DNA of 56,011 bases from a virus, in the IMG/VR virus record IMGVR_UViG_3300045911_000087, positions 1 to 56,011 of that record; one strand, given 5' to 3'. Below the pieces are notes generated by a model, which had not been told where the DNA came from, did no database searches, and was given only the letters and a program-made list of their open reading frames with translations. The position numbers and the translations under genes were made by a program. Shown here in pieces: positions 1-56,011 of the stretch; positions within the stretch are counted from its first letter, which is position 1; each line of letters opens with the position of its first letter.

Positions 1-1620
1 GCGGCAATCTAAGTTCGATGGGTCACTTGCTGTTTGCAGGAAGTTCTTCACTTTCTGGCTCGGCAACAGTCACGGCAGATTCCGAAGTAGCAATAGATGC
101 CTCGACTTCTTTGACTGGCAGCGGCAATCTAAGTTCGATGGGTCACTTGCTGTTTGCTGGAAGTTCTTCACTTTCTGGCTCGGCAACAGTATCCCCAACA
201 GCACAAGTAGCAATAAATGCTACATCGGCTTTGGCCGGTACTGGCTCAGTATCGGCAGTATCGCAAGTTGCAATGCACGCAACTTCGTCTCTGGTTGGCA
301 CAGGTTCTGTCGCAGCAGATTCGCATGTATCATTTGTTGGTGCTTCAACCCTATCTGGTGCTGGCTCAGTATCGGCAGATGGTCAAATAATTGTAGTTGG
401 TGCCGCATCGCTTGCAGGTAGCAGTGATGTAAGTTCTGTAGGTCGTTTGTTATTCGCTGGAATTTCTTCGCTTTCTGGCTCGGCTACGGTTACAGCAGAT
501 TCCGAAGTAGCAATAAATGCGGCATCGGCTCTGTCTGGCAGTGGCGATCTAAGCTCCACAGGGCATTTGTTGTTTGCTGGAAACTCTTCGCTTTCTGGCT
601 CAGCAACTATAAGTCCTTCTGCTTTGATTGTGATTAGTGGCGAAGCGTCTCTATCGGGATCGGCCACAGTTGTAGCGGATTCTGAGGTTGCAATAAACGC
701 AACTTCGGCCTTGTCAGGCACGGGTTCGGTATCGGCAGTTTCACAAGTTGCAATGCACGCAACTTCGGCTTTGTCGGGTACAGGCTCAGTATCGGCAGTT
801 TCGCAAGTTGCAATGCACGCAACTTCGTCTTTGTCAGGTACGAGTTCTGTCACAGTAGATTCCGAAGTAGCCATAAATGCAGCATCGGCTCTGTCTGGTT
901 CTGCAACAGTGTCGGCAGTTTCGCAAGTTGCAATGCACGCAACTTCGGCTTTGTCAGGTACGAGTTCTGTCACAGTAGATTCCGAAGTAGCCATAAATGC
1001 AACTTCGGCGTTAGCCAGCAGTGGCACCATATCCGCAGCAGCAGAAATATTGGTAACTGCCAGTGCTTCTCTGGTTGGTTCGTCAACCGTTTCTTCTACG
1101 GCTCAAGTTTTGCGTTATGCCACGGCTGATTTGTCTGGCACGGCCAATGTTTCGTCTGAGGCGAGAGTTGATTATCTTGCAGCTTCTTCGTTGTCTGGCA
1201 CAGCCAATATAAATGCTGTTTCGCAAGTTGCAATAAATTCAACTTCATCTTTGAGCGGAAGTGCGTCTGTTGATGCTGTCGCAGAAGTTACAATGTACGC
1301 AACATCGGCGTTGAACGGAAGTGCAAATATTTCTGCTTCTGCTCAGTCGGCCATCAACGCAACATTGTCTATTTCAGGCACAGGCAATTTGGTTGCAAAT
1401 TCTTCTGTGTCAATGTATTCCTCGGCATCGTTGTCTAATGCGTCAAATATCTCTGCAATTGGCAGAAATATTATCGGTGCAACATCGAATTTGTCTGGCT
1501 CTGCAATATTCACTGCGGATTCGGAAGTAGCAATAAATGCCTCTATTTCGACAATTGGCACTGCGGAAATTAGTGCAGAACCGACAATAAGAGGACTTAT
1601 TTTCTCGCAATTGTTCTGTA
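1..1620. repeat. Tandem 60-bp coding repeat, about 27 units
   Basis: The sequence has an almost exact 60-bp period; for example 1-60 and 121-180 differ at only a few positions, and the units at 721-960 are near-identical to one another. Each unit encodes 20 residues. Units from about 1020 onward are more diverged than those at the left, which suggests recent expansion of the left part by unequal recombination. There is no frameshift in the array. Confidence 0.9.
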
Positions 1621-2018
1621 CAAGCGATTTAACGGCTTTGGGCGGATTCGCAAAGATTGCAAATATCAGTATTTCTGGCGAATCAGTTATTTCTGCAATG
1701 CCAAGCAAAGCAATTGCTTATCAGAAAAAATCACAGTTCTCAGTTGGCGATACTGTTTCGGATTCTTCCGGCAAAACCTACAAAATCGTTTATGTTTCTA
1801 TAGTTGGAAACAAATACGATAAGGTTTTGGGAGAACGTATGGGCAAAGTTTATGATTTGACTAATGATGTTTACCAAAATGGCGAAGCGGCTGATGTTTC
1901 TACTCGACAAGAAATGGCGATTTTGTCGAGTGCCCAAAGGAATTTAGACAAGTTGTCTAAGATAAACTCCTTTATTGAACCGCATTCTGGCAGACAGAAA
2001 GTTTTGGTGAAAGGGTAA
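1..2018 (+). CDS. Giant 20-residue-repeat protein, 5'-truncated by window edge (fibre/adhesin-like)
   Basis: The reading frame is open to the left edge, so the true start lies outside the window. About 540 residues consist of a 20-residue unit with the pattern S-L-S-G-[ST]-x-x-V-x-A-x-[SA]-x-V-A-[IM]-x-A-[ST]-S. The last 120 residues or so are non-repetitive, with a segment around FSVGDTVSDSSGKTYKI that resembles a small beta-barrel. The Ala/Ser/Thr/Gly-rich composition without cysteine and the strict period fit an elongated beta-solenoid or fibre, such as a tail fibre or other surface protein of a phage. This role is inferred from repeat architecture only and no enzymatic motif is seen. The next gene starts 7 nt downstream. 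Confidence 0.7.
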   Translation, partial: GNLSSMGHLLFAGSSSLSGSATVTADSEVAIDASTSLTGSGNLSSMGHLLFAGSSSLSGSATVSPTAQVAINATSALAGTGSVSAVSQVAMHATSSLVGTGSVAADSHVSFVGASTLSGAGSVSADGQIIVVGAASLAGSSDVSSVGRLLFAGISSLSGSATVTADSEVAINAASALSGSGDLSSTGHLLFAGNSSLSGSATISPSALIVISGEASLSGSATVVADSEVAINATSALSGTGSVSAVSQVAMHATSALSGTGSVSAVSQVAMHATSSLSGTSSVTVDSEVAINAASALSGSATVSAVSQVAMHATSALSGTSSVTVDSEVAINATSALASSGTISAAAEILVTASASLVGSSTVSSTAQVLRYATADLSGTANVSSEARVDYLAASSLSGTANINAVSQVAINSTSSLSGSASVDAVAEVTMYATSALNGSANISASAQSAINATLSISGTGNLVANSSVSMYSSASLSNASNISAIGRNIIGATSNLSGSAIFTADSEVAINASISTIGTAEISAEPTIRGLIFSQLFCTSDLTALGGFAKIANISISGESVISAMPSKAIAYQKKSQFSVGDTVSDSSGKTYKIVYVSIVGNKYDKVLGERMGKVYDLTNDVYQNGEAADVSTRQEMAILSSAQRNLDKLSKINSFIEPHSGRQKVLVKG

Positions 2019-2025
2019 ATAAAGT

Positions 2026-2322
2026 ATGAACAAATTTAAAGATTATCTGAAAATGCTTAGAGAAGATGCAGCCCCACCAGCCCCTCCCGGTGGAGCAGCA
2101 CCACCACCGCCTCCCGGTGGAGCAATGGGTGGAGCGCCGCCCGGAATGCCTCCTGCTGGTGGAATGGGTGCGCCGCCACCGCCAATGGGTGGAGGAATGG
2201 GTGCGCCGCCACCGATGCCCGGTGTCCCCGGTGCGGCTGGCGGGCAAGCTCCACAAAAATTGAAGGCATATAACGTGTGGGATGCTTTGGAAAAGGTTCT
2301 CGGCGGCGAAGATAAAAAATAA
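2026..2322 (+). CDS. Small Pro/Gly-rich protein with N-terminal FKDYL motif
   Basis: A 98-residue protein. The N-terminus MNKFKDYLKMLRED is followed by about 55 residues of low-complexity Pro/Gly/Ala/Met sequence and a charged C-terminus ending in GGEDKK. The family was not recognised. The N-terminal peptide matches the short terminal motif found in several other proteins of this window (12407, 18365, 41361, 50262, 51183) and resembles capsid-targeting peptides of T4 internal proteins. A virion or scaffold-associated role is an inference. The gene starts 7 nt after the repeat protein, so the two are probably co-transcribed. Confidence 0.65.
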   Translation: MNKFKDYLKMLREDAAPPAPPGGAAPPPPPGGAMGGAPPGMPPAGGMGAPPPPMGGGMGAPPPMPGVPGAAGGQAPQKLKAYNVWDALEKVLGGEDKK

Positions 2323-2324
2323 CC

Positions 2325-2352
2325 TTGAACGAGGGGCTTTTTTCGTTACATT
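2325..2352 (+). promoter_or_regulatory. Sigma70-like promoter candidate
   Basis: TTGAAC (2325-2330), a 16-nt spacer and TACATT (2347-2352). The start codon of the next gene is at 2359, about 7 nt past the -10 box, so a transcript from here would be nearly leaderless. The T-rich run at 2338-2343 could also be a weak terminator for the gene ending at 2322. Confidence 0.35.
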
Positions 2353-2358
2353 ATTCTC

Positions 2359-2670
2359 ATGGGTACAACTCTTGCGAATATCAAACGTGACGAAGAGTAC
2401 GACGTGTTTATCGGTCGTCCTTCCAAATGGGGCAATCCATTCAGTCATTTGCCAAGTACCTTGGCGCAATATAAAGTATCTTGTAGAGAAGAGGCTGTGG
2501 ATAAGTATCGAGAGTGGATACTCACACAGCCTCGTTTGTTGGCGGATTTAGAAGAACTGCGTGGCAAACGACTCGGCTGTTTTTGTGCCCCAAAACTTTG
2601 TCACGGCCACGTCCTCATCGAACTTTTGGAGAATTCTGAGATTTGCGGTATAGATATAAAAAATCACTAA
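2359..2670 (+). CDS. DUF4326 domain protein
   Basis: A 103-residue protein that is essentially one domain. It has the DUF4326 hallmarks: an early IGRPSKWGNPF segment, a central region spanning REEAVDKYREWI, and the C-terminal GKRLGCFCAPKLCHGHVL segment with clustered Cys and His. The family is common in phages and its biochemical role is not established. Cys and His placement suggests metal binding, but this is inference. It heads the plus-strand operon of nuclease and glycosyltransferase genes. Confidence 0.85.
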   Translation: MGTTLANIKRDEEYDVFIGRPSKWGNPFSHLPSTLAQYKVSCREEAVDKYREWILTQPRLLADLEELRGKRLGCFCAPKLCHGHVLIELLENSEICGIDIKNH

Positions 2671-2681
2671 AGGATATTTTT

Positions 2682-3224
2682 ATGAAAACTTGTTCTTGTT
2701 GTAAATCGCTTAAATCTTTGGATGAATTCAATAAAAGTAGGAGTTCCAAAGACGGCAAACAATCTTATTGTAAGTTATGTCAGCGATCAAAAACTAAGGA
2801 ATTTTATTTTACGAATAGAGATAAAAGATTGTTGCAAAGAAAGCAATGGCGGGAGTCCAATCGAGACAAAGATAATGCTTCTTTCCAAAGATGGAAAAAG
2901 AAAAACCCCAAATCTTATGATAACTCATGGAAGAAATATAATTCAAAAAGAAGAAGGAATATTTTGTTGAAAGTTTCTGACAATTTGATTTGTGAACGAT
3001 GTGGATGTGATCTTGTTGAGTTGTTAGAAATAAATCACAAAAATGGTGGCGGGCTTAAAGAGGTTGGGAGAAAAAATCAGAAATTTTATACTGCCATATT
3101 GAATGGCAGTAGAACAACCGATGACTTGAACATACTTTGTAAGATGTGTAACATACTTCATTATATTGAAATGAAGTATGGTAAACAACCTTATGTCTTG
3201 AAGTGGGAGCCAAGTAATGAGTAA
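2682..3224 (+). CDS. HNH homing-type endonuclease with N-terminal zinc motif
   Basis: The start at 2682 is chosen because AAGGAT lies just upstream and the protein then begins MKTCSCCK. Residues 1-40 hold a C-x2-C...C-x2-C zinc motif. A basic middle region is followed by C-x2-C-x-C, the HNH core EINHKNGGG, and the typical DLNILCKMCN ending of phage-type HNH enzymes. Such free-standing HNH genes are usually homing endonucleases that cleave phage DNA and spread by gene conversion. It overlaps the next gene by 8 nt. It has no fused partner and sits between DUF4326 and gp47 genes. Confidence 0.8.
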   Translation: MKTCSCCKSLKSLDEFNKSRSSKDGKQSYCKLCQRSKTKEFYFTNRDKRLLQRKQWRESNRDKDNASFQRWKKKNPKSYDNSWKKYNSKRRRNILLKVSDNLICERCGCDLVELLEINHKNGGGLKEVGRKNQKFYTAILNGSRTTDDLNILCKMCNILHYIEMKYGKQPYVLKWEPSNE

Positions 3225-4290
3225 AGTTATTTTGTGGTCTGACTTACACGTTCATCCTCACAAAAAGAACTATCAACGAGTTGACCACTGCTTGGCAGTT
3301 GTCGATTGGGTATTTGAAACTGCCAAGAAATACAAAGTTTCAGATATTCTTTTTGGCGGCGATCTTTTTCACGACCGCAAGCTAATTGATGTGCCTACAT
3401 ATCAGGCGACGTTTGAGCGATTTCACAAGCACTTATCTTCCGAAGAATTCGATTTGTATTTATTGCTTGGAAATCATGATATTTGGCTGAACGATAAAAC
3501 AACTGTTTCGAGCGTTTATCCTTTTAATGCTTTACCACGCACGAGGGTCATCGCAACGCCTACTCGTTTGCAAATTGCCGGGGCAAATTGGGATTTTATT
3601 CCGTTTACTCATAATCCCGTTGAAACTCTGGCTGAATTGGCCAAATTGCCGGGTAAGCCCCAATATGCTTTGGGGCATATTGCCGTAAACAATGCGGTTT
3701 TGCATGGCCGGACATTTTCGGAAAATATCACCATCGAGCATGATGGCGATATGGTCAAAGTGGATGCGGCCATTTTTGCAAAATATAAGCGTACTTTCTT
3801 AGGGCATTATCACGTCGCACAGGTTTTAGATCATGGGGTTGAATACATTGGTTCGCCCTTGGAATTGAACTTTGGTGAAGCTGGTGACGAAAAACACATT
3901 ATTCTATTTAACTGTGACTCTAATAGATGCGACTACATTGAAAACGATTTCAGCCCCAAGCACCGCAAAGAGCAAGTAACTAATGTAGACGACTTTTTGA
4001 AGAATAAAGAAGACTTAAAGAATGGATTTGTAAAGATCGTATACGATCCGACTACGGTGGATACTGTAGATGCTTTAAGACTTCGCAAAGAAGTTGAATC
4101 TATGGGTGAATGCCTGAGTTTTGAGTTGGTGCCCAAGAAGATTGAAGTAGACAAACATCAAATTGACGATGCTAGTTCTATTCTAAATCAGGGTGAAATG
4201 GCTCTATCACGATATATTGACCAAGTGGGTGATAAGGGTCTGGATCGTGATAAATTACTTCAAATAGGACAATTGATCTGCAATGGATAA
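3217..4290 (+). CDS. 47: gp47/SbcD/Mre11-like recombination nuclease subunit
   Basis: A 357-residue calcineurin-like phosphoesterase. All five metal motifs are visible in order: WSDLHVHPH (residues 8-16), GGDLFHDR, LGNHDIW, GHIAVNN and GHYHVAQ, followed by the GSPLELNFGE cap strand typical of SbcD and T4 gp47. With gp46 (5750-7777) it would form the Mre11-Rad50-type complex that resects DNA ends for recombination-dependent replication. Two glycosyltransferase-like genes lie between the subunits, all joined by 4-8 nt overlaps, so the four genes are translationally coupled. Confidence 0.93.
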   Translation: MSKVILWSDLHVHPHKKNYQRVDHCLAVVDWVFETAKKYKVSDILFGGDLFHDRKLIDVPTYQATFERFHKHLSSEEFDLYLLLGNHDIWLNDKTTVSSVYPFNALPRTRVIATPTRLQIAGANWDFIPFTHNPVETLAELAKLPGKPQYALGHIAVNNAVLHGRTFSENITIEHDGDMVKVDAAIFAKYKRTFLGHYHVAQVLDHGVEYIGSPLELNFGEAGDEKHIILFNCDSNRCDYIENDFSPKHRKEQVTNVDDFLKNKEDLKNGFVKIVYDPTTVDTVDALRLRKEVESMGECLSFELVPKKIEVDKHQIDDASSILNQGEMALSRYIDQVGDKGLDRDKLLQIGQLICNG

Positions 4291-4942
4291 GGTATTTACT
4301 TGTTTTGATAACATATATTTCAATGGATTTGGCATATCTTGGATAGCCTCGCTAAGAACTCTTGGTGGCTATAATGGTCCGATTTATGCCATTTCCTTTG
4401 ATAATCTTTCTCAATATTTGGTTGATAAATTAGTGGGCGAAAAAGTTTTTCTTTTGAATGCACATGACAAGCCCAAGAATCGAGAAACCGTTTTTGATAT
4501 AGTTCAAAAAGAAGCCACCGGCGATTTTGCTTATTGGGATATAGACGGTTATTTTATCAACTCGATAGAAAGTTTGCCCATTAAGGATAAACTTTTGTTT
4601 GTCAATTCGGTAAATGGCTTTTTTGCTGGGAATCCAAAATCTTTGTCTGTTTGCTCTGAATACGACAGGCTTTGTGATTTTTGTGGTTTCAAAAGAAATT
4701 TCGACGTTCATAAATACTTTCCCAACTTAGTGGACTTTGTAGGAAGCGAATGGAATTACCATCAGGTAAACCGCCCCTTTCCGAAAGGCACTAAGTTTGT
4801 TCATTTTGCAGGTGAAATGAAAAACCTCGTGAGAGAAAATCTTTCTTTCGAGGCCAAATATCCAGAAATACACAAAGAGTGGGCTGCGAAATTTCACATC
4901 TCGACGGCCAAGAAATTATTCAGGAAAATAAGAAATGAGTGA
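4283..4942 (+). CDS. Glycosyltransferase-like protein (GT-A fold suspected)
   Basis: A 219-residue protein. Residues around YWDIDGYFI carry a D-x-D motif in the position expected for nucleotide-sugar binding in GT-A enzymes, and KFVHFAGEMK near the end resembles the C-terminal H-F-x-G-x-x-K element of GT8-type enzymes. There is no signal peptide or membrane segment. Overlaps of 8 nt with both neighbours place it in the gp47-gp46 operon, next to another glycosyltransferase-like gene. Possible substrates are phage DNA or virion proteins; the window does not decide. Confidence 0.5.
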   Translation: MDKVFTCFDNIYFNGFGISWIASLRTLGGYNGPIYAISFDNLSQYLVDKLVGEKVFLLNAHDKPKNRETVFDIVQKEATGDFAYWDIDGYFINSIESLPIKDKLLFVNSVNGFFAGNPKSLSVCSEYDRLCDFCGFKRNFDVHKYFPNLVDFVGSEWNYHQVNRPFPKGTKFVHFAGEMKNLVRENLSFEAKYPEIHKEWAAKFHISTAKKLFRKIRNE

Positions 4943-5753
4943 TTTGTTTCTTACATGGGCAAGCAATTGTACTAATCAGAACATATCTGAGTATCTAGTT
5001 TATTTTAAATCGTTAAAGGATAAGTCACAGACTTCGGAAGTTGTTTGTTTGACGAACAATCTCGCTCCCGAACACGAACATGAAATAATTGCCACAGGCT
5101 GTCGAGTCAAAAAATTGGATTTGCCTTGTGAAAATGTTTTGCGGGATAGATGGCTTCATTATTGGAAGTATTTGTGTTCTACAACAATTGAGTACGATTG
5201 TGTTTTGATTTCCGATTCGAGGGACGTTCTGGTTCAGGGCGATCCCTTTTTGTTTTTAAGGCACGCTTGGAAGTCGAAGCTCATTGTGACTTCCGAAGGA
5301 TTCCACCATTCCGAAAGTCAGTGGAACATGGTCGAGCAGTTTGAGGCACAGAAGTCGGTGGGTGACTTCAATCGTAATCATTTTTTCTGGCCTGTCGTCA
5401 ATGGTGGCGTCGTACTCGGCAGAAGTGCTTTTGTGAAAAACTTTTGTTTTCTTATTTGGTCGGCGGTATTGAGAACTCGTGCGATGTGTACCGATCAGGG
5501 AGTGATAAACTACTTAATGTCATTCCTCAAAGAAGACTCAGAGTATTTGATCGCTGATCCTCATAGCTCATTACTCTGTATTACAGGAGAAGGGATAAAA
5601 CAAAACCTTTTGAAATTCACCCCTAGTTTCCACGACGGCAAAATTTGCAACTCGGATGGACAGCCATATATCTTGTTTCATCAGTGGGACCGCACGAATT
5701 TTAAAGAAGAGATATTGAGCAGGCATGGCGCAAGAAGTATACTTTTCGCATGA
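4935..5753 (+). CDS. Glycosyltransferase-like protein
   Basis: A 272-residue protein. It has a Rossmann-like start, then YDCVLISDSRDVLVQGDPF, in which D-S-R-D and the following Asp-rich turn look like the donor-binding motif of GT-A glycosyltransferases. Later come PVVNGGVVLGR and CTDQGVINYL, an arrangement (NGG...DQ) seen in GT8 and plant-type GT-A enzymes, and a terminal FHQWDR. It overlaps the previous gene by 8 nt and gp46 by 4 nt. The fold assignment is moderately firm and the acceptor is unknown. Confidence 0.6.
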   Translation: MSDLFLTWASNCTNQNISEYLVYFKSLKDKSQTSEVVCLTNNLAPEHEHEIIATGCRVKKLDLPCENVLRDRWLHYWKYLCSTTIEYDCVLISDSRDVLVQGDPFLFLRHAWKSKLIVTSEGFHHSESQWNMVEQFEAQKSVGDFNRNHFFWPVVNGGVVLGRSAFVKNFCFLIWSAVLRTRAMCTDQGVINYLMSFLKEDSEYLIADPHSSLLCITGEGIKQNLLKFTPSFHDGKICNSDGQPYILFHQWDRTNFKEEILSRHGARSILFA

Positions 5754-7777
5754 AGACTACACGCATAAATTATCTCGCCATGACCAACTTCATCTGCTTC
5801 CGAGAGAAGCAGGAGATATTTTTTGACAAGCTCTCAAATATCATCTCGGTCGTAGGTGAGAACAGGGATGCCAAAAGTCCCGATTCAAAAATAAAGTCCA
5901 GTAACGGCTCTGGAAAGAGTACCGTTGCTGAAGCTCTCTATTATGCGATCTTCGGGGAAACGATCAAAAAGTTTGGTAAGAATAGCCAAATTATTCACAA
6001 CTTGGCTCCCGATGGCGTTGCGACCGTTGAATGTATTTTCAACGACGAATATCGCATTGTACGGACTCAAAAGAAAACCGGAGCCGGTGTGCGACTCTGG
6101 CAGAGTAAGAATCAAGTCTGGGATAAAGACACAGAAATTACTCGTTCAACAAAGGCCGAAACTGACAAATATATTGTCGAGTTGGTCGGACTTTCTCCCG
6201 AAGCGTTTGTCAATATCGCTCTTTTCTCCGACGACCAAAAAGGTTGTTTTTTAGAGTGCGATGCAAAAGCCAAGCGGGATGTTGTCGAGGCTCTTATGTC
6301 TCTTGCGATTTATCGTGAGCGACAAGAAAAGGCCAACCAATTGGTGAATTCCACCAAGGCTGAGATTAAGGAATTGAAGCGATTGCATCAGGCCATAGAA
6401 GATAACTTGGCAAGTTGCAAGGCCGCATATAACGATTCTGTAAACAAAGACGAACAATGGAAGGTCGCTCTCAAACAAGAGCGTGACAATTTAATCAAAA
6501 AGGCAAAAGCAAAAAGGGAAGAGCTTGAGTCTTCTGACGTGGGTGCAGAATTGTTGCTATATCAAGCAGCACAGGAAAGAATCCCTACGTTGGAAAAAGA
6601 AATCGCCAACTTAGAAGCGTCTCAGGAAATCCTCAAGAAAAAGATTGAGGTTTCGGGGAAACTTTTGGAAGAGCGGCGTCGTGAGCAGGGTGAATTGCTT
6701 ACGAATCTAAAGGATTTCAATCGACGGATGAGTTCCAATAATGGAGAAGTCGATAAGCTAATTCAACACATTAAAGACTTGCAGGCGAACAAACACGGTA
6801 CTAAGTGCAATCACTGCTTTGGTGTAGTAGATTTCTCGAATATTGAGCCGCTTATTCAGTCGGACAAAGACAAAATCGAGGAATATAACAAGCTGATTGC
6901 TGCCGACAAAGAAGAAGTAAAAGTTTTGCAAGAAATCGGCACCAAGCGTAAAGCCGAAATTGAGGCCATTGAAGCCCAGCGGAAAAAGGATGATGAGGAT
7001 TATCGTGCCGCCGATTCGAGTCTCAAGAAATTGCGTGCGGATTTGACTCGTGATTTGGGCGTAAAAGAGCCTCAAGCGGATTCCAAAGCCCTTGTTTTGA
7101 AGAATGAAATTGAGCGATTAAAAACAGAAGCCAAAGAGAAGAACGACCAGTTTAATTCGGGGGTCACTCCGTTTGTTGATCTTATCGCTTCTAACAAGAA
7201 GCGTATGGAAGATGTTGCTATTTCTTTGGCCGAACACGAAAAAAACATGAAGCAGGCCGAAGCCAATATTCCTTATTATGAATATTGGCGTATTGGATTT
7301 GGGGATAATGGCATTCGTCAAAGTATCCTTGAGGGCATCATTCCTGTATTGAACCAATGTATCGCAAGCTGGTTACAACCCCTCGTCGCTAATACCATTA
7401 CTTTGAAGTTTAATGCCAACCTCGAAGAGACTATTGAAAGGAATCCCCCTGATGGTGATCCCTATGTTTATAGTGGCATGTCTGCCGGTCAAAGACGGCG
7501 ACTAAATCTTGCTGTATCGCAAGCATTTGCTGATATTATGGCCGTTAGTAATGGGACCAGACCTTCATTGGTTTTCTTAGACGAAGTTACTACGAATATC
7601 GACCCAATGGGCGTACAAGGCATATACAACATGATCCAAGATTTATCAAAAGATAAACAGGTGTTCGTCACCACTCACGATCATGATCTACTTGAAATGC
7701 TCGAAAATGCAGACACTATTAAACTTGTTCACGAGGGTGGAAAGACCACCATCGAAACAATTACTTGCAAAAAATAA
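5750..7777 (+). CDS. 46: gp46/SbcC/Rad50-like ATPase subunit
   Basis: A 675-residue SMC-type ATPase. The Walker A motif SNGSGKST lies at residues 51-58, after a short insertion following GEN. Long coiled-coil arms flank a zinc-hook C-N-H-C (Cys353, Cys356). The ABC signature SGMSAGQRRRL and Walker B LVFLDEVTTNID are near the C-terminus, followed by a TTHDHD switch. It would pair with the gp47 homologue (3217) as the end-processing nuclease complex for recombination and replication. Length is close to SbcC-like phage proteins, shorter than bacterial SbcC. Confidence 0.93.
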   Translation: MKTTRINYLAMTNFICFREKQEIFFDKLSNIISVVGENRDAKSPDSKIKSSNGSGKSTVAEALYYAIFGETIKKFGKNSQIIHNLAPDGVATVECIFNDEYRIVRTQKKTGAGVRLWQSKNQVWDKDTEITRSTKAETDKYIVELVGLSPEAFVNIALFSDDQKGCFLECDAKAKRDVVEALMSLAIYRERQEKANQLVNSTKAEIKELKRLHQAIEDNLASCKAAYNDSVNKDEQWKVALKQERDNLIKKAKAKREELESSDVGAELLLYQAAQERIPTLEKEIANLEASQEILKKKIEVSGKLLEERRREQGELLTNLKDFNRRMSSNNGEVDKLIQHIKDLQANKHGTKCNHCFGVVDFSNIEPLIQSDKDKIEEYNKLIAADKEEVKVLQEIGTKRKAEIEAIEAQRKKDDEDYRAADSSLKKLRADLTRDLGVKEPQADSKALVLKNEIERLKTEAKEKNDQFNSGVTPFVDLIASNKKRMEDVAISLAEHEKNMKQAEANIPYYEYWRIGFGDNGIRQSILEGIIPVLNQCIASWLQPLVANTITLKFNANLEETIERNPPDGDPYVYSGMSAGQRRRLNLAVSQAFADIMAVSNGTRPSLVFLDEVTTNIDPMGVQGIYNMIQDLSKDKQVFVTTHDHDLLEMLENADTIKLVHEGGKTTIETITCKK

Positions 7778-7800
7778 CTTGCCTTTCGACGTGTTTATCG

Positions 7801-7826
7801 CTATTATTTCCTTCCCAAAATAATAG
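7801..7826 (+). terminator. AT-rich stem-loop after gp46
   Basis: A perfect 9-bp inverted repeat, CTATTATTT (7801-7809) and AAATAATAG (7818-7826), with an 8-nt loop, followed by TTTG. It lies 24 nt past the gp46 stop codon. Low GC and a short T tract make it a weak terminator, so an mRNA 3'-end or processing hairpin is an alternative. The remaining bases to 7900 contain only a purine-rich ribosome-binding region for the next gene. Confidence 0.4.
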
Positions 7827-7900
7827 TTTGAAAAATTGCTTCATAACACTTAGATACCTTCCCAGCAAACATACAAAGAGGAAAAGAAAGGTAAAGTTCT

Positions 7901-10132
7901 ATGTCAATTAAAGCACTGCAAGAGTACACATACGTCAGCAAATATGCCAGATTTAACGTCAATGAGAAGAGAAGAGAAACATACTACGAAGCCACTGATC
8001 GTGTAAGAAATATGCATCTTTTGAGGTTTCCTCAAGCCGAAGAGGAAATCATGGATGCGTTTGAAGTGGCCAAAATGAAGCGAGTTCTTGGCTCTCAACG
8101 GGCCTTGCAATTCGGCGGTACGCCAATATTGAAAAAGAATGCTCGTATTTACAATTGCATTGCATCTTATTGCGACCGCCCACGATTTTTTCAAGAATGC
8201 TTCTGGCTTCTTCTATGCGGGTGTGGCACTGGATTTTCTGTTCAAAAGCATCACATCGCCAAGCTGCCAGACTTCCACTCCATCAACTTGGGGAAGAAGA
8301 AGACGTTTGTAATCCCAGACACCATCGAAGGTTGGGCAGATGCGTTAGGCATTTTAGTTGCCAGTTATATGCCTCATCCAGAATTTGAGGAATGGGCTGG
8401 CTACGATGTTGAATTTGATTTTTCTGAAATCCGCCCAGCCGGTTCTATTTTGGCATCGGGTGTAGGTAAAGCTCCCGGTCCTGATCCTTTGCATCGCTCT
8501 CTCAAGGTCATTAAGAGCCTTTTTCAAGAGCGTATTGCCCTTGGATATGAACGCTTGCGCCCTATCGACGCTTATGACATTATCATGCACGCATCCGATG
8601 CTGTGCTGAGTGGTGGTGTACGTCGTTCAGCTACTTTGTGTATGTTTTCGTATGACGATGAAGAAATGGTCAATGCGAAAACGGGCAATTGGTTTACAGA
8701 AAATCCTCAACGTGCCAGATCGAATAATTCGGCTGTTTTGTTGCGGGATAAAGTCACAAAAGAAGAATTTTTTGCGCTCGTAGAAAAGAATAAGCAATTT
8801 GGCGAGCCGGGCTTTATCTGGGTGAGCGATCTTGAAGCTCTCTATAATCCCTGCGTAGAAATTGGTCTATATGCTTATGACGATGAGGGAAATTCTGGAT
8901 GGCAAGCGTGCAATCTCTGCGAAATTAACGGGAAGAAAATCAAAACCAAAGAAGATTTCGCCCTAGCAGCAGTTGCAGCAGCCAGAATTGGCACATTGCA
9001 GGCGTCTTATACAGATTTGGCGTATCTTGGGCCTATTTCCAAGAAGATTATCGAAAAGGAAGCTCTGTTGGGCGTCTCCATCACGGGCATGATGGATAAT
9101 CCCGACGTTCTTTTTGATCCTCAAATTCAAAAAGAAATGGCGGAACTCATTGTCAAAACCAATCGAGAATTCGCCAAGAAAATCGGCATCAATCCTGCCG
9201 CTCGCTGCACATGCGTAAAACCCGCAGGCACAACGAGTTGCGTTCTCGGTACGGCTTCGGGTATTCACCCGCATCACGCCAAGAGATATTTCCGCCGTAT
9301 TCAAGGGAATTGGATGGAACAACCGCTCCAATATTTCAAACAATTTAATCCCTTGGCTGTCGAAAAATCCGTCTGGTCGGCCAACGGTACAGATGAAGTT
9401 ATTTCTTTCTGCGTGGAAGTTCCGAAAGGTGCTAAAACGAAGAATGAGCTTTCTGCCGTCACGTTGCTCGAACACGTTCTGTTGACACAACAGAATTGGG
9501 TGACTTATGGCAAAACTCCCGAATTGTGTTCTAAGCCGTGGCTTACACACAATGTTTCTAATACGATCAATATTCGTCCAGAAGAATGGGATGATGTTGC
9601 GAATTTCATTTACGAAAATCGTGAATATTTTGCGGGCATTGCTTTGCTCCCACAATCTGGTGATTTGGATTATCCGCAAGCCCCAATGTGTACTGTTTAT
9701 AACTCCCGTGAAATCGTACAGCAGTACGGGGAAGGCAGTTTATTTGCCAGTGGTTTAATTGTGGATGGCCTCAGAGCGTATAACGACAATCTTTGGGCTG
9801 CATGTGATGGCGTTCTCGGTCTTGGCGAACCTCTTGTGGAACCCACAAAGCCAGATGATGAAAAAGATTATCCGGCATATGTTGATGCGTTGCAGCTTTT
9901 CCGCTCCAAGATTGATTGGGTGCGTAGAGCGAAGCAATTTGCAGACAGATATTTTGAGGGCGATTATCGAAAGATGACGTATTGCTTGAAGTGCGTCCAC
10001 AATTGGAAGTTGTGGCAAGATTTGACTCGTGAGTACGTCGATGTTGATTTCAGCAAGATGTTTGAAGACGAAGACAACACCAAAGTACAAGAAACAATCG
10101 CTTGTGCGGGTGGAGTTTGCTCTCTAGTTTAA
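7901..10132 (+). CDS. nrdJ: Adenosylcobalamin-dependent (class II) ribonucleoside-triphosphate reductase
   Basis: A 743-residue monomeric class II ribonucleotide reductase, EC 1.17.4.2, converting NTPs to dNTPs with a B12-generated radical. The Cys86 N-C motif and Cys337 correspond to the active-site redox pair. N-P-C-V-E at 316-320 supplies the thiyl Cys318 and the catalytic Glu320. KPAGTTSCVLG and a Gly-rich GSILASGVGKAPG segment are typical. The C-terminus ends C-A-G-G-V-C-S-L-V, giving Cys735 and Cys740 with the same spacing as the swinging-arm pair of the Lactobacillus leichmannii enzyme. No NrdA/NrdB pair is present, so dNTP synthesis would need host cobalamin but not oxygen. Confidence 0.93.
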   Translation: MSIKALQEYTYVSKYARFNVNEKRRETYYEATDRVRNMHLLRFPQAEEEIMDAFEVAKMKRVLGSQRALQFGGTPILKKNARIYNCIASYCDRPRFFQECFWLLLCGCGTGFSVQKHHIAKLPDFHSINLGKKKTFVIPDTIEGWADALGILVASYMPHPEFEEWAGYDVEFDFSEIRPAGSILASGVGKAPGPDPLHRSLKVIKSLFQERIALGYERLRPIDAYDIIMHASDAVLSGGVRRSATLCMFSYDDEEMVNAKTGNWFTENPQRARSNNSAVLLRDKVTKEEFFALVEKNKQFGEPGFIWVSDLEALYNPCVEIGLYAYDDEGNSGWQACNLCEINGKKIKTKEDFALAAVAAARIGTLQASYTDLAYLGPISKKIIEKEALLGVSITGMMDNPDVLFDPQIQKEMAELIVKTNREFAKKIGINPAARCTCVKPAGTTSCVLGTASGIHPHHAKRYFRRIQGNWMEQPLQYFKQFNPLAVEKSVWSANGTDEVISFCVEVPKGAKTKNELSAVTLLEHVLLTQQNWVTYGKTPELCSKPWLTHNVSNTINIRPEEWDDVANFIYENREYFAGIALLPQSGDLDYPQAPMCTVYNSREIVQQYGEGSLFASGLIVDGLRAYNDNLWAACDGVLGLGEPLVEPTKPDDEKDYPAYVDALQLFRSKIDWVRRAKQFADRYFEGDYRKMTYCLKCVHNWKLWQDLTREYVDVDFSKMFEDEDNTKVQETIACAGGVCSLV

Positions 10133-10157
10133 TTTACAAAATATAAAATAATTCCTA

Positions 10158-10174
10158 ACATTACTATATAATGT
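10158..10174 (+). promoter_or_regulatory. Inverted repeat overlapping a TATAAT box
   Basis: ACATTA (10158-10163) and TAATGT (10169-10174) form a perfect 6-bp inverted repeat. TATAAT at 10167-10172 lies inside it. No good -35 box is visible at the right distance. It lies 24 nt before the HNH start at 10198 and could be a weak promoter or operator. Confidence 0.3.
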
Positions 10175-10197
10175 ATATGGTATTTTTGGGGATTTTT

Positions 10198-10761
10198 ATG
10201 AGTAAAGCGATTGACTTAACTGGCAAACGATTTGGCAATTTGGTGGTTTTGAATTTTTCTGAATCCAAATTCATCAATGGTAAAAAGAGGCGATTTTATA
10301 ATTGTAGGTGCAGTTGTGGAAATATGTGTGAAATACGTTCAGAATTTCTTACTAGAGGATTACAAAAGTCTTGTGGTTGCCTGAGAAAAAGAGTAGGATC
10401 AGAAAATCCAAAGTGGACTGGCTATGGTGAAATAAGTGGCGAACTTTGGTCTTGCATTCAGCTAAATGCCATTGGCAAAGGTGCTGGCTATAAAAGAAAA
10501 AAACCAATTGCTTTTTCTATATCAATAAGATATGCTTGGAGTTTGTTTTTAAAACAAAATCGCATTTGTCCTCTATCGGGCGTATCTCTTAGTTTTCGTC
10601 CAGAAAGAACTGCTTCTTTGGACAGGATTGATAGCAAAAAAGGATATGTTCGTGGCAATGTTCAGTGGATTCATAAAGATTTGAATATCATGAAACAAAG
10701 TTTTTCTCAGGATCATTTTGTTTTATGGTGCAAGAAAGTGGCTTCTTACCAAGAGGGCTGA
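10198..10761 (+). CDS. HNH homing-type endonuclease (LTGKRFG family)
   Basis: The start at 10198 (MSKAIDLTGKRFGNL) is preferred over an in-frame ATG 27 nt upstream, because the protein family begins at this motif and GGGGAT precedes it. The N-terminal domain has C-x-C-x-C...C-G-C zinc-type cysteines. The C-terminal part has CPLSGVSLSF, SLDRID and the G-N-V-Q-W-I-H ending of phage and phytophage HNH enzymes. It sits directly after the ribonucleotide reductase gene, a common neighbour of homing endonucleases, and abuts the CTP synthase start with no gap. Confidence 0.75.
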   Translation: MSKAIDLTGKRFGNLVVLNFSESKFINGKKRRFYNCRCSCGNMCEIRSEFLTRGLQKSCGCLRKRVGSENPKWTGYGEISGELWSCIQLNAIGKGAGYKRKKPIAFSISIRYAWSLFLKQNRICPLSGVSLSFRPERTASLDRIDSKKGYVRGNVQWIHKDLNIMKQSFSQDHFVLWCKKVASYQEG

Positions 10762-12399
10762 ATGTCTTCAAAATACATAATCGTTGCAGGCGGCGTCATT
10801 TCAGGCACAGGAAAAGGGGTTTCTGCTGCGAGTATTGGCCTTTTGTTGAAGTTTCGTGGGCACAAGGTCAGCTTGATTAAATTTGACCCCTATTTGAATA
10901 CAAATGCGGGCGTTTTGGCTCCCCGTGAACACGGCGAATGCTTCCTCTGTGATGACGGTACGGAAACCGATCTTGATCTGGGCCACTATGAGAGAATTGC
11001 TGGTATTTCCGTAAGTAAAAGCAATATTTGCACTTCCGGCACGCTTCATAAAGAACTTATTGATGAGCAAGAAAAGGGTAAATATCTCGGCCAAACAATT
11101 CAACTGATTCCTCACCTTACAGACAAAATTCAACAAAGGTTGTTGGATTTGGGCAAGGATCACGATGTTGTCATTGCCGAGGTTGGTGGCACTGTCGGAG
11201 ATGCCGAAAGTTTCGCTTTTTTTGAAGCTATTCGTCAATTTAAACAGAAGCATAAAAACGATGTAGTCGTCGCTATGGTGGCCCCAATTCTTTGGGTGAA
11301 TACTATCAAGGAATTTAAAACAAAGCCTCTACAAAACGCTGTGAAGTGCCTTCAAGGGCATGGTTTACAACTGGATGTGATTCTCTGCCGTGTAGATCGC
11401 CCCGTGCCAGAAAAGATTCTTCAAAAGGTTTCTAATTTGGCCAACGTGCCACGGGAATGCATATTTGACGCCCCAGATGTTTCCTCAATTTATGAGGTTC
11501 CTCTGGCCTTTTATGATCGGCATGTCGATGATTTGTTTGTAGATTTGTTCCATCTAAATCGCAGTGCCTGCCGCATTCATAAGTATCGTGAAGTGGTCGA
11601 AAAGTATGTCAACAATCACTTGGATGCCGTTCAAATCGGTATCTTTGGGAAATACGAGAATTGCGATGAGGCTTATATCTCTTTGAAAGAAGCCCTTATC
11701 CACGCTGGCATCGCCAATGATGTAAAAGTTGAAGTTAAGTGGATCAAGGCTGAGGATTTAGAGAAATATAAGGATAATCGTGGTGTGGGCAAGTTCTTTG
11801 AGGGCTTGCACGGCATTATCGTGCCGGGTGGGTTCGACAACCGTGGCACCGAAGGCAAGATTCGGGCCATCCAGTATGTCCGTGAAAAGAAAATTCCATT
11901 TTTGGGTATTTGCTTGGGCCTTCAATGTGCTGTTATTGAATATGCTCGCAATGTCTGCAAGCTGGATGGTGCAAATAGCATGGAATTTGATGCCGAAACT
12001 GCTTATCCGGTAATCCACTACATTCCCGGCCAAGAAAACCAAGAAAAGAAGTCGGGAACTATGCGTTTGGGAGCTTATGATTGCGAACTTGTCAAAGATT
12101 CCTTGGCCTACGAATTGTACGGGAATAAGCAAATCAGCGAACGTCACCGTCACAGATTTGAGGTAAATAATGAATATTTGACTACTTTAGAAGAGAATGG
12201 CCTGATGGTAAGCGGCAAAAACCCTGAAACTGGCCTCGTAGAGCTTATGGAGCTATCCAGAAATATTCATCCCTACTTTATTGGGACTCAGGCCCACCCT
12301 GAATTTAAGAGCCGTCTAACGAGTTCTGCTCCTTTATTTAAAGGATTGATTGCGGCTGCTATAAATAAAATGAAGCAAACGTCGCACGAAAATGGATAG
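10762..12399 (+). CDS. pyrG: CTP synthase
   Basis: A 545-residue, full-length CTP synthase (EC 6.3.4.2) that aminates UTP to CTP using glutamine. The N-terminal synthetase domain shows the P-loop GVISGTGKG, the DPYLNTNAG loop and HGE...DDGTETDLDLGHYER. The C-terminal class I glutaminase domain has the nucleophile in G-I-C-L-G-L and the H-P-E triad residues near the end. All key residues are present, so it is probably active. Phage-encoded CTP synthases are uncommon. It follows the RNR and HNH genes and probably belongs to the same nucleotide-supply operon. Confidence 0.95.
   Translation: MSSKYIIVAGGVISGTGKGVSAASIGLLLKFRGHKVSLIKFDPYLNTNAGVLAPREHGECFLCDDGTETDLDLGHYERIAGISVSKSNICTSGTLHKELIDEQEKGKYLGQTIQLIPHLTDKIQQRLLDLGKDHDVVIAEVGGTVGDAESFAFFEAIRQFKQKHKNDVVVAMVAPILWVNTIKEFKTKPLQNAVKCLQGHGLQLDVILCRVDRPVPEKILQKVSNLANVPRECIFDAPDVSSIYEVPLAFYDRHVDDLFVDLFHLNRSACRIHKYREVVEKYVNNHLDAVQIGIFGKYENCDEAYISLKEALIHAGIANDVKVEVKWIKAEDLEKYKDNRGVGKFFEGLHGIIVPGGFDNRGTEGKIRAIQYVREKKIPFLGICLGLQCAVIEYARNVCKLDGANSMEFDAETAYPVIHYIPGQENQEKKSGTMRLGAYDCELVKDSLAYELYGNKQISERHRHRFEVNNEYLTTLEENGLMVSGKNPETGLVELMELSRNIHPYFIGTQAHPEFKSRLTSSAPLFKGLIAAAINKMKQTSHENG
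12360..12367 (+). promoter_or_regulatory. T4-late-like promoter box TATAAATA
   Basis: A perfect match to the T4 late -10 element lies inside the 3' end of pyrG, 40 nt before the start at 12407. A gp55-like sigma factor is encoded at 34238. The site overlaps coding sequence, so chance occurrence is possible. Confidence 0.35.
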
Positions 12400-12406
12400 A
12401 TACAAT

Positions 12407-12922
12407 ATGAATTTCAAGCAGTTTTTACTAAACGAAAATAAGGCTTATCTGGGCCAAAAAGTAGGAGATATTCTTACATCTCTGAAAGAAATCAATGCCG
12501 ATAGCAAAACTATGGGCAGTCGTGACCTTGTGCGTTTCTCTGAAAGAATTGCCAATCAAATCAGAAGAATTTTGCACAGCAACTGGTCGAAAGAAGAAAA
12601 GCAGTATCTCCTGAAACTGCAAAAGGTTGCGGTTGCGATTATGAAGGCAATAGACGAAAAAAACGACTTGCCGGGCATTATTGCCAGTTCTACCACTACG
12701 GTAGAGAAATTGGTTGCTGATTTAGGTGTGCCAATTCACAAATTTGCATCACCGGACAAAAAAGAAGATAATAAAGAGACGGCTACGGCACCACCGGAAA
12801 AGAATAAGCCGAAGCCGCCACAACAACCAATTGCTCCCGCCAATCCACCGGCCCCACCGCCGCTGGATATGAATGCCCCGCCTCTTGGTGGGAACAATAC
12901 GGGCCAACTGGCTAATATGTAA
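12407..12922 (+). CDS. Unknown protein with FKQFL N-terminal motif and Pro-rich tail
   Basis: The start at 12407 (MNFKQFLLNENK) is chosen over an in-frame ATG at 12392, because it puts the shared F-K-x-F-L motif at the N-terminus and avoids overlap with pyrG. About 171 residues: residues 1-110 are predicted helical, and the last 60 are Pro/Ala/Asn-rich and disordered. The family was not recognised. The terminal motif matches that of other putative virion-associated proteins in this window. A head-internal or scaffold-related role is inference. Confidence 0.6.
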   Translation: MNFKQFLLNENKAYLGQKVGDILTSLKEINADSKTMGSRDLVRFSERIANQIRRILHSNWSKEEKQYLLKLQKVAVAIMKAIDEKNDLPGIIASSTTTVEKLVADLGVPIHKFASPDKKEDNKETATAPPEKNKPKPPQQPIAPANPPAPPPLDMNAPPLGGNNTGQLANM

Positions 12923-12931
12923 GGATGAGAA

Positions 12932-14131
12932 ATGTGTGGAATAGCAGGTTTTATTGGCGAATCAAAAAACGCCCATGTTACTTCTGAATTAACGACGAAA
13001 CTTTTTGCGAAGTGCGAAAGCCGAGGTACAGACGCAGCCGGATTTTGGGGTGCTGAATCGGGCCAGAAGGGTCGCATTTTCTATCACAAGGAACCAATAC
13101 GTTCCAGTCAGTTTGTCAAATCAAATGATATATGGCGACAAGCGACTCGCAGTCCCATCAATCTGATGTTGACTCACGCCCGTGGTGCATCTAAAGGCAT
13201 GGGCCATCCTCATGATAATATAAACAATCATCCGTTCGTAAGCACCGATATGTCTCTCGCTTTGATTCACAACGGGAGAGTAGAAGATTACGAATATAAC
13301 ACTTTGAAAGAAAAATATGAAGTAATTTCAAATTGCGACTCAGAAATCCTTCTGAGAATTTTAGAAGGTGGAGAGGACTATTCGCAAGCTGAAATTGCAG
13401 AACTAGGAGACTTAGAAAATCTGCATCGAATGGCCGGTATCAAAGATATTTATTCTTTGATAAATGACGGACATATGGCCGTGGCTGTGGGAGAAAGGCT
13501 TAAAGATGGGACTAGGCTATTGTGGTTGTTCCGCAATCGACATAGACCGCTCTGGATTTCCGATATGCGTGAAACTCTAGGCCAGATTTTCTTTGTCTCT
13601 GAACCTACGATCTGGGAAGACTCTGTATATGAAATGAAACCAAATAAGTTTTTCAAAAAGCAAAAACTTATTGAAATCCCAGAGGAAGAGGTTTGGTATA
13701 TCAAGATCAAACCAGACGAAAAAATACCATCTAATGTTCATCGCTTTCAAGTTTGCAAAGAATCTACAGACTTGGAATTCAATGCTAAGTATCGTCCGCT
13801 TAAAGTTAAAGAAAATGAGAACAAAATAGTGACTAGATTAGGCACCAAAGACAAAGTTACTCAACTTCAAGCTCAAGTACAAGCTGCCAAGAAATCTTTC
13901 TTTCACGATCAAAGTTTGGAAGGGCATGAAGATATTGAAGAATTTTCTATAAGAGACTTGGAATATAAGTGTAGGACTCTCAAGAGGATAATCGAAGGTA
14001 TTGAGACGACTACTACAAATCTGGTTCAACAACAGTCGATTACTCGACATGATTTTGACCAATTACTTTCTCTATTAGATCAGCAGAAAAATGATTTGCA
14101 GGCGATAGAGGATAATTTAGGATACACATAA
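12932..14131 (+). CDS. Class II glutamine amidotransferase domain protein
   Basis: A 399-residue protein beginning MCGIAGFIG, so Cys2 becomes the N-terminal nucleophile after methionine removal. LTHARGASKG, NNHPF and HNGRVEDY are the conserved glutaminase loops that bind glutamine. There is no SIS sugar-isomerase or asparagine-synthetase domain. The C-terminal 130 residues are charged and partly coiled coil. It can release ammonia from glutamine, but the acceptor domain is unclear, so it may act with another phage protein, for example in base or sugar modification. The ribosome-binding site AAGGATGAG lies just upstream. Confidence 0.8.
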   Translation: MCGIAGFIGESKNAHVTSELTTKLFAKCESRGTDAAGFWGAESGQKGRIFYHKEPIRSSQFVKSNDIWRQATRSPINLMLTHARGASKGMGHPHDNINNHPFVSTDMSLALIHNGRVEDYEYNTLKEKYEVISNCDSEILLRILEGGEDYSQAEIAELGDLENLHRMAGIKDIYSLINDGHMAVAVGERLKDGTRLLWLFRNRHRPLWISDMRETLGQIFFVSEPTIWEDSVYEMKPNKFFKKQKLIEIPEEEVWYIKIKPDEKIPSNVHRFQVCKESTDLEFNAKYRPLKVKENENKIVTRLGTKDKVTQLQAQVQAAKKSFFHDQSLEGHEDIEEFSIRDLEYKCRTLKRIIEGIETTTTNLVQQQSITRHDFDQLLSLLDQQKNDLQAIEDNLGYT

Positions 14132-14132
14132 T

Positions 14133-14705
14133 ATGAGCGATAATTTTGACTATGAAGATGATGATCTAATTGTTGATGACATTATCAGTAATAAACAGAA
14201 ACGCAAAAGAAAAGCAGGTGGCAAGAAAAAGGGCAACCGGGTAGAACTGGAATTGTCCAAACTTCTTAATGCTCGCTTTAATTGTCAGGATTTCTCTCGT
14301 GCTGTTGGTTCTGGCAATCGCTGGGGGCAAGTTCAGCATCTCCCAAAACACGCCAGAGAAGTGTTTTCTGGCGATCTTATTGTCCCTAAAAATTTCAAAT
14401 TTTGCCTCGAATCTAAAGGTGGATATGATGGAATTGACCTAAATTCCATCTTCGTAAGAGGCAACAGCGAACTTGACAATTTTCTGGATCAAGTCACCAA
14501 AGACTCCAAAAGATGTGGTCGAAAGCCCCTTTTATGTTGGAAACGCACTCGTAAGCCGTGGTTAGGCTTTATTCACACAAAAGAATTGACCGGCAAAACC
14601 TTTAAATATAGATTATTGTACGGGAAATGGTCTGTTGTTGACCTTGAAAAGCTACTTGAACTAGAAGACGAATTTTTTCTGAATTCTACCGAAACACAAT
14701 CGTAA
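14133..14705 (+). CDS. PD-(D/E)XK-type nuclease, resolvase-like
   Basis: A 190-residue protein. An acidic N-terminus and a Lys/Arg-rich stretch precede G-N-R-V-E-L-E-L-S-K-L-L. Then come SRAVGSGNRWG, the catalytic-looking SGDLIVP and, after a short strand, C-L-E-S-K-G-G: together the E...GD...E-x-K pattern of the restriction-endonuclease fold. Phage proteins of this type include Holliday junction resolvases and penetration-type endonucleases. Position after nucleotide metabolism and near recombination genes supports DNA processing. It starts 1 nt after the amidotransferase stop. Confidence 0.6.
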   Translation: MSDNFDYEDDDLIVDDIISNKQKRKRKAGGKKKGNRVELELSKLLNARFNCQDFSRAVGSGNRWGQVQHLPKHAREVFSGDLIVPKNFKFCLESKGGYDGIDLNSIFVRGNSELDNFLDQVTKDSKRCGRKPLLCWKRTRKPWLGFIHTKELTGKTFKYRLLYGKWSVVDLEKLLELEDEFFLNSTETQS

Positions 14706-14725
14706 AGTCTTGTCATATATAAAGT

Positions 14726-16798
14726 ATGCTAGACTTTTGGGAATTATATTACGACATAGAGCTTGAACGCCTCATAGCTGAAGGCGTCGAAGATCATCAG
14801 CCTGCCGATGGCCGTTGGGACCGCCCCCTTGCCGACTCAGATGGCAGTAACGTATATCGTTTTAATGTAGCTGGCGATAATTGCGGCTCTAGCACTCGCC
14901 CCTGCTATCAAGTTAATGTAAGCGGCAGTGCCAGCGACGGTGTAAGCATCTCTTTCTCTCGTGACGGGTCTTATTCTGACCAACATAAAGGTGTTGGTAT
15001 GGAAGTCTTCAAAGGCGTTTTGAAGGCTTTGAGCGAATATATCCTTGCCAAAAAGCCATCCAAACTTTATTGGAGTGCCGTTACCAAGTCTGTGCCGAAC
15101 CCTCGCAGCGGTCAAATTACGAATCCAGAAGCTCGTGCCCATGTTTATGAAGCATGGGCTTTAAGACACCTATTTCCAGATAAATATGTTGGGATGAGCG
15201 GCCAATGGCTTCGTAGAGACATTTACGATAGAGAATGGGTTCCCAATGGTTATCCGCCCGTTCCAGAAAATATAACTGAAAATTCTCCTCCCGGTGAGAA
15301 GCGTAAAGCCCTAGAAGAAATGCAGGAGAAGGCCCGGCAAAATAGACAGGAAATTGAACGTCGGGAGCGTGAGAGACAAGAAGCTGAATATCGTCGTCAA
15401 GAACAAGAACGTCAGGCTCGTGAAGCTGAAATCAGAAGACAACGTGAAGAAGCAGAGGCTCGTCGTCAAGAGTTTATGCGACAAGCTCTCGAAAACCCAG
15501 AAAAGAACCCAAATGGCATCCAAAAAGATGATGTTGTTTATATCCTTAATCCTACCCATGATGATTGGGGTATGGAAAATCGTCTTGGCCAAGTTATGGG
15601 CTTCCAATTCGGTTCTTACCGTTATGGTGGATCGGATGAATCTGAGCCAATTCACGCTATCGTACAATTCACAGACGACGAAGAAGATACTGGCGATAAT
15701 GGGTTTAATGGTCGTCGTGGGTATATTGCTTTAGACCGCTTGAAGAAAGAAAGTCCAGAAGGTCGAGCAGATCGTGAAAGACGCAAACAAGAAAGAGTAC
15801 AAGCTGCCCTAGCCAGTCCCGAAAAGAATCCGCATGGAATTCAACAGGGTGATGATATTATCAGTTGGATGCCCGATTCTATTGGAAGCAAACAAAATGG
15901 TTTGCGTGGCAAAGTCCGTGAAATAGAAGTGGACAGATGGAGCAATATTACTGCCAAAGTCGATTGGACCCCAGAAGCAGCAGAAGTGCTACGTTCAGAT
16001 CGTTACAGCAGCACAGATGTGAACAATCTTTCTTTTGGTGTTGCAAACCTTAGAAAAGCCACACCAGAAACTGTAGAAGAAATTCGTCGTAAAATACGAG
16101 AACACGAAATTGAGCAGCGTGTAACTTCTGGTCGTGAAAGATGGCAGTCTCGTACCCGCCATGCTGGAACGCAAGAAGAAGAGCCAGAAGATCAGTTGGC
16201 AACCCCACCAGCTACCCCGGAAGATGATTTGACTAATCACCCCGGCAATCCTTTACATTTGAAGGTTGGCGATCTTGTCAAACTGCGTAATCCGCCACGT
16301 TGGGGACGCCAATCTCGTAGAAGCCATTTCAATGGAACCTTGGTTCGTTTAGAGAAACCATATTGGGGGGACTCAACAAATCTCACAGGATATATCAAGT
16401 TCCACGGCAGCAACGCCCAACCATATCGTGTTTGGAATGTTGCAGATGAAATAGATCGAGATGAATCAGAAGAAACTCGTAACCTTATGGCTCAACAGCA
16501 AGTTCGTCAACAGCGTGCCCGCACTGCCGTGTCAAGTACGGGTGGTCATAACATTGGCGATACCGTTACTGTTGTGAATGGTCGTCACAGAGGCAAATCT
16601 GGACGTATTGTGAACTTCCGTAGAGCGGGTGCAAATATGAATGCTTTGATTGCCCCGTTAGATGGCGAAGATTTCTCTGTAAACATCAATATGTTGCAAC
16701 CGCCAGCAACGACTCAACCGCCTGCTGCGGAGAGTTTCAGTTTCAGAGATTACTTGATGTATTTTGAGAGTCGGATCAATAGAGGACTGGCAAGCTAA
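14726..16798 (+). CDS. Large multi-domain protein with repeated KOW/SH3-like barrels and charged coiled coil
   Basis: A 690-residue protein of unknown function. Residues 1-190 form a globular domain. A strongly charged R/E/Q coiled coil spans roughly 200-255. Two related segments, each starting ENPEKNPNGIQKDD or SPEKNPHGIQQGD, are followed by beta-barrel-like stretches. A third barrel starts at LKVGDLVKL. The last, NIGDTVTVVNGRHRGKSGRI, is a recognisable KOW motif. The C-terminus ends FSFRDYLMYFESR, a copy of the terminal motif found at N-termini elsewhere in the window. A structural or nucleic-acid-binding role is plausible. It overlaps the convergent gene by 23 nt. Confidence 0.6.
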   Translation: MLDFWELYYDIELERLIAEGVEDHQPADGRWDRPLADSDGSNVYRFNVAGDNCGSSTRPCYQVNVSGSASDGVSISFSRDGSYSDQHKGVGMEVFKGVLKALSEYILAKKPSKLYWSAVTKSVPNPRSGQITNPEARAHVYEAWALRHLFPDKYVGMSGQWLRRDIYDREWVPNGYPPVPENITENSPPGEKRKALEEMQEKARQNRQEIERRERERQEAEYRRQEQERQAREAEIRRQREEAEARRQEFMRQALENPEKNPNGIQKDDVVYILNPTHDDWGMENRLGQVMGFQFGSYRYGGSDESEPIHAIVQFTDDEEDTGDNGFNGRRGYIALDRLKKESPEGRADRERRKQERVQAALASPEKNPHGIQQGDDIISWMPDSIGSKQNGLRGKVREIEVDRWSNITAKVDWTPEAAEVLRSDRYSSTDVNNLSFGVANLRKATPETVEEIRRKIREHEIEQRVTSGRERWQSRTRHAGTQEEEPEDQLATPPATPEDDLTNHPGNPLHLKVGDLVKLRNPPRWGRQSRRSHFNGTLVRLEKPYWGDSTNLTGYIKFHGSNAQPYRVWNVADEIDRDESEETRNLMAQQQVRQQRARTAVSSTGGHNIGDTVTVVNGRHRGKSGRIVNFRRAGANMNALIAPLDGEDFSVNINMLQPPATTQPPAAESFSFRDYLMYFESRINRGLAS

Positions 16799-18365
16799 GT
16801 TTTTCGCCTGCTTGTTTGAAAGCCTTTCTTCGAGCGCCCGGACGGGAATCAAGTTCGCCAGACTTAATTCTTCTCTCAAAGCTGCTGACATATTCTTTAG
16901 CCTGAATAACCGCTGGGTCATTCGGGTCAAGGTCTGGATCGTCAGGCTGAATTACAAAACCAAAGTTTGTAGTTTTGAATTTCGCTTCGCCTTTTGCTCG
17001 CAACCCCGCAACAGTTCCCGGTTGGTCTAAGAAACGGTAATCGTGTTTGTCTGCATCCATTACAGGGAAGCCAGCCCATGTTCTTGGCAACGGACCCTCA
17101 GATTTTGGATTCTTCTCTACATTGAATACAGCAGCCACTGTTCCGCCTTGTTCGAGGAATTTTTTGGCTACATTTCTGTTGTCTTCAGCGAGACTGAAGG
17201 TTAAATGGTAATTCTTAGGCCATCCTGTTTTTCTTATAAATCTGGCCATTCTCGACGGGTCTTTTGTATAGTCATAGAAGGTCACGTTTGGGAATGTTTC
17301 TAACAATGTTTTTCCAGCTATAAAAGAAGCAACATCTCTGACTAATTCTTGGAATTTATTTGCATTGCTGCCAACTAATTGTTTTACAATTTGAGCGTAT
17401 TTGCCAATTATTCGTTTGGGCCAACTTGTCAAGATTGTATTTTGTAGTTCTTCTACATTAGAAGAAAATCTATACTCATCGCTTTCCCAATAAACATCAC
17501 TTGTGGCGTTTAATCGAACTACTGGTTGATGGCCCTTTTCTTGAGAAGCTGCCACAAGTTTGAATAAATCCAGTAGAACTTTTGACATAAACCCTTGAGA
17601 GTTTTTAACAAACTCTTGTGTTTTATTTCTTCTTCCTTGCAATTTTGTTGTTGCTAATGCTGGATTTCCTGCTGTGTGCAAACAGGCACTTGCACAACCA
17701 CCGACTAATTCCGTTTTTACTATTTGGTTTCTATTTATTTCAATTGTTTGACCACTGTTCCAATCTTGTAGATTGGCCCCCGGAAGTCTTAATCTCAATC
17801 GCAAAGGGCAAGATTGTTGTTGATCTTTTGGTAATAAAGTATCACTCAATGAACCATGTGTTTGCATGGATTGTTGAGTTCTAGGTCTTAATTCAAAACC
17901 ATAAAATGTGTGAATATCACCATTTTGCTCATATCCGGGGCTACTTGCCACTAACTGTAAAGTTTGTGGATCGAATCCTTTTGCAGATATGTGATATATG
18001 GCCGTAGCAAACGGGCACATTTGACTGCCTGAACCCATATAAGGTTCTAGGTGAAGAACCGCACCCAAATATGTTTGTTGGGTTTCGGGATGTTTGGCTG
18101 TTTTTGGATTAGTTTCGCCGTCACCAAGAGTAGAAAATTTGGGGTACTTTTCTCGTTTCTCTTTCTTTTCTTGTTTTCTTTCTTTACGGAAAGTATACCA
18201 GTCGGCGTTTCGATCTGGCTGGCCCAATGGCCAAGCAGTCTCTATTAAATGCAAAGGCATCAAATTGCCTACATTCGTTGATATTGCCCAATCAACGTCT
18301 GTGGCAATTTGATGCTCTAGGCGATCTAGTAGCTCTATTTCTTGGAAAAATTCTTTGAACAACAT
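16776..18365 (-). CDS. Large unknown protein, gp88/DUF7227-like core
   Basis: A 529-residue protein. The N-terminus MLFKEFFQEIELL carries the shared terminal motif. The central part has CASACLHTAGNPA, R-x-N-K-T, RLNATSDVYWE, VTFYDYTKDPSRM, YHLTFSLAEDN and a late GFPVMDADKHDYRF...AKG. This order resembles the phage and actinobacterial gene-product-88/DUF7227 family, whose function is unknown. The Cys-rich core could bind metal. The gene is the last of a minus-strand run whose upstream neighbour was interrupted by an IS element. It overlaps the plus-strand gene tail to tail. Confidence 0.6.
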   Translation of the reverse strand: MLFKEFFQEIELLDRLEHQIATDVDWAISTNVGNLMPLHLIETAWPLGQPDRNADWYTFRKERKQEKKEKREKYPKFSTLGDGETNPKTAKHPETQQTYLGAVLHLEPYMGSGSQMCPFATAIYHISAKGFDPQTLQLVASSPGYEQNGDIHTFYGFELRPRTQQSMQTHGSLSDTLLPKDQQQSCPLRLRLRLPGANLQDWNSGQTIEINRNQIVKTELVGGCASACLHTAGNPALATTKLQGRRNKTQEFVKNSQGFMSKVLLDLFKLVAASQEKGHQPVVRLNATSDVYWESDEYRFSSNVEELQNTILTSWPKRIIGKYAQIVKQLVGSNANKFQELVRDVASFIAGKTLLETFPNVTFYDYTKDPSRMARFIRKTGWPKNYHLTFSLAEDNRNVAKKFLEQGGTVAAVFNVEKNPKSEGPLPRTWAGFPVMDADKHDYRFLDQPGTVAGLRAKGEAKFKTTNFGFVIQPDDPDLDPNDPAVIQAKEYVSSFERRIKSGELDSRPGARRKAFKQAGEKLSLPVLY

Positions 18366-18377
18366 ATTTTATTTATG

Positions 18378-18470
18378 TCATTCAATCAACTTTTTTCCAT
18401 CCCATTTCAAAATTTCCCCCTCGGCCTGCCGAATAGAGGTAATTTTCTTGCCTTCAATGTAGGCTTTTAC
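18378..18470 (-). pseudogene. 3' fragment of a gene interrupted by IS copy 1
   Basis: In the minus direction an open frame emerges from the left end of the IS and encodes a tail beginning VKAYIEGKKITSIRQAE and ending in KKLIE, then a TGA stop 13 nt before the next minus-strand start at 18365. It is probably the C-terminus of the gene whose N-terminus lies beyond the IS (21005-21164). The two remnants are out of frame if simply joined at the inferred IS ends, so some sequence was probably lost. Confidence 0.45.
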
Positions 18471-18694
18471 GTGGTTTGCGGCGAGAAAGCCCCTACTTTC
18501 CGAAGGAAAGTTTGGTCGCAAAGCGAGCGACCGTAGGGAGCGAGACTGCGACCAAACCTCTTTAGGGTAGTGGGATGAATCGCCGCCATAGGACTAATTC
18601 AGGACAAAATAGGACTGCTGCTAATTCCAATTTGGCTGAAGCTGGACAAATATCACACCCCAAAAATCAGATAACAACGCCACTAAAGCGGCTA
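18471..18694. other. Structured left end of IS copy 1 (no gene)
   Basis: Nested and adjacent stems are visible. GCGGCG (18478-18483) can pair with CGCCGC (18581-18586). ACTTTCC (18495-18501) pairs with GGAAAGT (18505-18511). TTTGGTCGCA (18511-18520) is a perfect inverted repeat of TGCGACCAAA (18547-18556). The block CTCTTTAGGGTAGTGGGATG is identical in copy 2. These folds presumably are the single-strand structures recognised by TnpA. No ORF is seen here. Confidence 0.6.
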
Positions 18695-19108
18695 TCAGCC
18701 CTGTTCTTCGATGTACTTCTTGATTGTCTCTGTGGATACATCGCCAGTTGAACAAGCAAAATATCCATCTGACCAGAACGTATGTTATTTCCAGAAGTGC
18801 CTCGACAAGAATACGGGAAACCTCTGCCAGATGCGGCTCGTGGACATACTTTTCAGCCGATTCACGATACTACTCACCGAGATGTTCGGCGGGTAATCCA
18901 CAAGCAGGTGGACATGGTTGCTATCTTCTGACTCCATGACTTCGATTTTGAAGTCCGACTCGTTGGATATGTCAAAGAGAATTTGTTTCATGTCATCGTT
19001 GACCTTGTTCACCAGTATCTTCTTCCGATACTTGGTCACAAAGATGACGTGGCATTTCAAGAGGAACTTGCAGTGCGAATTGCTTTTGTACTTCTTTTTC
19101 TTTTTCAT
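18695..19108 (-). pseudogene. tnpA: IS200-like transposase tnpA (Y1 HUH), nonsense mutation
   Basis: The start at 19108 (MKKKKKYKSNSHCKF) matches copy 2. The HUH metal motif H-V-H-L-L-V is intact. A TAA at 18785-18787 follows F-W-K, where copy 2 has a GAA codon. In the same frame after the stop the conserved W-S-D-G-Y-F-A-C-S-T-G-D-V-S and the catalytic-tyrosine helix T-I-K-K-Y-I-E-E-Q continue to a TGA at 18695-18697. The protein therefore lacks its catalytic Tyr and should be inactive unless the stop is read through. Confidence 0.85.
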
Positions 19109-19121
19109 CGAATTTTTCTCG

Positions 19122-19156
19122 TTGAAAAATAACGGCAAGAACACTATATTATAGTG
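19122..19156 (+). promoter_or_regulatory. Promoter plus palindromic operator for IS passenger genes
   Basis: TTGAAA (19122-19127), a 17-nt spacer and TATATT (19145-19150). The 15-bp palindrome CACTATATTATAGTG (19142-19156) covers the -10 box and reaches the start codon of the ribbon-helix-helix-like gene, which suggests autoregulation by that protein. It lies between the divergent tnpA remnant and the passengers. Confidence 0.5.
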
Positions 19157-19339
19157 ATGGCAAAAAGTAAAGAGAAAACCGAGCGGCAAGTGATCTTCAT
19201 GGTACAGCCGTCTTTATATGACCAATTCTCCGAAGCGTGCGAGGAGAACTACAAGAAAGTCTCGGAAACCCTTCGTGACCTGATGCTGGAATACGTCAAG
19301 AAACAGGAGAGCAAGAATGAACGAACAGACAATGCCTAA
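19157..19339 (+). CDS. Small ribbon-helix-helix-like protein carried by IS copy 1
   Basis: A 60-residue protein beginning MAKSKEKTERQ; a GTG at 19154 is an alternative start. A strand-like segment R-Q-V-I-F-M-V, then two helices spanning PSLYDQFSEACEENY and VSETLRDLMLEYVKK, fit a CopG/Arc ribbon-helix-helix DNA-binding fold. It lies between tnpA and tnpB, is absent from copy 2, and sits behind a palindrome that overlaps its promoter. It may repress its own operon or the transposon genes. The fold is inferred from pattern only. Confidence 0.55.
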   Translation: MAKSKEKTERQVIFMVQPSLYDQFSEACEENYKKVSETLRDLMLEYVKKQESKNERTDNA

Positions 19340-19752
19340 ATTGAACCTCATCAAGAAGGAAATAGACAAGAGCGAGGAATACGGTGTGCCAATGAAGGAA
19401 ACTCGGTGGTTCGTAGAAACCAACGATGACTTTGATGGCACTGCCAACGGTCACGGCTATAAGACGCCGCAAGCGGTCTACAAGGCGTATTACTACTTTC
19501 TAAACAAAAACAAGTTTGCCAAACAGAAGCAAGATATTAAGCAGTGGTTGGTTGAAGGATAATCCTGACGTAAAGGCAGCGTTGAACAACTACTTCGACG
19601 CAGATTGGGCTATAGATCGTGCCAAAGATGGCGAACCAACTTCCATCGAGAACATGCTAGAACACATGGCAGAAGACCGACCGGAAGTTGCCAAGAAGTT
19701 AAATGATAACAAAAATCTGTGGAAAACGTTGATGAAGTATTACTTGGACTAA
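19317..19752 (+). pseudogene. Frameshifted passenger ORF in IS copy 1
   Basis: Two overlapping frames look like one protein. The first (19317-19562) runs MNEQTMPKLN to QWLVEG and stops. The next frame continues DNPDVKAALNNYFDADW to KYYLD at 19752. Removing one G in the run at 19557-19558 joins them as V-E-D-N-P-D into a protein of about 145 residues. This is either a simple frameshift mutation or a recoding site; nothing slippery is obvious. The family was not recognised. The AGGAG site upstream and the overlap with the preceding gene indicate that it was once translated. Confidence 0.55.
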
Positions 19753-19754
19753 AT

Positions 19755-20999
19755 ATGAAGCATCTGTACTCCTACAAGTTTCGGCTGTCTCCAACACCAC
19801 AGCAAGAAGTGTTGCTCGCCAAGCACTTCGGCTGTGTGCGTTGGATATACAATCATTTTCTTGACAAAAGGATTGAGGAATACAAGACTAACAAGAAGAC
19901 GCTTCGTAGATCAGACAACGAAAAGGAACTACCTGAAATCAAGACGACTTGTATCTGGCTCAAAGAAGTCGGCAGTCAGTCTTTGCAGTATGCGGTTGAA
20001 TGCTTGCAGAATGCGTATAACAACTTCTTCCGCAGAGTGAAAGAAAAGAAAAAAGGCAAGAAGGGCTTTCCTCAGTTTAAGCGAAAGCACGACAAACAGT
20101 CTTTCCGCATTAAACAGAACATCTACTTAGTTAATGGCAAGCTGGTGTTTCCTAAGTTTCTTGAAGGTATACCAATCATTCAGCACCGTGAGGTTGAAGG
20201 CGATATACAGTTTGCAACAATCAGCAAGAACAAAGCAGGACAGTATCATGTATCCATCACGGTTGAACGAGATATACAGCCGCTACCAGTAAGTAATCGA
20301 AGTGTTGGCGTGGACTTGAACGTGACAGCGATGGTAGATAGCAATAGTGTATCACATAAAAATCCACGACCAGCGAAAGAACACCGGCAACGATTGAAGC
20401 TATTGCACCAGAGAGTCACCAGAAGAAAAAAGAACAAAAGTAATGGATTAACGAAAGCAAAGAAAGCGTTAGCAAAGTTGTACCTCAAGGCACATAATAA
20501 GCGTGAAGATTTCCTGCACAAATTGAGTCGTCGGATAGTTGATGAAAACCAAATCATCTGTCTGGAAGACCTTGATGTGGCATCCATGCTTGCAAAGACC
20601 AAACCAGATGACCGAGAAGAACCACGATGGAAGGAGAAGAGAAGACACAGGGACATTCAGGACTGTGGTTTCTATTCTTTTGTCCAGAAATTGAGCTACA
20701 AGGCGGTCTGGCATGGTCGGCAGTTGGTGAAGGTATCACGATGGTTTCCATCGTCGCAACTATGCAGTCATTGTGGTTGGCGATATAAAGATTTGCCGAA
20801 GGATTGCAAGGAGTGGTGTTGTTGGAATTGTTGGGAAACGAACCAGCGTGATTATAACTCAGCCAAGAACATTTTAGTTGAGGGGATGAGAATACTAACC
20901 TCTGGAACAGAGGGGATAGCCGTTTGTCTTGGCGTAAGACCTGCTCAGAGTGGGCTGCTGATTGGAACGGAAGCCCCGCCGTCTTTAGCGGCGGGGTAG
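19755..20999 (+). CDS. tnpB: TnpB RNA-guided nuclease, copy 1
   Basis: The start at 19755 (MKHLYSYKFRLSPT) matches copy 2; an upstream GTG in frame is ignored. 414 residues. The RuvC catalytic residues are present: Asp187 (VGVDLN), Glu271 (CLEDLD) and Asp366 (RDYNSAKN). The zinc finger is C-S-H-C...C-W-N-C. TnpB cleaves DNA matching a guide carried on a transposon-end RNA and preserves the element after excision. Compared with copy 2, the usual stop after G-V-R-P-A is lost and translation runs 16 residues on into the right-end hairpin. Confidence 0.93.
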   Translation: MKHLYSYKFRLSPTPQQEVLLAKHFGCVRWIYNHFLDKRIEEYKTNKKTLRRSDNEKELPEIKTTCIWLKEVGSQSLQYAVECLQNAYNNFFRRVKEKKKGKKGFPQFKRKHDKQSFRIKQNIYLVNGKLVFPKFLEGIPIIQHREVEGDIQFATISKNKAGQYHVSITVERDIQPLPVSNRSVGVDLNVTAMVDSNSVSHKNPRPAKEHRQRLKLLHQRVTRRKKNKSNGLTKAKKALAKLYLKAHNKREDFLHKLSRRIVDENQIICLEDLDVASMLAKTKPDDREEPRWKEKRRHRDIQDCGFYSFVQKLSYKAVWHGRQLVKVSRWFPSSQLCSHCGWRYKDLPKDCKEWCCWNCWETNQRDYNSAKNILVEGMRILTSGTEGIAVCLGVRPAQSGLLIGTEAPPSLAAG

Positions 21000-21024
21000 T
21001 TCACATTTCTCACACTGGACCGTT
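20890..21024 (+). ncRNA. Predicted omega RNA (reRNA) of TnpB copy 1
   Basis: By analogy with characterised TnpB systems, the RNA overlaps the tnpB 3' end and right end and carries a guide from the flank. The terminal hairpin CCCCGCCG (20974-20981), loop, CGGCGGGG (20989-20996) is identical in copy 2, followed by TAGTTCAC to 21004. The guide would start at 21005 with ATTTCTCACACTGG. The 5' boundary is a guess. Confidence 0.5.
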
Positions 21025-21164
21025 CGAGAATTCGGCACCGCTGATGGGCCGTATTTGGTGGGCATACAGGCAAAAATCATATTGCCTGCGTCTGCTTCTT
21101 TGTTGATTTCCTCTTGAGAGGCGACCTTTATATCGACGCCACCGATGTTGATTGTTTCGTCCAT
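21005..21164 (-). pseudogene. 5' fragment of small protein gene interrupted by IS copy 1
   Basis: The start at 21164 (MDETINIGGVDIKV) overlaps the upstream stop codon (TAATG) and has GGAGG in front. About 53 residues remain before the IS. The sequence MIFACMPTKYGPSAVPN then S-R-T-V-Q-C-E-K looks like the beginning of a small zinc-ribbon protein. The last cysteine of the apparent C-E-K-C comes partly from IS sequence. The matching 3' remnant is at 18378-18470. It was translationally coupled to the ART-HD gene. Confidence 0.6.
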
Positions 21165-22309
21165 TAAATCCTCCAAAGGAATTTCTTCCCGGCCTCAGTA
21201 GAGAGATATTTCGGGTCAGGAGTGATGCCTACTCGTGGCAAGTCCAGACGGTCAGCATCCCAACATACACCAATCGTCGGGTCGTTGCTAGTCTGGCCAT
21301 CGTTGTGGTACTTGCAAGCCTCTACCAATTTGTTTAATTGATCCCGATTGATCTTGAGTCGCCCTTCCTCGAATAGTTCTTCTGCCCATTTAGCAGAGCG
21401 ATGCCCGTGTTCGGGGTCTTCATCTTCGTTTTGCCGCTTGCTATCGTGGACCAGAGCAAACAGTTGGGCCACGGTCTTGTCGGCCCCCGGTGTGTTGTTC
21501 GCCAAGAACACTGCATTCTTTTCTACCTTCTCCCAATGCCAAAGTCCATGAAAACTTCCCGCCCGAACCAAAGAAAATCGGGACCACGCCTCTTTCAACA
21601 CCGATTCCATCCAACCGGGTCGCTTTGCAACCTTCTGGCAGGGTTCGATTTTGAGACGGCTGGGCAGGGTGACGATTTCGTACTCCCCTCGCCCAAGAAG
21701 GACGCCGATAATGTCCTTTTTGTTGACAATGGCTTGTACGACGCCGTTCTTTTTGTGATCGAATCGTTGAGCGAACCAACGGGCACGCCAATAACTGAGC
21801 GTCCAGCTATACCCGCTTCGATTGATTCCCTGATGGCCTCGATAAATGATGAATTCTTCCGGCAAGCCCTCAAGGAACTTCCGTTCTTCATCATTCATAA
21901 AGTGTTCTTTATCGCCACGGCTGCTCAATAGAAGCATGGCGACGATATGCTTGTATTGCCAGATATTTTCGCTATCTGACCAGATGCTTCCCAAATTGTC
22001 CCAATAATCCTTGTCGGACATTAGGTTTTCAATTTCGACAAACTTCTGGAAGCGATAGGGACGTTCGTGGATGTAGAGATAACTACTCCATTTCTGCTCT
22101 TCCATCGCTTTGGCAGCATATTCTTTCTTGGCTTTTAGTTGAGCGTTATACATGGCATTCATTGCTTCCATGTATGGGACGCCGAATACAAGTGGGTGCT
22201 TGAGAGTAGGCCAACCAAGCGCACCCCGACCCTTCTCAAGCCAAGGCTTGAGTTCCGGGTCAAGGGCTTCTTGACGTTTCAGGACTTCTTCAAAAGATTC
22301 GATATTCAT
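21164..22309 (-). CDS. ADP-ribosyltransferase-like domain fused to HD phosphohydrolase
   Basis: A 381-residue protein. Residues 1-140 are helical and unassigned. Then FIIYRGHQG, GYSWTLSYWRARWFAQRF and GRGEYEIVTLPS supply the R, S-x-x-S and E-x-E elements expected of an R-S-E type ADP-ribosyltransferase. The C-terminal domain, GSFHGLWHWEKV...ALVHDSKR...HGHRSA...WDADRLDL, is a clear HD metal-dependent phosphohydrolase with H, HD, H and D ligands. One half could modify a target with ADP-ribose while the other hydrolyses a phosphorylated nucleotide or signal. The fusion is unfamiliar to me. It overlaps both neighbours in the minus-strand operon. Confidence 0.7.
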   Translation of the reverse strand: MNIESFEEVLKRQEALDPELKPWLEKGRGALGWPTLKHPLVFGVPYMEAMNAMYNAQLKAKKEYAAKAMEEQKWSSYLYIHERPYRFQKFVEIENLMSDKDYWDNLGSIWSDSENIWQYKHIVAMLLLSSRGDKEHFMNDEERKFLEGLPEEFIIYRGHQGINRSGYSWTLSYWRARWFAQRFDHKKNGVVQAIVNKKDIIGVLLGRGEYEIVTLPSRLKIEPCQKVAKRPGWMESVLKEAWSRFSLVRAGSFHGLWHWEKVEKNAVFLANNTPGADKTVAQLFALVHDSKRQNEDEDPEHGHRSAKWAEELFEEGRLKINRDQLNKLVEACKYHNDGQTSNDPTIGVCWDADRLDLPRVGITPDPKYLSTEAGKKFLWRI

Positions 22310-23639
22310 TGGAATGAAGGATATTCTCGTAGGAATCAGGAGGGCAAATGAGAATGAAATTCTCTTCGGCCTCTGTGACCGCCTCGATTTGTTGGATTGT
22401 ATTGAGAACTTTTACTTTCTGCACAATTCCTACCGTACCGGCTGGTACTTCGTCAGCGTTGATAACTTTGATTTTCGTGCCGACCCTCGGTCCAATATTT
22501 TGTGGTTTTCTTGCTGCATGGGCAGTATAAGTGACGCTCGTATTTTTTACGTCACCGAAGAATGCGCCAGCACGAACCATTACGGGTTTGCGGAAAATGA
22601 TCTTTCGCTCCCGAAGGCCCGGTCCATAGGGCTGGTTGGCAAAATGCCCCCGCCGCCAGTGGGAACGTGGCGATTTCTTGAGCAAATCCATTTCTACAGC
22701 TTCGCCTTCGGGTACATTCTCCACGACTTCATCATAAAACTCGACCTTTTGATCGAATTTCAAAAGATTGACAGAGGCGGCAAGGTTTGCTTGTGCTTCC
22801 ATCGCCCGCCGTGTTGGAATATTGCCACGACGCTTAGCCCGTGCTTCCTGTTGCCATTGTTTATACTTTTGTGGATCGAGTGGCCCATAATCCTTGACGG
22901 AATACAGGCTCATCATCATGGCGAAATTCACACCAAGCCTCTGTACGTTTTCAGCAGCATTGCATTCGGCATCAGCCAAATTCACTAACCCCTCGTTGCG
23001 ATTGGGCCGGTTGCCGATGATGGCATCTTCAATAGTTTTAAATTCTTCTCGCCGGGGTGTGACGTGAGTAATCACGTTACTTCGGTTGAAGAAGGCACTG
23101 ACGTTGATGAATTTCTTTTGATCGTCATGATGTACCAAAACAAATTTTGGTGTATCAGGAATGTTGTATTCCTGTTTGAGAGTGTTCCCGTATTCTGGTG
23201 GGATTTCCAGAATAATGACGGGATATGGTTGCTTGTAATCATCAAATGAATACGAAGCAGACGAATGCTGCAATGCCTCACATTGCTCTGGAAGCGGGCG
23301 AAATAGCTTCGGCCCACCAGCCAAAGATTTGCTGAGGGTGTAATACCAAAAAGTCCCGATAGGGTCTATTTGGAGTACATCGAGAATTTTGTTAAATTGC
23401 CGCCAGAATTCAGGGGGATGGCTTTTGAATTCTTTCTCCCCCACGACAATGACGGGTTCATCGGGGTGCTTGGCCTTATATGCATCGGCTTCGCCGTGCT
23501 TTGGGACAAGCATGAATTTAACAGGCCGTACTGAAATGGCCCGGCGTTCCGAGAGTGCTTTGTAAACAATCCACTCTTTTCTGCCGAGCCATGTCAGTAC
23601 GGGAATATTCTCTTTGTGATCCAAGAACGTGAAGTCCAT
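22290..23639 (-). CDS. Unknown protein in AAA-VWA cassette
   Basis: About 449 residues from the ATG at 23639 (MDFTFLDHKEN); GGGAG precedes it, and a GTG 6 nt upstream is an alternative start. Residues 1-200 show alternating strands. The later segment SHWRRGHFANQPYGPG then IIFRKPVMVRAGAFFG is a pattern found in several uncharacterised phage and plasmid proteins. A beta-barrel-like C-terminus follows (VGTKIKVINADEV...AGTVGIV). No enzyme family was identified. It lies between the VWA protein (9 nt upstream stop to start) and the ART-HD protein (20-nt overlap), so it is probably a component of the same system. Confidence 0.6.
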   Translation of the reverse strand: MDFTFLDHKENIPVLTWLGRKEWIVYKALSERRAISVRPVKFMLVPKHGEADAYKAKHPDEPVIVVGEKEFKSHPPEFWRQFNKILDVLQIDPIGTFWYYTLSKSLAGGPKLFRPLPEQCEALQHSSASYSFDDYKQPYPVIILEIPPEYGNTLKQEYNIPDTPKFVLVHHDDQKKFINVSAFFNRSNVITHVTPRREEFKTIEDAIIGNRPNRNEGLVNLADAECNAAENVQRLGVNFAMMMSLYSVKDYGPLDPQKYKQWQQEARAKRRGNIPTRRAMEAQANLAASVNLLKFDQKVEFYDEVVENVPEGEAVEMDLLKKSPRSHWRRGHFANQPYGPGLRERKIIFRKPVMVRAGAFFGDVKNTSVTYTAHAARKPQNIGPRVGTKIKVINADEVPAGTVGIVQKVKVLNTIQQIEAVTEAEENFILICPPDSYENILHSNEYRIF

Positions 23640-23653
23640 GACCACTCCCGTAT

Positions 23654-25051
23654 TTATTCGTAATCTTCAAGGCGGAAGAAATTGCAATCTTTGTCGATAT
23701 AGTTTTTGGTTCCGCCCTGAGTAATAAACCAATACCATTTCGACGGGTCTTGCGGACGAATCGAATCACCGTATCCGTCAGTAATCACAAATACCGCTTC
23801 GGGATATTTGCAGTTTTCCTGATTCATGACGGCCTGAACATGCTTCTCCAAGATGGAAAAGCTAGTGCCACCACCACCATAAATTTTCTTGGACGCCAAG
23901 GTGGTTTCCTTGACGACCGTATCGAAGCAGAACAGGCGAACATCGAATCGTTCCGTGGGAAGACTCTCGGCGGCGGTGAAAAACCGATCCTTGAGTCCCC
24001 AACATGAACCCGAAGTATCAAGGAAGAAAAACACCTTGATCTTTTTCTTTTCATTTTCATGTTCTTCGACTTCCATATCGGAAGGTAAGAACATATCACG
24101 AGGCAGGAACGTCAACCGGCGCTGGACTCGTGCCCATTGCTCAATATCCTTGTCTTTTTCAACAAGATATTTGCTCGCCCATTTCTTGATGACGGTTTCC
24201 CACTTCTTTTTCTTTACGACCTTGCCGATTTTGGCAAAGACCCACTGACCACCAGTGCCGGTTCCGGCCTGCTGGTTTTTTGCATCCTTGGGCGGATTCT
24301 GAAAATGCTTGTCCACCATCGACTTGAGGGGTTTCTTTTCATCCTCAGTCAATTCCTTGGACAAATTGTCAATGACTTTGCCCCAAGCGTCGGACTGTTC
24401 CTCGCCCATCATCGAGTGATCGTCAAGCGAACCACCCGGTTGACCGGGGCCAGCTTCCCCGTCACCGGGTCCACCATCGCCGTACATCTTCTCGAATAGG
24501 TTGTAGTAATGCTCGAACATTTCGTCGTCTTTGGGCATGGGTTTCTTGTCCTTAAAGACAGTATCCACCCAGCAAAGACCGCCGTTAGCCTCTTGTTCCG
24601 GTCCCCACGGCTTGCCCTCGTCAATAGCCATTTGTTTGAAAATGGGCTTGATAACATCGTCAATTTTCTTCCGGTCGAAGCCAAAGCCCCGCACCAGATT
24701 ATGATTGACAACAATATCCAAAGCAGAATTGGCTGCACGCCGATTGATACCGGCATCACGAATACGGATGCCGTGATTCAAAATAACGTGCAGTGCTTCG
24801 TGGCAAATTACGAATAACTTGCCATTAAAGTCCAAACGCTGCCAGAATGTCGGATTGAAGTGGAAGTAAACAAATTCCCCCACTTCATCAAACTGTACAG
24901 CAGCGGTGGGCAAATCCTCGTTGAATACGGGCTTGCCCATCTGCCATAGCTTGTAGAAGACTGCGTGGTGCCCTTCAAGGGCCATCGAAATCTCCAACCA
25001 TTCATCGTTGGTGATTCGAGGCAGGGCCATAGTTTTCATGAAGTCGGCCAT
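23654..25051 (-). CDS. VWA-like protein with HExxH metallopeptidase-type domain (DUF2201-like)
   Basis: A 465-residue protein. The N-terminal domain contains CHEALHVILNHG, an HExxH zincin motif, within a region typical of DUF2201 putative metallopeptidases. A Gly/Pro/Asp-rich linker follows at about 200-260. The C-terminal domain has FFLDTSGSC, a MIDAS D-x-S-x-S of a von Willebrand A domain, and VFVITDGYGD. Such proteins typically pair with a MoxR-type AAA ATPase encoded alongside, as here. CobT-like VWA proteins of cobaltochelatase are an alternative relative. The start is supported by GAGGAA upstream. Confidence 0.8.
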   Translation of the reverse strand: MADFMKTMALPRITNDEWLEISMALEGHHAVFYKLWQMGKPVFNEDLPTAAVQFDEVGEFVYFHFNPTFWQRLDFNGKLFVICHEALHVILNHGIRIRDAGINRRAANSALDIVVNHNLVRGFGFDRKKIDDVIKPIFKQMAIDEGKPWGPEQEANGGLCWVDTVFKDKKPMPKDDEMFEHYYNLFEKMYGDGGPGDGEAGPGQPGGSLDDHSMMGEEQSDAWGKVIDNLSKELTEDEKKPLKSMVDKHFQNPPKDAKNQQAGTGTGGQWVFAKIGKVVKKKKWETVIKKWASKYLVEKDKDIEQWARVQRRLTFLPRDMFLPSDMEVEEHENEKKKIKVFFFLDTSGSCWGLKDRFFTAAESLPTERFDVRLFCFDTVVKETTLASKKIYGGGGTSFSILEKHVQAVMNQENCKYPEAVFVITDGYGDSIRPQDPSKWYWFITQGGTKNYIDKDCNFFRLEDYE

Positions 25052-25058
25052 TGTTTCC

Positions 25059-26651
25059 TCACTTGGGTTGCACGAGTTTGTGGCTCAAGCCAGCCTCATT
25101 CAGCTTAGTCATAAGGGCCACAAATCGCCCACCGTGCCGACTCAGAATCATCGACCAGTTGTGGCCGGTGTTCCGATGGATTTCCTTGATGCAGTGGTTG
25201 ACCACGCCCGGCAGCTTGGCAAACGGCGGGCTTGTCAACGATGCGGGCCACATCTTGCCCACCGATGCACTAAGCACTTCCAGAGCATTCAATGCTTGGT
25301 CTGCCGTCATGTCTTTCGGAAGGCTCTTCTCGATCTTCTCATACGCCGACTGTTGCAGTTGCGGAGTATTGGCATCCAATCGGCGTAGTTGCGTCAGGAT
25401 GCCGGTGAATGCCGCTGCGGACTCGCCAGTGTAGTGTGCTTCTGCTACTTCACTGTCGCCGCCGCTGCTTTTGGTGGCGAAGGCACGAGCCAACTCTTGG
25501 TTCTGTTGAAGAACTTTGCGAATTTCTCGTCCCGTTTTCTGGTCGGTGCCAGCCTTGAGAATTTCGTCACAAACATTCATGAATACCGGAATTTTGTCCG
25601 AATTCGTGATGATATGCTTGCGAATTTTGGCATTATCCGCCATCGAGGAAGCAATCTTTTCCTTCGAGATAAGCGGCAGGAAGAAATTCATCAGAGTATC
25701 CGACTCTGGAATGAACTTCATCGCTGCGGCGAAGTTATTCTCGTTGGAAAGGAATGTCCGTGCCCCGGCAACGTCGTTGGCTTCCATCAATTCCGAAAGC
25801 CGGTCGGAAGTCGGCCCGGTATTGAGGGCGTTCGCCAACTTGCTGACGCCAGCCTCATGCGGAATAACATCCCGAATATCTCCGTGTAATTGGAACATAT
25901 TCAGGGCGTATTCGAGACGCCGGGGCGAGACGACATTCTGCATTTCGGGGGTCAATTCCTTCCACCAACCGATGGCGGAATCGGCCAAGCGACGACCAAA
26001 TTTCTGCCGGAACCACTCGGTATTCGGCAAATAAGGGATGGTCGTAATAACGTGGTAGCGGTCCTGCTGAGCAGGGTCCAACTTTTCCACGTCGTAGGTT
26101 TCATCTTCGTCGTCGTCGGGGTTGATCGCCGCCCAAACGATCTTGAGATTCGGGAATTTCTCGCCGTTGATGGATTTGAATTGCAGCAATTCCATCACGG
26201 CATTGCGAACCTTCTTCGGGCTACGGTTGAATTCGTCAAAGAATAACGCTTCGACTTCGCCAGTGGCAAAGGTGCGAGGACGAACCAACTCAAGATAGTT
26301 GAATTGACGACGGTTTTCGACGCTCTGCACTACCTTTTGAGCAGATTCGCCTTTCAGGTGCCAATTCTTTTCGATCCATTCCAAAGCAAGGGATTGGTCG
26401 ATGTTGATAAGTTCACGAATAACTTCAAACTGGTCGGAGCCGAATTTGCCTTCGGACTTTTCCTTGGGGACACCAACGAAGTCAACCCAAGGGTCCATTG
26501 TGGACGCCGAGAAATACCGCCAGTTTAAGTTGTGTTCATCGAAGGCTTGCTTGACCATAGCGGTCTTGCCGACGCCGTGCTTGCCGATAAACAACACGTT
26601 GAGGTTGTTCTTGATCCAAAAACCCAGCTTATTCTGAATGTTGACGGCCAT
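25059..26651 (-). CDS. MoxR-type AAA+ ATPase
   Basis: A 530-residue protein. Walker A is FIGKHGVGKTAM (residues 21-32) and Walker B is ALFFDEFNRSP, followed by the sensor region WAAINPDDDEDETY and the DPAQQDRYHV arginine-finger region, all in MoxR/CobS-like order. The C-terminal 250 residues are helical. It presumably remodels a substrate together with the VWA protein encoded 7 nt downstream. It is the first gene of the minus-strand cassette and has its own promoter at 26693-26721. GC content is visibly higher than in the tail genes. Confidence 0.85.
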   Translation of the reverse strand: MAVNIQNKLGFWIKNNLNVLFIGKHGVGKTAMVKQAFDEHNLNWRYFSASTMDPWVDFVGVPKEKSEGKFGSDQFEVIRELINIDQSLALEWIEKNWHLKGESAQKVVQSVENRRQFNYLELVRPRTFATGEVEALFFDEFNRSPKKVRNAVMELLQFKSINGEKFPNLKIVWAAINPDDDEDETYDVEKLDPAQQDRYHVITTIPYLPNTEWFRQKFGRRLADSAIGWWKELTPEMQNVVSPRRLEYALNMFQLHGDIRDVIPHEAGVSKLANALNTGPTSDRLSELMEANDVAGARTFLSNENNFAAAMKFIPESDTLMNFFLPLISKEKIASSMADNAKIRKHIITNSDKIPVFMNVCDEILKAGTDQKTGREIRKVLQQNQELARAFATKSSGGDSEVAEAHYTGESAAAFTGILTQLRRLDANTPQLQQSAYEKIEKSLPKDMTADQALNALEVLSASVGKMWPASLTSPPFAKLPGVVNHCIKEIHRNTGHNWSMILSRHGGRFVALMTKLNEAGLSHKLVQPK

Positions 26652-26692
26652 CAGTCCGCTCCGAATTGCGATGAGGGAGTTAGTCTGCTGCG

Positions 26693-26721
26693 ATTATACC
26701 ACAGTTTTGTTATGTGGTAAA
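26693..26721 (-). promoter_or_regulatory. Promoter with embedded operator for AAA-VWA operon
   Basis: On the minus strand: TTTACC, a 17-nt spacer and TATAAT (plus-strand 26693-26698), ending about 40 nt before the AAA start codon. A perfect inverted repeat TACCACA (26697-26703) and TGTGGTA (26713-26719) fills the space between the boxes, a typical repressor site. The ParB-like gene promoter at 28115-28142 is strongly similar. Confidence 0.65.
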
Positions 26722-26778
26722 GCAGTTTTGCTTGCTACGCTACATATACGGAAAAGTTCTTCGCACTCCCAGATAAAA

Positions 26779-26810
26779 AAATAGCCCGGTGAATATTCAC
26801 CGGGCTATTT
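26779..26810 (-). terminator. Strong bidirectional intrinsic terminator
   Basis: A 32-nt perfect palindrome whose arms read AAATAGCCCGGTGAAT and its complement. In the minus direction it is followed by a run of T after the ParB-like gene (ends 26828). It separates that gene from the AAA operon promoter. Confidence 0.85.
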
Positions 26811-26827
26811 TCGCCGGATATTCGGGA

Positions 26828-28063
26828 CTACGACTTCTTCGGCATTTCCCAGCCGGGCAACCACTGGAAAATATCCTCGTCCCGTTCATAGAGTTTGTCG
26901 ATCTTTTTGTCCGTCATGAGGGCGTTGATGGCCCCCAAGGTTTTACGGTACGACAATCCCTGTGCGTTAATGCGTTGGGCACGCATTCGCTGCAAACTCA
27001 CGAACAGGGCACGGGCCGGATCGCCGTCATCGCTGAACTTGATTTCACGGAGCCGTTCACAGAACGGTTCGATCTTCTCGGCACCGTACCACATATACGC
27101 CTTGGCGACAGCGGCTTGCACTTCCGCCCGGCCTTGTGGCAGATGAGTGTGAATCCAGTCGATGACGTGTTCCCACTTGTGGGCGAATGCCGCCACTTCG
27201 GATTCGGTGTATCGAACCTGCTTGCTGCTCAATCCCTTCATCAGCGCCCGACAGAAACCGGCAATGCGATTGCTTGCCAATTTCGAGTCCACAATCAGCT
27301 TCAAACGGTCGCTGAGTGGACGGACACGCCCGGAGTCGATGACGAATCGTGCCGTAGTCAGCACGTTAAAGGTGAAGTAAAGCGGGATTTCGATCTGCCC
27401 GCCTTCTTCCCAGATTTCTTTGATTGCCGTCAGCCGGTGACGACCGTTGTAGACCTTGTTCTGGTAGTCCACACCGATTGCTTCGTCGGTGGGAATCCAC
27501 GAACCATTGAGCATGTCCCGTTTGTACTTCTCAACAGTTGAACGGTCAAGACGACGATTGCCTTCGTCTTCCAGCCAAATGTTGTCGAGACAGGTCTTTG
27601 CCATTGGCCCCGTCAGCATAATGTACTCGCTATACTGATTCTGGTTGCGGGGGAAAGCGAACCACGGCTTGTCTTTGCCGTTGCAGGCAAACAGGTAGTA
27701 TTCCTGATTCGTCTTGGCCTGCTTGCAGATTTCCTTGTGACGACGCTGCTCTTCCGATACAATCTCGTCGGTGATCTTGCCAACAGGACTGGTCGGAGCG
27801 GGCTTGTGCTGTGGCTGTTGCTGATTTGCAACACCCGGCAATGGCTTATCAGGAGAGACAGGCTGAACCTGCGGTTTCTCTTCGTGCAAGAAGCGATGCT
27901 TCTGCAAGACCATATCCGCAACACTGGTGCGGCCAACGCCGCCAAAGAGGGGTTGATTCACTGGACCTAGACCTCCTGCGAGTTGTGACTTGCGCATCTG
28001 TTCGGCTTGCTGTTCCTTCGCACGCTTCTCGTTCTGACGCCGGATACGTCGCTTAGAACCCAT
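26828..28063 (-). CDS. ParB/sulfiredoxin-fold domain protein
   Basis: A 411-residue protein. The first 100 residues are basic, then Gln/Pro-rich and disordered. The middle shows LDRSTVEKYKRDMLNGSW followed by VYNGRHRLTAIKE, the equivalent of the D-G-x-H-R-x-x-A motif of ParB/Srx-like domains. In ParB proteins this fold binds CTP; in phage relatives the activity is unknown. The C-terminal half is helical. It has its own promoter and terminator, upstream of the AAA-VWA operon, and the two promoters share a motif. Whether it is part of that system or a regulator is open. Confidence 0.65.
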   Translation of the reverse strand: MGSKRRIRRQNEKRAKEQQAEQMRKSQLAGGLGPVNQPLFGGVGRTSVADMVLQKHRFLHEEKPQVQPVSPDKPLPGVANQQQPQHKPAPTSPVGKITDEIVSEEQRRHKEICKQAKTNQEYYLFACNGKDKPWFAFPRNQNQYSEYIMLTGPMAKTCLDNIWLEDEGNRRLDRSTVEKYKRDMLNGSWIPTDEAIGVDYQNKVYNGRHRLTAIKEIWEEGGQIEIPLYFTFNVLTTARFVIDSGRVRPLSDRLKLIVDSKLASNRIAGFCRALMKGLSSKQVRYTESEVAAFAHKWEHVIDWIHTHLPQGRAEVQAAVAKAYMWYGAEKIEPFCERLREIKFSDDGDPARALFVSLQRMRAQRINAQGLSYRKTLGAINALMTDKKIDKLYERDEDIFQWLPGWEMPKKS

Positions 28064-28114
28064 AAATGCCTCGTCGTTTAGAACTGATGGGACACCGAAT
28101 CGACAACGAAGTGC

Positions 28115-28142
28115 ATTCTACCACAGATTTGTCGGTTGTAAA
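28115..28142 (-). promoter_or_regulatory. Promoter of ParB-like gene, similar to AAA operon promoter
   Basis: On the minus strand: TTTACA (plus-strand TGTAAA at 28137-28142), a 16-nt spacer and TAGAAT (28115-28120). TACCACAG at 28119-28126 is the same half-site as in the AAA operon promoter, and the neighbouring bases also align. Confidence 0.6.
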
Positions 28143-28162
28143 GCTGCGGGAATCCCAGCAAC

Positions 28163-28202
28163 AAAAAAACCGCAAGTCTTAGAAAACTAAGGACTTGCGG
28201 TT
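28163..28202 (-). terminator. Intrinsic terminator of the baseplate gene group
   Basis: AACCGCAAGTC (28168-28178) pairs with GACTTGCGGTT (28192-28202), extended by TTAG/CTAA around an AAAA loop. In the minus direction a run of seven T follows. It lies 40 nt past the stop of the gene at 28243-28650. Confidence 0.8.
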
Positions 28203-28242
28203 CAAACCCAAACCGGGTTTTCGCTCATGAAAAGACAGAAAA

Positions 28243-28650
28243 TCAGTTTTTGTCGGTTCGCTTGTAGTTCGAGAAGTTGAAAGTTAGAGCGTGCGTGACG
28301 ATCTTGCTGCCCGTGCTGTAGTCGTACTTGACGGAATGATCTGTGACGGTGACGCCTTCAAAAATTTGGGTGTACAACTTTGTTCCTGCGGCGCTGAGGG
28401 CCACCAAAGTCCAGCGGTCTTTTGATCCTTCTCGAATGATCTTCTCGATCCAATCGAAGGTCTTGGCATCGACCACTTCGTATACGTTTACTTTTAATTC
28501 CTTTTTGATGTAATTTATTTCTGTGTCTTTGATTAACCATTCAAGGTCTTTGAATAGTTCAGAATAAACTTTGAATCTAAAAGCAAATGGCAATTTGTCT
28601 GCGGCCAAATATGGGTTATCTTTTCCAGACATATCTACTTTATCGGTCAT
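28243..28650 (-). CDS. Probable baseplate or tail-tube-related virion protein
   Basis: A 135-residue protein with mostly beta sequence and alternating hydrophobics. The ending KIVTHALTFNFSNYKR resembles the terminal strands of tail-tube-like folds, in which paired strands line the tube. It is the last gene of a run that starts with the gp26-like protein. AAGGAGATAG upstream is a strong ribosome-binding site. No direct family match is claimed; the position and beta content suggest a baseplate or tube-initiator component. Confidence 0.5.
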   Translation of the reverse strand: MTDKVDMSGKDNPYLAADKLPFAFRFKVYSELFKDLEWLIKDTEINYIKKELKVNVYEVVDAKTFDWIEKIIREGSKDRWTLVALSAAGTKLYTQIFEGVTVTDHSVKYDYSTGSKIVTHALTFNFSNYKRTDKN

Positions 28651-28658
28651 CTATCTCC

Positions 28659-29402
28659 TTAATCGAATATTTGTAATTGATTCTTTTCTGATATAAAAAC
28701 ATTCTCTCCAAACGCCAATTCAAACCATACGTTGTAAATTCCACATTCGAGTTCATTCGTGTCTAGGAAATAGTAAGCATACATTTTTTCCCGATAGTCC
28801 ACGAGGGCACGATCTACTAACAGGCGTAAATCTTGTTCTGCCGGGACACACTCCCCGCAGGCAATTTCAATAGATACCCGTAAATCTGAGACTATGGCGA
28901 GATTTTCGTAGTAGGGTAGTATATCGGACCCTCGTGGGACATTCGGGGTTATTTGTATGATTATGTATCTCTTTGTTCCCTTGCGTATTTTGTTTGGTCT
29001 GAAGGCAAAGCTGAAGTCATATATCGGTGGTACAGGAGAAGTAAACCATAAGTCGGGATAAATTACAAAGTTATTTGTGATACAAGCTGTTTGACATTCG
29101 CCGTCCTCAAATGTCACATACCAAGCATCGACATATCTCCCGATTGTATAAAGCGGATCGGCAATCGGGACTTCAATTAAATATTGTCCGGTGGCTTCTT
29201 GAACAACGTCATCGGCAGAAATTGTTTGCACCAGTCTGCGACCATCTGGATTGGTGGAACTAACTTCATTGGGATCAAGGAAATAAATTTCTATCTTTTC
29301 GATAGACTGCACATTTCTACGGTTATTGGAATTGTATGTCAATAACCGTAGACGCACGGTGTCACCGCAGACCGGATTTTGCATTCTTTCTTTGGTTGCC
29401 AC
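28659..29402 (-). CDS. Probable virion structural protein
   Basis: A 247-residue protein starting with GTG at 29402, supported by AAGGAGATAAG upstream. There are repeated beta segments, including IEIYFLDPNEV, GQYLIEVPIADPLYTIGRYVDAW and a C-terminal CGIYNVWFELAFGENVFI. The pattern is like immunoglobulin-type or baseplate beta-sandwich domains. No enzyme motif was found. It lies between the gp26-like group and the 135-residue protein, with 8-nt spacing. A baseplate role is inferred from context. Confidence 0.5.
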   Translation of the reverse strand: MATKERMQNPVCGDTVRLRLLTYNSNNRRNVQSIEKIEIYFLDPNEVSSTNPDGRRLVQTISADDVVQEATGQYLIEVPIADPLYTIGRYVDAWYVTFEDGECQTACITNNFVIYPDLWFTSPVPPIYDFSFAFRPNKIRKGTKRYIIIQITPNVPRGSDILPYYENLAIVSDLRVSIEIACGECVPAEQDLRLLVDRALVDYREKMYAYYFLDTNELECGIYNVWFELAFGENVFISEKNQLQIFD

Positions 29403-29407
29403 TTATC

Positions 29408-29599
29408 TTATCTCCTTCTTGAAGCTGCTTGGGCCTTTCTTCTCTGGGCTTCCATTGCTTCGTTTTCTTGTTCTTTCTGCTGGACAAACCTATCAATTAA
29501 CCACTTTCTGGTATTGATAGGCATAGACATGCTGCTATGCAGCCCTTGACGCAAGTGATACATGAAGAAGAATTGCTCTTCTAGCAAGTTTTTCCCCAA
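29408..29599 (-). CDS. Small helical tail-region protein
   Basis: A 63-residue protein starting with TTG, 2 nt after the gp26-like stop. The sequence QFFFMYHLRQGLH followed by NTRKWLIDRFVQQKEQENEAMEAQ and a basic tail is amphipathic helix. The lack of an ATG makes the exact start uncertain, and an internal ATG would leave 51 residues. Short proteins of this kind occur beside baseplate-hub genes in T4-like phages. Function not assigned. Confidence 0.55.
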   Translation of the reverse strand: MGKNLLEEQFFFMYHLRQGLHSSMSMPINTRKWLIDRFVQQKEQENEAMEAQRRKAQAASRRR

Positions 29600-29601
29600 A
29601 G

Positions 29602-30732
29602 TTAGGCTTGGATGTTCTCGGCCTTCTTCTTCCGGGGGAAGAAAAAATTTGCTTCAAGAGGCAAGTCCATTTCAAATTCTTGGAGGCAACTTGGGCAGAA
29701 AATTTCCACGTTTGTATCCACGCCGAATGGTGGCTCATTGATACAGTTGCGGATATGAGCAACGTCATTGATCGGCAAATTCTTCAAGAGAATTTGAAGC
29801 TCAGACTTGTCAGTAATTCCGTCAATATCTTCGAGCAACATCGACGTTCTGTGAGTCAAGGTGTCGTCTGCCGCTTGATCGCCGTAGGTCTTGAGTCTTC
29901 GATCACGATATTCTGTGATTTCTTGTTCATCACGACCTGTGGAAAGACGGTAATGGAAAACCAAACCAGTTGTTGGCAATGTGTCTTCGAGCATTGGGCC
30001 GAATTCGTCTGGGCAATGCTCAACATAAAGGCTTGCCAAATCAATATCAGCCGAGAATTTCTTCTCGCACTCTGGGCACTTTACTTCTACATCGTAGTGA
30101 TTTGAGTAAGAAATACCACGAAGATAAATCAAAAGATAAGTTCTGTCAGCAGTCAAAAGATTTTCTGGTTGGAAGTTTTCCATCATACAACGCTTGAAAA
30201 TCATGTTGATGGCTTGGCCCTTCCGAACGAATCTCGGTGTGGCAAGAATTTGCTCTTCTTCGCCGGTCATTTGACGGATACTGAGGATGCCGTTGCTTGG
30301 ACCATTTACGCCGTCGTAGAACTTGCCCTTAGATGGAAGTTGAACTTCTTCGTAGTTATAAGTCGAAGACTTCAACTGTTGCAAAAGGTCTTTCAAGTGA
30401 CCAGAGTGAGTATCGTGACGAACAATTTCTGGACCTTGCTTAGCTTCGTTTGTAAATCTCTTGCTTCCCTTACCGGCTGGTCTTTCCTTTAGAGAAGAAA
30501 ATGGCTTTGGTGCTGCCGCCCCTACTTGCTCGCTTAAAGGAACATTGGGGTCGGATTGCTGGGCCATCTTGAGTGCCTGCAAAAACTCCTTGGGTACATT
30601 TCCTTTGACCTCTACGCTGCCTGCGTCTGGCTTAGATTCTTGTTCATCATCACTCAATGCTTTGCGAACGGCTTCGGCCTTCTTTAATTCGTCATCATCT
30701 ACTTTTCTTGGACGGAATACATCGTCTGCCAT
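29602..30732 (-). CDS. Baseplate hub protein, T4 gp26-like, with zinc ribbon
   Basis: A 376-residue protein. The first 110 residues are charged and disordered. Then comes VQLPSKGKFYDG, typical of the hub-protein family, with IRQMTGEEEQIL, LLTADRTYLLIYLRGISYSN and two C-x2-C pairs (CPECEKKF and, near the end, CPSCLQEF) that could form zinc ribbons. In T4-like phages proteins of this type act in assembly of the central baseplate hub. It is the first gene of a minus-strand group of four, divergent from the plus-strand gene at 30814. Confidence 0.6.
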   Translation of the reverse strand: MADDVFRPRKVDDDELKKAEAVRKALSDDEQESKPDAGSVEVKGNVPKEFLQALKMAQQSDPNVPLSEQVGAAAPKPFSSLKERPAGKGSKRFTNEAKQGPEIVRHDTHSGHLKDLLQQLKSSTYNYEEVQLPSKGKFYDGVNGPSNGILSIRQMTGEEEQILATPRFVRKGQAINMIFKRCMMENFQPENLLTADRTYLLIYLRGISYSNHYDVEVKCPECEKKFSADIDLASLYVEHCPDEFGPMLEDTLPTTGLVFHYRLSTGRDEQEITEYRDRRLKTYGDQAADDTLTHRTSMLLEDIDGITDKSELQILLKNLPINDVAHIRNCINEPPFGVDTNVEIFCPSCLQEFEMDLPLEANFFFPRKKKAENIQA

Positions 30733-30813
30733 ATTTTTCTCCTTGTACTACTCTTTTAATTCGAGCGTCTAATTTCATCATAGTGTGGTTGAATAAATTT
30801 TGAGGCCGATTTC

Positions 30814-31176
30814 ATGATACTCAATTTGCAAAATGTAGAAGATTTAGTTTTCTTCGACAAAAAGGTATGGGACACTCTCCCAGAATTTCGACCTCTTTTT
30901 GAGCAATGGGCACTCAGTAAAAGAGTGCCCGGTATGCAAAACTTAGGCAAACGCAGCCTAATTGATTTCTTGAACTCCCTAGAAAAATCCCATTTGGATA
31001 AGCTAGAAGAGTATTTCCACGATATAATTGTACTGGATAAAATTGATTATCACACAGTCCAGAATTATAATGGCAAGATAGACGAAATCCAATCAGAATT
31101 GTGTAGATTCGAGGGATTTGTAGATTTTTCGGCCTATCGCAAAGGCGACCAAATAAGTTTAACATTCTGGAAATGA
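30814..31176 (+). CDS. Unknown 120-residue protein
   Basis: It begins MILNLQNVEDLVFFD. Helical, with a charged middle (LEKSHLDKLEEYFHD), and no cysteine-rich or catalytic motif. It starts a plus-strand block with the membrane and zinc-ribbon proteins (8 nt to the next gene). The region 30733-30813 before it is a divergent intergenic spacer that must hold both promoters, but no clear consensus boxes are visible. Function unknown. Confidence 0.55.
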   Translation: MILNLQNVEDLVFFDKKVWDTLPEFRPLFEQWALSKRVPGMQNLGKRSLIDFLNSLEKSHLDKLEEYFHDIIVLDKIDYHTVQNYNGKIDEIQSELCRFEGFVDFSAYRKGDQISLTFWK

Positions 31177-31183
31177 GGTAAAA

Positions 31184-31645
31184 ATGACCACTTTAGCTTT
31201 TTTGATGTTTATTTTGACAACCATCGGGATGGCCCATATCATTGTCGATGGTTCTATTTTTGAAACGCCAAGAAAATTGATTAAGGAATATTCGGCCAGA
31301 GCTAAAAATTCCTCCTTCAATTTGAAGGTGATCCTTACTGCGGTTGCAGCGGCGGTGTGCGTCCTTTGGACATTTAAGTTTGGATTTACAGGACTTCCAT
31401 ATTTTGCAGCTTTGATGGTCGTGCTAATTCTATGGGCCGACTTTGGCTCTGTTGTTGATTGTTATTTGTGTTCTGGTACTTGGGCCGGTTTCCTGATGGG
31501 CAATATATGGTTGACCCAAGACCCATTGCAAATTTTTGCTTGTGGATGTGCGGGTGGTTTCGTAGCTAACTTAGCAGCAATGCTTTTGAATTGGATCGAA
31601 GCATCAACCATAGTCAAGTTACCAAGTGACGACAAAGAGGAATAA
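31184..31645 (+). CDS. Inner-membrane protein with YLCSGTW motif
   Basis: A 153-residue protein with about four hydrophobic segments: TLAFLMFILTTIGMAHII at the start, KVILTAVAAAVCVLW, YFAALMVVLILW and FACGCAGGFVANLAAML. The C-Y-L-C-S-G-T-W-A-G-F segment resembles the conserved C-x2-C region of small phage and bacterial DUF1360-type membrane proteins. A charged tail, DDKEE, would be cytoplasmic. The role is unknown; superinfection exclusion or lysis timing are speculative options. It overlaps the next gene by 1 nt. Confidence 0.6.
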   Translation: MTTLAFLMFILTTIGMAHIIVDGSIFETPRKLIKEYSARAKNSSFNLKVILTAVAAAVCVLWTFKFGFTGLPYFAALMVVLILWADFGSVVDCYLCSGTWAGFLMGNIWLTQDPLQIFACGCAGGFVANLAAMLLNWIEASTIVKLPSDDKEE

Positions 31646-31947
31646 TGTCCCTAAAACGCTATCAATTATATTGTGAAATCTGCGGCTATAAGAGATTAAC
31701 TGATGGAACCGATATTCAAGATTTGGTTCCGGTTAAAACGTCTAAAATACAACACGAATTGCCCTTTATCGACCCGATGACGAAGAAGACCGTTACGCCT
31801 CCTTATAAAGCACAACGCCTTCGTTTCAAATGCCCAAAATGCGGCAGGGTCATTATGTCTAAACAAATAGAATTTGTCGAGGAAGTAAATGAAACTGGTA
31901 ACACTGCTGGACGTGAAACAGGCTCTTCGGGACTCCCGATTTCGTGA
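31645..31947 (+). CDS. Small zinc-ribbon protein
   Basis: A 100-residue protein with two C-x2-C knuckles, C-E-I-C-G at 10-14 and C-P-K-C-G at about 64-68, suggesting a single zinc ribbon. The C-terminal tail is disordered and overlaps the next gene by 59 nt in another frame. A nucleic-acid or protein adaptor role is possible. Co-transcribed with the membrane protein upstream. Confidence 0.6.
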   Translation: MSLKRYQLYCEICGYKRLTDGTDIQDLVPVKTSKIQHELPFIDPMTKKTVTPPYKAQRLRFKCPKCGRVIMSKQIEFVEEVNETGNTAGRETGSSGLPIS

Positions 31948-32266
31948 AAGTCTACCGAAGTCTCTTAATGAAGATGTTCAAAAATATCTGAACAATCCGG
32001 GTTGTGCCTGCAATACGCCACTCTATCGTAAGATACTCAAGGAATGTACAGAACAACTAAAGTCGTATTTCCCCAATCGCTCTTTATCAAACATAGACGA
32101 AGAAATCAAAAAGTTGGCAGAGAACAACTGGACTGTCATCAACTGTCATATTAACGAGCTTGAAGACAAAATGCGTAAGCTGCCAAAAGGTCGCAAACAA
32201 ATCGCTATGACCCGCTATGAAGATCAAGTCACGGTAATCATTAACGAACTTGAGATTTTATTCTAA
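31889..32266 (+). CDS. Unknown protein with NPGCACN motif
   Basis: A 125-residue protein. The start is supported by GAGGAAG just upstream, even though it lies 59 nt inside the previous gene. LLDVKQALRDSRFRESLP and the short motif N-P-G-C-A-C-N-T resemble small conserved proteins of T4-like phages. The C-terminus (RKQIAMTRYEDQVTVII) looks like a strand-rich small domain. It overlaps the convergent glycosyltransferase gene by 26 nt. Function unknown. Confidence 0.55.
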   Translation: MKLVTLLDVKQALRDSRFRESLPKSLNEDVQKYLNNPGCACNTPLYRKILKECTEQLKSYFPNRSLSNIDEEIKKLAENNWTVINCHINELEDKMRKLPKGRKQIAMTRYEDQVTVIINELEILF

Positions 32267-33182
32267 TTGCTTTGGAGATTACCTCGTCACAAGATGCAAT
32301 CATTTTGTCGGGGTAATCTTTGTATTTTGATATATCAAATGGCCACTCATCAGAATTAAGTCGCCTAGACCCAAGAATCTTGGCATTTTCATAGAAGCAC
32401 TTTGCTTTTCCGTACTCATCAGCTTCGTAGTAAATGTCCCCCAAAAGGCACCAAAATTCGGCCATCAATGGCTTCTCTGCAAAACAATACATCAGCAACT
32501 CAAGTGCCTTGCGTTGATCTTTTAGAACGTAGCAATAAACTGTGGCCATATAATAGCGAGTCATTATCGAAGCCATTGTCATTTTCTTTTCTTGAAATAA
32601 GAAATGGTTGGCAAGGTCGATGAATTCTTTCCACTTGCTTTGTGTAAGAAAAATGCAGGCTTTGTAATAGTGGTATTCAAAAGCCATTGGGTTGTTGCTT
32701 TTCCAAGCCTCTAACAATTCGAGATTTCTCTCTGTCAGGTCTGGTGGTGTGGATCGAATATAGATGCCAGTCGGCCCAGCAGTTCCCGGTATAATTTCGT
32801 AAACCGGGTTTTTATATTTGATTTTTCTGCTTTTATGCCACAACCTGATCGGCTTGGTTATCAATGTGTTTTGAATGATATTACAACGATAATTACCTTC
32901 ATCTAAACCTTCTATCTCTTCCAAACCAGTCAAAACTTCTTCCCAAGGTTCAAGCTGAAGGTTCCATTCTGTTTCTTTTTGACACAACTCATTGCGAATA
33001 GCACTAAGATCATTACGGAAATTCATCCGAATGACTTCGCCATATTTCTTGCAAATATCTGCCGTCTTGTCTGTGCATCCTATGTCTGCAAATAAAAACT
33101 TTGCGTTCAATGAAGACACTGAATCAATCGCTTTTTGAATCGTTTTTTGATTGTTCTGTATTACCATGTGAATCGTTATCAT
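32241..33182 (-). CDS. GT2-like glycosyltransferase with C-terminal TPR repeats
   Basis: A 313-residue protein. The N-terminus (MITIHMVIQNNQKTIQKAIDS...FADIGCTDKTADICKKY) is the start of a family 2 GT-A fold, with G-C-T-D-K-T in place of the usual G-S-T-D. RNDLSAIRNE is typical. From about residue 160 there are helical repeats (AFEYHYYKACIFLTQSKW, AEFWCLLGDIYYEADEYGKAKCFYENA) of TPR type. The arrangement resembles bacterial GT2-TPR enzymes that glycosylate peptides. The DXD motif is not obvious, so activity is uncertain. Preceded by a 67-codon ORF overlapping its start. Confidence 0.65.
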   Translation of the reverse strand: MITIHMVIQNNQKTIQKAIDSVSSLNAKFLFADIGCTDKTADICKKYGEVIRMNFRNDLSAIRNELCQKETEWNLQLEPWEEVLTGLEEIEGLDEGNYRCNIIQNTLITKPIRLWHKSRKIKYKNPVYEIIPGTAGPTGIYIRSTPPDLTERNLELLEAWKSNNPMAFEYHYYKACIFLTQSKWKEFIDLANHFLFQEKKMTMASIMTRYYMATVYCYVLKDQRKALELLMYCFAEKPLMAEFWCLLGDIYYEADEYGKAKCFYENAKILGSRRLNSDEWPFDISKYKDYPDKMIASCDEVISKAIRIKSQVR

Positions 33183-33297
33183 GGAATCTAGTCCTCATTA
33201 AATGCTCGAATGCATCGGCCTCATTTTTCATACCTTTGTTTCTATAATAAGTCTGTAAATCCTTATAGAACTTAGGTGCGAAGGGCTTGTCGATCAT
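33124..33297 (-). CDS. Small unknown protein upstream of GT2-TPR gene
   Basis: 57 residues from MIDKPFAPKFYKDLQTYYRNKGM, chosen over a start 10 codons upstream because it limits overlap with the divergent gene. NEADAFEHLMRTRF follows, with a charged tail. Similar peptides occur before phage glycosyltransferase genes in my recollection, but no function is known. It overlaps the GT2 gene start by 59 nt in another frame. Confidence 0.5.
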   Translation of the reverse strand: MIDKPFAPKFYKDLQTYYRNKGMKNEADAFEHLMRTRFHDNDSHGNTEQSKNDSKSD

Positions 33298-34156
33298 GTC
33301 GCTAAATAGTTTAAATAACTTTAACAATTTTGCCCCCGTTAGAAATTGTTTGGCAATGCAAAAGCCGTGGGAAGGTTCCTGTTCAAAAAAGCCTTGGCAC
33401 TACAGAGTTACGGCTGTAATTCCTTGTATGGATACATACGATTCATTGGAAATTGCCGTCAAGCTGCTCCAACTACAAAGTGAAACACCATACATTGTTA
33501 TTATTGACACAGGCAGTCTTCCAGAAATCTATTCTAAAATAGAAAGTCTTCGCTCAGAAAGTGTGGAAGTTCATTGCCTTCGCTTAAATTCTACAACACA
33601 TCCATCAGATTTCCCAGCAATAGCAATGGATTTGGCATTTTCTTTGTGTCGCACTCCCTATCTGTTTGCTACCCACGCTGACGTTTTTCTCAAAAAGAAG
33701 ACGCTTCTAGCTGACATGATTGATCTTTGCGAAAAGGAATCCCCGGTTGTCGGATATGAAATCAGCCCTCGCAGCCATGATGACTGGAAAGGAATGGTTT
33801 CTCATACTGCAACCATGTACCACATGGCAACTATGGACAAAATTGGCTTTGGATGGAGTCTCCGAAGACTTTGCAATCTGTTTAATATTTCTGATCCACG
33901 ACCAAATCCCAACCGCCCATGTTGGCCAGATACTGAGTTATTAGGGAACTATTTACTTAGGAAAAATAATATCGTTCCACTTTTGATTGGAAAAGAACAA
34001 AACTTCCAAAGAACGAATGATGAAAATATAGACCATTTCAGGAGTTATACGTCATCAAAATTATACAGTAATAGCTATTTTAAGATGGCTAGTGAATGGT
34101 ATGAAGAGGCACGGACTAAGGCTCTCGAAAGAATGTGTGAATGGGTGAAAGAATGA
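33296..34156 (+). CDS. GT2-like glycosyltransferase
   Basis: About 286 residues. Two starts are possible: ATG 33296 or ATG 33356 (MQKPWEGSC). The Rossmann-like part is YRVTAVIPCMDTYDSLEIAVKLL, YIVIIDTGS and TPYLFATHADVFLKK, where H-A-D-V is the likely metal/donor motif. VVGYEISPRSH and the later W-P-D-T-E fit a GT-A acceptor region. It is divergent from the GT2-TPR gene, and both starts overlap at an ATG present on each strand. The acceptor is unknown. Confidence 0.6.
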   Translation: MSLNSLNNFNNFAPVRNCLAMQKPWEGSCSKKPWHYRVTAVIPCMDTYDSLEIAVKLLQLQSETPYIVIIDTGSLPEIYSKIESLRSESVEVHCLRLNSTTHPSDFPAIAMDLAFSLCRTPYLFATHADVFLKKKTLLADMIDLCEKESPVVGYEISPRSHDDWKGMVSHTATMYHMATMDKIGFGWSLRRLCNLFNISDPRPNPNRPCWPDTELLGNYLLRKNNIVPLLIGKEQNFQRTNDENIDHFRSYTSSKLYSNSYFKMASEWYEEARTKALERMCEWVKE

Positions 34157-34209
34157 AAGTGAAAAGTACAATTAGCGCAGTAGATAGATACCCAAGTTCT
34201 TTTGAAACG

Positions 34210-34226
34210 TCCTCTCGAAAAGAGGA
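34210..34226 (+). promoter_or_regulatory. Stem-loop before sigma factor ribosome-binding site
   Basis: TCCTCT (34210-34215), loop CGAAA, AGAGGA (34221-34226), followed at once by AGGAGAGG and the ATG at 34238. The stem's AGAGGA could sequester or position the ribosome-binding site, a plausible translational control point for the late sigma factor. Confidence 0.35.
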
Positions 34227-34237
34227 TAAGGAGAGGA

Positions 34238-34786
34238 ATGGCCAACGAATACCTAAACAACAAAAAGTTCGAGAGTTTGATTTCTAAATTTCTGACGTGT
34301 AAGAAAGAAAAAACCAAGTATTTACTTTTAATCGAGGACATACGGGAAACAGAAGCAAGAACATCGAATCGAAAGAAATATAAGAAGCCCGATAATTGGG
34401 AAGAAATAGAGAAGACTTTTGCCTCACTTGTGGCAGAATATCAAGAACTTCAAGGAGAGTTGACGACGGCGTTCTATCTCTTATCTGAGAATATTGTCAG
34501 ATACCGCAAGTTCAATCTTATTGATCCCGATGATGCAATTCAAGAAGGTGTTATGATTTGCTTTGAAAAAGTAGATCGTTTCGATCCAGATAAGGGAAAA
34601 GCCTTCAATTACATGACGACTTGTATTATCAATCATTTCCGGCAGCTTTATAGGACCGCTCGAAACTACAATGAACTCAAAAAGAAGTATCACGATTTTT
34701 TATCTGTAAAGGTGGACCAGCCGATTCCACCGATGCGAGCGAATAAGCAATTCTACAAAAAACAAGATATTAACGCCAAATATTGA
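34238..34786 (+). CDS. 55: gp55-like late-transcription sigma factor
   Basis: 182 residues from the ATG at 34238, with AGGAGAGG upstream. The central block, NIVRYRKFNLIDPDDAIQEG followed by CFEKVDRFDPDKGKAFNYM then TTCIINHFRQLYRTARN, is a clear sigma region 2 with the D-x-D-D-A-x-Q-E-G and F-x-P-x-x-G-x-x-F-x-Y motifs of T4 gp55. There is no region 4 domain, as in gp55, which relies on the clamp and gp33. It would redirect host RNA polymerase to late promoters. TATAAATA-type boxes occur upstream of virion genes in this window. Confidence 0.85.
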   Translation: MANEYLNNKKFESLISKFLTCKKEKTKYLLLIEDIRETEARTSNRKKYKKPDNWEEIEKTFASLVAEYQELQGELTTAFYLLSENIVRYRKFNLIDPDDAIQEGVMICFEKVDRFDPDKGKAFNYMTTCIINHFRQLYRTARNYNELKKKYHDFLSVKVDQPIPPMRANKQFYKKQDINAKY

Positions 34787-34810
34787 CATTGGTGTTTTTT
34801 CCATTATAAT
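34783..34810 (+). promoter_or_regulatory. Near-perfect sigma70 consensus promoter
   Basis: TTGACA (34783-34788), a 16-nt spacer and TATAAT (34805-34810). The -35 box overlaps the stop codon of the sigma factor gene. The expected start point near 34817 is the first base before a terminator-like hairpin, so transcription would be attenuated or produce a very short RNA. Confidence 0.7.
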
Positions 34811-34817
34811 TATTGAG

Positions 34818-34853
34818 GGCTAATAGGTGCAAAAACACCTATTGGCCGTTTTT
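34818..34853 (+). terminator. Intrinsic terminator or attenuator at the 5' end of transcript
   Basis: GGCTAATAGGTG (34818-34829), loop CAAAAA, CACCTATTGGCC (34836-34847): a 12-bp stem with one G-T pair, then GTTTTT. It sits between the consensus promoter and the gene at 34874 and also ends the sigma factor transcript. Confidence 0.75.
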
Positions 34854-34873
34854 ATCTAGGAAATACTTGAAAT

Positions 34874-35146
34874 ATGAACAATGGCGATCTTATAGAACAA
34901 ATTGAAAAACAGGAATTGCTCCAAAAATTGATCGACAAAGGTTATGGGAATCTGATCGACGCTCTTTTAAGTAACGAAAAAGAAGTATACACAAAAAAAG
35001 GCAGACTCAACAAAAGTGGAGCCTGCCGTGTTTTAGGTTGGAAGCCTAAAGAGCTTGATGAAGCTCTGGCTCAATGCCGTGAAATACTTAAAAGGGATAT
35101 ATTCACCGAAGATGGCGAAGATGACGACGAAGATTCTAAGCGGTAA
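34874..35146 (+). CDS. Small acidic-tailed protein, HTH-like
   Basis: A 90-residue protein. Helices span IEKQELLQKLIDKGYGNLIDALLS, and RLNKSGACRVLGWKPKELDEAL has the look of a small helix-turn-helix. The tail EDGEDDDEDSKR is highly acidic. It follows the gp55-like sigma factor and a strong promoter plus attenuator. A transcription-accessory role (gp33-type co-activator) would fit the position but is not supported by sequence identity I can see. It overlaps the convergent tail-tube gene by 11 nt. Confidence 0.5.
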   Translation: MNNGDLIEQIEKQELLQKLIDKGYGNLIDALLSNEKEVYTKKGRLNKSGACRVLGWKPKELDEALAQCREILKRDIFTEDGEDDDEDSKR

Positions 35147-35666
35147 TTACATACGCTCTGTCGTATCTTAGGGTCAATTCCAAAGTTACTATATCACTGG
35201 ATGCCATATCCAAGTCTCCGAATTCTACGGCTTGCGGCCAAATAGATTCAAAAACCCATTGCTCAATGGTTTTTCCGCAACCGTCGTAGAGTTCTAGTCT
35301 GGCGGTGTTCTTTTTGAACCCGTCACAGGAAGGAACCCAACGAGCATCTTGTTGAGGGTCATAGACCTCTTTTATCCACTCAAAGACCGGGTGTTGACTT
35401 GACCCCGGTTTTTTTATGTCATACAAGCTGAGTGTGATCGGTTTCCATTCGGGCTTAGCTGGGAAATATACAGTCTCATTTAAGTGTTGAGCTTCCATTT
35501 CCTTGAAGCTGAAGCTCGGTCTGGCCCCTCTCGATGGCGGAAGTGTGTTTACACCTTCGGCGGAAACATCGGGGATGATTAACAACCAACGATGCTTTCG
35601 CTTGAAACAGGCTTCGGGACTTTCTAGCCCAAAGTCCAATCCCATGTTTCTTCCGTTACAACCCAT
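35136..35666 (-). CDS. Tail tube protein (gp19-like), second copy
   Basis: The start at 35666 (MGCNGRNMGLDFGLES) has AAGGAG upstream; an 11-residue N-terminal extension is rejected. 176 residues. F-K-R-K-H-R-W, the E-x-x-x-L-N-E-T-V-Y-F-P-A-K-P-E-W strand, LELYDGCGKTIEQWVFESIWPQAVEFGDLD and D-I-V-T-L-E-L-T-L-R-Y-D are shared almost motif for motif with the neighbour at 35747. In T4, gp19 hexamers stack to form the inner tube. Two paralogues suggest a heteromeric tube or a specialised end ring. Confidence 0.75.
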   Translation of the reverse strand: MGCNGRNMGLDFGLESPEACFKRKHRWLLIIPDVSAEGVNTLPPSRGARPSFSFKEMEAQHLNETVYFPAKPEWKPITLSLYDIKKPGSSQHPVFEWIKEVYDPQQDARWVPSCDGFKKNTARLELYDGCGKTIEQWVFESIWPQAVEFGDLDMASSDIVTLELTLRYDRAYVITA

Positions 35667-35689
35667 TCTACTCCTTTGTCTATAAAAAA

Positions 35690-35716
35690 AGCCCCACACT
35701 AAGAAAGTATGAGGCT
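35690..35716 (-). terminator. Imperfect intrinsic terminator between tail tube genes
   Basis: AGCCcCAcACT and AGTaTGaGGCT form an 11-position stem with two mismatches around a short AAGAA-type loop. In the minus direction a run of seven T follows. It lies after the tail tube gene ending at 35747. Confidence 0.6.
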
Positions 35717-35746
35717 CTTAAATCTCTATCTAAAGTGATTTGAAGG

Positions 35747-36334
35747 TTAGCAACCACCGCAGCAAACTGTGATCGAGCCACCGCAGAAGAGTTCGAGTTT
35801 AACTTCAGCATAACGAAGGGTTAGTTCGATTGTTACTTCTTCCGAAGAAGAGTAGTCCAATTCGCCAAAGTTAACGGCTTGCGGCCAAACTTGTCTGAGT
35901 GTCCACTTTTCCATTACAGTACCGCAACCATCATATAGTTGCAAAGTACCAATGCCTGCGTAACCACCACTGTTCTGTCCAGCACCAATCTTGGACGCTT
36001 GAGACAAGCAGACCGGATCAGTAAAGTTGTAAACTGTGGCCAACCAGCTATAAAGACCCGACATACCAGCGCCGCCGTTACCAATGTCATAGTAGGTGAC
36101 GGTGATGGATTCCCAAGTCCCTTTACCCGGAAGGAACATCTTGCCGTGCAAGAAGTTGATTTCGGTTTCTTCAATCGTCAAGTTCGGGCGAGACGCCAAC
36201 TTGACATAGTGTGGCGGAATGGCTGGACCGCAAGGGGATTCCAGCGCAAACGTCCATCTATACTTTCTTTTGAATACCAAATTGGTGTTGGACGCTAATT
36301 CGCCCAAACCCATATTTTGTTGTGTACATGCCAT
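35747..36334 (-). CDS. 19: Tail tube protein (gp19-like)
   Basis: A 195-residue protein. F-K-R-K-Y-R-W-T-F, E-T-E-I-N-F-L-H-G-K-M-F-L-P-G-K-G-T-W-E, LQLYDGCGTVMEKWTLRQVW, P-Q-A-V-N-F-G-E-L-D-Y and V-T-I-E-L-T-L-R-Y-A match the conserved strands of T4-type tail tube proteins. It is placed directly after the sheath gene, the same order as T4 18-19. The unusual C-terminal Cys/Gly-rich tail (CGGSITVCCGGC) is absent from the paralogue and could allow disulfides. A strong AGGAG site is present. Confidence 0.82.
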   Translation of the reverse strand: MACTQQNMGLGELASNTNLVFKRKYRWTFALESPCGPAIPPHYVKLASRPNLTIEETEINFLHGKMFLPGKGTWESITVTYYDIGNGGAGMSGLYSWLATVYNFTDPVCLSQASKIGAGQNSGGYAGIGTLQLYDGCGTVMEKWTLRQVWPQAVNFGELDYSSSEEVTIELTLRYAEVKLELFCGGSITVCCGGC

Positions 36335-36365
36335 ATTAGTTAATCTCCTATAGTTTTATCCAATA

Positions 36366-38723
36366 TTAGAAAGTATCAGCATTCTCACCGAAGCTGCCTG
36401 TACGGTGTACAGAGAACTCGATGAAGATGAATTCTGCGGCTCGAACTGGCTGTACACCGATTCTGGCACGGAATTCGTTGCGGTCAATTACGTCTGGGGT
36501 ATTGAGTTCTTCGTCAGCCTTGATGATGTAGGCGTATATACCACGGCCCACCAAAACTTCTCTCAAGATACCATCTGCAATGTCTCGGAACTTCGAGCGG
36601 AAAATTTCATCATGTGGATCGAAGATCAATACACGGGATGCGGCTCTAATTCTCTTCTCAATGTAGAACATCAAACGTCTTACGTTGACACGATCCAAAG
36701 CTGTCGGTCTACGCTGCAAGGTCTTTTGGCCCCACACCACAAAGCCCTCGAAGTCGTTAAACTGTACAATTGGGTTGATGCAGTTTCTGTAACCATACAT
36801 CAAGTCTCTTTCTTCAAGAGATGGACGGCTATAAACATCTGTAATACCCGGAACTGTACCACGGTTCAAACCAGCAGGAGCAAACCAAGGCTTAGCCAAG
36901 TAATCGTTTCTGGCATATACAGCCATTACCGAACCGGATGGTGGAACCCATACGTCAACTTGGTTGAAGTTGTCACGAATCTTTACCCACGGCCAGTACA
37001 TTGCACCGAAGTCCGAGTCGAATCTTGTGAGATTCAACGGGTGGGTGCCGTTTTGCCATGCGATGATTTCGTTGACCGTCAAACCGAATGGTGGATCAAT
37101 GATCGCCATGCAGTCCATACGGACGTTCTGACATAGATCGAGCAATGCCGTTACTACCGTTGTGCTTGGGTGTCCCGGTACTGCAATCAAGTCAATATCA
37201 ATTTGCTCAGGTTCACTTACTGTGTAAATACCAGTGTAACCTAGTTGTTCACCGATCAAAAGATCGTCTTGCTTATCTGGGTCGGATGGAATACCGTCAG
37301 AACCACCGCTTAGGCTGTATGTTCCGTTTAGTGGACCAGCGCCTTCAGCAGTATTGTCGGATACTCTAATCCAGTCAGATACCAATGCCATGTAGGTTTC
37401 TACATAGAATCGGCTTACAGGGTTCTTGGTTAGGTTGCCCCATGCTTCAAGTTGTACCCCGTTGTTGAATACTTCAATCGTAAAGTTGTTGTCACGAGTG
37501 TTGTTTGTAATTCTTACTTGTGTGCTGTTGCCGTCGATACCGGGGCTGTCAGCAGTTACCGTGAAGGTTACTCTTCCATCTACGTTGTCAGAACCAGTTA
37601 CACGACCAAAGCTCTCTACAGCGGCATCGCCAGTTACACCCAATGGGCTTGTGCCGATTGCGGTTGTGGTTGGGAAACCAAATAGTTGCTCTGCTGTGCT
37701 TGCTGGCTTGATACGGATTCTTGCGTCACGTCCGTGGTGGAGGGTGTAGAATTGGAGGGTTGTACCACCAACTACTGTGCATTCCCAACCGCCCGGTAAT
37801 GCGCCGCCGTTCTCGGCCTTCTGATTGTTAATTTCTTCTGCAACTTCGTTAGCTGTCCAAGAAGCGCCTTCCAAGTCGGCAAGGTCGATGGTCTGAACTA
37901 CGTTGTCAATTGTTACGTTGTCAGTTCCGTCTACCACGATTTGTAGGTTCAAATTGGTCAAACCGGAGAAGTCATAAATACCCGGTGTCTGATAGCCGAC
38001 GTTCGGATACATGGAGTTGGCCGCTGTTACGGAAGCAACTGTCATGCCTGTACCCAAGCCAGTTGGGTTGCCGTCTACTACTGCACCACCGTAGATCGCA
38101 TTCTGAACAGATACGAGTTCGAGTTCAGAGTCAGGACCATAAGCCCAAATGCCCTTTACTCCAAGTGTGTCTGTTGCTGTGATGTAGAATTGAATTCCGT
38201 CATTCTCGAAGTTGAGTTGGTCGTTAAGATCGTCAACAAGCTCGTCTACGTTGTAAGTTCCATCAAGGACTACAAGAGTCTTAACAGACATTACGCCATT
38301 GAGTTTCCAACGGAAGAAGTGGTCGCCATCGAAGGTGTAAGGGCCGGGAGTGTCAGATTCGATCATGATTAGATCGCCTGCTGCCGGTACATCAACCGTC
38401 GCTGTTTCTGCTGCTTCATCACTTACTGGATCGGTGTCCGCAACACGAACGACATACAATTCGTTCGCAACAAGCAAATACTGCTCGGCTGCATAAAGTA
38501 AGTATGGATCACCCACATCTGGGTGTGGATAACCGAAAATTGTATGCAACTGACGACTGGTCGCTACGACTGTAGGCAAATTAACTGGACCTTTGCTTGC
38601 AAAACCAATCAAAGCCGCTCTGTGAAACGACTGCTCAGGAGCAATAAAGCTCAAATCTTTTTCTGTAATTCTAACACTTGGGCTAATCGTATTAGAAGGC
38701 GGGAATCCCCTTAATATCGCCAT
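36366..38723 (-). CDS. 18: Contractile tail sheath protein (gp18-like)
   Basis: A 785-residue protein. The N-terminus MAILRGFPPSNTISPSVRITEKD and the C-terminal domain (NDFEGFVVWGQKTLQRRPTA, VNVRRLMFYIEKRI, FRARIGVQPVRAAEFIFIEF) are characteristic of T4-type sheath proteins; the C-terminal part mediates sheath contraction contacts. T4 gp18 is 659 residues. The extra length is in the middle (roughly residues 90-470), which is beta-rich and Asp/Gly/Thr-rich like surface-exposed Ig-type insertions. GGGAG upstream. Followed by the tube gene 31 nt downstream. Confidence 0.93.
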   Translation of the reverse strand: MAILRGFPPSNTISPSVRITEKDLSFIAPEQSFHRAALIGFASKGPVNLPTVVATSRQLHTIFGYPHPDVGDPYLLYAAEQYLLVANELYVVRVADTDPVSDEAAETATVDVPAAGDLIMIESDTPGPYTFDGDHFFRWKLNGVMSVKTLVVLDGTYNVDELVDDLNDQLNFENDGIQFYITATDTLGVKGIWAYGPDSELELVSVQNAIYGGAVVDGNPTGLGTGMTVASVTAANSMYPNVGYQTPGIYDFSGLTNLNLQIVVDGTDNVTIDNVVQTIDLADLEGASWTANEVAEEINNQKAENGGALPGGWECTVVGGTTLQFYTLHHGRDARIRIKPASTAEQLFGFPTTTAIGTSPLGVTGDAAVESFGRVTGSDNVDGRVTFTVTADSPGIDGNSTQVRITNNTRDNNFTIEVFNNGVQLEAWGNLTKNPVSRFYVETYMALVSDWIRVSDNTAEGAGPLNGTYSLSGGSDGIPSDPDKQDDLLIGEQLGYTGIYTVSEPEQIDIDLIAVPGHPSTTVVTALLDLCQNVRMDCMAIIDPPFGLTVNEIIAWQNGTHPLNLTRFDSDFGAMYWPWVKIRDNFNQVDVWVPPSGSVMAVYARNDYLAKPWFAPAGLNRGTVPGITDVYSRPSLEERDLMYGYRNCINPIVQFNDFEGFVVWGQKTLQRRPTALDRVNVRRLMFYIEKRIRAASRVLIFDPHDEIFRSKFRDIADGILREVLVGRGIYAYIIKADEELNTPDVIDRNEFRARIGVQPVRAAEFIFIEFSVHRTGSFGENADTF

Positions 38724-38727
38724 AGTC

Positions 38728-38949
38728 TTATTCTCCCTTTCGTAACTTATTTGGTACTTGTTTTACGGAAATCAATCCTGATTTTTCTGCTCTATCTATA
38801 TAGTCAGTTGCTCTTTCATCTTCTAAGTAATAAATGTTTTTTTCCGAACCAATGCCCGGCACGTTTAATACGGTGAAGGATCGAGGAGTCTTTCTTGACC
38901 TAATAACTAGCTGAACTGGAAATCTGTTCTTGTTTCTAATCTCTAACAT
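38728..38949 (-). CDS. Small virion-region protein between sheath and sheath stabiliser
   Basis: A 73-residue protein. MLEIRNKNRFPVQLVIRS, RSFTVLNVPGIGSEKNI and EDERATDYIDRAEKSGLI form a small beta-rich fold followed by a helix, known to me as a short conserved neighbour of phage sheath genes without assigned function. AAGGAG upstream. It overlaps the gp15-like gene by 7 nt and ends 4 nt before the sheath start. Confidence 0.6.
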   Translation of the reverse strand: MLEIRNKNRFPVQLVIRSRKTPRSFTVLNVPGIGSEKNIYYLEDERATDYIDRAEKSGLISVKQVPNKLRKGE

Positions 38950-39926
38950 TCTAGCTCCTTAATGGATTCTTCCAGCCTCGCCAAAACCTCAGTTATTTCT
39001 TCATCTTTTAGACCATCTACAAATTCGATGCGTGTCTTGAGGACCGCCTTCTTCCTTTGTATAGGTTGAGGTATATATGTTTCTGCTGTTAGATTAAATT
39101 CATATTTTATCACTCTAACTGCTTGGTCGCCGGGTTCGTAATCACCGCTATTAGCTATAGAGTCCAGCTTGACAATAACCTCGTAAGGTACGCCTGATAC
39201 TCGTATGTATGCAGTTTGGCTAAATTTTGTGATGATTTGTTCCAATATTTGATTCATGTCTTCGACATAGAGTGTCCAAGCCGTTAGCGTATAGCTAATA
39301 TCTACTGGAATACCTCTCGCAACCCCGAAAACCGTGTCACGATCATATTTTTCTTTAATCGTAAAACCCGGCTTTCCGTCAGGACGGAGATGGTTCATAT
39401 AATCTAAAGCCTTGTGATAGACGTACCTATCCAGATTCATTTGAATATCTGAGTCAACGATTGCCAGCATGGGCAATCGAATACGATCCACTACAAGTGT
39501 TTCGTCTTTTCTTACATTGTCCAACAAAATGGCAGCTACCGCTTTTTCCTGTGTACCCCAAATAATTGGAATAGGGTGGGCCTTCCCATCTTCATCAATT
39601 ACCACCAAATCTCTAAACAGGTCTTGCATTGCGTCATCGCACGCTCTTTTAGATTTGGAATAACGATAAATTGTGTTGCGGTCGGTCCCATCGTTGATAA
39701 TGTGACCCTTTTGCATCGGGTCGCAAAGAGCTTGAGCGCCTAGACCAATCTTCTTGTTTGTTGTATCTTTGAGCCAATTGAGAGACTGATCGTTTACAGC
39801 CCGCTTATTCATCGGGTCTGGATCGTGATCGCAGTATGGCGGTGGAGGATCAAGGTTGGGAACCGATTGGAATCCAACCTCGCACTCGTTCAATGATTTT
39901 TGATTGTGGTTAATTTCGTTGCTCAT
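38943..39926 (-). CDS. 15: Tail sheath stabiliser / tail completion protein (gp15-like)
   Basis: A 327-residue protein. After a disordered N-terminus of about 70 residues, the segment HPIPIIWGTQEKAVAA, then RIRLPMLAI, YDRDTVFGVARGIPVDISYTLTAWTLYVEDMNQILEQI, resembles the T4 gp15/gp3 family (P-I-x-x-G-T-Q...R-I-R-L-P-M...Y-x-L-x-x-W-T-x-Y-x-x-D-x-x-Q-I-x-E-Q). Such proteins form the hexameric ring that ends the tail and joins the neck. Gene order with the sheath supports this. Confidence 0.72.
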   Translation of the reverse strand: MSNEINHNQKSLNECEVGFQSVPNLDPPPPYCDHDPDPMNKRAVNDQSLNWLKDTTNKKIGLGAQALCDPMQKGHIINDGTDRNTIYRYSKSKRACDDAMQDLFRDLVVIDEDGKAHPIPIIWGTQEKAVAAILLDNVRKDETLVVDRIRLPMLAIVDSDIQMNLDRYVYHKALDYMNHLRPDGKPGFTIKEKYDRDTVFGVARGIPVDISYTLTAWTLYVEDMNQILEQIITKFSQTAYIRVSGVPYEVIVKLDSIANSGDYEPGDQAVRVIKYEFNLTAETYIPQPIQRKKAVLKTRIEFVDGLKDEEITEVLARLEESIKELEC

Positions 39927-39970
39927 TTATCCTTCTCTGCTTAAAATAGATATGTAGGAGAACATCAAAA

Positions 39971-40798
39971 ATGTCCGACTCTATAAGAGTAAAGTACCGC
40001 ACTTGGTATCAAAGTAATCCGCCCAAGCCTATTAAGTTGCAAATTCCCGGCTGGGCGGGCCAAGATCACTCGCCTATGGAGGCGGGAAAAATTCAGCCGT
40101 GGCAGTGTCCGCCTTTTACCGAAGGTAATACTTACGGTTTAGAATTGACCTATCCGTTCGATACCGAGTGCCACATCCGAGTTGTTGATGGACAAATTCG
40201 TTTTGAAGGTGATTTTACAGAAGAGTTGAAAAAGGTTGCCCCATTCAATATTCCCCTTCCACCATTTAAGTCTTTTTCTCCCGGCTATTTCGGTATGACT
40301 TCCTGTCTCGACATAGATGTGCCAGAAGGGTATATTTTACGAATCGAACCACATCCCCGTTTTTATACCGACGATACTTGGACTGTGCCTGCCGCTATGC
40401 CCGGACATATCCAACCACAATGGTGGACTAAAATATTTTTCGTGGTATTTAAGTATCCACGACCGGGGCAAACATATATTTTCAGAAAAGGGGAACCTTA
40501 CGCTCAAGTATTGATATTGCCCAGAAAAGTTTCTTATGACATAAAAGAAATGACGCCCGAAGAAGTCGAAGAGCGACAGAAGAGAGATTGGCAAATCACT
40601 CAAAACGCCCAGAAAATCTCAAAAAGCGTTAAAACGAGCCACGGGCATGACTTCGATCACAAATATCAAATATTACGAAGCATTTATCTCAAAAAAGGGA
40701 AAGAAGGCGTCAATGAGTTTTTGGATGGACTCGAAAAGAAGAATAGCCCGAAAATTCAGAATAAGTTTATAGTGCGAAAAAAGAAATATGAAGATTAA
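39971..40798 (+). CDS. Unknown conserved protein, paralogue of 52586-53410
   Basis: A 275-residue protein. P-K-P-I-K-L-Q-I-P-G-W-A-G, the PFTEGNTYGLELTYP block, R-I-E-P-H-P-R-F-Y-T-D and GHIQPQWWTKIFFVVFK with Y-I-F-R-K-G-E-P-Y-A-Q-V-L are shared with the second copy. The fold looks like a double-stranded beta barrel. The C-terminal 70 residues are basic and helical. It resembles DUF6065-type proteins only loosely. It stands alone on the plus strand among minus-strand tail genes, with AGGAG in front. Function unknown. Confidence 0.6.
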   Translation: MSDSIRVKYRTWYQSNPPKPIKLQIPGWAGQDHSPMEAGKIQPWQCPPFTEGNTYGLELTYPFDTECHIRVVDGQIRFEGDFTEELKKVAPFNIPLPPFKSFSPGYFGMTSCLDIDVPEGYILRIEPHPRFYTDDTWTVPAAMPGHIQPQWWTKIFFVVFKYPRPGQTYIFRKGEPYAQVLILPRKVSYDIKEMTPEEVEERQKRDWQITQNAQKISKSVKTSHGHDFDHKYQILRSIYLKKGKEGVNEFLDGLEKKNSPKIQNKFIVRKKKYED

Positions 40799-40935
40799 AC
40801 TTTACACCAAATTGACGAAACGGAACCTACAGGTAAATCCGTTTATTATTTTGCCACTTCCCTTACCCAAACCCAAGATTCCGTTTCGTCTTTTTTTGGA
40901 TGTTCATATGCCAAATTTATATCAGTCACCCAAGG

Positions 40936-41361
40936 TTATTGTTGAGGTTGCTGAGCCGGTTGCTGCCCCGCTTGAGGTTGAGCCGGTTGCTGAGCCGGTT
41001 GCTGGCCCGCTTGTGCTTGCGGTGCCGCTGGCTTAGGTGCCGCTGCCGCTTGCTGCCCTTGTGCCGACAACATCGGGTTCTTTCCTAGTTCTTCAAATGT
41101 CTTCTTCAAATTTTGGTCTTGGATTTGTGGAACCAACTTTTGAATTTGTGGCCATAACTTCTTAATTTCTTCTACAGCTTTATCATTGGCCGGTTGAGCC
41201 GTACCTTGGCCTTGTGCCTGTGGCGGCTGTTGTGCTTGCGGCTGTCCGGCAGGAGCGGGTTGCCCACCAGCAGGAGCAGGCTGTGCAGGAGCGCCCGCAG
41301 TATTCTCACGAATACGCCGTTCCTGATTCATTTTTTTGTAAAAATCGTAAAAAGATGACAT
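40936..41361 (-). CDS. Gln/Pro/Ala-rich protein with FYDFY N-terminal motif
   Basis: The start at 41361 (MSSFYDFYKKMNQERR), with GGGGAAAATAG upstream; 141 residues. Two low-complexity Q/P/A/G regions flank a helical segment (DKAVEEIKKLWPQIQKLVPQI). The N-terminal peptide matches the shared terminal motif. Such composition is common in scaffold or head-internal proteins. It sits at the end of the neck gene group. The intergenic bases 40799-40935 show nothing definite. Confidence 0.55.
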   Translation of the reverse strand: MSSFYDFYKKMNQERRIRENTAGAPAQPAPAGGQPAPAGQPQAQQPPQAQGQGTAQPANDKAVEEIKKLWPQIQKLVPQIQDQNLKKTFEELGKNPMLSAQGQQAAAAPKPAAPQAQAGQQPAQQPAQPQAGQQPAQQPQQ

Positions 41362-41380
41362 TCTATTTTCCCCTTTTGTA

Positions 41381-41388
41381 TATTTATT
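41381..41388 (-). promoter_or_regulatory. Late-promoter-like box AATAAATA
   Basis: On the minus strand AATAAATA (7 of 8 match to TATAAATA) ends 19 nt before the start codon at 41361. The spacing matches that of the perfect box before 43423. Confidence 0.35.
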
Positions 41389-41926
41389 ACACAATTTTGA
41401 TTTTTGAATCAGGTTGTTTTTGTGTGACTTTGCCCTCGCCAGTTGTAACGCTTTCTTGGAATCTGCGGCAAATCAGTTCTAATCTTAACGCTCCCCACAT
41501 TTTGAACTCGCCCAAGTTCCTTTGAACTACTTCCCAATTCTCTCGAAGGTGTGGAGTAAACAACCTCGAACCAATTTTGGGTGGATGCCCTATACTTTTA
41601 AGAGTTGCACGATAATTTACTTCAAACTTCATTTCATCTGGGGCGTCGATACCAAATCGAGTTAGCTCATTCTGTGAGGGTATTGGTTCGTAATTACACC
41701 ACAACATGACTGGATTATTGGAGAATAGCTTTCCACGATCTTCCAAATAAAGCGGATCAACAGTTTGTGGTTGAATCAGGACTTCATAGTAATATAAAGG
41801 AGAGCCACCACGTTTGATTGCTTCTTGATCCCAATCGTTAAACAAATCGTGTTCAGGGGCATCAGGATTAAACTGCTGAATGCTACCCGCCAACGTGTAG
41901 GGCGTTCCATCCTGATTTCTTAACAT
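41387..41926 (-). CDS. Neck-region structural protein (possibly gp14-like)
   Basis: A 179-residue protein. MLRNQDGTPYTLAGSIQQF, NDWDQEAIKRGGSPLYYYEV, DPLYLEDRGKLFSNNPVMLW and YEPIPSQNELTRFGIDAPDE form conserved blocks that I associate with T4-like neck or head-closure proteins. The N-terminal L-x-N-x-D-G-x-x-Y-x-L-x-G signature also occurs at 46182. The start overlaps the upstream stop by 1 nt. The gp14 name is tentative and a virion role is more certain. Confidence 0.55.
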   Translation of the reverse strand: MLRNQDGTPYTLAGSIQQFNPDAPEHDLFNDWDQEAIKRGGSPLYYYEVLIQPQTVDPLYLEDRGKLFSNNPVMLWCNYEPIPSQNELTRFGIDAPDEMKFEVNYRATLKSIGHPPKIGSRLFTPHLRENWEVVQRNLGEFKMWGALRLELICRRFQESVTTGEGKVTQKQPDSKIKIV

Positions 41927-42885
41927 TACTCTCCTCCGGTTGCTCTCTTGCCTCCTCCGGGTTTCTTTACTCTGTTGAATCTTAAACCTGAAAGAAGACC
42001 TAAATCTTTTCTAGCCTTTTCTGTTGCGGTGCGAATAAGATCAATGATTCTTCCTGCTGTAGAACCACCTACACCCAATTTATCTTGTACATCCTGCCAA
42101 TTTAAAGAAGAAAGCTCTTCTCCTGAAATCATGTCTAATAATCTCAAAGCCTGAACCGTCTTTTGGTCGTCGGCACGTCCTGCCATCGAACGAATCTGAT
42201 CTTTAATGGCATTCATTAAGGTTGTGGCTTCTCCGCTCTCATCGCCCAATGTTCTTACTTCATCATCGTCGCCAGTGTCCATAATGCTGCCACTGCCTAC
42301 AACCGTACCTTTAGTTACGTCTCTATCTCGTCCAATATCGTCTTCCCCCGCACTGCGAGTGCCAGTCTTGATATATGTGTCATATTCCATGCCACGATTT
42401 TTGCCTTTTACTACCTTAGATCGCTGTGAATATCCTTCTGATCTACGACGCAAGGCTGTAACAATAACACTGGTAAACCACCGTCCTTTATCTTCGGGTG
42501 ACTTATCTAAAATCCCCAAGAAAGCCTGACGTGTTGCTCCACATTCATTTGGATCAGCTTCGATTCCCTTTTCAGCTTTTCTTCCCAAGAATTTGCCTTG
42601 AGCCATACACATATAGGCGTCTGTGAGAGCTTCACCCAATACAGTAGCAAAGGCTTCTGTATCACGCTTGAAAACAGACCCGCCGCTACTTGCCGACATT
42701 GCAAGATTGACCCAATTCACGCCAGAAGTTTTGAATAGCGAATCGAATGCGCTATTCCAATGTCCCAACTCACTACTGAGGGATTCATTTAGTTTGTTTT
42801 TGAATTTGAGTTCCGAAATAGCTTCGGTCCACACGTCTCGTAGTTCTACGATTTGGAACCACAAATTAAAGTTCATATTTGCCAT
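41926..42885 (-). CDS. Unknown protein with sigma-like helical regions, in neck gene group
   Basis: A 319-residue protein. One helical part (AFATVLGEALTDAYMCMAQG...PEDKGRWFTSVIVTALRRRSEG) resembles sigma region 2 in spacing. A C-terminal part (SSLNWQDVQDKLGVGGSTAGRIIDLIRTATEKARKDLG) resembles a region 4 helix-turn-helix. A Gly/Asp-rich linker separates them. The N-terminus MNFNLWFQ is weakly like the shared terminal motif. It could be a divergent sigma factor carried with neck genes, or a structural protein with coincidental helices. The C-terminus is basic and glycine-rich. Confidence 0.4.
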   Translation of the reverse strand: MANMNFNLWFQIVELRDVWTEAISELKFKNKLNESLSSELGHWNSAFDSLFKTSGVNWVNLAMSASSGGSVFKRDTEAFATVLGEALTDAYMCMAQGKFLGRKAEKGIEADPNECGATRQAFLGILDKSPEDKGRWFTSVIVTALRRRSEGYSQRSKVVKGKNRGMEYDTYIKTGTRSAGEDDIGRDRDVTKGTVVGSGSIMDTGDDDEVRTLGDESGEATTLMNAIKDQIRSMAGRADDQKTVQALRLLDMISGEELSSLNWQDVQDKLGVGGSTAGRIIDLIRTATEKARKDLGLLSGLRFNRVKKPGGGKRATGGE

Positions 42886-42935
42886 GATTGTATATATCCT
42901 TCCTACCTTTTTCCGGCGTAGCTGATAATAAACAA

Positions 42936-42971
42936 AAAAACCTTCTGCCTGTATATAGGCAGAAGGTTTTT
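42936..42971 (-). terminator. Strong bidirectional intrinsic terminator
   Basis: AAAAACCTTCTGCCT (42936-42950), loop GTATAT, AGGCAGAAGGTTTTT (42957-42971). It lies between the virion gene ending at 42998 and the start at 42885. Confidence 0.85.
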
Positions 42972-42997
42972 AAGTTATTGAATTTTAAAGGTCAAAA

Positions 42998-43423
42998 TCA
43001 GTCTAAAGTGACTTTGGGTGTAATAGCAATCTGGCCACCGCCTGCTGGCAACTGGAACGGAGCGCCTGAGAATTTCTCAACCCACAGTAAGTTTCCGCCT
43101 GTTTGGGAAGTTACATAATACCCGTAAACTGTCACTGCCGTCGTGAAAGTAAAGGTCTGTTCACTGTAAACCGCTGTCGTCGTGCCGTTCGTTTGGGTCG
43201 TCGTCCAAGATGAACCCACAAGTGTAATTGGAGCATAACCAGTAGCTCCTACCGCTTCAGTAATAATTGAAGTTGTAATGCTGTCGTTAACAGTTGGATT
43301 ATTGGTGTAAAGTCTAAGAACTCTCTGTCCACCGGCTGGTCCGGCTGTGCCATCTGTTGCCAACATATTGACGAGATATTGCAACATCAGAATTTCAGCA
43401 ACGTCAGGTACTACTAATGCCAT
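42998..43423 (-). CDS. Probable virion decoration/tail surface protein
   Basis: A 141-residue protein. MALVVPDVAEILMLQYLVNML, V-L-R-L-Y-T-N-N-P, SEQTFTFTTAVTVYGYYVTSQTGG, LLWVEKFS and PAGGGQIAITPKVTLD form an all-beta pattern recurrent in small phage virion proteins of unknown exact location. AGGAG upstream, a perfect TATAAATA box 22 nt before the start, and its own terminator suggest high late expression, as for an abundant particle protein. Confidence 0.65.
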   Translation of the reverse strand: MALVVPDVAEILMLQYLVNMLATDGTAGPAGGQRVLRLYTNNPTVNDSITTSIITEAVGATGYAPITLVGSSWTTTQTNGTTTAVYSEQTFTFTTAVTVYGYYVTSQTGGNLLWVEKFSGAPFQLPAGGGQIAITPKVTLD

Positions 43424-43444
43424 ATTTCACTCCTACTTTTCTTC

Positions 43445-43452
43445 TATTTATA
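43445..43452 (-). promoter_or_regulatory. T4-late-like promoter box TATAAATA
   Basis: On the minus strand a perfect TATAAATA ends 22 nt before the start codon at 43423, the usual distance for T4-type late promoters, with an AGGAG site in between. It fits recognition by the gp55-like sigma factor. Confidence 0.6.
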
Positions 43453-43519
43453 GTTGTCTCCAATTTTTTTTGAGAAATTTATTTGGTCCTACTTCTATAT
43501 AAATGGAAAAGGAACCACA

Positions 43520-43979
43520 ATGCGAAAATTATCTCAAGGCGAAGTCGAAAGAATCTTTGAAGACCAAGGTTGTAAACTTTTGTCGCAATATAAAGATAGT
43601 AACACTTCGCTAGAATATGTATGCTCTTGTGGCAACAAAGCTAAAAATAACTTGAAGAGATTCAGGTCTGGTGCCAGATGTAAAAATTGTGGCAACCTTA
43701 AAAGTTCCAAAACTAGAGCCTTTGATTATGAGTATATTAGAGAATATTTTGAATCCAATAAATGTACTCTTTTGAGCAATGAATATAAAAATTCTCTAAC
43801 GCCACTTTGGTACAAGTGTTGTTGCGGCAACGTATCAGAAATTACCTTTGTTAATTTTAGGGCTGGTCATCGATGTCGAAAGTGCAGCTTAAAGATAGGC
43901 CCGAAAAACCATAAATGGAATCCCAATAGACAACTTGTTAAAGAAAATGAATCTTTGAGAAAACGATGCTATAATTTAT
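43520..43979 (+). pseudogene. HNH homing endonuclease, 5' part (split by IS copy 2)
   Basis: The start at 43520 (MRKLSQGEVERIFED) has AAAGGAA in front. The protein has two copies of a zinc-type module, each with C-x-C-G-N and a later C-x2-C (CSCGNKAKNN...RCKNC; CCCGNVSEI...RCRKC), likely a DNA-recognition arm. The frame runs to ENESLRKRCYNL and into the IS. Joining base 43979 to 45878 restores an in-frame 255-residue protein with a C-terminal HNH domain. Confidence 0.85.
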
Positions 43980-44204
43980 CCATCGGCGGCGTGAAAACCC
44001 CTACTTTTCTCTGAATGAGAAAAGTTAGCCCTGTGTAGGGAGTGAGCGAAGCGAACGACCAAACAGGGCTAACCTCTTTAGGGTAGTGGGATGAGAGCCG
44101 CCATAGTAGAAATTACCTAAAATATGACGCTGATCTAATCTGGTTTCCACTCGTCCAATTAAAAGCCCCATAACAAACAGATCGCCAACCAATTAGAGCG
44201 GCTA

Positions 44205-44614
44205 CTATCCCTGTTCTTCAATATATCGCTTGATTGTCTCGGTGCTTACATCACCAGTTGAACAAGCAAAATAGCCCAAAATGTATGTTCCTTCCAGAAA
44301 TGTCGAGACAAAAACAATCGTCTCATCTTCCATATTCTGTTCGTGGACATACTCTTGAGCCTGTTCGCAATACTGCTGACTGACAATGTAGGCGGATAGT
44401 CGATCAACAGATGGACATGATCTCTGTCACTTTCCATCATATCAATCTGGAAATCGGACTCATTCGCAATGTCAAACAGGATTTGCTTCATGTCTTCATC
44501 AACCTGTTGATTTGCCAGCAATTTCTTGCGATACTTACAGCAAAAGATAACATGCACCTTGAGGAGAAATTTGCAGTGGGAATTACTTTTGTATTTTTTC
44601 TTTTTCTTTGCCAT
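44205..44614 (-). pseudogene. tnpA: IS200-like transposase tnpA (Y1 HUH), frameshifted
   Basis: The start at 44614 (MAKKKKKYKSNSHCKF). The HUH motif H-V-H-L-L-I is intact. After F-W-K-E-H-T-F-W the sequence is 7 nt shorter than in copy 1, shifting the frame to A-I-L-L-V-Q-L-V-M and a stop at 44246. The lost frame would continue Y-F-A-C-S-T-G-D-V-S and the catalytic-tyrosine helix T-I-K-R-Y-I-E-E-Q, ending at 44205. The protein as encoded lacks the catalytic Tyr. Confidence 0.85.
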
Positions 44615-44667
44615 TTTTTCACCAGTGAAACACTACTATACTATATCAGATAACAGTATAGGTTTCA

Positions 44668-45822
44668 ATGGTCGATTACACTTACAAGTTTAGGCTCTAC
44701 CCAACAAAGGAACAGGAAACGAAACTCGCCAAACATTTTGGTTGTGTTAGGTTCGTTTACAATCATTTCCTTGATCGTCGGGTGAAGTTCTACCTTGAAG
44801 CCAAAGAACAAGACCTTGAAAAGAAATCGCTGAACTATAATGACGACGCCAGAGAACTAACCTCAATCAAGAAAGAAATCACTTGGCTGAAGGAAGTCAA
44901 TTCGCAATCCTTGCAACACGCACTGAAACACTTGGAGTCTGGCTTCAATCGCTTCTACAAGAAACTGGCTAAGTTTCCACGTTTCAAGAACAGGCGAACC
45001 AAGCAAAGTTTTCGTGTCCCGCAGCATGTTCGAGTTGAAGACAATAAACTTTACATCGTCAAATTCAGAGAAGGCATCAAGGTCAAACTACATCGACCGA
45101 TTGAGGGAAGCATCTGCAACGCCACAATCAGCAAGAACAAGGCTGGTCAATACTTTGTGTGTATAGGAGTGCAACGACATATTGAGAAACATGAACCTAA
45201 TGAAAACCAAGTTGGGGTCGATCTCGGAATCAAAACACTTGTTACATGCTCAGATGGCAGAAGTTTCCCAAATATCAAACCATATCGCACACTTGAGAAG
45301 AAGCGACGTATCCTTGCCAAAGCCTTGTCTCGGACAGTAAAAGGCAGCAATGGTAGGGAGAAAGCACGTCGCAAACTTGCTCGATTGGACTTGAAGATTA
45401 CCAACATCAGAAACAATCACTTGCATAAGGTCAGCCACAAACTCGTTAGTGAGAACCAAACTATCGTGATGGAAGACTTGAACGTGAAAGGTATGTTGAG
45501 CAATCGCAAGTTATCCAAGAGTATTTGGGACTGTTCTTTGTATGAGTTGGTTCGCCAGATAAAATACAAGTGCGAGTGGTATGGTCGAGAGTTTTTGCAG
45601 GTCAGCCGATGGTTTCCATCGAGTAAGACTTGTGGAAGTTGTGGTTACGTCAATGATGGTTTGACGTTAGCTGATAGAGAATGGGTTTGTCCAAGATGTT
45701 CTGTAAAGCATGATCGAGATATGAATGCAGCAAAGAACATCTTGCGACAAGGACTCAATCAAGAAAATAGAACCGTAGGAACTACGGAGATAGCCGATTG
45801 TCTTGGTGTAAGACCTGCTTGA
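44668..45822 (+). CDS. tnpB: TnpB RNA-guided nuclease, copy 2
   Basis: A 384-residue, full-length TnpB. RuvC residues: Asp185 (VGVDLG), Glu269 (VMEDLN) and Asp351 (RDMNAAKN). Zinc finger C-G-S-C...C-P-R-C. The N-terminal helix-turn-helix and wedge-like region begins YKFRLYPTKEQETKLAKHFG. It is clearly related to but substantially diverged from copy 1, so the two elements are not a recent duplication. It should use the right-end RNA and the flank at 45878 as guide. Divergent from the tnpA remnant, 53 nt apart. Confidence 0.95.
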   Translation: MVDYTYKFRLYPTKEQETKLAKHFGCVRFVYNHFLDRRVKFYLEAKEQDLEKKSLNYNDDARELTSIKKEITWLKEVNSQSLQHALKHLESGFNRFYKKLAKFPRFKNRRTKQSFRVPQHVRVEDNKLYIVKFREGIKVKLHRPIEGSICNATISKNKAGQYFVCIGVQRHIEKHEPNENQVGVDLGIKTLVTCSDGRSFPNIKPYRTLEKKRRILAKALSRTVKGSNGREKARRKLARLDLKITNIRNNHLHKVSHKLVSENQTIVMEDLNVKGMLSNRKLSKSIWDCSLYELVRQIKYKCEWYGREFLQVSRWFPSSKTCGSCGYVNDGLTLADREWVCPRCSVKHDRDMNAAKNILRQGLNQENRTVGTTEIADCLGVRPA

Positions 45823-45897
45823 GTGGGCTACTGATTGGATCGGAAGCCCCGCCGTCTTTAGCGGCGGGGTAGTTCACTACACAGGTCTTTGAAATCA
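45740..45897 (+). ncRNA. Predicted omega RNA (reRNA) of TnpB copy 2
   Basis: The terminal hairpin CCCCGCCG (45847-45854), loop TCTTTAG, CGGCGGGG (45862-45869) is identical to copy 1, followed by TAGTTCAC to 45877. The guide would start at 45878 with TACACAGGTCTTTG, which is HNH gene sequence. The 5' boundary is a guess. Confidence 0.5.
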
Positions 45898-46185
45898 TTT
45901 GGAAAGAAAAAAGTATATAAAACAAGTCAAATGTTGGGATTTACTTCAGAGGAACTTCGTGATTGGATAAATCAAGAAAAATTTAAGCAAATTATTCAAG
46001 GTGAGTGGCACTTAGATCATGTATTTCCAATTAAAGCATTTGTTGATTATGGTATTCAAGATTTGAAGTTGATAAATTGTTTAGAAAATTTACAACCTGT
46101 TCCAAAGCAGCACAATCTAAACAAGCAAGGAAAATATTGCAAAAAAGAATTTGAATCTTGGCTTACAAAAAAGAGAATAAAATGA
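45878..46185 (+). pseudogene. HNH homing endonuclease, 3' part (split by IS copy 2)
   Basis: It encodes SLKSFGKKKVYKTSQMLGF followed by TSEELRDWI and the HNH core W-H-L-D-H-V-F-P-I-K-A-F, then LINCLENLQPVPKQHN, typical of phage HNH enzymes. In-frame continuation of the 5' part at 43520-43979. Separated, this part lacks a proper start and the DNA-recognition arm. The stop overlaps the next ATG (ATGA), so the original gene was coupled to 46182. Confidence 0.85.
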
Positions 46186-46847
46186 CTTTGAAAAACAAAG
46201 ACGGCAGTGTTTATCGTTTGAAGGGACCAAATCCCCTGATGAAAGAACAAAAAATATGGGAGGAGTTTCGTGTCCACAATATGAAGTGGGGTAGCGAAAT
46301 CCTGCCCGATTCTTCGGAGCTTAATGCGATCAAAACGGACTTCCAAGTTCGTAACAGCTTTATTGACGAACTCGACCAAGCCGCAGCCGCAACTCCTAAA
46401 GAACCTGATATTAAAGTAGTAGAGACACCGACGATTTCTGAACCCAAAGTCATTTTGGAACCAAAATCCGAAATAACTGTGGTTGAAAATAAGATCGTTG
46501 AGCCTCCACGACCGGAAAATATCGACAATTCTATTCCAAAAATATTTATCCATTGTCTGCCTGCTTTTCTCGAAAACAAAATCGACAATGTTTATGGCGA
46601 CAACGTGCAAACTCTGAAATATAAATCCCCATTCTCTTTCGAGGGGGTAATTTTGGATCAATCTGATTTGACGTTCAAATTTTGGACTCAGGCAGATAAA
46701 TTAACCAATCAAATTCTTCAAGGCTCGATCATATACCCCAAAACCACACAAAAGAGATGGTGGAGAGTACAGGAGCGAGTCGAAAAGACTGGTGGTTGGA
46801 TTATTACATCTCACCCATCCGACTTTCAGCCTCACTTTGAGGCTTGA
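46182..46847 (+). CDS. Virion-associated protein with LKNKDGSVYRLKGPNP start
   Basis: The start at 46182 forms an ATGA overlap with the HNH stop; about 221 residues. MTLKNKDGSVYRLKGPNPLM and I-W-E-E-F-R-V-H-N-M-K-W-G parallel the N-terminus of the neck-region protein at 41926. A Pro/Glu-rich linker follows at about 75-115, then a globular domain (IPKIFIHCLPAF, KRWWRVQERVEKTGGWII). Possibly a head-tail connector or closure component; no exact family can be named. It overlaps the convergent gene by 16 nt. Confidence 0.5.
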   Translation: MTLKNKDGSVYRLKGPNPLMKEQKIWEEFRVHNMKWGSEILPDSSELNAIKTDFQVRNSFIDELDQAAAATPKEPDIKVVETPTISEPKVILEPKSEITVVENKIVEPPRPENIDNSIPKIFIHCLPAFLENKIDNVYGDNVQTLKYKSPFSFEGVILDQSDLTFKFWTQADKLTNQILQGSIIYPKTTQKRWWRVQERVEKTGGWIITSHPSDFQPHFEA

Positions 46848-47122
46848 TCCGGGTGAACCACCGTGGCTTTAATGCCCATTTTCTCAAGTTGTTCTTTGTA
46901 ATCGCCTACAGCTTTGAGATAACCAATCTCGTATATCTCAATCGCCATTTGCAAAAAAGCCTGCACATCTTTATCAGTTAGTAGCGATACGCCAACCCTT
47001 TCTACAATATCTTGGTGTTTTGTGTACCGATCTTGTAAAAGTTGGAACATGCTTTTTTGCACATAATGAGCTTTCGGGTTACTGAGATAGCTCATCCACG
47101 GATTTAGGTCTGTTGTTGCCAT
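46832..47122 (-). CDS. Small unknown helical protein
   Basis: A 96-residue protein. MATTDLNPWMSYLSNPKAHYVQ, then YTKHQDIVERVGVSLLTDKDVQAFLQMAIE split by short turns, all predicted helix. It overlaps the stop/start junction with the 1046-residue gene upstream by 1 nt and is probably co-expressed with it. No motif was recognised. A virion or assembly role is inferred from the neighbour only. Confidence 0.5.
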   Translation of the reverse strand: MATTDLNPWMSYLSNPKAHYVQKSMFQLLQDRYTKHQDIVERVGVSLLTDKDVQAFLQMAIEIYEIGYLKAVGDYKEQLEKMGIKATVVHPDQASK

Positions 47123-50100
47123 TATAAACTCTTCATTTCTTGGTCTATGTTTAATAGAGCTTGTTGCACTTCATCTTGGTTGGCAGCATTACCGTGATCC
47201 CGCAAAATAGCCGCTCTCAGGTTTTCTAGCGATTCTTTTCTCAATCTTGTCAAGAATGTCTGGTGGAAAGCCAAAGCCAAGAAGTCTCGGTTATCTTTCA
47301 ACACTTTCCAGTCAGGTGTTTTGGCGGCTCTTTCTCTGGCCGATAATGTGCCCACGTCCCTAGCCGCCGCTGCCGCTGGAACTTGTGGGCGAATTGGGAT
47401 CGGCTGTTTTGGAGCTTGCTGTTGAGGACGTACCGGCGTCGGAGCGACCGCAGGCTTTTGTTCAGCCGGTTTTTCCATATCCAAGGCATCGTAAATAGCG
47501 TCTTGTACGCCAGCAGCAATTGCTTCCTCTTTGCCGGGGAAGTTGCTGGCAATCAACTTGGCCAATCGACTTACCTTCTCTCCACCTTGAGGCAATAAAG
47601 CTGTCCGCATTTGGTCGCTAGGAACAATCTTATCATTCTCATCGGTGTCGATATTGTTGAGGTAATCATCCCACAACTTGTCGATAGCAACATCCAAATC
47701 TTTGTCTTTGCCACCAGCTTGAGCTTGTTGTGGTTGTTGTTGAGCTTGCTGTCCGGCTCGCAATTCATCCGAGTCAGAGTATTTTCTTGTCAATGGGTGT
47801 TGTGCGAAGTTGGCCACCAATTGTGCAGACGTTTGTGCTTCCTTGGTAATTGCCGCCATGACTTCATTAGCTGCTTGTTCTACATCTGATGTATAACCAT
47901 CGACTTCAATCATCTTCTTAATCAATTCATAGATTTGTAGAGCTACAACCTTCTTGTCTTGAATAGATTTTGAAAGCAATGTAATGATTTCTTGGCCCAC
48001 ATCTTGACGGCTTCTTTCTTTTGCGACCTGAGCCTCAGCATCAGCACTTCCGGCTTCTTGTCTCAATTCGTCAAGCAAAGCACGCATTTGGCGTACATCG
48101 TAAGGGAATTTGTGTTGACCAGAAAGTTGTTTTCTATTTACTGTGTCTCCAAGTTCGTCACGATAGAAGCCTCTGTCTCTCAATTTTTGACTTACAATAT
48201 CTTGAGTTGTGGCCGAGCTTTCTTCGCCCGTCTCTGCACTCTTTGTGGCACGGTCCATTGAAGTTTGACGCAAGGTTGGATCGAGAATTCTCTTTCTACG
48301 AGTTCTGCCACCCTCGTGGTCTTGCTGCATAATCATGCTTGTTTGCGTTTTGGCAAATGTAGCACGCTTGCTTGGTTCCAACATATCTGGGTCATTTAGA
48401 TTCTGTTGCATTCTTTGAACAATGATTTGGTGAATTTCTTCGATGTTGTTCAAACCGATATTTCTTTCCCATACCGTGGCTTCACCGCAGTCGGCACCCT
48501 TCAAGCAGCTTCTGATGCCACGAATAATGTCGTCGTAGAATAAACCGCCTTCTCCCGTGCGGTCGAATCGTCCTTGACTGTCCAATTTGTTTATCTTCAT
48601 GGCAGTTGTTGGACGTGGACGATCATCTCCCGGCTCTGGGCCGAAGATTTGGAACATCTTATCGTGATAATCTTTGTGGCCGTATTCGAGTGGTTGAGCG
48701 CCTGATGTATTTTGATTTAGCGACAAAGCCCCCGCAGCATATACGCCTTTTCTGCGTGTTGCCCTTTGGATTGCCTCGTAATCATCTGGGTGAACGTCAA
48801 CATAATCTTTTTGATAACCTCTTCGTTCCTCATCTGGGATGGCAAGTTTTGGCTGACCAGTTCTGGGGTCAATGATGATTTTGCCCTCCTCGTCTGTTTC
48901 ATAGTCTTCGGGCAAAATGCCGATAGACCGGAAATATCCAGCCGGACGAACATATGGCATGTCGATTTTTGTTTTAATTTCTCTTCCGTCTTTATCGACC
49001 TCTATAATTTCCTTCTCAAAGTGTGGAAGGTGTACGGTTTGACGTTGATCGAAAGGAATACCTTTCCAATGTTGATGATGACCGGGAATTGGCGGGCCAG
49101 AAATACCACCATTTCGTTTGAGCCATTCAATGTCTTGTCGAGCGAGACGTACAGCCTCCGCACGTTTCTTATCATTAGATGGGAAACTACGGGGATTAAC
49201 TTCTTCGCCGCTGAGAGTTTTGAAAGGAGCGTTAGCCAAACCTAGAAGGGTATAGTATTTGGATTCTAGTGGGTTCTGATATTTTTCACGGATAAACGAG
49301 TCTTGTACATGCTCGCCACCGCCCTGTCGTCCGCCCTTTCCGGCTGCAACGGGCTGAAATCCCTTTACTCTAACCTTCTCGCCAGAAGGCAACTCGATTT
49401 CTTCTCCCGGTCGTGGCAAATCGCCATATATTCCGTGAGCATTTGTTGCAAGGAAATCCTTCATGCGATCCACAACTGTTTGGTGGGATGGCATTTGCAT
49501 ACCTTGGGTGCTGTGAGGAATATCGCTATCCCCAGCTTTCTTTTTTGGTCTTCCTTCTTTAACGCCGTGTAAATCGTATCCATATTGACCAGTTTCGTGT
49601 CCGTATTTTGACAGTCCGGTGTGTGGAGCGTGTTGGTGGCCTCTTGTTCTTTCCAATTTGTGGATTAAACGATTGATGAATGGGTGAGCTTTAATCCTTC
49701 GGACACCTTTGCCTTGCCCACGGAATTCATAAACTCTGGGTTCGTCATTGACAGTATCTGGCATCGCTTCTTCGACTGCATAGTAAGCAATATCTTTTGC
49801 AGCACCCGTAGCAGCTTTTTCTAGGTTTCCGCCTCTGTATCTTTCGGCCCATTCTGGGCCGTAGTTATTTTGGATTTGTCTCAAAGTGTGCGGGGGCACC
49901 ATATCTCTAAGCATGTCGAGGTTGCCCGACAGGAGAGCTTGTTTGATTTTCTGAACCAATTCCTCGTATTTTGGACCCCGTGCTTCCTCTCTGGCTCTCA
50001 AAGCAGCATATAAATCGTCGTGGTAGCGAGCGTGCAAAGCACGACCCCAAAGGTCTGGTGGGAACTGCTGTAAAAATTCAATGTCATCATTATCAATACG

Positions 50101-50262
50101 AATAGGATGCTTCGCTACGTCGCCTGTTGCACTGGCCGTAGGATCATTTGGGCTAAACGGTCTAGCCATCTCGAAGAGCTTAGGCATATATGCATTGACA
50201 TATCTCCTGTCTTCGGTAAAAAATTTGGTTTTGAAGAAATCTTTGAAGTTAACGGCTTTCAT
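47122..50262 (-). CDS. Very large unknown protein with FKDFF N-terminal motif
   Basis: A 1046-residue protein. The N-terminus MKAVNFKDFFKTKFFTEDRR carries the shared terminal motif. The body is hydrophilic, rich in R, D, G, Q and P, without membrane segments. Around residues 380-500 it has Tyr/Pro-rich blocks (HLPHFEKEIIEVDKDGREI, YVDVHPDDYEAIQRATRR). The C-terminal third has Q/P/A-rich linkers and helical pieces. No catalytic motif was recognised. Large size, low hydrophobicity and the terminal motif make it a candidate internal head protein injected with DNA; this is inference. Confidence 0.55.
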   Translation of the reverse strand: MKAVNFKDFFKTKFFTEDRRYVNAYMPKLFEMARPFSPNDPTASATGDVAKHPIRIDNDDIEFLQQFPPDLWGRALHARYHDDLYAALRAREEARGPKYEELVQKIKQALLSGNLDMLRDMVPPHTLRQIQNNYGPEWAERYRGGNLEKAATGAAKDIAYYAVEEAMPDTVNDEPRVYEFRGQGKGVRRIKAHPFINRLIHKLERTRGHQHAPHTGLSKYGHETGQYGYDLHGVKEGRPKKKAGDSDIPHSTQGMQMPSHQTVVDRMKDFLATNAHGIYGDLPRPGEEIELPSGEKVRVKGFQPVAAGKGGRQGGGEHVQDSFIREKYQNPLESKYYTLLGLANAPFKTLSGEEVNPRSFPSNDKKRAEAVRLARQDIEWLKRNGGISGPPIPGHHQHWKGIPFDQRQTVHLPHFEKEIIEVDKDGREIKTKIDMPYVRPAGYFRSIGILPEDYETDEEGKIIIDPRTGQPKLAIPDEERRGYQKDYVDVHPDDYEAIQRATRRKGVYAAGALSLNQNTSGAQPLEYGHKDYHDKMFQIFGPEPGDDRPRPTTAMKINKLDSQGRFDRTGEGGLFYDDIIRGIRSCLKGADCGEATVWERNIGLNNIEEIHQIIVQRMQQNLNDPDMLEPSKRATFAKTQTSMIMQQDHEGGRTRRKRILDPTLRQTSMDRATKSAETGEESSATTQDIVSQKLRDRGFYRDELGDTVNRKQLSGQHKFPYDVRQMRALLDELRQEAGSADAEAQVAKERSRQDVGQEIITLLSKSIQDKKVVALQIYELIKKMIEVDGYTSDVEQAANEVMAAITKEAQTSAQLVANFAQHPLTRKYSDSDELRAGQQAQQQPQQAQAGGKDKDLDVAIDKLWDDYLNNIDTDENDKIVPSDQMRTALLPQGGEKVSRLAKLIASNFPGKEEAIAAGVQDAIYDALDMEKPAEQKPAVAPTPVRPQQQAPKQPIPIRPQVPAAAAARDVGTLSARERAAKTPDWKVLKDNRDFLALAFHQTFLTRLRKESLENLRAAILRDHGNAANQDEVQQALLNIDQEMKSL

Positions 50263-50305
50263 TTAATTACAACCCCATTTCGTAATCCCGAAACTATATA
50301 TTAGC

Positions 50306-51178
50306 ATGAGCAGCAATATGTTATTTATTCCCCGACCCAGCAAAGAAGAGTACAGTGCTTACGCCAACTGTGCTTCTTGCAATGATTTAGGTGCAACCGA
50401 TCCCTTGGTAAAAATCGGTCCCAGACGTTCCAGACTCAAAGTTAGAGAACAAATTAAAGAATATGTTCTCACTATGCTGGGTGCCCCGGTAATTCAGTTA
50501 GAGCTAGACGAACAACAAGTTTACAATGCAATTGATTTTGCTCTTCAAATATTTGAAGACTATGCTCCTGCTGAATACTTCCAATATTACACCTTTTATG
50601 CTACGCCGGGGCAAAGCGTTTACGAATTGCCAGCCGACGTAGGATACGTTCGTAATATCTATTACAAAGAAACCGCTAATTATGCATTTTCTTCATCAGA
50701 TTTAGGTGGTGTAATCCCCCTCGAATACATGGGAGCGGGTGCTTATGGCAGTATTGCAGGCGGTATTAACCCTCAACAGCCTGTCTGGGGCAAGATGGGC
50801 GAATGGGTCTTGTACAAACAATATGAGGATATGTACAACCGAATTTCAGGTCAACAGGGTGGCTGGGAATGGCTTGGCGGATACAATCACGTCAAATTGT
50901 ATCCTACCCCTTATAGAAGTTTCCCGGTAATTGTTCGATATTTGCAACGCCGACCGGACTTTGCAATGGTCACTCAGGCCATGCAAGAAGGTGCTTTGGC
51001 ATTTGCCAAGATTATTCTCGGCAGAATTCGTTCTAAAATTCAGAACCCACCCGGTCCCAACGGTGGCATTCAGTTGGACGGCCAACAAATTCTTCAAGAA
51101 GGGCTGGAAGAGAAAAAAGAATGGGAAGAAAAGCTACTCAATAAATGGGGCGATTTGCTTGGTCCTTCTATGGGGTAA
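50306..51178 (+). CDS. 13: Neck protein (gp13-like)
   Basis: A 290-residue protein. LKVREQIKEYVLTMLGAPVI, then LELDEQQVYNAIDFALQIFE and DYAPAEYFQYYTF, LPADVGYVRNIYYKE and W-E-W-L-G-G-Y-N-H-V-K-L-Y-P-T-P match the T4 gp13-type head-completion protein layout. In T4, gp13 and gp14 join the filled head to the tail. The gene is divergent from the 1046-residue gene, with a 43-nt spacer containing TATATATT. Confidence 0.65.
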   Translation: MSSNMLFIPRPSKEEYSAYANCASCNDLGATDPLVKIGPRRSRLKVREQIKEYVLTMLGAPVIQLELDEQQVYNAIDFALQIFEDYAPAEYFQYYTFYATPGQSVYELPADVGYVRNIYYKETANYAFSSSDLGGVIPLEYMGAGAYGSIAGGINPQQPVWGKMGEWVLYKQYEDMYNRISGQQGGWEWLGGYNHVKLYPTPYRSFPVIVRYLQRRPDFAMVTQAMQEGALAFAKIILGRIRSKIQNPPGPNGGIQLDGQQILQEGLEEKKEWEEKLLNKWGDLLGPSMG

Positions 51179-51182
51179 AAAT

Positions 51183-51779
51183 ATGAAGTCATATAAAGAA
51201 TGGTATCAAGAAAAGAATATCGGTGATTCCGGCGAGCTTAAATTCCTCAGCAAAGATGAATTTACCAAGCTCGCCTTGGAGTATTTCGGTATTGTTCTTA
51301 AAGGTAATTTGAAAACCTATTTTGAACATCGTGAAAATATGCTTGTCGAAGCAGTTGAAACTTCTCGATACGGTATTGAAGTCAATTATCGCACCAAAAA
51401 AGACGAAGTTTTGGAAGGTTTCGCCAAGGTTGCTTTGGGGTATGTAAGTGCCGCTCTCAAAAATAATGGTTATCACACAAAACACGTTTTTACAGAAAAA
51501 CCTCTTCGTTTATTGGTTTCCACAAGAAATTGGGACGATGGCGAATGGGCTGGTGTTGTCACTTGGAATGCAGAACATGCCTGCTTTGTAATATCCAAGG
51601 GATTTTACAATCGTGAAAGAAAGACGGTTTCCATTCAGACAAATAAGAAATGTGACGCCGATAATGCAGCAGAAATAGCCAAGGAATTGAACAATATGAT
51701 GCATCACTTGAAGGATCAACCTGATCGTCATCAAGAGAAATTGAAACCAGTTCCGTTAAAGAGAGGGCCAAAGGGATGA
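51183..51779 (+). CDS. Unknown protein with YKEWY N-terminal motif
   Basis: The start at 51183 (MKSYKEWYQEKN) is clear because it lies 4 nt after the gp13-like stop; longer upstream readings are out of context. 198 residues. The first ten residues are strikingly like the T4 capsid-targeting peptide pattern (M-K-x-Y-x-E-aromatic-x-x-E). The rest is an alpha/beta domain (NGYHTKHVFTEKPLRLLVST) and a basic Pro/Lys tail. Function unknown; packaging in the head is a testable inference. The stop overlaps the Nudix start (ATGA). Confidence 0.6.
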   Translation: MKSYKEWYQEKNIGDSGELKFLSKDEFTKLALEYFGIVLKGNLKTYFEHRENMLVEAVETSRYGIEVNYRTKKDEVLEGFAKVALGYVSAALKNNGYHTKHVFTEKPLRLLVSTRNWDDGEWAGVVTWNAEHACFVISKGFYNRERKTVSIQTNKKCDADNAAEIAKELNNMMHHLKDQPDRHQEKLKPVPLKRGPKG

Positions 51780-52366
51780 TTTGTTGCCACTGCGGAGAAC
51801 CCAGCAACCAAGATATTTGTGATGGCTGCTTAGCGTGGGGCGTTACTCAAGAAGACGTATTCCCCACGTTCTCTGAACAATTTCACAGAATCGGAAAAGA
51901 CGGCAAGCGTTATTGGCATCAGTCCGGGGCCGGAATCCTTTTTACGGATGGACATTCTATTTTGTTGCTAAAGCGGAAAGAGCCGAGCGACAATGCAGGG
52001 ACGTGGGGAATTCCGGGTGGCGGCGCTAAAAAGGGCGAAAGCCCCATCGCTACGGCGTGGCGTGAAACCAAGGAAGAGTGCGGTGCTGGGCCTCAAGGCT
52101 ACCAAATCGAAAAGTTCCACGAAAAAGATGGCCACCACAACTTCCACGTCTTCATGTACAGGATTTCCAAGCCGTTCGAGTGCGAAATCAGTAAAGAACA
52201 TAGCGAGGCTAAGTGGATACCCATCAACGAGTTAAGCAAATACAAATTGCATCCTAAAATGGCCGAACACTGGCCGTCATACAAACGTGTGATAGATCGT
52301 AAAATCCCCAAGAACTCGTTCTCGGAGTGGTTGGCGAGCAAAAATGTGCTTGACAGCCAAAAGTAG
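51776..52366 (+). CDS. Nudix hydrolase with N-terminal zinc knuckle
   Basis: A 196-residue protein. The Nudix box GGAKKGE-x7-RETKEECGA is perfect (G-x5-E-x7-R-E-x2-E-E-x-G). N-terminal cysteines C-C-H-C and C-D-G-C could bind zinc. The C-terminus SFSEWLASKN resembles the shared terminal motif. Nudix enzymes hydrolyse nucleoside diphosphates linked to other moieties, such as oxidised dNTPs, ADP-ribose or NAD; the substrate cannot be told. ADP-ribose would be of interest given the ART-HD protein at 21164. Confidence 0.9.
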   Translation: MICCHCGEPSNQDICDGCLAWGVTQEDVFPTFSEQFHRIGKDGKRYWHQSGAGILFTDGHSILLLKRKEPSDNAGTWGIPGGGAKKGESPIATAWRETKEECGAGPQGYQIEKFHEKDGHHNFHVFMYRISKPFECEISKEHSEAKWIPINELSKYKLHPKMAEHWPSYKRVIDRKIPKNSFSEWLASKNVLDSQK

Positions 52367-52377
52367 AAGGGTACAAT
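52350..52377 (+). promoter_or_regulatory. Sigma70-like promoter
   Basis: TTGACA (52350-52355), a 16-nt spacer and TACAAT (52372-52377), overlapping the end of the Nudix gene. It precedes the small gene at 52417. Confidence 0.6.
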
Positions 52378-52416
52378 CTGTTCTGTTGTAAAGCCGAAAT
52401 AATTTTGAGGCAAAAC

Positions 52417-52617
52417 ATGAACGCCACAGAATGCCAAAGAATTTGTGTTGATTGTAAAAATCTCGATGAATGCCCGCTGTTGAAAACGATCAAAAAACAC
52501 CCGAAAGGTATCAGCGGCAAAAAACTTGCAGAAGAAGTAAGTCTGCCTTTTGCTGAAGTGAATTTTCTTTTACTTCAGCTTTGCCTTATTTCTCAATTTG
52601 TTTTGAGGTCTTCTTGA
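52417..52617 (+). CDS. Small Cys-containing protein
   Basis: 66 residues from the ATG at 52417, with GAGG upstream and a good promoter 40 nt before. ECQRICVDCKNLDECP holds four cysteines, perhaps a zinc site; then KKHPKGISGKKLAEEVSLPFAEVNFLL looks like a small winged-helix-type segment. It overlaps the convergent gene by 32 nt. A small DNA-binding regulator is possible but unproven. Confidence 0.5.
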   Translation: MNATECQRICVDCKNLDECPLLKTIKKHPKGISGKKLAEEVSLPFAEVNFLLLQLCLISQFVLRSS

Positions 52618-53410
52618 TAAGGCGTCGGACTATTTTCTTCTTGTTCTGATCGCTCTTAGATTGAATTAACTGCATTTTTTGTTCGCCCTTTTCTCGGCAT
52701 TTATCAAACAGCTTTTTTACTCCGTCCATGCCGTCTTTGGCATAGGCACTAGCCATTTGTTTGTATTTGTCGTTGAAGGGGATGCCGTTATCGGCCCGCC
52801 AAGTATTCTGGCCTAGATATTCATCATATAAGAAGGTCAGTTCTGAAAGCTGACTTCTTTCAATGGCCTCTTCTTGATGTTGCTCCCGCAGTTTGTAATC
52901 TGGCTTCTTGGGAACAACCAGAAATTGTCCGAATGGCTCGCCGTATCTAAAGATGTGCGTTTGACCTTCGAGCGGGCTTTTGAATACGATAAAGAAAAAT
53001 CTCGTCCACCATTGGGTTTGTATGTGCCCCGGTAGCATCAAGGGTACATCCCCTATTTCGTCAACGAAATATCTTGGGTGGGGTTCGAGTCGGATAACGT
53101 ATCCGTCTGGGACTTTAATATCCGTTCCACTTTGATAGCCGTAATGTCCACTTGCGAAACATTTGAATGGTAGGTCTGGATTTGAAAACTGTACTTTACC
53201 GTCCACTCTGGTAACTCTTTGTTCTTCTTCATATGGATACAAAAACTCTATTCCGTAAGTATTCCCTTCGACAAATGGCACGCAATGCCACGGTTGAGGC
53301 GGGCCTCCATCTCCGTGATAATTATTGATCCCCGCCCAACCGGGAATTTTAAGTTTGATTGGGCGGGGTGGTAACGCTTTGCCTAAGCGATATGCAATGT
53401 CTATAGTCAT
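52586..53410 (-). CDS. Unknown conserved protein, paralogue of 39971-40798
   Basis: The start at 53410 (MTIDIAYRLGKALPP) forms an ATGA overlap with the upstream stop. 274 residues. P-R-P-I-K-L-K-I-P-G-W-A-G, VPFVEGNTYGIEFLYPYEEE, R-L-E-P-H-P-R-Y-F-V-D and GHIQTQWWTRFFFIVFK with H-I-F-R-Y-G-E-P-F-G-Q-F-L parallel the first copy. The C-terminal basic helical tail differs. Here it follows a signal-peptide protein rather than tail genes. Function unknown. Confidence 0.6.
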   Translation of the reverse strand: MTIDIAYRLGKALPPRPIKLKIPGWAGINNYHGDGGPPQPWHCVPFVEGNTYGIEFLYPYEEEQRVTRVDGKVQFSNPDLPFKCFASGHYGYQSGTDIKVPDGYVIRLEPHPRYFVDEIGDVPLMLPGHIQTQWWTRFFFIVFKSPLEGQTHIFRYGEPFGQFLVVPKKPDYKLREQHQEEAIERSQLSELTFLYDEYLGQNTWRADNGIPFNDKYKQMASAYAKDGMDGVKKLFDKCREKGEQKMQLIQSKSDQNKKKIVRRLIKKTSKQIEK

Positions 53411-54108
53411 GGCCCCCAACCATTTGGTTCTTTGAAATCTTCTTTCTTAATCATAGGGCCGGGAGGCGAATTGTACCAGTCATAAGCAGGCCATTCTTGG
53501 TCAATATTTGCAGTTTGATAGTAATGCAGATATTCCTTGCTGTTTTTGACAGCTTGATTCAGCAATTTTTTCAAATCAGCGTGTTTTTCGCCTCTCAGAA
53601 GTCGTTGCTTCATGTATAGCCACATAGCCTCTCGTTCAAAATCTTCATTTTTGTAATCATTCAAATCTGCGTTATTTCTTTTTACTGCCTTTTCGTAAAA
53701 TTCTTTGGCAACATCTGGCACATCTAGTATTTTGCAGACGCTGCCAAGACGATCTATTTTTGCTTTTTCTAATTCATAACCTTTTGGGTATCTTAATTTT
53801 TCATCCAAAAACCAAATTGAAGGCATTCTTATTTCTGGGTCATCACTTGAAATGTTAAAATATGATCTGTAGATTCTTATCGACCGTACTCGTGTCTCTA
53901 AGTCTTCGCCATATATTCCAGCACAATACACACCTTGTAGAGCGGGCCAACCAATTTTTCTAAGATCGGAATCTGCCTTTTCTCGAATGCGCCAACTATC
54001 ATCACCAAGTTGTTTAATGAGTTGTTGTATTTCTTTTGTGGGTGGGGGCATATGAATAGTTTCATCGCCCAATAGACCAAGCCAAAGCAACAAAAATAGA
54101 GAGAACAT
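53407..54108 (-). CDS. Exported protein with HEAT-like segment
   Basis: A 233-residue protein. The N-terminus MFSLFLLLWLGLLGDET is a likely signal peptide or anchor. Residues 28-75 (IQQLIKQLGDDSWRIREKAD then LRKIGWPALQGVY) follow the HEAT-like pattern very common in planctomycete secreted proteins. The rest is helical. It would act in the periplasm or membrane of the host. It may be host-derived and is one reason to suspect a planctomycete host. It starts 1 nt after the uracil-DNA glycosylase stop. Confidence 0.6.
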   Translation of the reverse strand: MFSLFLLLWLGLLGDETIHMPPPTKEIQQLIKQLGDDSWRIREKADSDLRKIGWPALQGVYCAGIYGEDLETRVRSIRIYRSYFNISSDDPEIRMPSIWFLDEKLRYPKGYELEKAKIDRLGSVCKILDVPDVAKEFYEKAVKRNNADLNDYKNEDFEREAMWLYMKQRLLRGEKHADLKKLLNQAVKNSKEYLHYYQTANIDQEWPAYDWYNSPPGPMIKKEDFKEPNGWGP

Positions 54109-54669
54109 TTATTTGTCCAATTCTTTTTTTATCTCCTGAAAATCTTCCCATGCTTTGTCTTTTTCTGCCGGGTTTCTCAGAAGATACGCAGGATGGAAGG
54201 TTACACGAACTTTTGAACCATTGTGTTCGTACCAACTCCCCCGCAGATTATTTACAGAGGTTTTTACGCCCAAAAGATTTTGAGCGGCAGTCGCCCCAAG
54301 ACAAACAATGATCTTGGGAGAAATAACTTTAAGTTGTAAATCAAGAAAGGGGCGACAATTTCTTGATTCTTGCGGAGTTGGCACCCGGTTATATTCTGGT
54401 CTGCATTTAATGATATTGAGAATATAAACTTCGTCTCTATTCAATCCGCAATTATTCAGAAGGATATTTAGTAACTCTCCTGCTCTACCAACAAACGGTC
54501 TTCCTGTTTCGTCTTCCGTGCGACCGGGTGCCTCTCCACAAAACACAATCCTGCTTTCAGGATTGCCTTCGCCAAAAACTGTCCTCGTTCTACTGGACGC
54601 CAAATCTGGACATTTGGTACAGTTGCAAACCTTCTCGTTTAGCAACTGAAGCATTTTGGCTTTTTGCAC
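54109..54669 (-). CDS. Family 4 uracil-DNA glycosylase (Fe-S type)
   Basis: A 186-residue protein. CNCTKCPDL near the start, IVFCGEAPGRTEDETGRPFV with GRAG, NIIKCRPEYNRVPTPQE, C-R-P-F-L and FHPAYLLRNP are the family 4 motifs. Four cysteines, including the first C-x2-C and the later K-C and N-C, fit the Fe-S cluster. No UdgX-type KRIH insertion. It removes uracil from DNA, so the phage genome is unlikely to be uracil-substituted. Confidence 0.9.
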   Translation of the reverse strand: MQKAKMLQLLNEKVCNCTKCPDLASSRTRTVFGEGNPESRIVFCGEAPGRTEDETGRPFVGRAGELLNILLNNCGLNRDEVYILNIIKCRPEYNRVPTPQESRNCRPFLDLQLKVISPKIIVCLGATAAQNLLGVKTSVNNLRGSWYEHNGSKVRVTFHPAYLLRNPAEKDKAWEDFQEIKKELDK

Positions 54670-54672
54670 GGG

Positions 54673-55401
54673 TTAATCCCTTTTTATTGTAGCAGCCTTG
54701 TTGCAAGCAGACAAATATCCGTCGATATTTTCTCCTGCATCCATCCACCAGCCATCGACCTTGTGAGCCGACAATTTTCCAATCTTCAAATAACGGTTGT
54801 TTACGTCTGTGATTTCAAGCTCGTTTCTCTTCGATGGAGATAGACTGCGAATGAAATCCCACACATTCTTATCATACATATAAAGTCCGGTTGCGATCAA
54901 GTTGGATTTCGGAGCCTTGGGTTTCTCTTCAATAGAAATGATTCTTCCCGTCTTGTCGAGTTCCACTACACCATAGTGCTGCGGATTTTCTACTTCGGAT
55001 AAGAATATCTTTGCTCCATCTGGATTTGCTTCAAATTCTTGAACTGCATCGCCAAAACCATTTTCAAAAATGTTGTCGGCTAGAATAACACAAATGGCTT
55101 CATTGTCGGCCCAATCTTCGGCCAATGACAAAGCATCAGCAATGCCTCTTGCTTCTTTTTGGTATGTATAGTGAAGGTGTTTTAGACCGAATTCTTCACC
55201 GTTACCAAGAATTCTCAAAAACTCACCAGCGGCATTACCTCCACAGACAAGGAGAATATCTTTAATGCCGCTACGGACCAAACTTTCGATTGGCCAGTAA
55301 ATCATTGGCTTGTTGTAAACTGGTAACAAACACTTATTTGTGACTTTTGTTAAAGGGTAAAGCCTCGTCCCCATTCCACCTGCAAGTATAACGCCTTTCA
55401 T
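54673..55401 (-). CDS. Sugar-1-phosphate nucleotidyltransferase (RmlA-like, short form)
   Basis: The start at 55401 (MKGVILAGGMGTRLYPLTK) has AGGAGG upstream; a 41-residue upstream extension is rejected. 242 residues. G-G-x-G-T-R-L-x-P-x-T, KCLLPVYNKPMIYWPIE, CVILADNIFENGF and VDGWWMDAGENIDGYL are the motifs of glucose-1-phosphate thymidylyltransferases. It makes NDP-sugars (probably dTDP-glucose), which could supply the glycosyltransferases at 4283, 4935, 32241 and 33296. Confidence 0.87.
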   Translation of the reverse strand: MKGVILAGGMGTRLYPLTKVTNKCLLPVYNKPMIYWPIESLVRSGIKDILLVCGGNAAGEFLRILGNGEEFGLKHLHYTYQKEARGIADALSLAEDWADNEAICVILADNIFENGFGDAVQEFEANPDGAKIFLSEVENPQHYGVVELDKTGRIISIEEKPKAPKSNLIATGLYMYDKNVWDFIRSLSPSKRNELEITDVNNRYLKIGKLSAHKVDGWWMDAGENIDGYLSACNKAATIKRD

Positions 55402-55453
55402 TTTTTTCTTCCTCCTTCTGGAATACCTAGTTAATAGAGTGGGAGGAAAACAA

Positions 55454-55966
55454 ATGTTAAAGAAGACTATTTTGATTTTTACTATTTTTGCCCTGCTTGC
55501 CGCAGGGTATTTTTGTCTCCCCAAATATACCGCCGAAGTTTGTCGAAGAAAGCAATTCGTAGTGGATAGAGACTTCGTGTCTATGCGAAAGTCGCTGTCT
55601 CAAGGTCGATTTGAGGAAGAAATATTGCGTGCAAACAACGCAACTATGATACAAAAAAGCTGGATTGATAAAGGGTTTCACATCGAAAGACCCCTGAGAA
55701 AAGACAGATATTGGGAGTTTAATGGGGTTTTGCAGGCTAAAGTGAGCGTCAATGATCCCCGAACCGGGCAAATGACGGTAGACTTGCAACATAAAGTCTT
55801 AGTGACGCCCGAACAAATTGATTTAGAGGCAACCGTTCCCAGAAATCTAGGGAAATCTGGGTTTGACGAAATCACTCCTGTTCTCTGCCGTTATACGCAA
55901 AGAACCTTCAATGGATTGACCCGTACTGGCATTGCGGCAATGCTCCTATCGGGGAAAGTCTCGTAG
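55454..55966 (+). CDS. Membrane-anchored unknown protein
   Basis: The start at 55454 (MLKKTILIFTIFALLAAGYF) has GGGAGG upstream. 170 residues: one N-terminal transmembrane or signal segment, then a soluble part rich in charged residues (VDRDFVSMRKSLSQGRFEE, RTGQMTVDLQHKVLV). No lysis or enzyme motif is seen. Divergent from the nucleotidyltransferase gene. The bases 55967-56011 hold no recognisable feature. Confidence 0.5.
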   Translation: MLKKTILIFTIFALLAAGYFCLPKYTAEVCRRKQFVVDRDFVSMRKSLSQGRFEEEILRANNATMIQKSWIDKGFHIERPLRKDRYWEFNGVLQAKVSVNDPRTGQMTVDLQHKVLVTPEQIDLEATVPRNLGKSGFDEITPVLCRYTQRTFNGLTRTGIAAMLLSGKVS

Positions 55967-56011
55967 ACTTTATCCCCGATTACTTTTCGCCCTATGTTGA
56001 GCGACCCATTC

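Follow-up and report, generated by a model that had tools for sequence, protein, structure and literature searches.

The closest described system is the pair of a MoxR AAA+ ATPase and a metallopeptidase-vWA protein that Iyer et al. reported in 2021 from group 2.2 jumbo phages (PMC7824862), and for which their treatment of the pair proposes a role in virion assembly. The DNA analysed here, called the window, is the whole 56,011-nucleotide stretch of the IMG/VR virus record IMGVR_UViG_3300045911_000087. By its motifs and gene order, the window holds this already reported jumbo-phage pair, a MoxR-type AAA+ adjoining a protein in which a metallopeptidase precedes the vWA domain; as described in PMC7824862, the published pair consists of the same two proteins, likewise from large myophages. 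Unlike the pair as presented there, the one in the window is part of a five-gene block, with a ParB-like gene, a gene without an assigned family (UNK) and an ART-HD fusion, and has its own non-virion promoters. Neither the extended block, the fusion nor the promoter evidence was found in those parts of the jumbo-phage literature that describe the pair.

More distant relatives exist in smaller phages. The COG3864-COG0714 pairs (DUF2201 with MoxR) are exemplified by Alteromonas phage AD45-P1, where the AAA gene adjoins the VWA gene, and homologous VWA proteins are found in phage LL12 (profile E 1.5e-16), in AD45 (4.4e-8) and, as a metallopeptidase-VWA protein, in rV5-like vequintaviruses. These share about 23% identity with the proteins here and stand in other contexts, with no ParB-like, UNK or ART-HD gene detected. 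Their public labels, such as ‘HNH endonuclease’ and ‘anti-sigma factor’, conflict with their motifs.

Genes of the block

All five genes lie on the minus strand, and an ORF check of the window found every frame intact at the coordinates of the sequence-only reading. The AAA gene (25059-26651, minus strand) encodes a MoxR-type AAA+ ATPase of 530 aa, whose Walker A (GKHGVGKT), Walker B (ALFFDEFNR) and arginine (SPRR) motifs are near invariant in about 75 relatives; it matches phrog_1297 (E 9.4e-19) and, by profile, PDB 2r44 (E 2e-4). The VWA gene (23654-25051, minus strand) encodes 465 aa, a zincin-like metallopeptidase (HExxH-x4-H) followed by a VWA domain whose MIDAS is complete (DxSxS..T..D). 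The HExxH and outer H are kept in 73/73 relatives and the DxSxS of the MIDAS in 72/72. This protein matches Pfam DUF2201_N (E 2.8e-6, 27.6 bits against a gathering cut-off of 23.2), while its VWA half alone falls below the Pfam cut-off (12.7 versus 26.4); it also matches phrog_1314 (E 1.1e-33), whose library label ‘HNH endonuclease’ conflicts with the motifs. AAA is accompanied by VWA at one locus in 76 of 79 loci, and two of the three exceptions run into a contig edge. An alternative genetic code in relatives apparently without VWA was considered and dropped, tblastn having given open frames.

The ParB-like gene (26828-28063, minus strand; 411 aa) carries a GRHRLTA motif in its ParB/Srx-like N-terminal segment and has a helical C-terminal part. 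It matches phrog_5931 (E 9.6e-25) and, weakly, the ParB-like family phrog_1033 (E 0.015), and no match to Pfam ParB_N was found at E <= 1. With matches this weak the assignment is tentative, and ‘ParB-like’ is kept as a name. UNK (22290-23645, minus strand; 451 aa) has an invariant SPRSHWRRGHF motif near its C terminus, occurs only beside the block gene set and shows about 50% identity among relatives’ blocks. Its C-terminal region gives a weak hint of DUF4314, seen in two of the sequences scanned (E 0.0028), and an AlphaFold prediction from 6 sequences gave no usable model (pLDDT 36).

The ART-HD gene (21164-22309, minus strand; 381 aa) joins an N-terminal R-S-ExE ADP-ribosyltransferase-like domain (residues ~1-225) to a C-terminal HD hydrolase (~245-381). 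R157, S168, E209 and E211 are invariant in 34 phage sequences and lie at the strands predicted at 152-159, 168-170 and 211-214 in an AlphaFold2 model (pLDDT 86.5). The R, S and ExE residues of the R-S-E clade are thus present at core strands and conserved in homologues. The ART domain gave no Pfam, PDB profile or significant Foldseek ART match, annotated phage ARTs came in at E about 0.5, and hhalign against T4 ModA and ModB paired up the expected motifs, but without significance; the ART label is putative and motif-only. Among the labels of the sequence-only reading, ParB-like and ART carry over in this qualified form, and the HD identity of the C-terminal half is confirmed, with matches to PDB 2pq7 by profile (E 2.8e-4) and by Foldseek (E 3.3e-4, prob 1.0) and metal-site residues (H..HD..D) kept in most homologues.

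The second unit has a sixth gene, of which only the start is present (20985-21176, minus strand); its start codon overlaps the ART-HD stop. It is interrupted by an element of IS200/IS605 type, leaving 63 aa in the window, 59 aa of which give a 97% match to a 107-aa frame in a near-identical contig (L003). Beyond the element this gene survives only as a remnant. The PARBc remnant lies at 18378-18480 on the minus strand (tblastn E 6e-4; frame AYIEGKKITSIRQAEGEILKWDGKKLIE); PARBc is a paralogue of the C-terminal part of the ParB-like protein and in relatives is the block's last gene.

Promoters, terminators and the virion-assembly proposal

The promoter of the ParB-like gene lies at 28142-28115 on the minus strand, TTTACAACCGACAAATCTGTGGTAGAAT (TTTACAA..CTGTGGTAGAAT; matrix score 25), and that of the AAA-VWA-UNK-ARTHD unit at 26721-26693 on the same strand, TTTACCACATAACAAAACTGTGGTATAAT (TTTACC..CTGTGGTATAAT; matrix score 21). 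Two intrinsic terminators of the minus strand were read directly: one 3' of the ParB-like gene (26775-26809), a perfect 30-base palindrome with a T run, and one that separates the ParB-like gene from the tail-side genes upstream of it (28163-28202). No terminator is visible in the window 3' of ART-HD, where the downstream gene is broken by the insertion element. The near-identical promoter pair and strong terminators of the sequence-only reading hold; the promoters belong to the phage’s own regulon.

Plain consensus scans of the region for promoters and terminators were overall at chance level, and the promoter claim therefore rests on a cross-phage position-weight matrix, built only from related phages’ promoters outside the block. 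The other window genes tested with it all scored below 15. With block promoters excluded, scores of at least 15 were found in 10/15 PARB upstreams and 12/35 AAA upstreams, and in 0/~166 upstreams of flanking genes. A pattern search returned 62, 10 and 8 block-type sites in relatives of 532, 223 and 117 kb, against 0, 3 and 2 for a reversed-pattern control. An equivalent of the AAA-unit promoter lies upstream of AAA in relatives, and an extended -10 is present there also in phages without PARB (p = 7e-4 versus controls). A T4-type late promoter, TATAAATA, was tried as well, with a match count no higher than chance.

Elsewhere the same promoter class stands before a nicotinamide phosphoribosyltransferase (NAD salvage), three aminoacyl-tRNA synthetases, a glutathionylspermidine synthase, a Ro60-type VWA, a ParB_N protein and runs of small unknown genes. 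The block promoter is a genome-wide phage class that marks metabolic and small-unknown operons and is essentially absent at the neighbouring virion genes. This class favours a host-directed role, as had been suggested from the sequence. The reading preferred here, given about an even chance of being right, is that AAA-VWA would be the phage’s own ATP-driven remodelling protease, made with early-type genes and aimed at host or other non-virion targets.

The promoters match metabolic genes and not the surrounding tail genes, and they therefore count against the virion-assembly proposal, by which AAA-VWA would be a chaperone-protease that folds, assembles or trims tail and baseplate proteins, with the other genes as passengers. 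Location speaks for it: about 40 large-phage loci have AAA-VWA in one slot, flanked by the same baseplate genes and by RusA, and always in one orientation immediately after the hub gene of the baseplate and g28659. In a second large-phage group (L086, L090, L093-L121), however, AAA-VWA stands apart from these tail genes. Several PARB-minus phages have only 50-60 nt between a tail-side gene and AAA, so that read-through from that gene is possible; in the window, by contrast, a terminator splits the units, and the unit’s own promoter is of a class essentially absent upstream of the tested tail and baseplate neighbours. With the precedent of an archaeal virus, the Acidianus two-tailed virus, as cited in PMC7824862, added to its side, the proposal is a possible explanation, though less probable than a protease with non-virion targets. 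Also counting against a non-virion role, the block fits the tail/baseplate cluster in position and strand, and only about 10 promoter sites were returned in the 223-kb relative.

The locus in other large phages

On contigs of up to 595 kb the locus order is BPhub-g28659-[PARB]-AAA-VWA-[UNK-ARTHD]-[PARBc]-RusA. The core clade has a support of 98 SH-aLRT, and the AAA-VWA pair of a 595-kb phage in that slot shows 41-44% identity. The genes recur as one block in the same order in other phages (L016/L039/L050, L018-L021, L038/L051 and L041/L052). Its parts can also come apart: AAA-VWA is often found with none of the other block genes, and one locus (L043) has ParB-like, ART-HD and UNK without AAA-VWA. 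The sequence-only reading would have been contradicted by genes that occur separately and never together; the first was found, but blocks do occur. Counting gains and losses, the presence of PARB changed at least 7 times along the AAA-VWA tree, and that of UNK-ARTHD at least 3 times. AAA-VWA forms an inherited core locus whose flanks are conserved across distant huge phages and to which accessory layers were added at one site: PARB with PARBc, then UNK with ART-HD.

This history bears on the idea of a recently acquired, self-contained cassette (a moron) serving host takeover, anti-defence or superinfection exclusion, which is unlikely and, as regards recent acquisition, largely refuted for AAA-VWA. 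Own promoters and terminators with sporadic occurrence, the marks of a moron, are found together in the PARB and UNK-ARTHD layers, which come and go, and not in the AAA-VWA core; even in those layers the promoter is of the phage-wide class. The raised GC first noticed in the window is real (0.47-0.54 in block genes versus 0.42 in flanking genes of the same phage). The offset is constant and tracks each phage’s own GC in phages of 35-55% GC; it recurs in all relatives with the ParB-like gene, which is kept in 15 phage loci (+0.10 in 15/15), and is therefore no signature of transfer. PADLOC matched no known anti-phage defence system (best E 0.006), which leaves room for a new defence-type function, but the slot is constant in all relatives, synteny is conserved across deep divergence, and no relatives of UNK were found in 85k prokaryote genomes. 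Acquisition of the module by transfer, as first envisaged, is not supported by these comparisons.

Proposed function and known systems

A cobaltochelatase of CobS/CobT type serving the phage’s class II ribonucleotide reductase is almost certainly not the answer: a B12-type RNR gene does lie in the window (7901-10132; phrog_367 E 2.2e-96) and CobS is likewise a MoxR-type AAA+, but profile comparison rejected this earlier alternative, with CobS/CobT models unmatched in Pfam and NCBIfam at E <= 1, the phage CobS family phrog_249 at E 0.12 versus 9.4e-19 for phrog_1297, and an AAA partner that carries HExxH and belongs with the DUF2201 metallopeptidases.

In the preferred reading of a remodelling protease, the MoxR AAA+ would form a hexamer, as expected from its family, and the VWA domain would, through its metal-binding MIDAS, couple this ring to the zincin metallopeptidase of the same polypeptide, which would cut the substrates that the ring remodels. 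The pair would be made early or in mid-infection and act on host or other non-virion proteins, an early timing suggested by the sequence of the promoter and by the genes that share it. Some phages added a ParB-like gene with its own promoter and a closing paralogue at the locus, and UNK and ART-HD joined the AAA-VWA transcription unit next. The most likely activity of ART-HD is NAD+-dependent ADP-ribosylation of arginine in a protein, as the ExE motif suggests; its HD domain would hydrolyse a phosphate or nucleotide, and UNK may be an adaptor. A bolder scheme, quite improbable on present evidence, makes ADP-ribose a degradation signal: ART-HD would mark host proteins, and MoxR with the metallopeptidase-VWA, helped by UNK as adaptor, would extract and cut them.

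The AAA+/protease pair of huge phages, itself little understood, gains a testable regulatory context. If expression is early-type and the targets are host proteins, the virion-assembly view in the literature would have to be revised. The ART-HD fusion and the repeated build-up of genes at one locus are concrete candidates for means of host reprogramming by huge phages.

Among known systems, the 595-kb uncultured phage LR756511.1 carries PARB-AAA-VWA-PARBc in the equivalent slot, where its tail genes are syntenic too, but is without UNK and ART-HD, at 35-44% identity. The N-terminal half of ART-HD is homologous to phrog_4776, a stand-alone ART-like family of mycobacteriophages, Gordonia phages and many viral contigs, which shares the R-S-ExE motif; an HD domain accompanies it in 0/68 other loci examined. 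T4 ModA and ModB are phage ADP-ribosyltransferases that modify host proteins. They have YRG, S-rich and ExE motifs in the same order as ART-HD, but show no significant sequence or profile similarity to it and are without an HD domain. The HD hydrolases 2pq7, 2o08 and 2ogi agree with the C-terminal half of ART-HD in fold and in metal-site motif, but are stand-alone bacterial enzymes, whereas here the domain is part of a fusion.

Genes of the block

The block (21164-28063) lies on the minus strand and comprises five genes. The first from its 5' end is ParB-like (PARB; phrog_5931, whose match to ParB is weak). Next come a MoxR-type AAA+ ATPase (AAA; phrog_1297) and a protein that joins a DUF2201-type metallopeptidase to a VWA domain (VWA; phrog_1314, with DUF2201_N exceeding the Pfam cut-off). 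An unknown protein (UNK) follows, and last a fusion of an ADP-ribosyltransferase-like (ART-like) and an HD domain (ART-HD), whose N-terminal half is phrog_4776. All five frames, which the sequence-only reading had called intact, are open, and its description of the block's promoters and terminators agrees with the sequence. The surroundings are a T4-type, large-myophage tail region (sheath, tube, gp15-like, baseplate hub, sigma factor); SbcCD, class II RNR and CTP synthase are encoded farther away.

The block's far end was destroyed in the window by an IS200/IS605-type element (18500-21010), which cut the sixth gene and left of PARBc (a paralogue of the PARB C-terminal part that closes the block in relatives) nothing but its last codons. 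The element carries a tnpA-like frame with an internal stop (18785 to ~19110, minus strand) and tnpB (19719-20999, plus strand); a second, intact tnpB gene lies at 44668-45822. The junction of element and sixth gene differs by ~105 bases between the window and the near-identical contig L003 (IMGVR_UViG_3300044998_000182), so either the element has shifted its position or adjacent DNA was lost. In L003, PARB and UNK are disrupted by tandem-duplication-like insertions of 10 bases (window ~27622) and 17 bases (window ~22695) respectively, and the AAA, VWA and ART-HD frames are still open. PARB and UNK may be lost jointly.

Because relatives show practically no variation in the HExxH-x4-H, MIDAS, Walker and arginine motifs, AAA and VWA are probably an active ATPase and metallopeptidase. 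The structure of ART-HD was predicted confidently (pLDDT 86.5), and its HD domain was confirmed by profile and fold comparison. All 34 homologues of the ART-like domain keep R157, S168, E209 and E211, residues that are predicted to sit on the expected strands. In profile and fold searches neither a curated profile nor a solved fold confirmed the ART label, and comparisons with T4 ModA/ModB aligned the right motifs without significance. The HD domain is absent in 68 of 68 other ART loci, and the fusion is restricted to the block's clade among the loci examined. ART-like domains are also embedded in one open frame of 2216 aa (L197) and one of 1035 aa (L161), which may encode large multidomain proteins that are injected or belong to the virion, and a stand-alone ART-like gene borders a large tRNA gene array in Mycobacterium phage Aegeus (L026).

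Age and layering of the locus

A total of 80 loci with AAA relatives were collected, and profile and tblastn matches served to annotate them. In ~40 of them the gene order is baseplate hub, g28659 (a conserved tail-side gene), AAA, VWA, RusA, even at 36-45% identity, which speaks against the acquisition by transfer proposed earlier, at least for the AAA-VWA core: the locus is old and was not imported, and both its age and the identity of its parts are firm. The 595-kb uncultured phage LR756511 has PARB-AAA-VWA-PARBc in common with the set, together with the tail genes on one flank and, on the opposite flank, RusA and CTP synthase. In a quick, midpoint-rooted AAA+VWA tree, a single clade, supported at 98 SH-aLRT, holds the syntenic set and also three loci from other contexts, and relatives from other gene contexts form long branches outside it. 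AAA and VWA are divergently oriented in L101-L104, L107, L110, L111 and L116 and co-directional elsewhere. In L022, AAA, VWA, UNK and ART-HD contain several in-frame stops, reflecting either decay or poor assembly.

The raised GC of the block, read earlier as a sign of transfer, is real: PARB exceeds its flanks in 15/15 phages (mean +0.10; third codon position +0.18), and AAA does so in 29/33. The PARB offset is present across phages from 35% to 55% GC. Since the offset is constant and tracks each genome, it is a property of the block genes or their expression and no signature of a foreign donor. The third-position excess of AAA/VWA is larger where the phage has PARB (+0.12) than where it does not (+0.04; p = 1.5e-4).

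The extra genes are layers at one slot. In relatives of the window, UNK and ART-HD are flanked by VWA and PARBc. Among scorable loci, 8 have both PARB and PARBc, 1 has only PARB, none has only PARBc and 25 lack both (p = 5e-7). The distribution of PARB over the AAA+VWA tree calls for a minimum of 7 changes, and that of ART-HD for a minimum of 3. One locus (L043, 4534-9425) has PARB, ART-HD, UNK and PARBc without AAA-VWA, with ART-HD and UNK swapped, and another (L105) has UNK without ART-HD; the block genes can therefore work apart, yet share one slot.

Promoter class and likely role

Both window promoters belong to the class TTTACAAcc-N-CGTGGTAnnAT, which is conserved 5' of PARB and AAA in relatives. 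The pattern has 62 sites vs 0 reversed in a 532-kb relative (G002, the 532,729-base contig of L041), and 10 and 8 sites vs 3 and 2 reversed in two others. Scoring with a matrix from which all block promoters had been left out gave at least 15 upstream of PARB in 10/15 cases, AAA in 12/35, VWA in 6/35 and ART-HD in 3/8; upstream of flanking genes this score was reached in 0/32 (baseplate hub), 0/33 (g28659), 0/31 (RusA) and 0/36 (two further core genes), and in 2.4% of random 300-base windows, the block itself included. In PARB-minus phages the extended -10 alone is enriched 5' of AAA (p = 7e-4), though only a minority reach the threshold.

Elsewhere, the same class precedes genes for nicotinamide phosphoribosyltransferase, tRNA synthetases, glutathionylspermidine synthase, a Ro60-type VWA protein and ParB_N-type proteins, as well as runs of small unknown ORFs. 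In G002 it is phage-wide and defines a regulon that takes in NAD salvage and tRNA synthetases along with numerous small unknown genes. The statistics argue strongly that the block is wired to this metabolic regulon, which would be early-like in timing, despite its tail-cluster position. This wiring is the main new evidence.

The most likely mechanism, to which we give about an even chance, would be an early-type remodelling protease, directed at the host or at non-virion targets, with ART-HD as an accessory enzyme. Under the terms searched among open-licence papers, two surveys of the field, a viral NAD+/ADP-ribose survey (PMC9503650) and a 2026 jumbo-phage review (PMC13282480), do not mention the block or the ART-HD fusion. 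A role in virion assembly is a serious rival, rather less probable than the remodelling protease. The MoxR/metallopeptidase-vWA pair was already reported in 2021 from group 2.2 jumbo phages, and that paper proposes such a role, citing the Acidianus two-tailed virus (PMC7824862).
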